Shown: in pieces, positions 1 to 39,594 of the stretch | Numbering within the stretch: position 1 is the first letter of the stretch | Layout: the number at the start of each line of letters is the position of its first letter | Assembly (NCBI GenBank): GCA_028712895.1 | Contig: JAQTPL010000014.1 | Span: 1-39,594 of the forward strand | Length of the DNA stretch: 39,594 nt | Reading direction: 5' to 3' | Origin: a bacterium | GTDB lineage: Bacteria; CAYTYR01; UBA6262 | Made by a program: the position numbers and the translations under genes | Notes under the pieces: generated by a model | The model's database searches: none | Seen by the model: the letters and a program-made list of their open reading frames with translations, nothing else | What the model was told of the DNA's origin: nothing

Positions 1-428
1 GCCGAGTTCATACTGAATTTCCTGATTTGCAGATCCTTTAACCACGGATCTTGCCGTACAATATCTGCCGGAATATTTATTTTATGGACGGCTGTTATCT
101 GATAGATCTTTATTCTGGCCCCATCTATTTCCATTTCTTCTATAACCAGATGCCCCCAAATTAAAAGATTAGGATGATATTTTATGCTTATTTTTCTGGC
201 CGTCAGCAGGAGACGGTCCATTTTTAATTCTACATTTTCTAATAGGAGCCTACCGGAAAAACCGCCCTTAACTGAACCGACCTTGACAATACTGGAGGTA
301 TCAGCATTAATTTTACGTAACACATAGTCTTTTAACGCCCTCTGGGTTAGCGGCGTAATAAGCAGCAAGTATCCAGCTACGATGACTGCTATGATCCCTA
401 TGAATAATATCTTAAACAGTTTCCGCAT
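1..428 (-). CDS. tamB: TamB-like protein, N-terminal part (cut by window edge)
   Basis: The first 142 codons of a gene that continues past position 1. The ATG at 428 has an upstream GGGAGA ribosome site. The protein begins MRKLFKILFIGI, then one hydrophobic signal-anchor helix (about residues 5-25) with no cleavage motif. A segment with the alternating pattern VGSVKGGFSGRLLLENVELK follows, typical of the start of AsmA/TamB-type beta-helical lipid-bridge proteins. It lies directly downstream of an Omp85 protein of TamA size. In known tamA-tamB pairs TamB spans the periplasm, contacts the Omp85 partner and takes part in lipid transport or outer-membrane protein insertion. Only the N-terminus is visible, so another AsmA-like protein remains possible; the C-terminal DUF490 domain would decide. 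Confidence 0.72.
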   Translation of the reverse strand, partial: MRKLFKILFIGIIAVIVAGYLLLITPLTQRALKDYVLRKINADTSSIVKVGSVKGGFSGRLLLENVELKMDRLLLTARKISIKYHPNLLIWGHLVIEEMEIDGARIKIYQITAVHKINIPADIVRQDPWLKDLQIRKFSMNS

Positions 429-442
429 CTCTATTTCTCCCT

Positions 443-487
443 ACCCGCCAAAATGATCGGCGGGTGAATTCAGCTTTGCTGAATTCA
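443..487. repeat. Two adjacent stem-loops in the tamA-tamB spacer
   Basis: Stem 1 pairs acccgcc (443-449) with ggcgggt (459-465). Stem 2 pairs gaattcagc (466-474) with gctgaattc (478-486) around a TTT loop, and both stems are perfect. The TGA stop of tamA (485-487) lies inside stem 2. A close relative of stem 1 (cccgcca ... tggcgggtga) occurs at 8483-8508. This is a dispersed short palindromic repeat. No T-run follows, so it is a poor terminator candidate. Confidence 0.7.
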
Positions 488-2305
488 AAACGCTTGCCCG
501 ATACTGACATAAATTTTATATCGCTCCGTGCCTTGAAAAGGCTTTAATTTATAGCCGTAATCCAGCCGGATAGGGCCAATAACGGTATTATACCTTAAGC
601 CGATGCCGGCGGCAGTTGATAGTCCCGGCAGGCTGTAGTAACGGGTTGCCGCAAATACTTCTCCATAATCATAAAACAGCACCACACCAAAATCCCGGTA
701 GAAAGGCAAGCGTAATTCAAAATTTCCTTCCCATAGTGAATTACCGCCAACAGGGTTATCCTGCTCATCCCGGGGACCGAGAGACCGGTAACTATAACCG
801 CGGACACTATAACTACCTCCGGAAAAAAACCGCTTAAAGACCGGGATACTGGCAGTATCCAGTATCGGCCGGGCATAGCCGAACTGGTTGCGCCAGGCTA
901 AAACAATATGACTGCCCAAAGGCTGGAAGTATTTATATTCCCACGAACCGAGTAAATAACTGACACTTGAACCGATATATTTAGGAGTAAATTCCCAGGT
1001 AAAGTAACTGATTTGGCCAGCTTTTGGATTGAACAGGTCAGTAGTAGTTTTATACTGGAAACCGACTTCCAGGAAGCTTAAGATGTATTTTCTGGCAAAG
1101 CCGGTATCTTCATCAAAAACCAGGTCAGGATTCAATAAAAATAACCGGTCCCGCTCTACCTGGTACCCAAAAAAAGTATTCAAAGTGGGCGTCAGGCTTC
1201 TGGTAATACGGGCCCGGGCATTCAATTTTTCCCGGCGGTAATAATCATAGAAATCTTTTTGATAGCCAATACCGGAGATCAAGTTGGTATAACGGTCACT
1301 GAAATAGGGTTGAGTTAAATTAGTATCAAGGACGTGCTGCCGTTGGGCCAATTTCCCGTTAATTTCCAGATTGCCGCCTAACCTGCCGAAATTATACAAT
1401 TTCCAGAACGCCTGTATCCGGGCTCTGTCTTCCGGTCCGTAACCAGGCCCGATCTTAAGGTTATAAAAAGGCCTTTCCTCGACTTTTATGTTAATATCCA
1501 GAATGGTCGGGTCCTGGGGATTGACTGCCGGCTCTAACACTACAGATTTAAAAAAACCCAGGTCAAAGATCCGTTGCTGGCTGAGATATAATTTATTGGA
1601 ACTAAAGATCTCATCCCCTTTAAATAATAGCTCCCGGGTGATAATTCCTTCCCTGACCCCTTTTGTCCCGGATACTTTGATCTGGCCAAATTTTTGCAGC
1701 GGTCCGGTTTCCAGGATATATACAACCTGGGACTGGACTTTTTTCCGGTCCATGATGACCTGGCCGCTGATTTGTGCCTCATAGTAACCATGGTCAGCCA
1801 AAACAGTGAGAATATTCTTTTTCGAATCTTTATAGCTTTGGTACGAAAAAACCCCATTCTCATGTAGGGTGAGGTTACTGTAGAGTAATTTTTTTAAATC
1901 CATACTAAGATGGGTATCATTCAAAATATCGATTTTGCTGATCCGGTAATAATATCCTTCCTGTATCTGGATGATCAGGCCCAGCCTTTTTTTAGAGCGA
2001 AGAATAAACTCGGCCTTAACCTGGGTATCATATAAACCATGCTCCTGATATAAGTTAATAATATTGTTAAGATCCTGCGTCAGGGTATCAGCATCAAAAT
2101 AAGATGGCTTGGACCAAGGCCACCAGGGAGTCACTTTAGTTTCCATTTTTGCTGATATCTCATAAGGCAATAATTTACTCAGCCCTTTTATCTCGATACT
2201 TTGGACAACAAGATTTTTTTCCAAAGGAGCTTCGGTCAGGGTCTCCGCACGGAGAGGGATAGATATAATGAGCATAATAATTAATACTAATAGTTTTTTC
2301 ATCAT
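485..2305 (-). CDS. tamA: TamA-like Omp85 family outer-membrane protein
   Basis: A 606-residue protein (E. coli TamA is 577). A signal peptide spans about residues 1-20, ending IPLRA-ET. Three POTRA-like repeats follow (about 31-110, 113-185 and 187-272); the third starts FGQIKVSGTKGVREGIITRE and holds the typical QQRIFDLGFF helix. The remainder, about 275-606, is a 16-strand beta-barrel (surface antigen D15) with the lid-loop motif SVRGY and a terminal phenylalanine as expected for an outer-membrane protein. Three POTRAs and the adjacent tamB-like gene favour TamA over a second BamA; the true bamA is at the right end of the window. The start is ATGATG at 2305 or 2302, with no convincing ribosome site. 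Confidence 0.8.
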   Translation of the reverse strand: MMKKLLVLIIMLIISIPLRAETLTEAPLEKNLVVQSIEIKGLSKLLPYEISAKMETKVTPWWPWSKPSYFDADTLTQDLNNIINLYQEHGLYDTQVKAEFILRSKKRLGLIIQIQEGYYYRISKIDILNDTHLSMDLKKLLYSNLTLHENGVFSYQSYKDSKKNILTVLADHGYYEAQISGQVIMDRKKVQSQVVYILETGPLQKFGQIKVSGTKGVREGIITRELLFKGDEIFSSNKLYLSQQRIFDLGFFKSVVLEPAVNPQDPTILDINIKVEERPFYNLKIGPGYGPEDRARIQAFWKLYNFGRLGGNLEINGKLAQRQHVLDTNLTQPYFSDRYTNLISGIGYQKDFYDYYRREKLNARARITRSLTPTLNTFFGYQVERDRLFLLNPDLVFDEDTGFARKYILSFLEVGFQYKTTTDLFNPKAGQISYFTWEFTPKYIGSSVSYLLGSWEYKYFQPLGSHIVLAWRNQFGYARPILDTASIPVFKRFFSGGSYSVRGYSYRSLGPRDEQDNPVGGNSLWEGNFELRLPFYRDFGVVLFYDYGEVFAATRYYSLPGLSTAAGIGLRYNTVIGPIRLDYGYKLKPFQGTERYKIYVSIGQAF

Positions 2306-2351
2306 TTTTTATTCGCTTAATTCGCTGTCATTAGTTTAATTCGCAGAATAA

Positions 2352-2385
2352 TAAGGGGTGGTTGTAAATTAACAACCACCCCTTA
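2352..2385 (-). terminator. Hairpin terminator after ppdK
   Basis: A perfect 14-bp inverted repeat: taaggggtggttgt (2352-2365), loop aaatta (2366-2371), acaaccaccccttа-type arm (2372-2385). On the minus strand it is followed by TTATTCTG, a weak T-rich tail. It lies 107 bases past the ppdK stop and ahead of tamA, so it probably separates the two transcription units. GC-rich stem, strong; tail weak. Confidence 0.7.
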
Positions 2386-2425
2386 GGTTTATTGTAACCT
2401 TATAACCATAACTCAGCCTCTTATA

Positions 2426-2460
2426 CTTCGACTCCGGACTTCGGCTGAGCTCAGTCGAAG
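2426..2460. repeat. REP-like short palindromic repeat (cttcgact ... agtcgaag)
   Basis: Arms cttcgact (2426-2433) and agtcgaag (2453-2460) flank an inner ctgagctcag palindrome. Words of the type 'ctgagc...agtcgaag' are common dispersed intergenic repeats in many bacterial genomes. Only one copy is in this window. It lies between the ppdK stop and the hairpin terminator. Confidence 0.6.
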
Positions 2461-2492
2461 CCCTCAGTATAACCCTGATCCGCGTCGCAGGG

Positions 2493-5243
2493 CTATTTTT
2501 TCTTGCTTTTGCCTTCAACCACTGCCTGAGCGGCGGCTAGCCTGGCTATCGGGACCCTGAAGGGTGAACAACTGACATAGTTCATACCCGCACGGTGACA
2601 GAACTTGACGCTCTCCGCATCTCCTCCATGTTCTCCGCAGATGCCGATCTTCAGGTCTTTCTTGGTCTTGCGGCCGCGATCGATGCCCATTTTGATCAAT
2701 TCGCCGACGCCGTCCTGGTCGATGGTCTGGAACGGATCGTCCGGCAGGATCTTTTTCTCCAGGTAATCCGGCAGGAATCCACCCATATCGTCACGTGAGA
2801 ACCCGAAGCTCATCTGGGTGAGATCATTGGTGCCAAAGGAGAAGAATTGCGCGACTTCCGCTATTTTACCGCTGACCACACAGGCTCTCGGGATCTCGAT
2901 CATGGTACCGACTAAATGATCGATCTTTTTCAAACCATATTTTTGCAGAACTTCCTTATATACTCTATCGACGATCTCTTTCTGGTTGACGATCTCCGCT
3001 ACCAGGCTGACTACCGGGATCATGATCTCCGGCATTACTTTCTTGCCGGCTTTCAGCAATTCCGCAGCTGACTCGAATATCGCCCGCACCTGCATCTCAG
3101 TCACTTCCGGATAGGTAATGCCTAATCTGACGCCGCGGTGTCCCATCATGGGATTAGATTCGCGCAACACGGAAGCGCGCTTGGATAATTCCTCCATACT
3201 AATATTAAGGCTGGTCGCCAGCTCCTGCAGTTTTTCCTTTTCATGGGGAACGAATTCATGCAATGGCGGATCCAGCAACCGGATAGTCACCGGTAAGCCT
3301 TCCATGGCTGCCAGTGTCGCTTTGATATCATTCTTGACATGTGGGAAAAGTTCAGCTAAAGCTGCCCTTCTTTCTTCCACAGTCTTGGAAACGATCATCT
3401 TGCGCAGTTTGAACAACGGTTGTTCGCTGTTCTTGCCATAGAACATATGCTCTGTACGGAATAAACCGATCCCTTCCGCGCCAAAAGCGCGCGCCCTGGC
3501 CGCGTCTTCCGGTGTATCTGCGTTGGTCCTGACCTTAAGTTTCCGGACCGCATCGCACACTTTCAGGAATTCATTAAGGATCGCGTTCTCTTCTGAAGCA
3601 TCTACCATCGGCAGTTGCCCTTCGTAAACATAACCCTTGGTGCCGTTCAAGGTGATCCAATCACCTTCTTTAAGGGTCTTGCCATTGACGATAACGGTCT
3701 TGGCGTGATGGTCCACTTGCAACGCGCCGCAGCCGACTATGCAGCATTTACCCCAACCGCGGGCTACCAGAGCCGCATGTGAAGTCATTCCGCCACGGGC
3801 AGTTAAGATAGCCTGAGCAGCTCTCATTCCTTCGACATCCTCAGGATTGGTCTCTTCGCGCACCAGGATGACTTTCTTGCCTTCTTTGTTCCAGGCAACA
3901 GCATCAGCAGCATTGAAAACGATCATGCCTGATGCTCCACCGGGACCAGCTGGTAATCCTTTAGCCAGCGGAGTGTACGTCTTTTCCGCTTTAGGATCAA
4001 TGATCGGATGCAATAATTCATCAAGCTGAGCCGCTGTTACCCGGGTTACGGCGATCTCTTTGGTGATCAATTTTTCTTTGACCATGTCAGCGGCCATTCT
4101 TACTGCTGCCGGGCCGTTCCTTTTGCCGATGCGGCATTGCAGCATGTATAGCACGCCTTTTTCAATAGTGAATTCTATATCCAGCATATCGTGATAGTGC
4201 TTTTCCAGCCTTTGCTGGATATCATCCAGTTCCTTATATATCCTGGGCATACCTTTGGCCAAGATCACCAGATCTTTATTATGTTCGCTTTGGCTGTATT
4301 CATTGATCGGTGCCGGAGTGCGTGTTCCTGCTACTACATCTTCACCCTGGGCATTGACCAGGTATTCACCGTAAAATTTGTTGGTGCCATTGCCTGGATC
4401 GCGGGTAAAAGCTACTCCGGTAGCGCTGGTATCGCCCATATTACCAAAAACCATGGCTTGTACGTTTACCGCGGTACCCCATTCATCCGGGATCCTCTCA
4501 ATGCGACGATAGCTAATCGCTCTCTTGCCGTTCCAGGAAGCGAACACTGCGCCAACCCCGCCCCACAACTGCTTCATCGGGTCATCAGGGAAGCTGCTAC
4601 CCAGGACTTGCTGTATTTTGGTTTTAAATTGGAGACAAAGGTCTTTAAGATCATTAGCATCAAGGTCTGTATCAGCAGTTGCGCCTCTCTGGCGTTTCTT
4701 CTCAGCCATTAGTCCTTCCAATTGTTTACGGATACCGGTTTCGCCTATCGGCTCAATACCCGCGGCTTTTTCCATGACCACATCAGAATACATCATGATT
4801 AGGCGACGGTAAGCGTCATATACAAAACGTTCGTTACCATTGGTTTGTTTGATCATTCCAGGGATGGTCTTTTCAGTTAAGCCGACATTCAAGACAGTTT
4901 CCATCATTCCTGGCATTGATTTACGGGCACCCGAACGGACAGACACCAGGAGTGGATTCTCCGCATCGCCGAATTTCTTGCCCATTAATTTTTCAATTCT
5001 AGCTAAAGCAGTTTCTACTTCTTTAGCCAGAGTTTTAGGATAGGACCGCTTATTGGCATAGTAATAGGTGCAGACTTCCGTAGTCAGAGTGAATCCTGGA
5101 GGTACCGGGAGTTTTAACTTGGGATGTCCGGCCATTTCCGCCAGGTTAGCGCCTTTGCCGCCCAGCAGGTTTTTCATGCTTTCATTGCCGTCACCCTTGC
5201 CCCCTCCAAAAAAATAAACATACTTCTTACCCTTTGCTGCCAT
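2493..5243 (-). CDS. ppdK: Pyruvate, phosphate dikinase
   Basis: A 916-residue cytoplasmic enzyme interconverting pyruvate + ATP + phosphate and PEP + AMP + PPi. In anaerobes it often serves PPi-linked glycolysis or gluconeogenesis. The N-terminal ATP-grasp domain begins VYFFGGGKG, with GGKGANLAEM near residue 28. The phosphohistidine domain carries GGMTSHAALVARG with the catalytic His489. The C-terminal PEP/pyruvate barrel shows SFGTNDLTQMSFG and the catalytic cysteine in CGEHGG (Cys869). Length is slightly above the usual 875-890, partly from a lysine-rich tail (GKSKKK). The ATG at 5243 has an AAGGAGGA ribosome site. The gene stands alone, between its own promoter (5331-5359) and a hairpin terminator (2352-2385). 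Confidence 0.97.
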   Translation of the reverse strand: MAAKGKKYVYFFGGGKGDGNESMKNLLGGKGANLAEMAGHPKLKLPVPPGFTLTTEVCTYYYANKRSYPKTLAKEVETALARIEKLMGKKFGDAENPLLVSVRSGARKSMPGMMETVLNVGLTEKTIPGMIKQTNGNERFVYDAYRRLIMMYSDVVMEKAAGIEPIGETGIRKQLEGLMAEKKRQRGATADTDLDANDLKDLCLQFKTKIQQVLGSSFPDDPMKQLWGGVGAVFASWNGKRAISYRRIERIPDEWGTAVNVQAMVFGNMGDTSATGVAFTRDPGNGTNKFYGEYLVNAQGEDVVAGTRTPAPINEYSQSEHNKDLVILAKGMPRIYKELDDIQQRLEKHYHDMLDIEFTIEKGVLYMLQCRIGKRNGPAAVRMAADMVKEKLITKEIAVTRVTAAQLDELLHPIIDPKAEKTYTPLAKGLPAGPGGASGMIVFNAADAVAWNKEGKKVILVREETNPEDVEGMRAAQAILTARGGMTSHAALVARGWGKCCIVGCGALQVDHHAKTVIVNGKTLKEGDWITLNGTKGYVYEGQLPMVDASEENAILNEFLKVCDAVRKLKVRTNADTPEDAARARAFGAEGIGLFRTEHMFYGKNSEQPLFKLRKMIVSKTVEERRAALAELFPHVKNDIKATLAAMEGLPVTIRLLDPPLHEFVPHEKEKLQELATSLNISMEELSKRASVLRESNPMMGHRGVRLGITYPEVTEMQVRAIFESAAELLKAGKKVMPEIMIPVVSLVAEIVNQKEIVDRVYKEVLQKYGLKKIDHLVGTMIEIPRACVVSGKIAEVAQFFSFGTNDLTQMSFGFSRDDMGGFLPDYLEKKILPDDPFQTIDQDGVGELIKMGIDRGRKTKKDLKIGICGEHGGDAESVKFCHRAGMNYVSCSPFRVPIARLAAAQAVVEGKSKKK

Positions 5244-5261
5244 TGCTTCTGTTCCTCCTTA

Positions 5262-5298
5262 GTTTTAGCGTTTAGCGGATAGCGTATAGCGTATAGAA
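5262..5298. repeat. Tandem word repeat in the ppdK leader
   Basis: Degenerate tandem copies of the word agcggatagcgtatag lie between the ppdK promoter and its ribosome site, so they are transcribed in the 5' leader. Unlike the related element at 9311-9390, no mirrored second arm is present; it looks like half of such a hairpin. Confidence 0.65.
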
Positions 5299-5330
5299 CA
5301 CACTTCCACATCCGAACAATTTAAGTTATT

Positions 5331-5359
5331 ATTTTAGCATAATTTTTCAGTAATGTAAA
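5331..5359 (-). promoter_or_regulatory. Sigma70-type promoter of ppdK
   Basis: Reading the minus strand: TTTACA (complement of 5354-5359), a 17-base spacer, then TAAAAT (complement of 5331-5336) with an extended TGC just before the -10 box. Predicted transcription start is near 5324, giving a leader of about 80 bases. It sits just after the glyS stop codon. Confidence 0.75.
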
Positions 5360-5365
5360 GACTTA

Positions 5366-7480
5366 TCAGACCGCACTAATAACCAGCTTGGATATATCCG
5401 CTATCCGCTGGAACAACCCGGCTATTTCTTTCAGCAGCATAAGGCGGTTAGTCATCAGCTGGCGATCTTCCACCATGACCATGACTTTATCGAAGAATGT
5501 GTCTATGTCCGGCCGCAAGCTCACTAACCGGCGCAAAGCTTCAGTATAATTTCCTTTGCCCAGATACTGCTCGGCTTCGGCTTTGATCTCCATGAATTTA
5601 TGATACAGTTTCTTTTCCGCTTCTTCTACCAGCTTGCTTTCATCCAGTGTTTCGCCTTCCCCAAGTAGTTTCTTATCCCGGGCCTGTTTCAGGATGTTAT
5701 TGGCCCGCTTGAATCCGGCGGTAATGGGCTCAAAATCAGGCAAAGGCCGCAATTCATGCAGGGACTGCGCCCTTTTCAGGGTGTTATATACTTCGCTATA
5801 CCCGACATCCAGGGCAGCGGCTATTTCATCATAAGCCAGTTTATAGGGCTCAAAACCGAAAATATATTCGATCCTTTCCCGGAAGAATTTCCAGACTTTA
5901 TTCAGCAATTCACCGGTATTAGCTACTTCTATTCCGCTTTCCTTAAGTATTCTGATCTCCTTCTCGATCAGTTCAAAGAGGGAAAAATTCCACTGGTTGT
6001 CGATCAGTATACGGATTACACCCTGGGCCTGGCGGCGCAAACCATATGGGTCACCGCTGGAATCAGGGATCAAACCAATCGCAAAATCACTGACAATTGT
6101 GTCCATTTTATCAGCAATGCTGACAATTGCGCCATTGGCTGTTTTAGGCAAGGGGCCGGTTACCGACAAAGGCAAATAATGCTCATAAATACCCTGTCCT
6201 ACTTCTTCTTTTTCACTGTACTTGAGCGCGTATTCCCGGCCGATAATCCCCTGGAGTTCAGGGAATTCCTTGACCATTTCCGTGACCAGGTCTGCCTTGC
6301 ACAGCAAGGCGGTACGCCGGACATCGGTCAGGTTGTAACTGGTGAAAGGCAGCTGGGAAGCGATATATTCGCTTAATTTAATGATCCGCTCTACTTTGTT
6401 ATACAAACTACCCAATTTTTCCTGGAATACTACTCCTCTGAGCTTTTCCACTTTTTCTTCCAGATGACTCTCGGTATCAACTTTGTAAAAAAACTCGGCA
6501 TCTTCCAGCCGGGCAGACAGGACCCGTTCATACCCTTCCCTGACTATGCCGGCAGCTTTAGGATCACCATTGGAAATACCGACAAAATATGGCAAGAGGT
6601 TCCCTTTGCTGTCCACCAGGGTAAAATATTTCTGGTGGTGCCGCATGCACGTGATCAGGACTTCTGCCGGCAGGTTTAAATACCGCTGGTCAAACTTGCC
6701 CAGCACAGCCGAAGGATATTCAGTCAGGTTAGTGACAATTGTTAATAAGACCTCATCGGTATGCAGCTGTCCCTTACCCTTGGTGACACGTTCCAGCTCA
6801 CTCTTGATCCTGGCTTGTCTCTTTATCGGATCAACTATTACCTTCAACTGATTAAGGGTCTTTTCATAACCGGCGCTATTTTTCACGGTGGTTTCCTTAT
6901 TGCCGGTCAAGATCAGATGCCCCCTGGTTTTATTCCCGGTGGCTAATTCTCCCAATTTAAACTTGAGCACCTGTTTACCCCACAGGCAAAGCAGCCACCG
7001 CACCGGCCGGGCAAAGCGCAGTTGCTTGCCCTCCCAACGCATGGTCTTGGGAAAGTATATAGAGGTAATAAATTGCGGCAGGAAAGCAGCCAGTATTTTT
7101 TCAGTATTTTGTCCTTTTTGCGAGAGCACCGCGCAAAGATACTCGCCTTTTTCAGTCTTTTTGATCGATAATGCCTGGGGTTTGATATTTTGTTTTTTGG
7201 CAAATCCCAATCCCGCCGGGGTCAGGTTTCCGTTAGCATCATATGCTACGTGTTTTGGCGGTCCGGTTATTTCGGTTTTCTGGTCATTCTGTTTCTCAGA
7301 CATCCCGCGGGCCATTATTACCAGGCGGCGCGGCGTGCCCCATACCTTAATCTCTTCAACAGCGATCCTGCTGGTCAATAAAAACGCTTTAAAATCTTTC
7401 TCCACCAGCGGTAAGGCTTCACTGATATAGCCGGCCGGTATCTCTTCTGTCCCGATCTCCAGTAAAAAATCTTTAGCCAT
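5366..7480 (-). CDS. glyS: Glycyl-tRNA synthetase beta subunit
   Basis: A 704-residue beta subunit of the heterotetrameric (alpha2beta2) glycyl-tRNA synthetase, which supplies tRNA-binding domains for the alpha subunit encoded just upstream. It begins AKDFLLEIGTEEIPAGY, the signature N-terminus. It also carries KTMRWEGKQLRFARPVRWL (about residues 141-160) and an HD-like central domain with ADKMDTIVSDFAIGLIPDSS. The C-terminus is the DALR-type anticodon-binding domain. The length matches the family (about 690). The start is the ATG at 7480 behind a TGGAG site; a TTG one codon earlier is in frame but poorly placed. The glyQ-glyS order with an 81-base spacer indicates one operon. Confidence 0.97.
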   Translation of the reverse strand: MAKDFLLEIGTEEIPAGYISEALPLVEKDFKAFLLTSRIAVEEIKVWGTPRRLVIMARGMSEKQNDQKTEITGPPKHVAYDANGNLTPAGLGFAKKQNIKPQALSIKKTEKGEYLCAVLSQKGQNTEKILAAFLPQFITSIYFPKTMRWEGKQLRFARPVRWLLCLWGKQVLKFKLGELATGNKTRGHLILTGNKETTVKNSAGYEKTLNQLKVIVDPIKRQARIKSELERVTKGKGQLHTDEVLLTIVTNLTEYPSAVLGKFDQRYLNLPAEVLITCMRHHQKYFTLVDSKGNLLPYFVGISNGDPKAAGIVREGYERVLSARLEDAEFFYKVDTESHLEEKVEKLRGVVFQEKLGSLYNKVERIIKLSEYIASQLPFTSYNLTDVRRTALLCKADLVTEMVKEFPELQGIIGREYALKYSEKEEVGQGIYEHYLPLSVTGPLPKTANGAIVSIADKMDTIVSDFAIGLIPDSSGDPYGLRRQAQGVIRILIDNQWNFSLFELIEKEIRILKESGIEVANTGELLNKVWKFFRERIEYIFGFEPYKLAYDEIAAALDVGYSEVYNTLKRAQSLHELRPLPDFEPITAGFKRANNILKQARDKKLLGEGETLDESKLVEEAEKKLYHKFMEIKAEAEQYLGKGNYTEALRRLVSLRPDIDTFFDKVMVMVEDRQLMTNRLMLLKEIAGLFQRIADISKLVISAV

Positions 7481-7497
7481 CAACGAACTCCAGTTTC

Positions 7498-7557
7498 TAG
7501 TCGCTGGTTTCTAGTCGCTGGTCTTTACTAGCGACCAGTTACTAGCGACTAGCGACT
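7498..7557. repeat. Hairpin of 'agtcgctggt' word repeats between glyQ and glyS
   Basis: The left arm (7498-7523) is two tandem copies of ctagtcgctggt. The right arm (7527-7556) is the degenerate reverse complement, about 26 pairable positions with five mismatches and a 3-base loop. The word runs on into glyQ: its last codons Ser-Arg-stop read AGT CGC TAA. The same word recurs at 12691-12766 and 36041-36072. Confidence 0.8.
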
Positions 7558-7561
7558 TATT

Positions 7562-8440
7562 TTAGCGACTGTGTTTTTTTAACAATGGGTGTCCCAGTTC
7601 CTGGCGCAGTTTCAGGAAACCCTCAGCGCAAGCTTTGGCCAGGTTACGCACCCTAGTAATATAATTAGTACGCTCTGATACGCTGATCGCTCCCCTGGCC
7701 TCCAGCAAGTTAAACGCATGCGAACATTTCAGCACATAATCATACGCCGGCAAGATCAGGTTCTTATCCGCCAGGCGCAAGCATTCTTTTTCATATTGTT
7801 CAAAAAGGCGGCCCAGCATCTTAACATCCGCTTCCTCGAAATTATGTTTGGAATATTGTACTTCATTCTGGTGGTATATTTCCCCATAGGTCACGCCATT
7901 AGCCCATTCCACGTCAAAAACATTTTTCTTTTTCTGGATGTACATGGCGATCCGTTCCAGCCCATATGTGATCTCGGCTGTGATCGGATTAAGCTCGATC
8001 CCTCCTACTTGCTGGAAATAAGTAAATTGGGTTATTTCCAATCCATCCAGCCAAACTTCCCACCCCAACCCGCTGGCTCCCAGCGTCGGGGATTCCCAAT
8101 CATCTTCGACAAACCTGATATCGTGCTGCTTAGGAATGATCCCCAGGGCTTTCAGGCTGCCCAGATACATTTCCTGAATCTTTTCCGGTGCTGGCTTAAT
8201 GATCACCTGGAATTGGAAATAATGCTGCAACCGGTTAGGATTTTCCCCATACCTGCCGTCTGTCGGCCGGCGACTGGGCTCAACATAGCATACAGACCAG
8301 GGCTCAGGGCCCAGGGAACGGAGAAAAGTAGCCGGATTAAAAGTCCCGGCTCCCACTTCCAAACCATAAGGCTGGACCAGCAAACAACCCTTTTCCATCC
8401 AGTATTTTTGCAATGTAGTAACGATCTGTTGAAAATTCAT
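7562..8440 (-). CDS. glyQ: Glycyl-tRNA synthetase alpha subunit
   Basis: A 292-residue catalytic subunit of the alpha2beta2 glycyl-tRNA synthetase. Class II core motifs are visible: [20 protein letters not shown] at the N-terminus, then [39 protein letters not shown] (motif 2 region) and [20 protein letters not shown]. The length is normal. The ATG at 8440 follows TTGGAGAG. recO lies upstream and glyS downstream. The last two residues and the stop codon are formed by the spacer word repeat, so the C-terminal end ...KKHSR may not be native. No T-box leader is apparent in the 80 bases upstream. Confidence 0.97.
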
Positions 8441-8482
8441 AATTGGCTCTCCAATGATTAATCTAATCTAAAATGCGCTGCG

Positions 8483-8508
8483 CCCGCCAACGCCGTAGTG
8501 GCGGGTGA
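8483..8508. repeat. Short stem-loop in the recO-glyQ spacer, related to 443-465
   Basis: cccgcca (8483-8489) pairs perfectly with tggcggg (8499-8505), followed by tga. The stem, flank and spacing resemble the element at 443-466, so the two are probably copies of one dispersed palindrome family. Confidence 0.65.
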
Positions 8509-8520
8509 TTCGCTATCAAA

Positions 8521-9300
8521 TTAACTTTTAGTTAGCGGCTGGCAATAGAAGAATTCCTGGCAATTAAAAGAGTGCCCGGAAATGAATTGCAAATATTTTT
8601 CGAGCAGGATCTTGATGGCCAGCTTGGTTTCGACGGTCAAGTCAAGATCCATTAATTGCGGCAGCGTACTTTTTTGCAGCAGCCGCAGTTTGGCCCAAAT
8701 TTCCGTATTGAGTTCGAACAGGTAATCCGAGCTTTTCAGGCACGCCCGGCAGGTAATGCCGCCATCTATCAGGCTAAATACCACCGGTTTGTTCAGTCCC
8801 GGTTTTTCTTTACATTGGATACAAGATTCCAACGATATTTTATAACCGCTGTAATCAAGGATCTTCAATACAAACCAATTCCAGAGCGAAAGATAATTCT
8901 CCCGGGTCTGCAAGACTCCCGCGTCCATCAAACTAAAGCTTTTGCCCAATAAATTAAAAATATCCTGGTTAGCCTCACGGTACTCGCTGAACTTGTCCAC
9001 CAGCTCCAACAGGTAAGAAGCCATGCCGTATTTAAAATAACTCTCCCGCAAAGAATAAAAAGGATGCATAACCTGGCAGCCGGTCAGCCGGGCCATATCT
9101 TTATCAGTTTTAGAGAACAGCATTACCCGGTTATGGGTAAACATCTCCAAGCTGGCGCCATACCGGGCTTTAACCTTGCGCAAACCTTTGGCCACTACCT
9201 GCACCTTGCCCCAGTCCCGGGTGTATAGCGTGATCAATGAATCTGCTTCGCGGAGTTCTTTGGTCCGCAGGACAATGGCTTCAGTTTTTGTAAAACCCAT
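8521..9300 (-). CDS. recO: DNA repair protein RecO
   Basis: A 259-residue protein that, with RecR and RecF, loads RecA on SSB-coated gaps and anneals strands. The N-terminal OB-fold begins FTKTEAIVLRTKELREADSL (about 1-80), typical of RecO. The C-terminal domain carries a zinc site with two CxxC pairs, CIQC at 160-163 and CRAC at 184-187. The length is normal (240-260). It lies upstream of glyQ, and recO-glyQ-glyS is a linkage seen in other bacteria. A spacer with hairpins separates it from the Nramp gene's stop codon upstream. Confidence 0.93.
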   Translation of the reverse strand: MGFTKTEAIVLRTKELREADSLITLYTRDWGKVQVVAKGLRKVKARYGASLEMFTHNRVMLFSKTDKDMARLTGCQVMHPFYSLRESYFKYGMASYLLELVDKFSEYREANQDIFNLLGKSFSLMDAGVLQTRENYLSLWNWFVLKILDYSGYKISLESCIQCKEKPGLNKPVVFSLIDGGITCRACLKSSDYLFELNTEIWAKLRLLQKSTLPQLMDLDLTVETKLAIKILLEKYLQFISGHSFNCQEFFYCQPLTKS

Positions 9301-9310
9301 GTTAACCTCG

Positions 9311-9390
9311 GCGTATAGCGGGTAGCGGATAGCGTATAGTTATTAGTTTTTGCTTTGCCTATACGCTCCACGCTATACGCTTAACGCTAT
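9311..9390. repeat. Hairpin of 'gcgtatag' word repeats upstream of recO
   Basis: Left arm 9311-9339 is degenerate tandem gcgtatagcggatagcg units. Right arm 9359-9390 is its degenerate reverse complement, starting ctatacgctccacgctatac. The same word is found in the single-armed element at 5262-5298. It fills nearly the whole spacer between the Nramp-like gene and recO. Confidence 0.78.
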
Positions 9391-9396
9391 TCTAAT

Positions 9397-10656
9397 TTAA
9401 CCAGTAAAAGAAACCACTACCAGGATAGCTGACAGCAACACTAACAAGCCGGTAATGATCCAGGCAATCCAGTTATATAACCTGCTGTTAACATACTTAC
9501 CCATTATCCGGGGATTATTGATGAGTAGCATCATGAAGATCATGATCACCGGTAATAAAATGCCGTTGACTGCCTGGGACAAGATCATGATCTTGACCAA
9601 CGGTGCCTGGGGCCAAAGGATCAAAGCTCCGCCAATAACGATCATCCCGGTGTAGATATTAATAAACTCAGGAGCTTGCTTATAGGTCCGGTCCACTCCC
9701 TGCTCCCAGCCGAACGCCTCGCAAACAGCATACGCGGTAGAGAGCGGGATAATGCAGACAGAAAAAAGTCCGGCATTAAAAAGCCCGATAGCGAATAATA
9801 CCGAAGCATATTTGCCGGCCAAAGGGGCCAGCGACTTAGCCGCGTCAGCAGCTGTATTTATACTGATGTTATGTACAAAAAGTGTCGAGGCACAAGCGAC
9901 AATGATAAAAAAAGCTACTATATTTGTTACGGCCGTACCGAAGATAATGTCTACTTTTTCGTAAAAATAATCTTTTATTTTTAGCTTCTTATCCACTACT
10001 GCGGCTTGCTGGTAAAATTGCATCCAGGGAGCGATAGTGGTCCCGATCACGGCGATGGACAGGACAATATAATCTTTTTTAAATTGCCAGCTGGGTACCG
10101 CTATGTTCTGCAAAGCTATACCCCAGTCTGGCTTGGCCATAAATCCGGAAATCACATAGGTAACATATAAAAAACAGCCAAAGAGAAATATTTTTTCTAC
10201 GGTTTTATATGTTCCTTTCAAGATCAAATACCAGGCAAAAAATCCCGCTAAGGGCACGGAAATGTAGCGGCTGATACCAAATATTTCCAGACTGGCTGCT
10301 ACACCGGCAAAATCACCGACCGTATTGGCCAAGTTAGCGATGATCAAAACGATCATGGCAAAAAAAGTTATCCTGAAACCAAAGGCCCCCCGGATCAGGG
10401 AAGCCAGGCCTTTGCCGGTAACAATACCCATCCTGGCGCACATTTCCTGGACCATATAGAGACAGACAGCAATGACCGGCAGGAGCCAGAGGAGTCCATA
10501 TCCGTAATGAGCCCCGGCCACGGAATAGGTGGCGATACCGTTAGCATCATTGTCGACGCTGGCGGTAATAATGCCCGGTCCCATCACTGCCAGGAACAGG
10601 GCCAGTTTTATCTTGAAATTCGACCATCCGCTTTTTGGGGCAACCACCTGTTCCAC
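9397..10656 (-). CDS. Nramp-family divalent metal transporter, probably magnesium-type
   Basis: A 419-residue inner-membrane protein with about 11 hydrophobic helices and the LeuT-fold layout of the Nramp/SLC11 family (GPGIITASVDNDANG in helix 1). The usual metal-site motifs are altered. Helix 1 DPGN is replaced by DNDAN (residues 35-39). In helix 6 the metal-selective methionine of A-x-x-MPH is alanine, in GTTIAPW (205-211). Loss of that methionine is known from Nramp-related magnesium transporters (NRMT), so Mg2+ is a better guess than Mn2+ or Fe2+. The neighbouring PRC-barrel and CNNM/CorC-type genes agree with this. The start is GTG at 10656 after a TAGGAG site. An AT-rich repeat element lies just upstream. 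Confidence 0.82.
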   Translation of the reverse strand: MEQVVAPKSGWSNFKIKLALFLAVMGPGIITASVDNDANGIATYSVAGAHYGYGLLWLLPVIAVCLYMVQEMCARMGIVTGKGLASLIRGAFGFRITFFAMIVLIIANLANTVGDFAGVAASLEIFGISRYISVPLAGFFAWYLILKGTYKTVEKIFLFGCFLYVTYVISGFMAKPDWGIALQNIAVPSWQFKKDYIVLSIAVIGTTIAPWMQFYQQAAVVDKKLKIKDYFYEKVDIIFGTAVTNIVAFFIIVACASTLFVHNISINTAADAAKSLAPLAGKYASVLFAIGLFNAGLFSVCIIPLSTAYAVCEAFGWEQGVDRTYKQAPEFINIYTGMIVIGGALILWPQAPLVKIMILSQAVNGILLPVIMIFMMLLINNPRIMGKYVNSRLYNWIAWIITGLLVLLSAILVVVSFTG

Positions 10657-10677
10657 GATAACTCCTAAATGAAAATC

Positions 10678-10798
10678 CGAAGCCCTAAATCCGAAATCCT
10701 AAACAATATCAAATGTTCAAAATATAAATATCAAAATATTTGTTTAATTTGAATTTAGGTGCTTAGAACTTGTTCAGAGTTTAGATATTAGGATTTAG
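10678..10798 (+). repeat. 120-bp palindromic AT-rich element, copy 1
   Basis: Begins cgaagccctaaatccg and ends ttaggatttag. Its terminal 20 bases (ctaaatccgaaatcctaaac against the complement of gtttagatattaggatttag) form imperfect terminal inverted repeats. A second copy in the opposite orientation is at 31794-31913. The two agree almost fully over the first 60 and last 20 bases and diverge in the middle. No ORF is carried, so it resembles a MITE or a large REP-type element. It fills the spacer between the PRC-barrel gene and the Nramp gene. Confidence 0.78.
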
Positions 10799-10806
10799 TA
10801 TTTGCT

Positions 10807-11409
10807 TTAAAGATTGTACATATACTTGACCAGTTTTTTGGAGATATCCAGCTTCAGGTGTTTCATTTTCTTGTCATACTGTTTAATATGGTCCCACATG
10901 ATTATATTTTCCACGATCTTGCGCCGGAAAAGATTGACCAGCTTAAAGACTTCCCGTTCCGGGCCAAGCCGCTGCAGCATGCTGTTAATATCTGCCTGCA
11001 CGCCAATAATGCGCAATCTACCCCGCTGGATTCGCAGGGCTACATCATTGACCCGGAATAAATGTTTGCCATACCGGTCCACGATCTCTTCATCCATAAT
11101 ATCCCGATAGATAAAAAGCTCGTTGGATTCAATAGAGCTGGAAACCATTTCCTCTAAAAAAACATTCAGGTAGATAGCTTTTTTTGAAAGGCAGGCTACG
11201 TCGTCCCAGGAAATGACCAACAATTCCTTCGCTTTGAACAGATTAAATCCCCGTTTGCCTTTGCTGGGGATCACCACTAAATGCTTCACTGGAGGGAACT
11301 CTTCACCCATCTGGATGGTCATATCCTTTATTTTACCAATAGAGATATTCCCGGCGCTGATCACCGGCTTACCGACAAAATCAGCATAGAAACTGGATGA
11401 CTTCTTCAT
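10807..11409 (-). CDS. PRC-barrel-like protein, possibly a shortened MgtE-N-type regulator
   Basis: A 200-residue soluble protein. Two beta-rich, PRC-barrel-like segments are visible: VGKPVISAGNISIGKIKDM (about 12-30) and a second around DRYGKHLFRVNDVALRI (about 110-127). Proteins with two such barrels followed by MgtE-N and CBS domains are often encoded beside Nramp-like transporters. Here the protein ends after ...ISKKLVKYMYNL, before any MgtE-N or CBS domain. Its stop codon lies 9 bases from the 120-bp repeat at 10678-10798, so the 3' end may have been lost. The ATG at 11409 overlaps the stop of the CNNM gene (ATGA), indicating coupling. The function, sensing or regulating metal transport, is inference from context only. 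Confidence 0.55.
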   Translation of the reverse strand: MKKSSSFYADFVGKPVISAGNISIGKIKDMTIQMGEEFPPVKHLVVIPSKGKRGFNLFKAKELLVISWDDVACLSKKAIYLNVFLEEMVSSSIESNELFIYRDIMDEEIVDRYGKHLFRVNDVALRIQRGRLRIIGVQADINSMLQRLGPEREVFKLVNLFRRKIVENIIMWDHIKQYDKKMKHLKLDISKKLVKYMYNL

Positions 11410-12674
11410 GTCTTAGGCCCCTCGGCTGCTTCTTTTTTCACTTTTAGGGTAATAATGCGGCGGCGATTGGTTTCTACTATCGTAAATCTCAGGTCTTTGT
11501 ATCTTATCTCTTCATCTTTACGCGGTACCCGCCCCAGCAGGTCTACAACAAAGCCGCTGACAGTATTAAAATCCTCGCTGGGCAAATTAATTTTGAGCTT
11601 TTCATTAACTTCATAAATGTTCATTTTACCGTCGATCTGCACTGATCCGTCTCCCATCGGCTCGACATTCAGGTCTTCAATATCGTATTCGTCCAGTATA
11701 TCCCCGACAATTTGCTCGACCAGGTCTTCCATAGTGATCAGGCCGCTGGGCACACCGTATTCATCCACTACGACGGCCATATGTAACCGCCCTTTCTGCA
11801 TTTGCCGCAGCAAGTTGTTCACCTTTTGGGTTTCCGGTACAAAGTAAACTGGGCGAATGAGGTCTTGGATCACGATCAACTCATTACAGCGCCAGGCATT
11901 GAGCAGGTCCTTGACATGAATAATACCGATAATATTATCCAGGCTGCCTTGATAGATGGGTACGCGAGAATGTCCGGCCTCTACTACCAGGTCAATAAAT
12001 TTTTCCTTTTCCAGGGTGATATCCACGCATTCCATATCTATCCGGGGTATCATAATATCCCGGGCTACTTTATCGCCGAATTCCAGTACCCCATGGATCA
12101 TCTCTTTTTGGTCTTTGCCCAGTACTCCTTCACGCACTCCTTCTGAAACCAGGAAACGGATCTCTTCATCCTTGTCAAAAAGCATATCCCGCTTAATATT
12201 TCCACCTAGTAACTTGACCAGTGGATTAGTAATAAAGATCAACCCCTTGATCACCGGCGCTAGCAGGTAATGTATAAGCACTATTAATTTAATGGTCCAC
12301 ACCGCCACGACTTCAGGCAAATGCTTGGCAAAGGTCTTTGGCGTGATTTCTCCCAAGATCAGAATAACCAGTGTAATAAGGATCGTGGCCAAAATAGCCG
12401 CCCATAATTCCGTAATATGCAGGCTACTGGAAAAATGTACCGCCAGATAAGTAGTCAAAGCAGCGGCCGCCAGATTCACAATGGTATTGCCGACTAAGAT
12501 AGCTGCCAATATTTTATTGGGGTGATCCACCCACATCTGCAGGGACTTGACTTTTCTTTCTTCGATCAAAGTTTTAATCCTGTACCGGTCCAGACTGGTC
12601 AAGGCTGTCTCTGTAGCAGAGAAAAAGAAACTACCCAATAAAAGGATAATTAAAATTATAAAGCTGATAAACAT
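11406..12674 (-). CDS. CNNM/CorC (HlyC) family membrane protein with CBS pair
   Basis: A 422-residue protein with three parts. The N-terminal DUF21/CNNM transmembrane domain (about 1-175) shows FFSATETALTSLDRYRIKTL and ILVGNTIVNLAAAAL. A CBS pair (about 195-325) contains DIMIPRIDMECVD and MAVVVDEYGVPSGLITMEDL. The C-terminal CorC_HlyC domain (about 340-420) is of the type that often binds ions or nucleotides. The family is linked to magnesium and cobalt efflux; 'hemolysin' is a historical name. The start chosen is the ATG at 12674, which has AAGGAG at the right distance. A longer frame reaches 12710 but only by translating the spacer repeat. The stop overlaps the next gene by ATGA. Confidence 0.88.
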   Translation of the reverse strand: MFISFIILIILLLGSFFFSATETALTSLDRYRIKTLIEERKVKSLQMWVDHPNKILAAILVGNTIVNLAAAALTTYLAVHFSSSLHITELWAAILATILITLVILILGEITPKTFAKHLPEVVAVWTIKLIVLIHYLLAPVIKGLIFITNPLVKLLGGNIKRDMLFDKDEEIRFLVSEGVREGVLGKDQKEMIHGVLEFGDKVARDIMIPRIDMECVDITLEKEKFIDLVVEAGHSRVPIYQGSLDNIIGIIHVKDLLNAWRCNELIVIQDLIRPVYFVPETQKVNNLLRQMQKGRLHMAVVVDEYGVPSGLITMEDLVEQIVGDILDEYDIEDLNVEPMGDGSVQIDGKMNIYEVNEKLKINLPSEDFNTVSGFVVDLLGRVPRKDEEIRYKDLRFTIVETNRRRIITLKVKKEAAEGPKT

Positions 12675-12690
12675 AGTGCTCCTTAAAATC

Positions 12691-12766
12691 AGTTTCTGGT
12701 CGCTGGTCACTGGTCGCTAGTAAAAGACCATTAAAACCAGCGACTAAGAACTAGCGACTAGCGACT
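12691..12766. repeat. Hairpin of 'ggtcgctagt' word repeats after the DgkA-PAP2 gene
   Basis: Left arm 12691-12722 holds about three tandem ggtcgctggt-like units; right arm 12733-12766 is the degenerate reverse complement (ccagcgacta, actagcgact). About 27 positions can pair. It begins 6 bases after the upstream stop codon and shares its word with 7498-7557 and 36041-36072. Confidence 0.8.
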
Positions 12767-12771
12767 GCCTC

Positions 12772-13479
12772 TCAAAATGGATTCATCATCCGGAAAATAA
12801 ACAGTGTAACTACCATGCCGAGTATCGCTCCCCCGGCAACTTCCCACCAGGTATGGATCCTGGCCCTGACCCGGCTATGAGCAACCATATAAGCCAGCAG
12901 GAAAGCCAGCACCGTAACGAAACTGTTTTCTGTGGTCAGGGCGATAGCCGTACAGATACTAAAAGCTATAGCACTGTGGCCACTGGGCATACCGCCCCAC
13001 AGCGGCCGGCCTTTGCCAAAATAAGCTTTGCCGATAATAACCAAAATAAACACAATGACCAGGGCAATGAACATGATATAATCAGGGACTTCCTTGATCT
13101 TGGAAATAAGCGGCACCAGGTTATGACCCAGGTAGCGTTTGCCGAAAACAAGATACGCTACTATTAAAGCATTGCCAGCAGTAAAGAACACGGCTCCCGC
13201 GGCAATATCCTTGGCTACTTTGGCCGCGGGATGGTAGGTATCAGTGATCAGGTTCACTAAAGCTTCCACCGCAGTATTGAACATTTCCGCCAGCAATACC
13301 AGGACCACAGTAATAGTCAGCATGATCACTTCGATACGTTCCAAACGTACAAATAAACTTATGAACAGGACAAAAACCGCTATGCCCAGGTGAATACGCA
13401 TATTGCGCTGGGTTTTGGCGACGTAAATAATACCTTCTATCGCGGCATTAAAACTTTCCCAAATATCCTTTGATCTCAT
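12772..13479 (-). CDS. Fusion of DgkA-type lipid kinase and PAP2 phosphatase
   Basis: A 235-residue membrane protein joining two enzymes. Residues 1-120 are a DgkA-family kinase with the conserved LLAEMFNTAVEALVN (62-76) and HPAAKVAKDIAAGAV; Gram-positive relatives phosphorylate undecaprenol. Residues 125-235 are a PAP2 phosphatase with K-x6-RP (Lys151, Arg158-Pro159), PSGH (165-168) and SR-x5-H-x3-E (202-213); the last position is Glu where the classical motif has Asp. One polypeptide could thus both make and dephosphorylate a polyprenyl phosphate, or recycle undecaprenyl pyrophosphate for peptidoglycan and LPS. ATG at 13479 follows AGGTAGGA, 8 bases after the ybeY stop. Confidence 0.9.
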   Translation of the reverse strand: MRSKDIWESFNAAIEGIIYVAKTQRNMRIHLGIAVFVLFISLFVRLERIEVIMLTITVVLVLLAEMFNTAVEALVNLITDTYHPAAKVAKDIAAGAVFFTAGNALIVAYLVFGKRYLGHNLVPLISKIKEVPDYIMFIALVIVFILVIIGKAYFGKGRPLWGGMPSGHSAIAFSICTAIALTTENSFVTVLAFLLAYMVAHSRVRARIHTWWEVAGGAILGMVVTLFIFRMMNPF

Positions 13480-13487
13480 TAACTATC

Positions 13488-13904
13488 CTACCTTGTTAAG
13501 CCAAGTGCTAATAGTATTTTTTGTTCTTCTAGCCGCATTTTCTTCCGGTCTTTGGGCTTAAGGTCATCATAGCCGAGCAAATGCAGGATCCCGTGTGTCA
13601 CCAGCAGCGCCAGCTCGGCAGCATAGCTGTGCCGGTAATCTCGGGCCTGCTCAAGAGCTGTGTCTACACATATAAACACATCCCCCAGTACCACTAACGG
13701 CAAATTGCTGGCAGTCTCGATCGGTGCGGCAATAACATCCGTGGCATACTTCCGGTTAAAGAATTTTTTATTCAAACGGATCATTTCCGCCCTATGGACA
13801 AAAATTATGGCCAGCTTGTAATCCTTGCCTGGCGGCAGATAGTGGCCAATAATATGAGCTGCGACCTTGTTCGCCAGCCGCCGGATATTTTCTCTCTTAT
13901 TCAC
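13488..13904 (-). CDS. ybeY: Endoribonuclease YbeY (rRNA maturation factor)
   Basis: A 138-residue metalloprotein needed for 16S rRNA 3'-end maturation and ribosome quality control in studied bacteria. The zinc motif reads HGILHLLGYDD (104-114), so His104 and His108 are present but the third histidine of HGxLHLxGYDH is Asp114. The upstream TDVLSFP motif is also drifted, to TDVIAAP (55-61). Asp can ligate zinc, so activity is plausible. The start is GTG at 13904 with AGGGGA five bases before it. The phoH - 7TM-HD - ybeY - dgkA order is a widely conserved bacterial cluster and supports the call despite the divergence. Confidence 0.9.
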   Translation of the reverse strand: MNKRENIRRLANKVAAHIIGHYLPPGKDYKLAIIFVHRAEMIRLNKKFFNRKYATDVIAAPIETASNLPLVVLGDVFICVDTALEQARDYRHSYAAELALLVTHGILHLLGYDDLKPKDRKKMRLEEQKILLALGLTR

Positions 13905-13936
13905 AGTGTCCCCTAGTGTTTTGTTGCCATTGCGAG

Positions 13937-15391
13937 CTATTTCGGATAATCTACCCGGTTATGGAACATGCCGCTGAGCACATGGCAGAATTGTTCACCG
14001 ATCGTATGAATATCTTTCAGGCTCAGGTCACATTCTTCCAACTGGCCGTCAATAAACTTGTTATTAATAATGCGCGTCACTAATTCCTGGAGATGGGCGT
14101 AGCTCGGATCATCTAACGTGCGTGAAGCTGCTTCTACGGCGTCAGCCAGCAGGATAATTGCGGCTTCCCGGCTCTGCGGCTTGGGACCAGGATAACGGTA
14201 TTGTTCTTTAGTCGCTTCTGCTTCTTCCTCTAAGGCTTTCTGGTAGAAAAAATACACCAGGCTGGTCCCATGGTGTTGTTCGATAATATCAATAATATCC
14301 TGGCTTAGTTTGTATTGTGACGCCAGGTCGACTCCTTCTTTCACATGGGATAAGACGATCAAGCTGCTCATGCTGGGGGAAAGATCATCATGCCGGTTGT
14401 GATCATCCTGATTCTCAATAAAATATTCCGGTTTAGCCAACTTGCCGATATCATGATAATAGGCGCCTACCCGTGCCAACAACGGATTGGCATTGACCGC
14501 CCCGGCCGCGGTCTGCGCCAAGTTGCCTACGAGCAAGCTATGATGGTATGTCCCGGGAGCCTCCAGCATTAACCGTTTTAAAAGCGGCTGGTTAAAATCC
14601 GACAATTCCAACAGTTTAATATTACTGGAAATACCGAACATATGTTCAAAATAAGGCAGGAAGCCTATGCTCAAAACACCGCAGAAAAAACCATTAATGA
14701 TCCCCCACAAAGCATTATAAGCTACAATATCCGCCCGGGTATGCTGCAAAAGCGCCATAAAACTGATAATACCAAGAGCATTAGCCAGGCTGATGAACAG
14801 GCCGGAACGGATCAGGTCGGATCTCTGCCTAATACTGGAGGCGCTGAAGACACCTACCAGCCCGCCCAATAGGTGCACGGCAAACAAATTCATGTCATTA
14901 TGATAGATCACCGCGATCAGGATATTCAGCAAGACGGTTATTAAGATAGCCAGGTCAATATCTACCAGGATAGTCATCAGGATAGAAACCATGCCCAAGG
15001 GGATAAGATATCCGCTCAATCCTATTTCATTAAAGATCTTAGCCAGGGCAATGACCAGGATACTGACTAATTGCAGGATGATCAAGTCATTATTGGACTC
15101 AAAAATATGCCGGGCATAACGGTACAGGTAAAATCCTATTAAGATCATAAAGCCTAAAATAATAACTAGATACCCGGCGATCTGCTGAAAATCCATTTCC
15201 TGGAAACTGGAAAGCAGGACCAGTATCGCCAGCAAGGTGAAACAGACAAAAAGCCAGCGGGGCACGGCTAACGGAGTCAAGAAAATATTTCTTGTTTCTG
15301 TGGACAGGTGTTTTTTGCGCTGCTGCCAGCGCCTGTTTTTTTTAAGCAGTACGAGTAGTATGCTTCTGAATAAACCGTGTAAAGTCCTCAT
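13937..15391 (-). CDS. 7TM-HD phosphohydrolase, PgpH-like, without the extracellular domain
   Basis: A 484-residue inner-membrane protein. About seven transmembrane helices (residues 45-250) precede a cytoplasmic HD domain with APGTYHHSLLVGNLAQ (278-293), the metal HD at 313-314 (YYHDIGK) and QHHGTS. This is the arrangement of PgpH/YqfF, which hydrolyses cyclic di-AMP. Full PgpH proteins have about 700 residues and an N-terminal 7TMR-HDED extracellular domain; here only about 40 basic residues precede the membrane part, so the sensor domain is missing. Its ATG (15391) shares a base with the phoH stop (TAATG), so the two are coupled. Cyclic-di-AMP as substrate is inferred from the family. Confidence 0.88.
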   Translation of the reverse strand: MRTLHGLFRSILLVLLKKNRRWQQRKKHLSTETRNIFLTPLAVPRWLFVCFTLLAILVLLSSFQEMDFQQIAGYLVIILGFMILIGFYLYRYARHIFESNNDLIILQLVSILVIALAKIFNEIGLSGYLIPLGMVSILMTILVDIDLAILITVLLNILIAVIYHNDMNLFAVHLLGGLVGVFSASSIRQRSDLIRSGLFISLANALGIISFMALLQHTRADIVAYNALWGIINGFFCGVLSIGFLPYFEHMFGISSNIKLLELSDFNQPLLKRLMLEAPGTYHHSLLVGNLAQTAAGAVNANPLLARVGAYYHDIGKLAKPEYFIENQDDHNRHDDLSPSMSSLIVLSHVKEGVDLASQYKLSQDIIDIIEQHHGTSLVYFFYQKALEEEAEATKEQYRYPGPKPQSREAAIILLADAVEAASRTLDDPSYAHLQELVTRIINNKFIDGQLEECDLSLKDIHTIGEQFCHVLSGMFHNRVDYPK

Positions 15392-16380
15392 TACTTTGTC
15401 CCTTTGTTAGCAGCTTCTTCAAATTCTTCATAGGCTTTGATGATTTTTTTCACCAACACATGGCGGACCACGTCCCGGCCGGTAAAGTCAACAAATTTAA
15501 TGCCGGATATGCCCTTCAGGATATGCCTGATCTGGACCAGCCCGCTTTGCTTCTTATTCTGCAGGTCGATCTGGGTAATATCACCGACAATTACAGTCGT
15601 AGTTTCAAACCCGATACGGGTCAGGAACATTTTCATTTGTTCCGGATTCGTATTCTGCGCCTCATCCAGCACGATAAAGGCATCATTCAAGGTCCGGCCG
15701 CGCATATAAGCCAATGGCACTATTTCGATCACTCCTTCATCACGGAGATGATGAAACTCCTCTGCCCCCATGATCTCGTAAAAAGCGTCATACAATGGCC
15801 GCAGGTAGGGATCCACTTTATCATAAAGGTCGCCAGGCAAAAACCCGAGCTTTTCCCCTGCTTCCACTACCGGCCGGGTAAGAATGATCCGGAACACTTT
15901 CTCTGCCCGTAAGGCGGCAATGGCCATGGCTACTGCCAGGTAGGTTTTGCCGGTACCAGCCGGGCCGACACCAAAAACCATGTCGTATTTCTTTATAGCT
16001 TGCACATATTTCTTCTGGTTTTTACTGCGCGGCGCGATCTTTTTCCCTTTAATCGTATAGCAAATAGTATCTTCATCATCTTTATCAGGCACTGCTGTCT
16101 TAGCTTCTGCTTTATCAGCATAGAATCGCGAATTATCCACAATATTACGGAATCCTTTGCGGTCAATGCGGTAGCCGCGCCGAACCTGCTCAGCCAGCTC
16201 CTGGACCATCCGATAAGCCTGGCTCACCTTAGCCTTCTGCCCTTTGATCATCAGAGTGTTGCCATAGGTTACCAGGCTAACGTCAAACTCATTCTCGATC
16301 ATGCGCAGGTTCTCATCCTGCGGCCCGAAAACATTGAGCATCTCTTCATTGTCCTGTAAATATACAGTTTTAGTGACCAT
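15391..16380 (-). CDS. phoH: PhoH-like ATPase
   Basis: A 329-residue cytoplasmic protein with an N-terminal RNA-binding-like segment (about 1-75) and a PhoH P-loop domain. Walker A is GPAGTGKT (139-146) and Walker B is FIVLDEAQNTNPEQMKMF. The domain is related to superfamily 1 helicases and is thought to act in RNA metabolism together with YbeY, encoded two genes downstream. The chosen start is the ATG at 16380 (MVTKTVYLQD) with GAGG seven bases upstream. A longer frame up to 16431 would translate the spacer word repeat and lacks a ribosome site. It is the first gene of the phoH - pgpH - ybeY - dgkA run. Confidence 0.95.
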   Translation of the reverse strand: MVTKTVYLQDNEEMLNVFGPQDENLRMIENEFDVSLVTYGNTLMIKGQKAKVSQAYRMVQELAEQVRRGYRIDRKGFRNIVDNSRFYADKAEAKTAVPDKDDEDTICYTIKGKKIAPRSKNQKKYVQAIKKYDMVFGVGPAGTGKTYLAVAMAIAALRAEKVFRIILTRPVVEAGEKLGFLPGDLYDKVDPYLRPLYDAFYEIMGAEEFHHLRDEGVIEIVPLAYMRGRTLNDAFIVLDEAQNTNPEQMKMFLTRIGFETTTVIVGDITQIDLQNKKQSGLVQIRHILKGISGIKFVDFTGRDVVRHVLVKKIIKAYEEFEEAANKGTK

Positions 16381-16399
16381 GGAAAACCTCAACGTCAGC

Positions 16400-16466
16400 A
16401 CTGGTAGAGTGCTAGAGTGGTAAAGTGACAAGATTTTTACTCTACCACTTACTACTTTATCACTTA
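16400..16466. repeat. Hairpin of 'agagtggtaaagtg' word repeats ahead of phoH
   Basis: Left arm 16400-16429 (tandem gtagagtgctagagtggtaa-like units) faces right arm 16441-16465 (tctaccacttactactttat). The right arm overlaps the 3' end of the nucleotidyltransferase gene. A further copy of the right-arm word lies at 17795-17817 on the far side of the three-gene cassette. Confidence 0.72.
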
Positions 16467-16915
16467 TTTTCTTTTTTCGAAAGTATTTCTAAATCCAATT
16501 GATCTTGTGTGCGATTAGATATTTTTTTGCTCTTTTTAAGATCTGTCAGCCCAATAAAATAAACCTTCTGCTTCCCATAGACCCCTTGCTTTTTCCGTTT
16601 CCAAATTAGAGCAAAATCAAGCCCTTTGATGGAAGTTAACAAATCAATTCTTACCGGCTCATATCCCAACTGAATAATTTGTCCCTGCTGACTAAAATCT
16701 TTCTCTTTTAGATGCAGGCTGCCAAAGCCGAATTCTTCCAGCGCTTTCAGCACTCGCTGAGCGTTTTCTTCTTCAGGCTTAATAACAATATCAATATCTT
16801 TAGTATACCTCGGCTTACTATAGAAAGCCACTGCATAGGCGCCAACAATACAATATTTTACTTTATTCTTGTTGAATAATCTTAATAACTCTTCGTAGTC
16901 CTGTTCTATGCGCAT
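16460..16915 (-). CDS. Nucleotidyltransferase-fold protein (AbiEii/DUF6036-like)
   Basis: A 151-residue protein of the polymerase-beta-like nucleotidyltransferase superfamily. It has the G-x-x-A loop and paired aspartates, CIVGAYAVAFYSKPRYTKD then IDI (Gly25, Asp40, Asp42), and a third acidic residue in RIDLLTS (Asp91). Similar short proteins are often found next to a small partner gene in accessory regions and are sometimes annotated as toxin-antitoxin or abortive-infection nucleotidyltransferases. Here the 67-residue gene just upstream overlaps its start by 53 bases. The ATG at 16915 has AAGGGAG upstream. Being a toxin is not shown by the sequence. The basic tail SKKENK ends in the spacer repeat. 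Confidence 0.75.
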   Translation of the reverse strand: MRIEQDYEELLRLFNKNKVKYCIVGAYAVAFYSKPRYTKDIDIVIKPEEENAQRVLKALEEFGFGSLHLKEKDFSQQGQIIQLGYEPVRIDLLTSIKGLDFALIWKRKKQGVYGKQKVYFIGLTDLKKSKKISNRTQDQLDLEILSKKENK

Positions 16916-17066
16916 GCGCCGCTCCCTTATTCATTTTGCCATAGGATTCTCTCAAGTATTGGACAATATCCAATCTCTCTTCAGGAGACATATGAGTATA
17001 ATACGTTCTCTCAAATTTCTCTGCTTCTTTATATGAACGCGCTCTATGCAACCAAATTTTTCTCAT
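16863..17066 (-). CDS. Small partner protein of the nucleotidyltransferase (unknown function)
   Basis: A 67-residue basic protein, MRKIWLHRARSYKEAEKFER..., with HMSPEERLDIVQYLRESYG in the middle. The 'EEA-x-x-FE...SPEERL-x-x-V-x-x-LR' layout recurs in small proteins encoded just before nucleotidyltransferases, as far as I recall, but no function is established. The ATG at 17066 has GAGGAT six bases upstream. The 3' 53 bases overlap the nucleotidyltransferase start, indicating coupled translation and a stoichiometric partner, for example an antitoxin or substrate adaptor. That role is a guess. Confidence 0.6.
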   Translation of the reverse strand: MRKIWLHRARSYKEAEKFERTYYTHMSPEERLDIVQYLRESYGKMNKGAAHAHRTGLRRVIKIIQQE

Positions 17067-17147
17067 GTTTTATCCTCACTTTAATAATTTTACTCTCCAA
17101 TATGTATGAAGCATTATTCATTGTCTTGTATAGAGATTAGTGAATAA

Positions 17148-17768
17148 CTATTTATTTCGCTTTAAAAACAAGCGTTTAGCAAGCAAATAAACTGGCAGAA
17201 AAACTATCACAGAGAGCACTATTAATATGACCATAAGTACTTGTTTTTTGACAGAAATATCGAGCATACTTATCAAACAACATCCTAATAAAAACATTGC
17301 CAATGGAATAACGAGCTTTGTAGTTATTAATCTTTTCTTAAAATGCTTACTAAACGACGATTGCTTTGCTAACTGGCCAGACAAAGAATGAAATAAGTTG
17401 AGTGACTTAGCGCTCGTATCTTTAATTATCTCTTTATCCTCACGTTTAATATACTTACCCAGCTGATTGTCGAATACTTGCCAACCGAGATGTTCAGCAA
17501 TGATGAAACAGACATCAAACACCTTATCTCCCAAACGTTCGAAGCAAGGATAGGGAACACAGATACTGATATTATTGATAAAATCTTTTTCTTCATCCCC
17601 ATGACCAAGATAGAACTGTATCTGCTGGTCTGGCTCCGGCCAATATGACAAGCCTGTTGCATCTTCGGACATTGGCTGGAATCGATTCTGAAGAAACTTC
17701 TTAATCTCATCTTTTGGTAAACTCTTGGAGTGATTTTCATCGTAATGAATGTCGATATCGTAGCTCAT
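17148..17768 (-). CDS. Membrane protein of unknown function
   Basis: A 206-residue protein that I do not recognise. The N-terminal ~110 residues look soluble and acidic (MSYDIDIHYDENHSKSL...), with SYWPEPDQQIQFYLG and an IIAEHLGWQVFD segment resembling small immunity-type or SUKH-like folds, though not decisively. Residues about 150-200 form two transmembrane helices (LVIPLAMFLLGCCLI and VLMVILIVLSVIVFLP) ending in a basic tail, so the N-terminal part probably faces the cytoplasm. The ATG at 17768 has GGAGAG upstream. The gene is visibly more AT-rich than aspS and phoH on either side and sits with the nucleotidyltransferase pair, which suggests acquisition by transfer. Confidence 0.6.
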   Translation of the reverse strand: MSYDIDIHYDENHSKSLPKDEIKKFLQNRFQPMSEDATGLSYWPEPDQQIQFYLGHGDEEKDFINNISICVPYPCFERLGDKVFDVCFIIAEHLGWQVFDNQLGKYIKREDKEIIKDTSAKSLNLFHSLSGQLAKQSSFSKHFKKRLITTKLVIPLAMFLLGCCLISMLDISVKKQVLMVILIVLSVIVFLPVYLLAKRLFLKRNK

Positions 17769-17794
17769 CGTCTCTCCATTCCAAACAAAAAACC

Positions 17795-17817
17795 TTTACT
17801 CTGCCACTTTATCACTG
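17795..17817. repeat. Copy of the phoH-spacer word on the far side of the cassette
   Basis: tttactctgccactttatca plus ctg matches the element at 16436-16466 (tttactctaccactt, 8 extra bases, tttatcact) in the same orientation. The two copies bracket the three accessory genes between aspS and phoH. Confidence 0.65.
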
Positions 17818-17823
17818 TTTTAC

Positions 17824-19581
17824 TTATCTTAATTTTATATGCAACTCCCGCAATTGCTTTTCCCCTACTGGCCCGGGGGCGTCGGTCAAAGGACAGATCG
17901 CCTTCTGTGTTTTGGGGAAAGCGATTACTTCCCGGATGGAAGTTTCACCCAACATCAACGTCACTAAGCGATCCAAACCAGGAGCAATACCACCATGAGG
18001 CGGAGCACCGTATTCAAAGGCTTCCAGCAGGAACCCGAATTTTTCCTGGGCTTCTTCCGCGCCGATACCCAAAGTCTTAAAGACCCTTTCCTGTATCTCC
18101 TTGCGGTGGATACGGATACTGCCAGAGGCAATTTCCGTCCCGTTCAGAACCAGGTCATAGGATTGAGAACGCATTTTGCCAGGGTCAGTCTCGAAATAAT
18201 CCACATCATCGTAATTAGGAGCGGTGAAAGGATGATGTTCGCTTTCCCAGCGTTTTTCTTCATCATTATACTGGAACATCGGGAAATCAACCACCCAGAG
18301 GAAATTGAATTCCTTCTTACTGATCAGGTTTAGCTTTTCTCCCAGGTACAAACGCAGCCGGCCCAGGCTCTCGATCACGACCTTAGGCACATCAGCTACG
18401 ATCAGGATCAGATCATTTTCTTTAGCTTGCATAGTTTCTTTTAATGTGGCCAGGACTTCCGGCTTAAAGAATTTAGCGATCGGGGAATCCATCCCTTGCG
18501 CGGTTACCTTAAACCAGGCTAATCCTTTGGCGCCGAATTCATTGGCCAGTTTGGTCAAGTCTTCTATTTCTTTGCGGGAATAGCCGGCAATACCAGGAGC
18601 GCAGACCGCCCTGATCACACCTTTGTTTTTTGCTACTTCGGCAAACACCTTGAATTCAGCATCCTTCACTATCTCAGTGATATCCCTGATCTCCAGACCA
18701 AACCGCAGGTCTGGTTTATCACTGCCGTATTTACTTTTAGATTCAGCGTAGGTCAAACGAGGGAAAGGGGTTTTTAATTCTATATTCATCATTTTCTGGA
18801 AAATCATGGACATCAATCCTTCCACATGGGCGAAGATATCTTCCTGGGTGACAAAAGACATTTCCATATCGATCTGGGTATGCTCTGGCTGCCGGTCGGC
18901 GCGCAGGTCTTCATCACGGAAACACTTGGCGATCTGGAAATATTTCTCCATACCAGCTACCATCAGCATCTGTTTGAACAATTGCGGTGACTGCGGCAGG
19001 GCAAAGAACATATTCGGATGCACCCGTGACGGCACCAGGTAGTCGCGCGCCCCTTCTGGCGTGGATTTGGTCAGAATCGGGGTTTCTACTTCAACAAATC
19101 CCTGGTTGTCCAGGTAATCCCGTATCACTTTCACAGTTTTATAACGGAAAACCAGGTTATTTTTCATTCTTGGCCGGCGCAGATCCAGATAACGGTATTT
19201 CAGCCTGGTTTCTTCATTGACTTCAGTTTCCTCAGCAACTTCAAAAGGCAGGGTTTTGCTGGGATTGAGTACCTCTAATTTTGTGGCTGTTATTTCTATT
19301 TCACCGGTAGACAATTTGGGATTTTCCGTTCCTGCCGGACGTAGAGTTACCTGGCCGGTCACCGTCACCACAAATTCACAGCGTAGTTTCTCCGCTTCCT
19401 TGAATAAATCCGCTCCTGCTCCCTGGGGATTAAAAACCACCTGGGTTATTCCGGCGCGGTCGCGCACATCAATAAAGATCAACCCGCCATGATCACGACG
19501 GCTATGGACCCAGCCTACCAGGGTCACTGCCTGGCCAGCGTCATTTTTCTTTAAAACTCCACACGTATGCGTTCTTTTCAC
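17824..19581 (-). CDS. aspS: Aspartyl-tRNA synthetase
   Basis: A 585-residue bacterial-type class IIb synthetase charging tRNA-Asp (or tRNA-Asp and tRNA-Asn if non-discriminating; this cannot be told here). The N-terminal OB-fold anticodon domain begins THTCGVLKKNDAGQAVTLVG. Motif 2 is around FRDEDLRADRQPEHTQIDME. The bacterial GAD insert follows (about 290-420), and motif 3 is GIAPGLDRLVTLMLG near the C-terminus. The length is normal. The start is GTG at 19581 with AGGAAGGG upstream. The spacer to hisS contains tandem 'gtgtaatc' word repeats. Adjacent hisS and aspS is a common pairing. Confidence 0.97.
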   Translation of the reverse strand: MKRTHTCGVLKKNDAGQAVTLVGWVHSRRDHGGLIFIDVRDRAGITQVVFNPQGAGADLFKEAEKLRCEFVVTVTGQVTLRPAGTENPKLSTGEIEITATKLEVLNPSKTLPFEVAEETEVNEETRLKYRYLDLRRPRMKNNLVFRYKTVKVIRDYLDNQGFVEVETPILTKSTPEGARDYLVPSRVHPNMFFALPQSPQLFKQMLMVAGMEKYFQIAKCFRDEDLRADRQPEHTQIDMEMSFVTQEDIFAHVEGLMSMIFQKMMNIELKTPFPRLTYAESKSKYGSDKPDLRFGLEIRDITEIVKDAEFKVFAEVAKNKGVIRAVCAPGIAGYSRKEIEDLTKLANEFGAKGLAWFKVTAQGMDSPIAKFFKPEVLATLKETMQAKENDLILIVADVPKVVIESLGRLRLYLGEKLNLISKKEFNFLWVVDFPMFQYNDEEKRWESEHHPFTAPNYDDVDYFETDPGKMRSQSYDLVLNGTEIASGSIRIHRKEIQERVFKTLGIGAEEAQEKFGFLLEAFEYGAPPHGGIAPGLDRLVTLMLGETSIREVIAFPKTQKAICPLTDAPGPVGEKQLRELHIKLR

Positions 19582-19603
19582 TAGTTTTACCCTTCCTTTT
19601 AAA

Positions 19604-19662
19604 ATGATTACACTGATTTCTGAAAGAGATTACACCGATTAAAAGATGATTACATTATCTAA
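19604..19662. repeat. Tandem 'gattacaccgatt' words between hisS and aspS
   Basis: Three degenerate copies: gattacactgatt, gattacaccgatt and gattacatt, spaced about 25 bases apart, filling most of the 84-base spacer. A related word, gattacgcggatt, occurs twice at 24558-24592. No mirrored arm is evident. Confidence 0.65.
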
Positions 19663-19665
19663 AAA

Positions 19666-20931
19666 CTATTTTAACTTAAGTTCTTTTAAAAACGAAACAA
19701 GATCATTCAACTTGATCTCTTTCTGTTCTTTGGTCTGCATATCCCGCACCATGGCGATCCCTTTCCTGATCTCTTCCTCGCCGATAATAACGGTAAGCTT
19801 TGCTTTTCCCTGGTCAGCCTGGCGCATTTGGTTCTTCAGGCTTTTATCTTCCAGGCAGGCTTCAACTTTTAGTCCGCTCTGCCGCAGGTCGCGAATGAAG
19901 TTAAAAGATTCCTGCTGGGCTTGTTTTCCCAGCAGGGCAAAATAAATGTCTACCCAGGTTTCCATCAGAGCGCCGGCTCTTTGTTTCTTGAGCACTTCTG
20001 ACACTCTTTCCATGCCAAGGGCAAAACCGACAGCCGGCATATCCGGACCACCCAATTCCTTAACCAGTTTATCATAACGTCCGCCCGCAGCCACCGCGTC
20101 CTGGGCTCCCAGGTTCTCTGATTTAATTTCAAACACCACCTGGGTATAATAATCAAGTCCCCGGACGAGAAATTTATCAACGGTAAAGGTAATATTTTCT
20201 TTTTGCAAAGCCTGCTGGATATCCTGGAAATTATCCCGGCAGGACTGGCACAGGTAATTTTGTATGGCCGGCATCCGGCTGACCACCTGGCGGCAGGTTT
20301 CTACCTTGCAATCCAGGACCCGCAAAGGATTCCGTACCATCCGCCGCTGGCAATCGGCACATAATTGGGTTGTGTTTTCCTGCAGGAATTTTTGCAGCAC
20401 TTCCCGGTATCCCGGACGGCATTCAGGACAGCCTACGCTGTTGATATAAACTTTAATGCCCGACAGCCCGATGCGCGAGAAAAATTCCACGCACCACAAA
20501 ATGATCTCCACATCGCGCCAGTAGCTGCTGGACCCGATACTTTCCGCTCCGATCTGGTAAAACTGGCGATACCTGCCGGCTTGCGGCCGCTCATAACGGA
20601 ACATCGGTCCCAGGTAATACAGCTTGGTAAGGTTACCCTGGGCCAGGAGATTATTCTCAATGGCTGCCCGCACTACCCCGGCAGTTCCTTCCGGCCGCAA
20701 CGTCAGGCTGCGGCCCTTTTTATCGGCAAAAGTGTACATCTCTTTTTCGACGATATCTGTATCTTCCCCAATACTGCGGTTAAATAAACCGGATTCTTCA
20801 AAAATAGGCGTGCGTATTTCACTAAAACCATAGTCTTGCAGCAGCTCAACTGCGGTTTTTTCCAGGTACTGCCAGAGCTCTATCTCCGGCGGACAGATAT
20901 CTTTGGTTCCTCTTACACTGTTAAATTTCAT
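19666..20931 (-). CDS. hisS: Histidyl-tRNA synthetase
   Basis: A 421-residue class II synthetase. It has FNSVRGTKDICPPE at the N-terminus, motif 1 around RTPIFEESGLFNRS, motif 2 TLRPEGTAGVVRA and MFRYERPQAGRYRQFYQIGA, the HisRS-specific LVRGLDYYTQVVFE, and motif 3 VGFALGMERV. The C-terminal anticodon domain spans about residues 320-421. The start chosen is the ATG at 20931: AAAGGA stands six bases upstream, whereas an ATG two codons earlier (20937) abuts the ribosome site. It lies 17 bases after the TIM-barrel gene and is probably co-transcribed with it. Confidence 0.96.
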   Translation of the reverse strand: MKFNSVRGTKDICPPEIELWQYLEKTAVELLQDYGFSEIRTPIFEESGLFNRSIGEDTDIVEKEMYTFADKKGRSLTLRPEGTAGVVRAAIENNLLAQGNLTKLYYLGPMFRYERPQAGRYRQFYQIGAESIGSSSYWRDVEIILWCVEFFSRIGLSGIKVYINSVGCPECRPGYREVLQKFLQENTTQLCADCQRRMVRNPLRVLDCKVETCRQVVSRMPAIQNYLCQSCRDNFQDIQQALQKENITFTVDKFLVRGLDYYTQVVFEIKSENLGAQDAVAAGGRYDKLVKELGGPDMPAVGFALGMERVSEVLKKQRAGALMETWVDIYFALLGKQAQQESFNFIRDLRQSGLKVEACLEDKSLKNQMRQADQGKAKLTVIIGEEEIRKGIAMVRDMQTKEQKEIKLNDLVSFLKELKLK

Positions 20932-20948
20932 AAACATTCCTTTGTGAG

Positions 20949-21866
20949 CTATAAGCGATAAACAATATTTTCTATGCCGTTATTGGCGCCGCATTCCAAA
21001 ACCTGGGTAGCCTGGTGATGCAGGTCAGACAGGACCTGCCCAATCTCTCCCGGTTGCTTATGTGTAAACACTTCCAGCATAAAAATGTCCCGGTAGCCGA
21101 TCTCTTTTAGCCCGGTCATGATGCCGGCCCAAGGTACCCGGCCATCACCAGGCGGCAGGTGATCATCAAATTGCCCGTGATTGTCAGATAAATGCAAGCT
21201 AATGACCTTTTTATTAAAACTTTTAAGCATTCCTAACGGGTCCTGCGTCAGGTTCGCGTGTGATGTATCAAAACAAATGCCCAGGTTTTCCGTGTAGAGA
21301 TCATCGATGATCTGGTTCAGGTCGTGGGCCTGGCCGCCCAAGAGGTGCGGCAGCAGATTTTCCACGGCTAGCCGTACATGCTTGATTTTGCAATAGTTAA
21401 TTAATTCATACAGGCTTTCCTTGCACTTGTTCAACCGCCGGTATTTTTCATCCTGGTTATTCAGGTCAAAAGCCTGCATGCTGGGATGTACAATAGCGAT
21501 CTCACCGGAAAGATAATTCAGGACATCAATGCCTTTTTTATATTCCCAAACTGCGTGGACCCGCGTTCCTTCATCCAGGCTGGAAATATCCATACCCGGC
21601 CACACCGGCAAATGCAGGGAATGCACAAAAATGCCAAACTCTTTCAATTTATTGCGCAGGTTATAAGAATGGATCCTTTGCTGCCAGATCTCCAATCCTT
21701 CTTTTAAAAGAAAATTCGTATGATTGACCGCGATGTTGCTGGGCATGCCCCATTCAATGGTATCCAGGCAGATCTCGATCACTTCAAAGCCCGCGTCCTT
21801 GATCACTGGCAAATACGGAATTACATCATGGTCGTGAAAAAATCCCGTAGAAAGACCTAATTGCAC
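20949..21866 (-). CDS. TIM-barrel protein, sugar isomerase / AP endonuclease 2 superfamily
   Basis: A 305-residue (beta/alpha)8-barrel of the xylose-isomerase-like superfamily. Metal ligands are visible along the strands: VHSLHLP, IVHPSM, LAVENLL, CFDTSHANL, SLHLSDNHG, DDHLPPGDGRVPW and MLEVF. These fit a divalent-metal sugar-phosphate isomerase or epimerase. The same fold and much of the same ligand set occur in endonuclease IV, so a DNA-repair role cannot be excluded. The start is GTG at 21866 with GGAG five bases ahead; an out-of-frame ATG two bases upstream leads to a stop after three codons. It lies 9 bases after the primase-like gene and 17 bases before hisS, so all three are likely one operon. 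Confidence 0.8.
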   Translation of the reverse strand: MQLGLSTGFFHDHDVIPYLPVIKDAGFEVIEICLDTIEWGMPSNIAVNHTNFLLKEGLEIWQQRIHSYNLRNKLKEFGIFVHSLHLPVWPGMDISSLDEGTRVHAVWEYKKGIDVLNYLSGEIAIVHPSMQAFDLNNQDEKYRRLNKCKESLYELINYCKIKHVRLAVENLLPHLLGGQAHDLNQIIDDLYTENLGICFDTSHANLTQDPLGMLKSFNKKVISLHLSDNHGQFDDHLPPGDGRVPWAGIMTGLKEIGYRDIFMLEVFTHKQPGEIGQVLSDLHHQATQVLECGANNGIENIVYRL

Positions 21867-21875
21867 ATGATCTCC

Positions 21876-23264
21876 TTACAGCTTATAGTGAGATAAATTA
21901 AAACCACACCAGGGTTTGACACAGTAGCCCTTTTCCTGGTGGGAAATACAATTAAGATCCTGTTCATCATCAAGATGGTCAGCGACTAATCCGGCAAACA
22001 GGCGCACATAAAACTGCGCCCGGGTACAAGCGTCATATTTAGACCAAAAATTACCCCAGTGGAAATCCCGTTCATACTTCGAGCGGATCAGACCGGCGAT
22101 ATGTTTGGGATGCCAGTTCATTTTGGTCAGGGTACGGACGATCAGCTGGATATTTGTTGGTTTCAATAAATTATTGTTCGGATAGCGCAAAGCGTGCGCC
22201 GCGCAAACCGGCAGGACATCAATATTGAAATAATCATAACTGCGCGACCATTCTTCCGGCGGATGCGAATATTCCCGGTCATAATACCGGTGAAACTTAT
22301 ACAGCTGTGAATGTTTGTAACTATTGATCAGCTTGTTTAACTTCTGGGTCACATCCGGGATAGTGGTCTCTACCTGCGCGGCGTAGATAGCAGATTTATT
22401 AAAATCCTGGCGTAATTCTAGTAATTCTTTCAGGCTCAGGTCGATCCTGGGCAAGGTGATCTGTATCGGGGTTGATTCAGCCACTAACTTGGTATATTTT
22501 TGTTGCTGGACTTTATGCTTTTGGTATAAGCTGAAGGCACAGCGCACGTCGCGGATATTCATCGGATCGCCATACATGGACAAGTCGAGGTTGATCGCCT
22601 CGCGCCCTTCCCCGCCTTTGCCCACGGCTGTATCCGTACAAACCACCGGTATTTTTGTATGCAGCCTCACTTCCTTGATCACTAAATGCGATATATATTC
22701 CAAAATCCGGCCCATGCCGTCATGCGCCAGGTTAAAACGCAAGGCCTCCAGGTTAGCCAGGGACAAGTCACGGGTCGAGGCCAGGTTATCGCTTAATTTT
22801 CCTATTTTTTCCAAAGTCTTATTGGCTTTAGATTCTCTTTTTACCTGGAACGCAAAATGATATCCCTGGCCGGTCATAATGACGAGAGGAAATATATCCA
22901 AACGCTGAAAGACTTTCAGGATGGCTTTATATACCACTTCCATTTTGGTGAAAACTTCTTCCGGCTGCAAATACACTTTACCGGGGAAATCCATATTAAA
23001 ATATTCAATATCCAGGACGCCCACCGTATAATTCAGGTCGCTTACCGAACGGAAGATATCCAATCCTTTTCCCAGGATCCAGTCAAACTTATCCTTGGAA
23101 GTGGAAATAAAATTGCGCGCGTGGATATCCTCTTCCTGCAGCGCTGTCCCGTATCCTACCAGATACTGGGCGGAAAAACCGTCGGGGTCATGAGCTTCAC
23201 CCCCGCAATATTCGGCTATCCGTTTACGTACGTTGGCATTACGGTAAAACTCTTTATCTGGCAT
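21876..23264 (-). CDS. Archaeo-eukaryotic primase-like protein with cysteine-rich, PriL-like C-terminus
   Basis: A 462-residue cytoplasmic protein of unknown function. Its motifs occur in the order expected for AEP/PrimPol enzymes: acidic motif I VGVLDIEYFN (Asp85, Glu87, the D-x-E form), motif II MTGQGYHFAF (Gly132, Gly134, His136), motif III INLDLSMYGDP (Asp227), then R-x-x-R-x-x-x-S in RDVRCAFSLYQKHK (238-251), resembling the R-x-x-R-x-x-x-S-L-H stretch of primase small subunits. The C-terminal ~110 residues hold LPVCAAHAL (Cys354), helical NWHPKHIAGLIRSKY, and cysteines 413, 439, 448 and 453, reminiscent of the iron-sulfur domain of PriL. ATG at 23264 after AGGA; it has its own promoter. 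Function, possibly priming or repair synthesis, is inferred. Confidence 0.6.
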   Translation of the reverse strand: MPDKEFYRNANVRKRIAEYCGGEAHDPDGFSAQYLVGYGTALQEEDIHARNFISTSKDKFDWILGKGLDIFRSVSDLNYTVGVLDIEYFNMDFPGKVYLQPEEVFTKMEVVYKAILKVFQRLDIFPLVIMTGQGYHFAFQVKRESKANKTLEKIGKLSDNLASTRDLSLANLEALRFNLAHDGMGRILEYISHLVIKEVRLHTKIPVVCTDTAVGKGGEGREAINLDLSMYGDPMNIRDVRCAFSLYQKHKVQQQKYTKLVAESTPIQITLPRIDLSLKELLELRQDFNKSAIYAAQVETTIPDVTQKLNKLINSYKHSQLYKFHRYYDREYSHPPEEWSRSYDYFNIDVLPVCAAHALRYPNNNLLKPTNIQLIVRTLTKMNWHPKHIAGLIRSKYERDFHWGNFWSKYDACTRAQFYVRLFAGLVADHLDDEQDLNCISHQEKGYCVKPWCGFNLSHYKL

Positions 23265-23301
23265 TTTTTAGTCCTGGAACTCCTCTGCTTGGAATTAAGT
23301 T

Positions 23302-23330
23302 ATTATAGCTTTATTACTGTTTTTTTGCAA
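23302..23330 (-). promoter_or_regulatory. Sigma70-type promoter of the primase-like - TIM barrel - hisS unit
   Basis: Reading the minus strand: TTGCAA (23325-23330), a spacer of exactly 17 bases, then a perfect TATAAT (complement of 23302-23307). Predicted start is near 23295, about 30 bases before the ATG at 23264, with AGGA in between. It lies just after the hairpin terminator of the upstream glycosyltransferase. Confidence 0.8.
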
Positions 23331-23344
23331 TAAAAAAAACCCCC

Positions 23345-23438
23345 TAAAAAAGAACAGTTTTGAATTATAAATTTTGAGTTATGAATTAAGGTAATTTATC
23401 TCCATAATTCAAAACTCAACACTCAAAACTCAAAACTG
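23345..23438 (-). terminator. Long word-repeat hairpin with T-tract after the GT4 gene
   Basis: The arms 23402-23438 (tandem caaaactcaaaactca words) and 23355-23391 pair over about 37 positions with an 10-base loop. On the minus strand the hairpin is followed at once by TTCTTTTTTA, and a second T8 run follows at 23331-23338. This is the best case in the window of a spacer-word hairpin with the form of an intrinsic terminator. It ends the LPS-core transcription unit. Confidence 0.78.
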
Positions 23439-23447
23439 CCTTTTAAA

Positions 23448-24542
23448 TTATTTCATTTCCAGCACTTTTTGGTAGGCATTCTCGGTGTTAATAGCAAACT
23501 GTTTGAGGCTGTATTTCTCCTTTATATGCCGTTGCGCTTTATCACCCATGCGCCGGCCCATGTTTTGGTCGATCAGGAGGTCATATATCCTTTGAGCCAT
23601 AGCTTCCTGGTCGCCAGCATCTATCAGGTAGCCATTCTCCGTATCCTGAATTATCTCCGGGATACAGCCGACTTTGGTGGCTACTAATGGCTTGCCGCAG
23701 CCCATCCATTCCATCACCACCCGGGAAATGGCCTCGCTGCCCACAGAGGCTACTACCCCGATATCACAGATATTCATGAACCTGACTACATCTTCAGTGC
23801 GCCCCAGATAAGACATTTCATCCTGTAAACCAAGACTATATACCGTCTCAGATAATCTTTTCCATTTGACATTTTCTTCTTTGCCGACGATCAGGAACCT
23901 GACTTTAGGATAAATATCCTTAACCATTTTAGCCGCCTGCACAAACGTACTATGCCCTTTGATCGGATCCAGGCGCCCGACTATCCCGATGATTGCTGTG
24001 CCGGGTTCAACTTTTAACTCTTTTTTCACACCCTCATCCGCATATTGCGGTTTGAAAACCGTTGTATCAAGGCCCTGGTAAATAGTGACAAATTTGTCTT
24101 CTGGTAAGCCCAGGCTTTTAATACAGGCGGTGCGGATAAAATCTGCCGCGCAGATCACCAGACTGCTTTTTTCATATAAATGTTTACTCGCGGCATTAGT
24201 CGAGGGATTACGGATATCGCCGCGCGTACGTACGATGGGAATATGGCTGAAGGTCGTACGCAGTGAGAAATAAGCCCAGAAATGGCTCTGGCCGCCATGC
24301 GCGTTGACCAAGTCTATTTTTTCCCTGGTCATGGCTGTTTTCAAGTTAAAGACATTCACATCAGTGAAATTCACCGGCAGGATCGGCAAGTCCATTTTTT
24401 TAGCCTGGTTAATAGGCGGCTTATTCGGCCAACCGCCGACAATCACCTTATGCCCGCGGTCGGTCAGGGCTTTCGACACTGTCAGGGCATAATTAGTAAT
24501 GCCGCTATCCCAGGGTTCATCGATCAACTGCAGTATGTTCAT
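23448..24542 (-). CDS. Glycosyltransferase family 4 (LPS core or O-chain)
   Basis: A 364-residue GT-B fold retaining glycosyltransferase. The N-terminal acceptor domain starts MNILQLIDEPWDSGITNYAL, with the glycine loop and NAHGGQSHFWAY near 80-91. The C-terminal Rossmann half has IGIVGRLDPIKGHSTFVQAA (about 185-204). The nucleotide-sugar E-x7-E motif runs from Glu270 to Glu278 (EAISRVVME), then WMGCGKPLVATKVG. It probably adds a hexose to the inner core at the cytoplasmic face, since it follows two heptosyltransferases. The sugar is not predictable. The ATG at 24542 has AAGGA seven bases upstream. Confidence 0.88.
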   Translation of the reverse strand: MNILQLIDEPWDSGITNYALTVSKALTDRGHKVIVGGWPNKPPINQAKKMDLPILPVNFTDVNVFNLKTAMTREKIDLVNAHGGQSHFWAYFSLRTTFSHIPIVRTRGDIRNPSTNAASKHLYEKSSLVICAADFIRTACIKSLGLPEDKFVTIYQGLDTTVFKPQYADEGVKKELKVEPGTAIIGIVGRLDPIKGHSTFVQAAKMVKDIYPKVRFLIVGKEENVKWKRLSETVYSLGLQDEMSYLGRTEDVVRFMNICDIGVVASVGSEAISRVVMEWMGCGKPLVATKVGCIPEIIQDTENGYLIDAGDQEAMAQRIYDLLIDQNMGRRMGDKAQRHIKEKYSLKQFAINTENAYQKVLEMK

Positions 24543-24557
24543 TTAGGTTCCTTTTCG

Positions 24558-24592
24558 ATTACGCGGATTTTAAATACAGATTACGCGGATTA
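24558..24592. repeat. Two 'gattacgcggatt' words ahead of the GT4 gene
   Basis: gattacgcggatt occurs twice, separated by a short AT spacer. It resembles the gattacaccgatt words at 19604-19662. It lies just upstream of the ribosome site of the glycosyltransferase gene. Confidence 0.6.
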
Positions 24593-24599
24593 AAACACG

Positions 24600-24812
24600 A
24601 CAAGCTCGCTCAAAATAATGACGAGTTCCCTGATCTATTCGTTTTAGAATAGGCGAGCGCGGCCGCTGATGCCGATGAAGAAAACGTTCGGAGCTTGAGT
24701 TGGCATGGACTCTTTATCCCCGTTCTTTGGGGAACTCAAGCGAGAATTGAGTGCGTTTTCCTCGCAGGGGAAAACGACACGCTTTTCGTAATGGCGCAGC
24801 GAGACAGTGAGC
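24600..24812 (-). other. Stem-loop-rich spacer, candidate structured RNA or dispersed repeat
   Basis: A 280-base spacer between two LPS glycosyltransferase genes with several perfect stems: gagttccc (24623-24630) with gggaactc (24730-24737) as an outer closing stem, ctattc/gaatag (24635-24652) inside it, ctcaa/ttgag (24735-24751), and cgttttcc/ggaaaacg (24754-24776). On the minus strand a short frame beginning MPTQAPNVFF sits inside the outer stem but is only 20 codons. GC content is higher than in the other spacers. It does not look like tRNA or rRNA. It could be an RNA gene, a mobile palindromic repeat or a remnant of a gene. Confidence 0.4.
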
Positions 24813-24824
24813 CTATCGCCCCTT

Positions 24825-25862
24825 CTATTCTTCCAGCCGCCTTTTCACTGCATCAAAAACATCCGAGACCGTGATCAATTTCATGCAGGCAAAATTCTTC
24901 TTCGGGCAACGCTTACCCCCGTGCTTTCCGCAGGGCCGGCAAGGCAGATCTTTTTCGACCACGATATCTTTAGCGCTGTACGGATAAAAACCAAGAGACT
25001 GGGTGGTCGGGCCAAAAATAGCCACCACCGGCACTCCCAAGGCCACCGCTATATGCATAGCGCCAGAGTCATTAGTGACCAGCAAATTCATTCGCTTCAT
25101 CAAGGCAGTCAATTGCAGGAGAGTCGTCCGACCAGCCAGGTTAAGAGCAGTTTCATGCATTTGACGGGCCATTTTATCAGCCACCTGCACATCGGCCGGA
25201 CCGCCAATAATAATAATCGTCGCCTTAATCTCCTGGCTTAGTCGGTCAGCCAGGGCGGCAAAATTTTCCGTCGCATAACGTTTAGTCGGCCAAACGCTGC
25301 CGGGATTTATACCGATCACCAGATCCGCTGCCTTGATCTCATATTTATTGCAAAGGGCCAAAATATGATTAATCGCTTCTTTTCCGGGATCCAGGAAAAT
25401 ATTTGCCTTTCTGTCTCTCACGCCCAGTGGTTTGAGCAGGTCAAGATTGCGGTCGATCTCATGGATCTTTGGACTTTGCCTATACGGCACTTTATCAGTA
25501 TAGAGGAAACTCCCGGCCGCGACAGCAAAACCGATCCTGCGGGGGATCCGGGCCAGGAAACACAGCAAAGCGCTTTTCAGCGAACGATGCGGCAGTATTG
25601 CCACATTGAAATGATGCGCCTTTATCTTCACCACTAAGTCCCGGAAAGCTACCCAAGACTGGTCTTTGCCCTTTTTGTCATAAACAATAATCTCGTCTAT
25701 ATCAGGATTATTCTTTAGTATTCCCTTGACTGCAGGGATAACCATAACGCCAAGATAAGCATCGGGAAAAGCTTTTTTTACCGCCATGATCAAAGGGATA
25801 GTTAAAACGACGTCTCCCAAAAATGCCGTTTGGATGATCAAAATTCTTTTTAATTTTTCCAT
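24825..25862 (-). CDS. waaF: ADP-heptose:LPS heptosyltransferase (WaaF-like)
   Basis: A 345-residue GT9-family enzyme with a GT-B fold that adds L-glycero-D-manno-heptose to the LPS inner core at the cytoplasmic membrane. The N-terminus reads RILIIQTAFLGDVVLTIPLI. The donor-site motif TNDSGAMHIAVALGVPVVA precedes a cysteine-rich C-terminal part LPCRPCGKHGGKRCP, typical of heptosyltransferase II. The start taken is the ATG at 25862 with AAGGTG six bases before it; a GTG three codons earlier overlaps that ribosome site. The second GT9 gene lies 38 bases upstream. Which heptose each enzyme adds cannot be read from sequence. Confidence 0.88.
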   Translation of the reverse strand: MEKLKRILIIQTAFLGDVVLTIPLIMAVKKAFPDAYLGVMVIPAVKGILKNNPDIDEIIVYDKKGKDQSWVAFRDLVVKIKAHHFNVAILPHRSLKSALLCFLARIPRRIGFAVAAGSFLYTDKVPYRQSPKIHEIDRNLDLLKPLGVRDRKANIFLDPGKEAINHILALCNKYEIKAADLVIGINPGSVWPTKRYATENFAALADRLSQEIKATIIIIGGPADVQVADKMARQMHETALNLAGRTTLLQLTALMKRMNLLVTNDSGAMHIAVALGVPVVAIFGPTTQSLGFYPYSAKDIVVEKDLPCRPCGKHGGKRCPKKNFACMKLITVSDVFDAVKRRLEE

Positions 25863-25900
25863 TAATTGCACCTTATGCTTTTTCTGCCATCCGTCATCTG

Positions 25901-26938
25901 CTAACTGCTATCTGCCTTTAATTGCTCCTGCAGTGATTCAAATACTTCTTGTGCTGAAAGCCCGGCTAGGCAAAGCCGATCCCCTCTTTTACAATCATTG
26001 GTACCATGCAAACTGCAGGGCCGGCAGGGTAATTCCTTAAACAATATTATATCATTTTTTCGGGCACTGATAAAACCGAATTCCGGTACAGTAGGGCCAA
26101 GCAGCGCTAAAACCGGGACATCCAGAGCCTGGGCAATATGCAGCGCTCCGGAATCACCCGTGACTAATACCCGGCATTGCCTGATCAGTGCGCTTAACTG
26201 CCGCAGGTCAGTTTTCCCGGCCATATTTATTACGGTCTCTCTGATGTCTCCTGCTTCTTTTAACAGGGCACTAATGAAAATCTGGTCACTGGAATCACCG
26301 AACAACAGCAGTTTCATTTTCTGGCCCCGGCATAATTTAATAAAATCCAGCCAGTTCGGCAAGGGCCATTTCTTAGTTTCCCATGTAGCCCCAGGATTCA
26401 AGCCAATGAGCAAATCTCCCGTACCGCTGCCAGACTGTTCGAGTAAAGCCTGGGCGTTCCTGGTTTCTTTTTCTGTCAGATAAATTTTAGTATCAAGGTG
26501 CCAAGGATGTGCCCCTAAGAAATCCAGGGTGTCTAAATAGCGCTGGACTACGGTTTTCTGCAAAGCCGGATTACTTTGCTTAAAATGCAGCAAAGCATAG
26601 CGGTTTATCGATTGCTTATGGTAACGGATGACTTTCGTGCCGGAAGCAAAACCCACTATCTGGCTGCGTAAATTATTATGCAGGTCAATGATCAAGTCAT
26701 ATTTATTTTTCCGTACCTGGTTTATCAAGCTGGCCAGGTTTTCCTGTTTTTCCAGCGTTAAGATCTCATCAATGTTCGGGTTATTAAAAAAAATATCCTG
26801 GTACTGGCGTTTCGTCAGCATGGATAACTTGGCTTCTGGCAGGGCCTGGCGTAAATTAGCCAATACCGGCGTGGTCAGGACCACATCCCCCAGCGAGCTG
26901 AACCGTATTACTAAAATATTCCTGATTCCTGGCGTCAT
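25901..26938 (-). CDS. Glycosyltransferase family 9 (heptosyltransferase)
   Basis: A 345-residue paralogue of the next gene. Its start IRNILVIRFSSLGDVVLTTP is the GT9 N-terminal motif, and VTGDSGALHIAQALDVPVLA is the donor-binding motif. The C-terminal half again has paired cysteines (LPCRPCSLHGTNDCKRGDR). Its ATG overlaps the waaA stop (ATGA), so it is translated right after the Kdo transferase, as fits an enzyme adding the first heptose to Kdo (WaaC role) or a later one. The length and both Rossmann halves are complete. Confidence 0.88.
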   Translation of the reverse strand: MTPGIRNILVIRFSSLGDVVLTTPVLANLRQALPEAKLSMLTKRQYQDIFFNNPNIDEILTLEKQENLASLINQVRKNKYDLIIDLHNNLRSQIVGFASGTKVIRYHKQSINRYALLHFKQSNPALQKTVVQRYLDTLDFLGAHPWHLDTKIYLTEKETRNAQALLEQSGSGTGDLLIGLNPGATWETKKWPLPNWLDFIKLCRGQKMKLLLFGDSSDQIFISALLKEAGDIRETVINMAGKTDLRQLSALIRQCRVLVTGDSGALHIAQALDVPVLALLGPTVPEFGFISARKNDIILFKELPCRPCSLHGTNDCKRGDRLCLAGLSAQEVFESLQEQLKADSS

Positions 26939-28197
26939 CTGGCTAAAAGCCTTTCTATGGCCTCAACATTTTTATCTACTGCCCCTTTTTTAGCCATCAA
27001 GCTTTGCTGGGCCCTGATTCCCATTTGCCGGGCAGCTTCAGTATGAGTCAATAAGAATACAATATTTTCCACTAACTCGGCTGGGTTGTGTACCTGGATG
27101 ATCGCTTTTTGTGCCAATAGATAGCTGGTTATTTCCTTAAAATTACGCATATCCTGGCCGCAGACTACCGGCTTGGCCAAGGCTGCCGGTTCTAATATAT
27201 TCTGGCCACCATACTTAACCAGGCTACCGCCGACAAAAACGACATCAGCTATACTGTAGGCTGGCAAGAGCTCGCCCATAGTATCGACCACTAAGCAGTC
27301 GAAAGACGATGTACCTGTATGCACTTGCGAACTTAAGGCAAACGGCCTAGCCTGGCCAGCGAGCAATTTTTTAATCTCTTTAAGGCGGTGCAAATGCCGG
27401 GGCGCCAGTATTAATTTTAAATTTGGCACTTTTTCCCGTATCGCTTGCCAGGCTTCAATGAGTATTATTTCTTCCCCATTACGGGTACTACCGGCCACCC
27501 AAATCAGGTCCTCCGGCGTAAAAGAATATCTCTGGCGGAGACTGGCAGCAGGGGTATCCAGCTTGATCTCAAAATCATATTTCACTGATGAACTGACAGC
27601 CAGCAGTTCACTGGGGAATCCCAAAGCCGTAAACTTTTCTTTATCCTCTTCTGTTTGCACACAGGCGTAATTAAAACAGCTTATTATCTTTTTAAATAAT
27701 ATTTTAAATCTTTGATAGGTAGGATAACTCCGGTCAGACAACCGCCCATTAAGGAGAATTATTTTAACTTTCTTTTGCCAGGCAGCAGTAATAAGATTAG
27801 GCCATAATTCTGTTTCAATGATCCCCAACAAGGCAGGATTGATCCTGGCGACGGTTCGACTCACGATAAACGGGAGATCCAGGGGGGCAAAAATAACTTC
27901 AGCCTGGCCGGAGAGGATCGTTTTCGCCTGCCTGAACCCGGCCGGTGTAATAATCGACACGACGATGGGTTTGGGCTCATTCAGCTGTCTTATTTTTTTT
28001 ACCAGGGCGGCAGCGATCTTCACTTCACCAATGCTGGCGGCATGAAGCCAAATAACCGGTTGCCGCTGTACCGGCAAATCGTATCCCAAACGCTGCCTGA
28101 ATCCAGCCCTCCAGGCAGGGGAAAATAGCAGCCTCACCAACCAGTATGGGGAACTGATCAGTAAAGCTAAAATAAGAATTAAGTTATAAAACCACAT
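26935..28197 (-). CDS. waaA: 3-deoxy-D-manno-octulosonic acid (Kdo) transferase
   Basis: A 420-residue GT30 enzyme adding Kdo to lipid A precursor at the inner membrane. An N-terminal membrane anchor (about 1-27) precedes WLHAASIGEVKIAAALVKKI with the catalytic-base glutamate (Glu58). The C-terminal CMP-Kdo site shows VGGSLVKYGGQNILEPAAL and KPVVCGQDMRNF. The number of Kdo residues added cannot be told. The start is the ATG at 28197, directly after an in-frame TTG, with ACCGGGG a few bases upstream and the previous stop 11 bases away. The stop overlaps the next gene (ATGA). Confidence 0.95.
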   Translation of the reverse strand: MWFYNLILILALLISSPYWLVRLLFSPAWRAGFRQRLGYDLPVQRQPVIWLHAASIGEVKIAAALVKKIRQLNEPKPIVVSIITPAGFRQAKTILSGQAEVIFAPLDLPFIVSRTVARINPALLGIIETELWPNLITAAWQKKVKIILLNGRLSDRSYPTYQRFKILFKKIISCFNYACVQTEEDKEKFTALGFPSELLAVSSSVKYDFEIKLDTPAASLRQRYSFTPEDLIWVAGSTRNGEEIILIEAWQAIREKVPNLKLILAPRHLHRLKEIKKLLAGQARPFALSSQVHTGTSSFDCLVVDTMGELLPAYSIADVVFVGGSLVKYGGQNILEPAALAKPVVCGQDMRNFKEITSYLLAQKAIIQVHNPAELVENIVFLLTHTEAARQMGIRAQQSLMAKKGAVDKNVEAIERLLAR

Positions 28198-28208
28198 CAA
28201 CCCCGGTC

Positions 28209-28844
28209 CTATCCGGCCCTGGCCAGCTTATCGGTCTCATCAGTCAGCAGGTTAAGCGCCGCCTGCAGTTCTTTTTTCTTCACTTCCAGGTCGTCTGTTT
28301 TTTGAATATATAGCGGGTTACCATTAGCCACAATTATAGAATTAAACGGATATGGTATGACAAATTTATCCCAGTTATTATGCAGCACGATTTTCCGGCG
28401 GGCGCTGAAACTAAGCGGCACTATAGGTAATCCTGTTTTCTGGGCAATATATAACACGCCGGGTTGGATTTCCCGGTAAGGTCCTTTAGGCCCGTCGGGA
28501 GTAAAAGCCAGGACATCGCCGGCAGCCGCGGCATGAACTAATTCGACTAAAGCCCGCATGCCACCGCGGGTAGTTGAACCGCGAACCGCTTTAAAACCGA
28601 ATAACCTGGTAATATCGGTGATAAGCTGGCCATCCCGGCTTTGGCTGATCAGAATATTAATTTTGCGGAAACGGTGGGAATATACGAGGAATAACTGCCG
28701 GCCGTGCCAGAAGGCATAGATATAGTTCTGCCCCTCTTTTTTAAATTTCTCGATGATCCCGTTATTGATCACGGTAATGCGGCTGGTAATACCTATAAAC
28801 CAAATAGCGATATATCCTATAAAAGCCAGAAGCTTATTAAGCAC
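28209..28844 (-). CDS. DUF374 acyltransferase, candidate LpxJ-type late lipid A acyltransferase
   Basis: A 211-residue membrane-associated protein with one N-terminal hydrophobic helix, then the acyltransferase-like motifs FWHGRQLFLVYSHR, SQSRDGQLI, RGSTTRGGMRAL and FTPDGPKGPYREIQPGV, which define the DUF374 family. An epsilonproteobacterial member (Jhp0255, LpxJ) was shown to be a secondary lipid A acyltransferase. The position between msbA and waaA in a lipid A operon supports the same role here, though general lysophospholipid acyltransfer is possible. No lpxL or lpxM homologue is present in the window. The start is GTG at 28844 with GGGGAG six bases upstream. Confidence 0.82.
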   Translation of the reverse strand: MLNKLLAFIGYIAIWFIGITSRITVINNGIIEKFKKEGQNYIYAFWHGRQLFLVYSHRFRKINILISQSRDGQLITDITRLFGFKAVRGSTTRGGMRALVELVHAAAAGDVLAFTPDGPKGPYREIQPGVLYIAQKTGLPIVPLSFSARRKIVLHNNWDKFVIPYPFNSIIVANGNPLYIQKTDDLEVKKKELQAALNLLTDETDKLARAG

Positions 28845-28903
28845 TAATAACTCCCCTAGTAAACAAGACTCGCCGACCCGGGACTCGAGGACTCGTGACT
28901 GGT

Positions 28904-30643
28904 TTAATCCCTAAACTGTATTTCATGCAGTTTTTTATATAAACCACAGCGATTAAGCAGTTCCTGGTGCTTACCTATGTCTACTATCCTGCCTTTTTCC
29001 AGCACTACTATCTTATCAGCCTTACGAATAGTGGAAAGACGGTGAGCAATGATGAACGTGGTCCGTCTCATCATTAATTGATCCAAGGCTTCTTGTACTA
29101 TCTGTTCGCTCTCGCTGTCCAGGGCACTGGTAGCTTCATCAAGGATCAGGATCCGGGGATCTTTCAATATCGCCCGGGCCATAGCAATGCGTTGGCGTTC
29201 TCCCCCGCTCAGGTTGATCCCCCGGTCCCGGATCAGAGTTTCATATCCCTGGTCCATGGCAGTTATAAAACTGTGCGCATTAGCGGCCTTGGCTGCCTTA
29301 ACAATTTCCTTGTCCGTGGCTTGCGGACTGCCATAAGCGATATTATTCCTGACTGTATCGCTAAAGAGAATGGTTTCCTGGGTAACAATACCGATCTGAT
29401 TTCTTAAGGAAGCTAACGTCACTCTTTTCAGGTCATTTCCATCCATCATCAGGGTACCCGCCGTCGGATCATAAAAACGGGGTATTAAGTTAACCAGGGT
29501 AGTCTTGCCGCTACCGCTCGGCCCAACGATAGCGATAATTTCCCCGGTTTTCACTACTAAGTCAATATCGCTCAGTACTTGTTCAGTATCATCAGTATCA
29601 TAGGTAAAACTGACTTTTTTAAACACGATGTCTTTTTGCAGCAACGGCAGGGCAATCGCATCCGGCGCTTCCATCACCGTCGGTTCAGTTGCCAGGACTT
29701 TGAAAATCCGTTCGCTGGCAGCAATGGTCTGCTGTAAAACAGCATTAGTATTGGAAAAACTTTTGATCGGGGTATAGGTTGACAAGGCTGCTCCCACAAA
29801 AGAGAAAAATGCTCCTGCCGTCCAATAACCGCGAATCACTTCCGTACCGCCGTACCAGACAAAGATCGTCGAGCCCAGGACACCGATAAATTCCATTAAC
29901 GGCGGCGACAGGGAAATCACCCGCATCGAGCGCATGGTGATATTAAAGAAATCGCGATTCTCCCTTTCAAAGCGGTTGATCTCGCGGTCCTCAGAGCAAA
30001 AAGCTTTGACGATCTTGATGCCGGAAATTGTTTCTATAAGTATAGAGTAGATATCGGCGGTTTTTTGCTGTGATTCAGTAGAGACCCGGCGTAGCTTTTT
30101 GCCAAATATTGCTAATACATAGATAATAAAAGGACTAAAAATTAAGGTATACAAGGCAAAACGCCAGTGTAAGAAAAACATTAGCGCGATCAAGCCAATA
30201 ATAGTCAACCCATCCTTGACCAAACTGACTAGGCCGCTGGAAACCGCATTCTGGATGATACCAACATCATTGGTGATGCGGGAAATTATTGAACCAGTCC
30301 TTTTGTTCTCAAAATAATCCAGGGAAAGCTTTTGGTGGTAATGTGCAAACAAGTCATTACGCAAGTCCAGGACAATTTTTTGACCAATATACGACATGAG
30401 ATAGCCTTGCCCATATGAGCAGATCCCCTTCAACAGAAAGATCAGCGGCAACCCCAGGACGATCATTAAAAGCATGCGAATATTTTTTTCAATAAAAATG
30501 CGGTCAATCACATACTTCAGGATCCACATCGAAGCCGTAGTAAATAAGGCCACACCGATCATGCAAGCTACAGCCCATAGCAACCGGCTATAGTAAGGCT
30601 TGACGTATGACCAAAGTTTTTTGAAGATAGCTTTATTATCCAT
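28904..30643 (-). CDS. msbA: MsbA-type lipid A export ABC transporter
   Basis: A 579-residue half-transporter with a six-helix membrane domain (about 1-315) and an ATPase domain. Walker A is GPSGSGKT (374-381), the signature LSGGERQR starts at 478, and Walker B is ILILDE (498-503), followed by the H-loop in FIIAHRLST. The protein is expected to dimerise and flip lipid A-core across the inner membrane. The size matches MsbA (582 in E. coli), and placement between lpxB and a lipid A acyltransferase gene supports the call over other multidrug-type exporters. The start lies 2 bases after the lpxB stop, so translation is coupled. Confidence 0.92.
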   Translation of the reverse strand: MDNKAIFKKLWSYVKPYYSRLLWAVACMIGVALFTTASMWILKYVIDRIFIEKNIRMLLMIVLGLPLIFLLKGICSYGQGYLMSYIGQKIVLDLRNDLFAHYHQKLSLDYFENKRTGSIISRITNDVGIIQNAVSSGLVSLVKDGLTIIGLIALMFFLHWRFALYTLIFSPFIIYVLAIFGKKLRRVSTESQQKTADIYSILIETISGIKIVKAFCSEDREINRFERENRDFFNITMRSMRVISLSPPLMEFIGVLGSTIFVWYGGTEVIRGYWTAGAFFSFVGAALSTYTPIKSFSNTNAVLQQTIAASERIFKVLATEPTVMEAPDAIALPLLQKDIVFKKVSFTYDTDDTEQVLSDIDLVVKTGEIIAIVGPSGSGKTTLVNLIPRFYDPTAGTLMMDGNDLKRVTLASLRNQIGIVTQETILFSDTVRNNIAYGSPQATDKEIVKAAKAANAHSFITAMDQGYETLIRDRGINLSGGERQRIAMARAILKDPRILILDEATSALDSESEQIVQEALDQLMMRRTTFIIAHRLSTIRKADKIVVLEKGRIVDIGKHQELLNRCGLYKKLHEIQFRD

Positions 30644-30645
30644 AG

Positions 30646-31770
30646 TTACCTTATCTGGGCCAGAATTTCCTGCGCCGTTCGCAGCGAGGCACCGGGTGAC
30701 CCCAGTTTATCTTTGATCTGCAGTAATTTATTTTTGATCGCCTTTAATTCAGCAGGATTATGTAAATATTTTTCAGTCTGCGCCGCAATACCTGACGGCT
30801 CTACCGCATTCTGGACAAATTCCGGTACTACTTTTTGTCCGCTGACAATGTTAGCTAAACCGATATAGGGTATCTTTACCAGGCGCTTGGCCATTTGATA
30901 GCTGAGGGCATTTACCCGGTACATGATCAACATAGGAATGCCCAAATAAGCCATTTCCAGGGTTGCTGTGCCGCTGGCTACATAAGCTAACGTAAGTTGC
31001 CTGCGGACCTGGTAAGAATCATCATCTACGACTTTAACTGCCAGGCCAGAGGCCTGGATAATCTTTTCCAGCAAGGAGCGGTCAATGACCGAGGAACGCA
31101 ATAAGACCAATTCAATATCAGGCTGGGCAGACAATACTTTGCCGGCAGCGGCTAACATTACTGGCAGCAAATGCTCTATTTCCTGGCGCCTGCTGCCTGG
31201 CAATAGCCCGAGCAGCCTCTTCTTCTGATCCAGCTTATACTTTTCGTAAATATCGATGCTTGTTGCCGCGGGAATATGCTCCAGCAACGGATGGCCAACC
31301 CATTTGACCGGGATACCGGCACGCGCATAGATTTCTTCTTCAAAGGGAAAAACCACAAGTACCTTACTGGCAAATTCCTTGATCTCTTTGATCCGGCCCG
31401 GCCACCAGGCCCAGATCTGCGGCGCTATATAATATACCACCGGAATGTTTAAAGAATGAGCTAATTTCCCGACTTTAAAATTAAAACCCGGATAATCTAT
31501 CAATACCACCACATCCGGTTTTTCTTCACGGAAATATTGTTTTGTGATTGCCAATAGATGTTTGATCAAAACAAGATTTTTGATAACTTCCAAAAACCCA
31601 ATAACCGCATGGTCAGCCAGGTTATAGAGCAGCTTCATTCCCGCGGTTTGCATTCTCTGTCCGCCAAATCCGGTAATAGCCGCATCGGGCTGCAATTTTC
31701 TTAATTCCTTTACCAGATTAGCGCCATGGATATCCCCGCTGGCTTCACCGGCTACAATAAAGATCTTCAT
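30646..31770 (-). CDS. lpxB: Lipid-A-disaccharide synthase
   Basis: A 374-residue GT19 enzyme joining UDP-2,3-diacylglucosamine and lipid X to the lipid A disaccharide at the inner-membrane surface. The start MKIFIVAGEASGDIHGANLV is diagnostic. Further signature stretches are ADHAVIGFLEVIKN, IDYPGFNFKVGKLAHS, YYIAPQIWAWWPGRIKEI and, near the donor site, LLPGSRRQEIEHLLPVML. The length is normal (about 380). The ATG at 31770 follows AAAGG. Upstream lies the second copy of the 120-bp repeat. Confidence 0.97.
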   Translation of the reverse strand: MKIFIVAGEASGDIHGANLVKELRKLQPDAAITGFGGQRMQTAGMKLLYNLADHAVIGFLEVIKNLVLIKHLLAITKQYFREEKPDVVVLIDYPGFNFKVGKLAHSLNIPVVYYIAPQIWAWWPGRIKEIKEFASKVLVVFPFEEEIYARAGIPVKWVGHPLLEHIPAATSIDIYEKYKLDQKKRLLGLLPGSRRQEIEHLLPVMLAAAGKVLSAQPDIELVLLRSSVIDRSLLEKIIQASGLAVKVVDDDSYQVRRQLTLAYVASGTATLEMAYLGIPMLIMYRVNALSYQMAKRLVKIPYIGLANIVSGQKVVPEFVQNAVEPSGIAAQTEKYLHNPAELKAIKNKLLQIKDKLGSPGASLRTAQEILAQIR

Positions 31771-31793
31771 TAAATACCTTTAATTTTAAAATT

Positions 31794-31913
31794 CTAAATC
31801 CTAATATCTAAACCCTAAACAATTTCTAAACACTAATTTTTAAAGTTCTAAACGTTTTGATATTTGTATTTTGAACATTTGATATTGTTTAGTATTTCGG
31901 ATTTAGTGCTTCG
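31794..31913 (-). repeat. 120-bp palindromic AT-rich element, copy 2
   Basis: On the minus strand it begins cgaagcactaaatccg and ends attaggatttag, matching copy 1 at 10678-10798 almost base for base over the first 60 and last 20 positions, in the opposite orientation. Its ends are inverted repeats. It starts 3 bases after the Gfo/Idh stop codon and fills the spacer to lpxB. It has no coding capacity. Confidence 0.78.
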
Positions 31914-31916
31914 TAT

Positions 31917-32849
31917 TTATTGTTTAATTTTGCGCATGATTTCTAGTGCAATCTCCAAGGCATCGCGGCCATGTTCACCAGTTACCTGGGGTTTCCTGCC
32001 TTCCCGGACACAATTGACAAAATGTTTCAATTCTTCAGCTAAAGGCTCCAGCTTGACTAAACGCGGATAAACGACTTTTATATCTTTCAGGCTAGTGACG
32101 TCTTCTTTCTTTTTCTGGTATATTTTTAAACCCGGCTTGGCATAATCCAGCGAAAGGTACGAATCTTTTTGGAAAATACGGATCTTGCGGAATTTCTTTA
32201 AGGATACCCGGCTGGCAGAAATAGTGGCTACACAACCATGGGCAAAGCGAATCCTGGCATTAGCGATATCTTCAAAATGGCTCAGCACTTTAGCCCCGAC
32301 CGCATCTATGGACAGTATCTGGTCTTGTACCAGGTATAGCACAATGTCGATATCATGGATCATCAGGTCCAGGACGACACTGATATGGGCCACGCGCGGA
32401 TCATATGGCCCTAAGCGATTAGCTTCAATGAATTTTGGCTCATTGATATATTTTTGCGCTTCGAGGACAGCAGGATTGAATCGTTCAATATGGCCAACCT
32501 GGAGAATCAGGTTTTTCTGCTTTACCAGGTCCACTAATTCTTCTGCTTCAGGCAGGTCCGGCGTAATCGGTTTTTCAATCAAACAATGCACCCGGGCATT
32601 GATAAAATCTTTGGCGATCTGGTAATGCCACGGGGTGGGAACGGCAATACTTACCGCATCAACCTTGGACAGAAGCTGCCGGTAATCAGTATACGCTGTG
32701 GTTTTATATTGTCGGGCAATTTTCCTGACCTGGGATTCATTGATATCACAAATACCGATAAGCTCAACTTCCGGTAAACTGCTGACGATCCTGGCATGAT
32801 GCACCCCCAGGTGTCCTATTCCTATGACCCCCATTTTTAAGGCAGTCAT
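31917..32849 (-). CDS. Gfo/Idh/MocA oxidoreductase, candidate UDP-GlcNAc 3-dehydrogenase (GnnA-like)
   Basis: A 310-residue NAD(P)-dependent dehydrogenase. The Rossmann start is MGVIGIGHLGVHHARI, the catalytic EKP motif lies at 92-94 (Lys93), then VGHIERFNPAV (118-128) and LDLMIHDIDI (160-169) in the substrate domain. In Acidithiobacillus, gnnA for UDP-GlcNAc 3-oxidation is located among lpx genes and leads to a 3-amino sugar in lipid A with amide-linked acyl chains. The position between lpxI and lpxB suggests the same job, but the aminotransferase partner gnnB is not in the window. The ATG at 32849 shares a base with the lpxI stop (TAATG) and has AAGGGGGA upstream. Confidence 0.75.
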   Translation of the reverse strand: MTALKMGVIGIGHLGVHHARIVSSLPEVELIGICDINESQVRKIARQYKTTAYTDYRQLLSKVDAVSIAVPTPWHYQIAKDFINARVHCLIEKPITPDLPEAEELVDLVKQKNLILQVGHIERFNPAVLEAQKYINEPKFIEANRLGPYDPRVAHISVVLDLMIHDIDIVLYLVQDQILSIDAVGAKVLSHFEDIANARIRFAHGCVATISASRVSLKKFRKIRIFQKDSYLSLDYAKPGLKIYQKKKEDVTSLKDIKVVYPRLVKLEPLAEELKHFVNCVREGRKPQVTGEHGRDALEIALEIMRKIKQ

Positions 32850-33667
32850 TAGTCCCCCTTAATTGCTACCAGACAAAGCTTATAGGTATCTGCTTGCTTG
32901 ATCACTGCGTCAATATTTAAAATCAGTGTTTCTCCGGCGCAAAAAGCTAAAACCCAGGCCCCGGCTTCGTGTAATACAGTAATAGTGTTTTCACCGATGA
33001 TCGGCACATCGAAGCGGAAATCCTGGTTCGGCTTGGATACTTTCACTACTACTACATCACCCTTACCGATCTTACCGCCGCGTAAGATCGTCTGGTCCGT
33101 TCCTTCCATCGCTTCGACCGCCAGCACTGCCCGGTCTTTCACTACAATTGTTTGTCCGACATCCAGAGCTGCTATACCTTTGGCGATCTTCAAGCCAAAT
33201 TCAATATCCTTTTCTTGCTCCTTACTAGGTTTTGCCTTGGTCAGGATCCCGGCTGGCGGAATGAACTTCTCTAAAAATATCCTGGAATCAACCAAGGCAA
33301 TGCCTTCTTTACCCAACTCCTCCGCCACTCCGCCCAGGATCGTATCTGCTTTTTTGTTCGGCAGGCGTTTCAACAGGCCAGCAGCCCTGAGATCAAGTTT
33401 TAGCAGGTCAAAAAGACGGAAATGTTTTACTTGCCCGGCCATCACTACCTGGGTAATATTTTCTTTTTTGAAAATATCAATTAACCTGTTCAATTGTCCC
33501 AGCCCCACCCAGGTGAAACCATCCACCAGCGTTTTCAGCCCTGGCTCAGTTTCCCCTTCCAGAGCGACGGTAATGATCCTCTTTCCCTGAGCCTTAGCAG
33601 CTTTGGCAAAGTGCAGCGGATAATCACCGTTACCGGCTATTAGACCAATATTTTTATCTTCCGGCAT
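32849..33667 (-). CDS. lpxI: UDP-2,3-diacylglucosamine diphosphatase LpxI
   Basis: A 272-residue hydrolase (DUF1009) giving lipid X + UMP, the alternative to LpxH in many non-gamma bacteria. Signature stretches are IGLIAGNGDYPLHFAKAAKA at the start, QVVMAGQVKHFRLFDLLKLD, and GKIGKGDVVVVKVSKPNQDF followed by RFDVPIIGENT. No lpxH is seen in the window, so this enzyme should fill step 4 of the pathway. The start chosen is the ATG at 33667 (MPEDKN) with a weak AGG about 12 bases upstream; an in-frame TTG four codons earlier is also possible. The stop overlaps the next start (TAATG). Confidence 0.93.
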   Translation of the reverse strand: MPEDKNIGLIAGNGDYPLHFAKAAKAQGKRIITVALEGETEPGLKTLVDGFTWVGLGQLNRLIDIFKKENITQVVMAGQVKHFRLFDLLKLDLRAAGLLKRLPNKKADTILGGVAEELGKEGIALVDSRIFLEKFIPPAGILTKAKPSKEQEKDIEFGLKIAKGIAALDVGQTIVVKDRAVLAVEAMEGTDQTILRGGKIGKGDVVVVKVSKPNQDFRFDVPIIGENTITVLHEAGAWVLAFCAGETLILNIDAVIKQADTYKLCLVAIKGD

Positions 33668-33692
33668 AGATTTAGCCAACCTAACTTGATTT

Positions 33693-33750
33693 AGTTCATA
33701 GTTGATAGAAAAAGCTCTTTCAATGAACTATCAACAATCAACTATCAACT
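33693..33750. repeat. Hairpin of 'tcaactatcaact' words between lpxA and lpxI
   Basis: agttcatagttgatag (33693-33708) pairs with atcaactatcaact-type words; the best partner is 33735-33750 and a second word at 33724-33739 gives an alternative pairing. It fills the spacer just past the lpxA stop. Confidence 0.68.
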
Positions 33751-33756
33751 GTTTTA

Positions 33757-34530
33757 TTATTCTTTAGTGATGCCTCGTTCAGACTCGGCAATGAACTGGA
33801 TAAAATATTTAACTTCATCACACCAGTTTGTTTCCTTTTTCAGGCAGGCCAAGGCTTGGGTAGTATTCATTTTAGAACGGAAAAAGATCTTATACGCTTT
33901 TTTCAGCTGGTTGCGCACTTCCTGGGAAAAATTATTTCTTTCCAGAGCAATAGTATTCAGCCCATACATCCTGATCGGGCTGCCGGCAGCTTTGCAATAT
34001 GGAGGTATATCTTTATTCGTGCGTGAACCGCCGCCCAGGATAGCAAAAGTGCCGATCCGGCAGAACTGATGAATTGGCGTCATGCCGCCGATAACTGCCC
34101 GATCCTCCACCACCACATGGCCAGCCAGAGTAGCATTATTAGCCAGTACCACATAGTTGCCGATCACACAATCATGAGCCACATGGGCATAGGCCATGAT
34201 CAGGTTATTATCACCGATCTTAGTCTCGCCTACAGCTACTGTTCCCCGGTTAATAGTCACATACTCTCGGATCACATTGCGGTTACCGATGATCACTTTA
34301 GTTTTTTCACCACGGTATTTCAGGTCCTGCGGCGGTGTACCGATAGCTGCCCCGGTAAAAATATGGCAATCTTCGCCAATTTCTGTGTCGCCATCGATCA
34401 CGGCGTTGGCTTCTATTTTTGTATTCTTGCCGATCTTCACATCTTTACCAATGATCGCAAAAGGACCTACTTCTACATTCTCGCCAATAATGGCATCAGG
34501 ATGTACCAGAGCTGTCTTATGAACCTTCAT
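33757..34530 (-). CDS. lpxA: UDP-N-acetylglucosamine acyltransferase
   Basis: A 257-residue left-handed beta-helix homotrimer carrying out the first step of lipid A synthesis (3-hydroxyacyl from ACP to UDP-GlcNAc). Hexapeptide repeats run from residue 8 to about 185. The catalytic histidine is His119 in AYAHVAHDCVIG (E. coli His125). HQFCRIG (154-160) and Gly167 match E. coli His160 and the acyl-chain ruler Gly173; glycine at the ruler suggests long (C14-like) chains. The C-terminal helical part (190-257) is present. The ATG at 34530 has GAGGAGGA upstream. If the Gfo/Idh gene is a true gnnA, the acceptor could be the 3-amino sugar. Confidence 0.96.
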   Translation of the reverse strand: MKVHKTALVHPDAIIGENVEVGPFAIIGKDVKIGKNTKIEANAVIDGDTEIGEDCHIFTGAAIGTPPQDLKYRGEKTKVIIGNRNVIREYVTINRGTVAVGETKIGDNNLIMAYAHVAHDCVIGNYVVLANNATLAGHVVVEDRAVIGGMTPIHQFCRIGTFAILGGGSRTNKDIPPYCKAAGSPIRMYGLNTIALERNNFSQEVRNQLKKAYKIFFRSKMNTTQALACLKKETNWCDEVKYFIQFIAESERGITKE

Positions 34531-34593
34531 CCCGCTCTTCCTCCTCGAAATTATTCGACTTTAATAACTAATAAGTAAATTTACTATGAACCC

Positions 34594-34674
34594 TGCTGCC
34601 TAATTTTCTTCAGGAAGGGCGGGATTCATGCCAATCCCTCCAAAAAAAACTAATTACTCGAATGAAAAGATTCG
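34594..34674 (-). promoter_or_regulatory. lpxC-fabZ to lpxA spacer: hairpins and a 9-codon leader frame
   Basis: Reading the minus strand after the lpxC-fabZ stop: a small hairpin CGAAT/ATTCG (34674-34659), nine bases, then T8 (34649-34642), a weak terminator form. Next come GGAGGGATTGGC and an ATG (34629) opening a 9-codon frame MNPALPEEN ending at 34600. That frame lies within an imperfect hairpin (34594-34629, atgaaccctgc against gggcgggattcat), so the start codon would be buried. It might be a leader or just another spacer palindrome. Confidence 0.35.
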
Positions 34675-34687
34675 AATTTCGTGCACT

Positions 34688-36025
34688 CTATCTATCTACC
34701 AGCGTGAACATAAACTCTGCTTCAGCTACTAATTTGCTGTTAATATAAGCTTTCCCGCTGACTATACCGGTCTTGCTTTTTACTTTTAATAATTCCGCTT
34801 CAAAGAATATGGTATCTCCCGGTACAACAGTCTGACGGAATTTCACTTTGTCGATAGTCATGAAATAAGCCAGTTTACCGGCATTTTCACTTTTCTTCAG
34901 CAATAATACGCCGGCCACCTGGGCCATAGACTCGATCAGCAATACTCCCGGCATGACGGGATGTCCGGGGAAATGGCCCCTGAAAAAATCCTCGTTAATA
35001 GTAACATTCTTTAAGCCGATAGCTTTTTTATCTTCTTCGATCTTCAGTATTTTGTCCACCAGCAGGAAGGGCGGCCGGTGCGGTAATACTTTCTGCACTT
35101 CATTAATATCCATTAATGGCTTATCCAGGTCTAAACCGGCATAGCGGTCATTATTTTGGGCTGTTATCTTAGTTTCCTTTATTGCCAGCCCCGCTCCTTT
35201 TGCTTTCAATTCCCTCAGCTTTTGCACAAAAGCCACGTTTGATGGATGCCCGCATTTAACCGCAATAATATGGGCCTTTAATGGCTGGCCAAGCAGGTAA
35301 AAATCACCGATCAGGTCCAAGATCTTATGCCGGACAAACTCATCCGGAAAACGCAGTTCATTATGTATATCTTTCTCTCCGATCACTACTGCGTTGGTCA
35401 GGTTGCCGCCTTTGGCCAAACCCTGTTTTTTCAAGGTTTCTATTTCAAAATCAAAGCAAAACGTCCTGGCCGGGGCTAATTCCTTAATAAAAGTTTCCGG
35501 AGTAATGGTGAAGCTGGCATGCTGGGATTTTACCAGCGGATGGTTGTAAACCATAGTTAAACTCACTTTAAAATCATCAGCCGGCAGTGCAATAATGCTG
35601 GTATTCTCATGTATATAATATACTGGTTCTTTCAGTTCATAATAATTACGGGGAGCCTCTTGTTCTACCATACTGGTTTTTTGCAAAGTCTGGATAAAAG
35701 GCAAGGCGCTGCCGTCTCCCACCGGCGGTTCATTAGCATTAATTTCGATGTAAATATTGTCAATACCCAAGCCGGCAAGAGCCGAAAGGATATGCTCCAC
35801 AGTATGTACTTTCACGTTGCCCAAACCGATATTAGTGCCCCGCTTAACATCGATCAGGTTTTTGATATCAGCAGCGATCTCGCCGGAATTAGGCTGGTCG
35901 ACGCGGATAAATTTAATGCCGGTATTGACTGGCGCCGGTTTAAAAGTAATAGTCGTGGTACTGCCGGTATGCAGTCCCACGCCTGAAAATGAAACCGGTT
36001 CTTTAAGAGTCTTTTGTTTCTCCAT
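34688..36025 (-). CDS. lpxC: LpxC-FabZ bifunctional fusion
   Basis: A 445-residue fusion of the committed lipid A deacetylase and the 3-hydroxyacyl-ACP dehydratase of fatty acid synthesis. LpxC part (1-290): Glu77-His78 in HTVEHILSALAGLGIDN, zinc ligands His233 and Asp237 in VRHKILDLIGD, and His260 in GHPSN. FabZ part (305-445): catalytic His351 and Glu365 in HFPGHPVMPGVLLIESMAQ. Such fusions are known from Bacteroidetes, Chlorobi and several candidate phyla. All catalytic residues are present in both halves. The start is the ATG at 36025 with GGAGGA five bases upstream; the frame extends to 36061 but only through the spacer repeat. Confidence 0.96.
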   Translation of the reverse strand: MEKQKTLKEPVSFSGVGLHTGSTTTITFKPAPVNTGIKFIRVDQPNSGEIAADIKNLIDVKRGTNIGLGNVKVHTVEHILSALAGLGIDNIYIEINANEPPVGDGSALPFIQTLQKTSMVEQEAPRNYYELKEPVYYIHENTSIIALPADDFKVSLTMVYNHPLVKSQHASFTITPETFIKELAPARTFCFDFEIETLKKQGLAKGGNLTNAVVIGEKDIHNELRFPDEFVRHKILDLIGDFYLLGQPLKAHIIAVKCGHPSNVAFVQKLRELKAKGAGLAIKETKITAQNNDRYAGLDLDKPLMDINEVQKVLPHRPPFLLVDKILKIEEDKKAIGLKNVTINEDFFRGHFPGHPVMPGVLLIESMAQVAGVLLLKKSENAGKLAYFMTIDKVKFRQTVVPGDTIFFEAELLKVKSKTGIVSGKAYINSKLVAEAEFMFTLVDR

Positions 36026-36040
36026 TATTCCTCCAAAATA

Positions 36041-36072
36041 CAGTCGCTGGTTGTTAGTCACCAGTCGCTGGT
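36041..36072. repeat. 'cagtcgctgg' words overlapping the lpxD 3' end
   Basis: cagtcgctgg is present at 36041-36050 and again at 36062-36071 with a diverged unit between. The last LpxD codons (Pro-Ala-Thr-Gly-Asp-stop) are written in the complement of this word. The same word builds the hairpins at 7498-7557 and 12691-12766. Confidence 0.72.
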
Positions 36073-37103
36073 TTATTATTTTTTTCGAGTTCGGCGATCC
36101 TTTTTTCCAATTCCTTCACTCTTTGGTTCAATTGCGGCAACCTGTTCATTTCGGCATTGATCCTTTTAGCTAATTGATGGGGTTGGGCCGGATATCCGCT
36201 CACTATTTCCTTAGAAGGGACATCTTTGGTCACACCTGCCTGGGCAGCTACAATACTGCCTTTGCCGATTGTGATATGGCCGATTACACCTGCCTGCCCG
36301 GCAATGGTCACATTATCTTCTACTGTGGTACTGCCGGAAATACCGACTTGGGCCACAATAATGCAGTTACGCCTGATCTTTACATTGTGGGAGATCTGCA
36401 CTAAATTATCGATCTTGGTGCCGGAACCGATCATCGTATCACCGAGAGTTCCCCGGGCAATACAAACATTGGCCCCGATTTCAACATTATCTTCTATGAT
36501 CACTGAACCAACCTGCGGTATTTTTATGTTTTCCCCGGCATGAGGAACAAATCCGAATCCATCACTGCCAATGACTGCCCCGGAATGGATAATGACCTTA
36601 TTACCGATCTTTATTTTTTCCCGGATAGAAATATTGGCATATAACAGGCAGTCGTTACCGATCTTTGATCCTTTACCGATATAGGTTCCCGGATAAATTA
36701 CAGTTTCATCACCTATAATAGCGCCATCTTCCACCATCACAAAAGGCCCGATAGCTACATTATTCCCTAATTTTGCCTGTGGGCTAATAATAGCCGAAGC
36801 ATGAATCCCGATCGGTATCACGATTTCAGCAGGGTTGAAAACAGCCAGGATCCTGGCAAAAGCCAGATAAGGATTATCGCAAATAATAGCCGCCTTGTCA
36901 TGTACCGGTGATTCTGGTGAAACAATGATCGCCCCGGCGCCGGTCTGCGCCAGTTCTTTGGCATAACGGGGATTAGATAAAAAAGTAATTTCATCACTTT
37001 TTGCTTCCCGGATTCCAGCCACCCCCCTGATCAATAATTGAGGATCTCCCAGTATCTTGCCGCCGACCAGTGTAGCCAACTCAGCCAATGTTTTTTCTAT
37101 CAT
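36054..37103 (-). CDS. lpxD: UDP-3-O-(3-hydroxyacyl)glucosamine N-acyltransferase
   Basis: A 349-residue trimeric left-handed beta-helix enzyme, third step of lipid A synthesis. The N-terminal uridine-binding domain (1-100) includes [15 protein letters not shown]. Hexapeptide repeats run from 100 to about 300. The catalytic His239 (QISHNVK) and His276 (VIGHITIG) fall at the same numbers as in E. coli LpxD. KIPQVGSV and SDGFGF are also conserved. A C-terminal coiled segment (315-343) precedes PATGD, which is encoded by the spacer repeat and may be recent. The ATG at 37103 has AGGAG upstream, 21 bases after the ompH/skp stop. Confidence 0.96.
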
Positions 37104-37124
37104 ATAGTGTCCTGTCTCCTAAAT

Positions 37125-37742
37125 CTAATCTTCCTTAATATTCAAATTATATGGCGAACTATCAGCTCCCTTAGACGGCAACGGCTCTTGATCAGGATTA
37201 GGCAAATAGCCGGTAGTAGGACTGCTCAGGGGTAATACGCCCCCCTCTAAAGTTTTTAAGACATTTTCAGTAATATTCCAGGAATCAATGCCGAAAATTA
37301 CGCTGTTTTTATCGAGGACCAGGGAAAATCCTTTTTCTTTTCCCACTTTTTGAACTGCCGCATGTATCTTAGCCAGGATATCCTGGGTATAATTAGCTTC
37401 TTTCCTGGAGAGTTCATTCTCTGATTCTTCCGTAAATTTCTGTAATTCCAACGCTTGGCGGTCTATTTCCAGGGCTTTAATCTTCTTGTCTTCCAGTGAG
37501 AGCGTGCCTCCTGTCTGGTCCAGACTTTCCCGCAGCTTTTTAACCGCCTCGCTCATTTGCTGTATCGTATCCTGTTTCGCTTTGATCTCTTTTTCCAGGA
37601 CCAATTTTGCTGCTGCGGTTCCCGAATATTTGTCAAAAACAGAAGCTACATCAACATACCCGATCTTTAGTCCTGCCGCCAGGACAATCCCGGCGCTAAT
37701 TAGTATTGTTCCGACTATAATTACCGCAATAAGTCTTTTCAT
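37125..37742 (-). CDS. skp: OmpH/Skp family periplasmic chaperone
   Basis: A 205-residue secreted protein. The signal peptide spans residues 1-23 (VGTILISAGIVLAAG). The mature part starts KIGYVDVASVFDKYSGT, the standard OmpH/Skp opening, followed by a long charged coiled coil (about 45-125, rich in K, E, Q) and a returning strand with FSLVLDKNSVIFG. Skp trimers hold unfolded outer-membrane proteins between the Sec machinery and BamA, whose gene precedes it. The proline-rich tail after residue 170 is longer than usual. The ATG at 37742 has AAGGAG. The bamA-skp-lpxD order is widely conserved. Confidence 0.93.
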   Translation of the reverse strand: MKRLIAVIIVGTILISAGIVLAAGLKIGYVDVASVFDKYSGTAAAKLVLEKEIKAKQDTIQQMSEAVKKLRESLDQTGGTLSLEDKKIKALEIDRQALELQKFTEESENELSRKEANYTQDILAKIHAAVQKVGKEKGFSLVLDKNSVIFGIDSWNITENVLKTLEGGVLPLSSPTTGYLPNPDQEPLPSKGADSSPYNLNIKED

Positions 37743-37759
37743 CAGCTTTCTCCTTTATT

Positions 37760-37836
37760 TAGCTCGTAGCTCATAGTTCATAGCTCGTAGTCTTTTGTTA
37801 AGTTCCTCCTAGCAGCTACGAGCCACGAGCTAACTA
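37760..37836. repeat. Hairpin of 'agctcgtag' words between bamA and skp
   Basis: Left arm 37760-37790 holds three degenerate tagctcgtag / tagctcatag words. Right arm 37811-37836 is the reverse complement (ctacgagccacgagct). The 20-base loop contains ttcctcct. It fills the 100-base spacer. Confidence 0.75.
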
Positions 37837-37842
37837 CTGTAT

Positions 37843-39594
37843 TTAGAATACTGGTCCGATGCTGAAATAAAATTGTGACTTCGGTTCACCTTCGCGATGA
37901 TTCAAGCCGTAGCCCCAGTCAAACCTGATCGGGAACATCGGCAAGGTAAAACGCAGGCTAAATCCAACTCCTTGTTTTAAAGCGTAATCATAATGTCCCA
38001 GTTTGGTTGTACTCCAGGTATTACCGGCGTCATAGAAAAATGCGCCCCGGAGGATGGTTTGTCTTTTTTCCCTGATAATAGGGAAACTGTATTCCAGGTT
38101 CAGGAGAGTGACAAACTTGCCGCCGCCGAGCTCCCCGATCTCTCCCGAGTATTCATAGCCCCGCACTGTTTCCGCGCCACCCAGGTAAAACCGTTCATAT
38201 ATCGGCACTGTAGCGGTATCGCCATATTTATTAACTACCCCAAACATACCGCGCAAGCCCCAGACAAATTTCCAGAAACTGGGAAAAAACCAGGCTGTTT
38301 CCAGGGAAAGTTTTTGGAAATTATTATCCCCTGACAATAAACCGCCGGCGACGTTATATTGCAGGCTGTGTTTAGAGCCGGTTGTGGTATCAAAAACATT
38401 GTCCCTGGTATCCCTGGAAAAACCTAAAGAAAGCATACTGGTTTCCACGGTCCCACGGGCTATTTCGTTCCTGATGGTTTCACTGACCTTGCTTTCTTCA
38501 GTAATACCGTCTATTCTGATCCCTTCATAGGAATATCCTGCAGAAGCATTATATATTTCTCCGAACCGGCGGCCAAAACTGATCCCGCCGCCAGCCTTAG
38601 TTTCTGCATAGTAATCAAGATTTGTAGGCTGCTGGTCTTCGGGTATGGCCTCACCCTGGTCATCAATAGTCTGGTTCCAATAATAGGTTCTTTCCCGGCG
38701 GGTATCAAAAACATTGGCTCCAAACGAATAGAAAGAACGGAGGAACCACGGTTCAAAAAAACCTACTTCATAACTTTGCCGTAATGAGCCTATCTCATAC
38801 ATCACGTTGATCCGCTGGCCCCGGCCCAGCAGGTTATTGATCTGCACTTGCATATTGCCTACGACCTTATCTACAGTGCTATATCCCAATCCTAAACTGA
38901 GCACATTCACTTGCGATTTCTCTTTAACATTAAAGATCAAATCCAGTTGATCTTCCGGTTTTTCCTGGTTGGGCTTAGTGTCCAGGCTGACATCTTCGAA
39001 GAATCCCAGGTTATATAAACGTTCCTGGCTGCGGCGAACCCTGGTCATGCTTAGTGGATCACCCCGGTGCAACAAGATTTCCCGCTGGATCACATAATCT
39101 TTCGTGATCTCGTTACCAGCGATCTCTACCTCCCCGACATAAGCCATCGGCCCTTCCGCGATCTGATATTCAATATCCATAGCCAGGGCATCATCATGAG
39201 TCGTCACTTGTGGATTTATCCGGGCAAAGACATACCCCTTATCCGCATACATAGCCTGGATATTAGCCGTGGCCTGGTCAAAATTTTCCTGGTTGAATAA
39301 ACGGGTTTCCTTAACCGGTAAATCTTTCCGGAAATCCTTTTCATTCAGTACCGTATTCCCGCTAAAGGTAATCTTGCCGATCCGGTAACGTAAACCTTCG
39401 CTTAATTTAATTGTAACCGTCATCTGCGAATGGTCTTCATTATAGGCTATCTGGGGCTCTTCCATCTTAAAATTATAAAAACCTTTTTTCCGGTAATACT
39501 TCCCCAGGTCTTCTATTCCTTTAGTCAGTGTTTCCTCTTTATAAATTTTACCCGGCCTTATTTTTGTTATTCTGTGGATTTTCTTTACCGTCAG
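37843..39594 (-). CDS. bamA: Outer-membrane protein assembly factor BamA (5' end beyond window)
   Basis: 583 codons are open to the right edge with no start needed inside, so the gene is cut at its 5' end. It holds at least two complete POTRA domains and part of another: LRYRIGKITFSGNTVLNEKD and GPMAYVGEVEIAGNEITKDY open two of them, each followed by an L/Y-x-x-LGFF-type helix (QERLYNLGFF). The 16-strand barrel runs from about 250 residues before the middle to the end. It carries the lid-loop motif TVRGYEYSG and ends FSIGPVF with the terminal phenylalanine. It inserts outer-membrane proteins, with Skp (next gene) feeding it substrates. Confidence 0.95.
   Translation of the reverse strand: MTVKKIHRITKIRPGKIYKEETLTKGIEDLGKYYRKKGFYNFKMEEPQIAYNEDHSQMTVTIKLSEGLRYRIGKITFSGNTVLNEKDFRKDLPVKETRLFNQENFDQATANIQAMYADKGYVFARINPQVTTHDDALAMDIEYQIAEGPMAYVGEVEIAGNEITKDYVIQREILLHRGDPLSMTRVRRSQERLYNLGFFEDVSLDTKPNQEKPEDQLDLIFNVKEKSQVNVLSLGLGYSTVDKVVGNMQVQINNLLGRGQRINVMYEIGSLRQSYEVGFFEPWFLRSFYSFGANVFDTRRERTYYWNQTIDDQGEAIPEDQQPTNLDYYAETKAGGGISFGRRFGEIYNASAGYSYEGIRIDGITEESKVSETIRNEIARGTVETSMLSLGFSRDTRDNVFDTTTGSKHSLQYNVAGGLLSGDNNFQKLSLETAWFFPSFWKFVWGLRGMFGVVNKYGDTATVPIYERFYLGGAETVRGYEYSGEIGELGGGKFVTLLNLEYSFPIIREKRQTILRGAFFYDAGNTWSTTKLGHYDYALKQGVGFSLRFTLPMFPIRFDWGYGLNHREGEPKSQFYFSIGPVF

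Follow-up and report, generated by a model that had tools for sequence, protein, structure and literature searches.

A predicted bacterial primase-polymerase with a PriL-like cysteine tail, encoded on chromosomes and probably serving DNA repair

Which task could a primase-like protein of the AEP superfamily fulfil when its gene resides among housekeeping genes on a bacterial chromosome? According to a survey, bacterial AEPs are found nearly always on mobile elements, while PriL is nearly confined to primases replicating chromosomes (PMC5862659). This picture does not accommodate a family on bacterial chromosomes in which a Prim-Pol core and a PriL-type cysteine tail appear to be united within a single chain of 460 residues. 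A gene of this family, here called AEP-A, occurs in the window, i.e. the whole analysed stretch of 39,594 nucleotides, and is present as a single copy in its genome. The original prediction, which was made from the sequence alone, placed it at 21876-23264; these coordinates are correct and the reading frame is genuine, with the addition that it lies on the minus strand, where the start codon ATG is at 23264 and the stop codon ends at 21876. The gene and its catalytic features are:

21876..23264, minus strand: AEP-A gene, predicted single-chain primase-polymerase with PriL-CTD-like tail (462 aa ORF, about 41 homologues, AlphaFold2 pLDDT 92.1)
22365..23264, minus strand: catalytic Prim-Pol (AEP) domain, residues 1-300 (VIA-align Z 17.7 to Prim-PolC, rmsd 3.5, 252 residues)
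23004..23012, minus strand: motif I, D85-x-E87 (D in 41/41; at position 87 E in 38/41 and D in 3/41)
22857..22874, minus strand: motif II, TGQGYH, residues 131-136 (H136 in 41/41)
22584..22586, minus strand: motif III, D227 (41/41)
22515..22553, minus strand: R238-D-x-R-x-x-F-S-x-x-Q-K-H250, likely nucleotide-binding stretch (R238, R241, F244, S245 and K249 invariant)

Searched as a single sequence against Pfam, NCBIfam, PHROGs, PADLOC and PDB, AEP-A yielded no significant match, neither Pfam nor NCBIfam contained a match indicating membership among the LigD polymerases, and the family profile found nothing significant among the PDB sequences. Since the libraries searched hold no covering family model, copies of AEP-A are probably annotated as hypothetical proteins. 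Among 41 aligned homologues the residues D85, T131, G132, G134, Y135, H136, D227, R238, R241, F244, S245 and K249 are invariant. All motif residues named in the original prediction (D85, E87, G132-x-G134-x-H136, D227, R238, R241, S245) are present at the positions given and, save for the E/D exchange at position 87, none of them varies in the family. The stretch from R238 to H250 presumably resembles the one that follows motif III in archaeal PriS. The AlphaFold2 model of AEP-A, which was built from the 41-row alignment, reached a pLDDT of 92.1 and a pTM of 0.92. In a Foldseek search with this model Prim-PolC came out on top with a probability of 1.00, though with an E of only 0.012. Prim-PolC was also the best solved match in VIA-align, ahead of LigD polymerase (Z about 15), CAPP (Z 13), PriS from P. 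furiosus (Z 11.8), RepB' and S-2L PrimPol (Z 8-9) and human PrimPol (Z 6.4); the viral structure library gave weak AEP-like matches only. Conserved motifs I-III together with the Prim-Pol fold of the model (alpha/beta plus RRM-like) place AEP-A in the AEP/Prim-Pol superfamily. Because the model matches Prim-PolC, LigD polymerase, CAPP and PriS, the AEP core is settled at the level of the modelled structure, and the initially proposed PriS-like catalytic domain is borne out by model, fold comparison and invariant motifs alike; the enzymatic activity is predicted.

The C-terminal part of the protein comprises the following features:

21879..22364, minus strand: all-helical PriL-CTD-like domain, residues 301-462 (AlphaFold2 pLDDT 90.3 when modelled alone; hhalign to archaeal PriL)
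22203..22205, minus strand: Cys354 in LPxC, predicted Fe-S ligand 1 (39/41; the exceptions are a truncated copy and L052)
21948..21950, minus strand: Cys439, predicted Fe-S ligand 2 (conservation in the alignment)
21921..21923, minus strand: Cys448, predicted Fe-S ligand 3 (conservation in the alignment)
21906..21908, minus strand: Cys453, predicted Fe-S ligand 4 (conservation in the alignment)

Five tail cysteines had been pointed out, and all of them exist; however, C413 falls outside the conserved set, being a cysteine in only 3/41 homologues, whereas C354, C439, C448 and C453 occur in all full-length copies but the archaeal outlier L052. Their spacing is C-x84/85-C-x8-C-x4-C in nearly all complete copies, with x5 in L035 and x77 in L050. 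The outlier (L052:9995-11209), a homologue from Thermoplasmatota, has kept the AEP motifs and is devoid of the four tail cysteines; its genome possesses a PriL of its own (L053). PriL sequences of Thermoplasmatota display the pattern PPC ... C ... G-x-C ... C ... HPL-x-YY. Using hhalign with a profile of 31 archaeal PriL CTDs, the four cysteines came into register with the whole AEP protein (E 2.8e-4) and aligned in order with the tail (E 7.6e-5), and the inclusion of the B paralogues described below gave a score of 40.1, a probability of 84 and an E of 7.9e-6. Over these tail comparisons the scores ranged from 34.3 to 40.1 with probabilities of 62-84, while column-shuffled PriL profiles attained a maximum of 22.3 (200 shuffles) or 23.2 (150 shuffles), and 19.3, 13.1 and 13.3 were obtained with the reversed PriL profile, the TIM barrel and the N-terminal half, respectively. 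In a single-sequence scan Pfam DNA_primase_lrg was weakly matched by two family members (E 0.02). The tail modelled alone is entirely helical; Foldseek and VIA-align with this model revealed no PriL among the Foldseek candidates, nor was a PriL N-terminal domain recognised in AEP-A. The originally suggested PriL-like C-terminus is supported by sequence: the profile alignment superposes all four cysteines, but the tail-only fold search did not retrieve PriL. For the latter reason the relation to the PriL-CTD, which we regard as supported, is one of sequence, and an Fe-S cluster on C354, C439, C448 and C453 is a prediction. Cys20 (window 23205-23207, in AEYCGG), which lies outside the explanation offered by the Fe-S model, is conserved in 38/41 homologues.

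AEP-A had been described as preceding hisS and having its own promoter. The gene directly next to it is a different one, and hisS and aspS come only after it:

20949..21866, minus strand: TIM barrel of the EndoIV superfamily (AP_endonuc_2), 305 aa, in the same predicted operon (PF01261, E 1.1e-29)
23302..23330, minus strand: promoter-like site TTGCAA-17-TATAAT (10/12 consensus; weak evidence taken alone)

The TIM-barrel gene is located 9 bases downstream of AEP-A, whose stop codon overlaps its ribosome-binding site. The promoter-like site does exist ahead of AEP-A (23330-23302), but the number of such sites across the region does not exceed chance. A survey of the neighbourhoods of homologues, as had been proposed, disclosed the EndoIV-superfamily protein as a conserved downstream partner that was overlooked before: it directly follows the AEP gene in 15/42 loci, which belong to several phyla and show varied contexts. 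AEP and TIM distances are correlated (r 0.93, 13 loci, Mantel p 2e-4), which shows a co-inheritance to be anticipated in part from the common history of the species.

The nine invariant residues of the TIM barrel (H85, H127, E169, D200, H203, H225, D234, H236 and E265) align with the nine metal ligands of EndoIV. The window protein remained below the cut-offs of the curated nfo model (16.8 bits, cut-off 129.65) and of the model for the CbiR phosphodiesterase (48.5 bits, cut-off 105), the latter being matched by 13/13 TIM barrels tested. The nearest solved relative by profile is MJ1311, whose deposited entry describes it as uncharacterized, and sugar epimerases are also closer than EndoIV. In a host panel of 37 genomes, which included the own genome and G003, a relative without AEP match, canonical EndoIV was detected in 20 and is absent from the own genome of AEP-A; several hosts with the AEP-TIM pair also carry a true EndoIV. 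We rejected the notion of the TIM barrel as a simple stand-in for missing EndoIV, because nfo is present in some paired hosts and absent in others. The own genome encodes another TIM barrel of the EndoIV superfamily, unlinked to AEP-A (L096, G000:C63:14386-15219), a similar one was found in G003, and in some genomes such an unlinked paralogue scores lower than the AEP-adjacent protein. In one Chloroflexota genome a gene of the RtcB-like RNA ligase family is situated just upstream of the AEP-TIM pair (L045:8297-9844).

Another 12/42 loci (L014, L015, L019, L020, L022, L023, L025-L028, L032 and L048) harbour a second AEP gene, B, directly downstream of A; no locus was seen in which both the TIM barrel and B adjoin A. 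The B sequences form a single supported branch (100/96) that is separate from all A sequences. They have T-x-S-G-Y-H as motif II compared with T-G-Q-G-Y-H in A, keep the catalytic residues, and retain the four cysteine columns in 11/12 cases. B is a divergent but apparently active paralogue. In Tritonobacter, a DrmC/PLD-like protein is encoded directly upstream of such a tandem pair (L022:2051-3442).

With regard to the cellular role, DnaG was found in 35/37 genomes including the own one, Ku in only 2/37, and a PriL of PF04104 was not found in the own genome. From the distribution of DnaG and Ku we conclude that AEP-A is neither the replicative primase of its host nor part of NHEJ, and both candidate roles were rejected. 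The resident priming function considered at the outset is accordingly unlikely if bulk replication is meant. A Ku gene does occur in the own genome (L114, G000:C46:9077-9577) and is absent from two genomes of the same genus that were searched.

The scan of contigs identified 41 AEP loci, with relatives in the same genus, the same class and distant phyla. Hosts belong to Elusimicrobiota, UBP18, Auribacterota (Tritonobacter, Erginobacter, Euphemobacter), Hydrogenedentota, Lindowbacteria, Schekmanbacteria, Methylacidimicrobium and kin, Chloroflexota, a record labelled Woesearchaeota and one Thermoplasmatota, and the AEP tree groups largely by phylum. Searches of phages, plasmids and viral contigs (IMG/VR) found no homologue. 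Recurrent flanking families are of the housekeeping type, such as LpoB, acyltransferase-like DUF374, hisS and glycosyltransferases; neither integrases or transposases nor ATP-dependent ligases are among the 25 commonest Pfam families of the neighbours, and helicase, RPA-like or replication genes are missing among the recurrent ones. The remark that the locus bears no mobile hallmark hence applies to the whole family.

Several known systems resemble AEP-A in some respects. The best structural match of its catalytic domain, mycobacterial Prim-PolC and the LigD polymerase domain, includes with Prim-PolC an enzyme that is likewise chromosomal and has been described as acting in repair alongside a partner of the EndoIV type (PMC5663958); both differ by the lack of a detectable sequence match and of the Fe-S-type PriL-like tail, and Ku is rare in AEP-A hosts and a ligase does not belong to the recurrent neighbours. 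PolpTN2 from the Thermococcus plasmid pTN2 likewise combines PriS-like and PriL-like parts and four cysteines in one chain (PMC3973330). However, it is plasmid-borne, comprises 923 aa, contains PriCT-1 and a winged helix besides both PriL domains, and is without the catalytic His (PMC3973330, PMC5862659), whereas AEP-A is chromosomal, has 462 aa, keeps His136 and shows the CTD-like part only. Archaeal and eukaryotic PriS-PriL have motifs I-III and the four-cysteine PriL-CTD pattern in common with AEP-A, but consist of two separate proteins, are replicative, and give a weaker PriS fold match. CAPPs, too, have an AEP core, behind which comes a PriCT-like C-terminal domain whose cysteines are conserved (PMC8211822); these proteins are found beside cas1/cas2 and contain TPR, RT or helicase parts, and nothing of this kind was seen with AEP-A. 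PolpTN2 being the known fused PriS-PriL, the chromosomal single-chain bacterial form appears, judged from sequence, to be new here, and so are the EndoIV-superfamily partner and the tandem paralogue. A search of the open-access literature brought up no paper on this family, which is apparently undescribed.

Due to its frequent adjacency to a gene for a DNA-repair-type, nuclease-like protein, AEP-A is probably a resident DNA-repair enzyme. We put the probability at roughly 0.55 that this chromosomal enzyme is a primase-polymerase for repair or gap filling whose tail is a PriL-CTD-like Fe-S module, with a TIM-barrel partner in about one third of the loci. The N-terminal domain would act as a two-metal nucleotidyl transferase with the metals on D85, E87 and D227, while H136 and the stretch R238...K249 would keep the incoming nucleotide in place. 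In Pri2, it is the CTD to which the triphosphate of the initiating nucleotide is bound (PMC10345425), and PriX is able to stand in for this CTD without Fe-S (PMC5700102). By analogy, the helical tail of AEP-A, with an Fe-S cluster bound via its four conserved cysteines, might dock the initiating nucleotide or a 5' phosphate end, so that a single chain could start or fill short stretches on a damaged template. It would then work in DNA maintenance, i.e. gap filling, short-patch excision repair and possibly repriming, rather than in bulk replication or NHEJ. Mycobacterial Prim-PolC fills gaps of 1-3 nt, best with EndoIV in reconstituted repair, and base excision repair can be reconstituted from it together with EndoIV and LigC (PMC5663958). 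In roughly one third of the loci the co-transcribed EndoIV-superfamily enzyme may clean or cut the damaged 3' end, and in 12/42 loci AEP-A may act with the second, apparently active paralogue. The further-reaching view of an undescribed, largely vertical bacterial repair module, a two-enzyme unit consisting of the single-chain PriS-PriL-type enzyme and either an EndoIV-like nuclease or a paralogous primase, is tentative and stays somewhat short of even odds.

Against the repair reading count the lack of PriL in the search with the tail model, the closer profile relation of the TIM barrel to MJ1311 and sugar epimerases than to EndoIV, its score below the nfo cut-off, the true EndoIV of several paired hosts and the many AEP loci without TIM partner. 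These loci would suit a bacterial counterpart of eukaryotic PrimPol, which reprimes past lesions at stalled forks with the tail initiating and the TIM barrel incidental or separate. Such a role would also explain why a self-contained catalytic domain is joined to an initiation-type module, which a gap filler like Prim-PolC does not need, and the tandem paralogue could indicate a two-enzyme priming unit. Nevertheless, we consider it unlikely, though it deserves attention: the closest solved fold is that of gap-filling Prim-PolC and not of PrimPol (Z 17.7 versus 6.4), the recurrent neighbours comprise no helicase, RPA-like or replication gene, and the TIM linkage across phyla would require another reason. 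The matches of all tested TIM barrels to the CbiR model, below its cut-off for the window protein, the RtcB-family gene at L045 and response-regulator diguanylate cyclases upstream of two loci (L016, L017) could be taken as hints to RNA repair or nucleotide signalling, where the AEP would extend RNA ends or make a small nucleotide and the TIM barrel would be the phosphodiesterase of the product. Yet the RtcB and cyclase neighbours are confined to single lineages, an RNA-repair gene does not recur, and the PriL-like module points to template-bound priming, which makes this assumption improbable.

It is doubtful, and only slightly less improbable than a role in RNA repair or signalling, that the AEP core is correctly assigned while the tail is an unrelated helical domain binding zinc or Fe-S with four convergent cysteines. 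The failure of Foldseek and VIA-align to find PriL with the tail alone, and hhalign probabilities that are not near 100, would be compatible with convergence; on the other hand, the alignment keeps all four cysteines in order, together with the PPC at the start and C-x-C-x-C ...L..Y at the end, and the shuffled, reversed, TIM and N-terminal-half controls score far lower. Finally, a domesticated or hidden primase of a mobile element or defence system, of the PrimPol-PV1 or CAPP type, was already disfavoured and seems very improbable: the usual location of known bacterial AEPs (PMC5862659), the patchy spread over phyla and the DrmC-like gene near one locus speak for it, against which stand the absence of homologues from the searched phages, plasmids and viral contigs, the housekeeping neighbours, the lack of a helicase fusion and a tree mostly following the phyla.

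If the further-reaching view of an undescribed repair module is true, PriL-type Fe-S primases would be native to the chromosomes of bacteria, too, in addition to archaea, eukaryotes and plasmids. The family offers a compact, expressible system for asking about the role of the primase Fe-S domain, and its gene neighbourhoods suggest that a primase and a nuclease form a repair pair in phyla of which little is known. Within the family, a Lindowbacteria genome carries two unlinked AEP copies, L050 and L039, of which L050 is very divergent with 37% identity.
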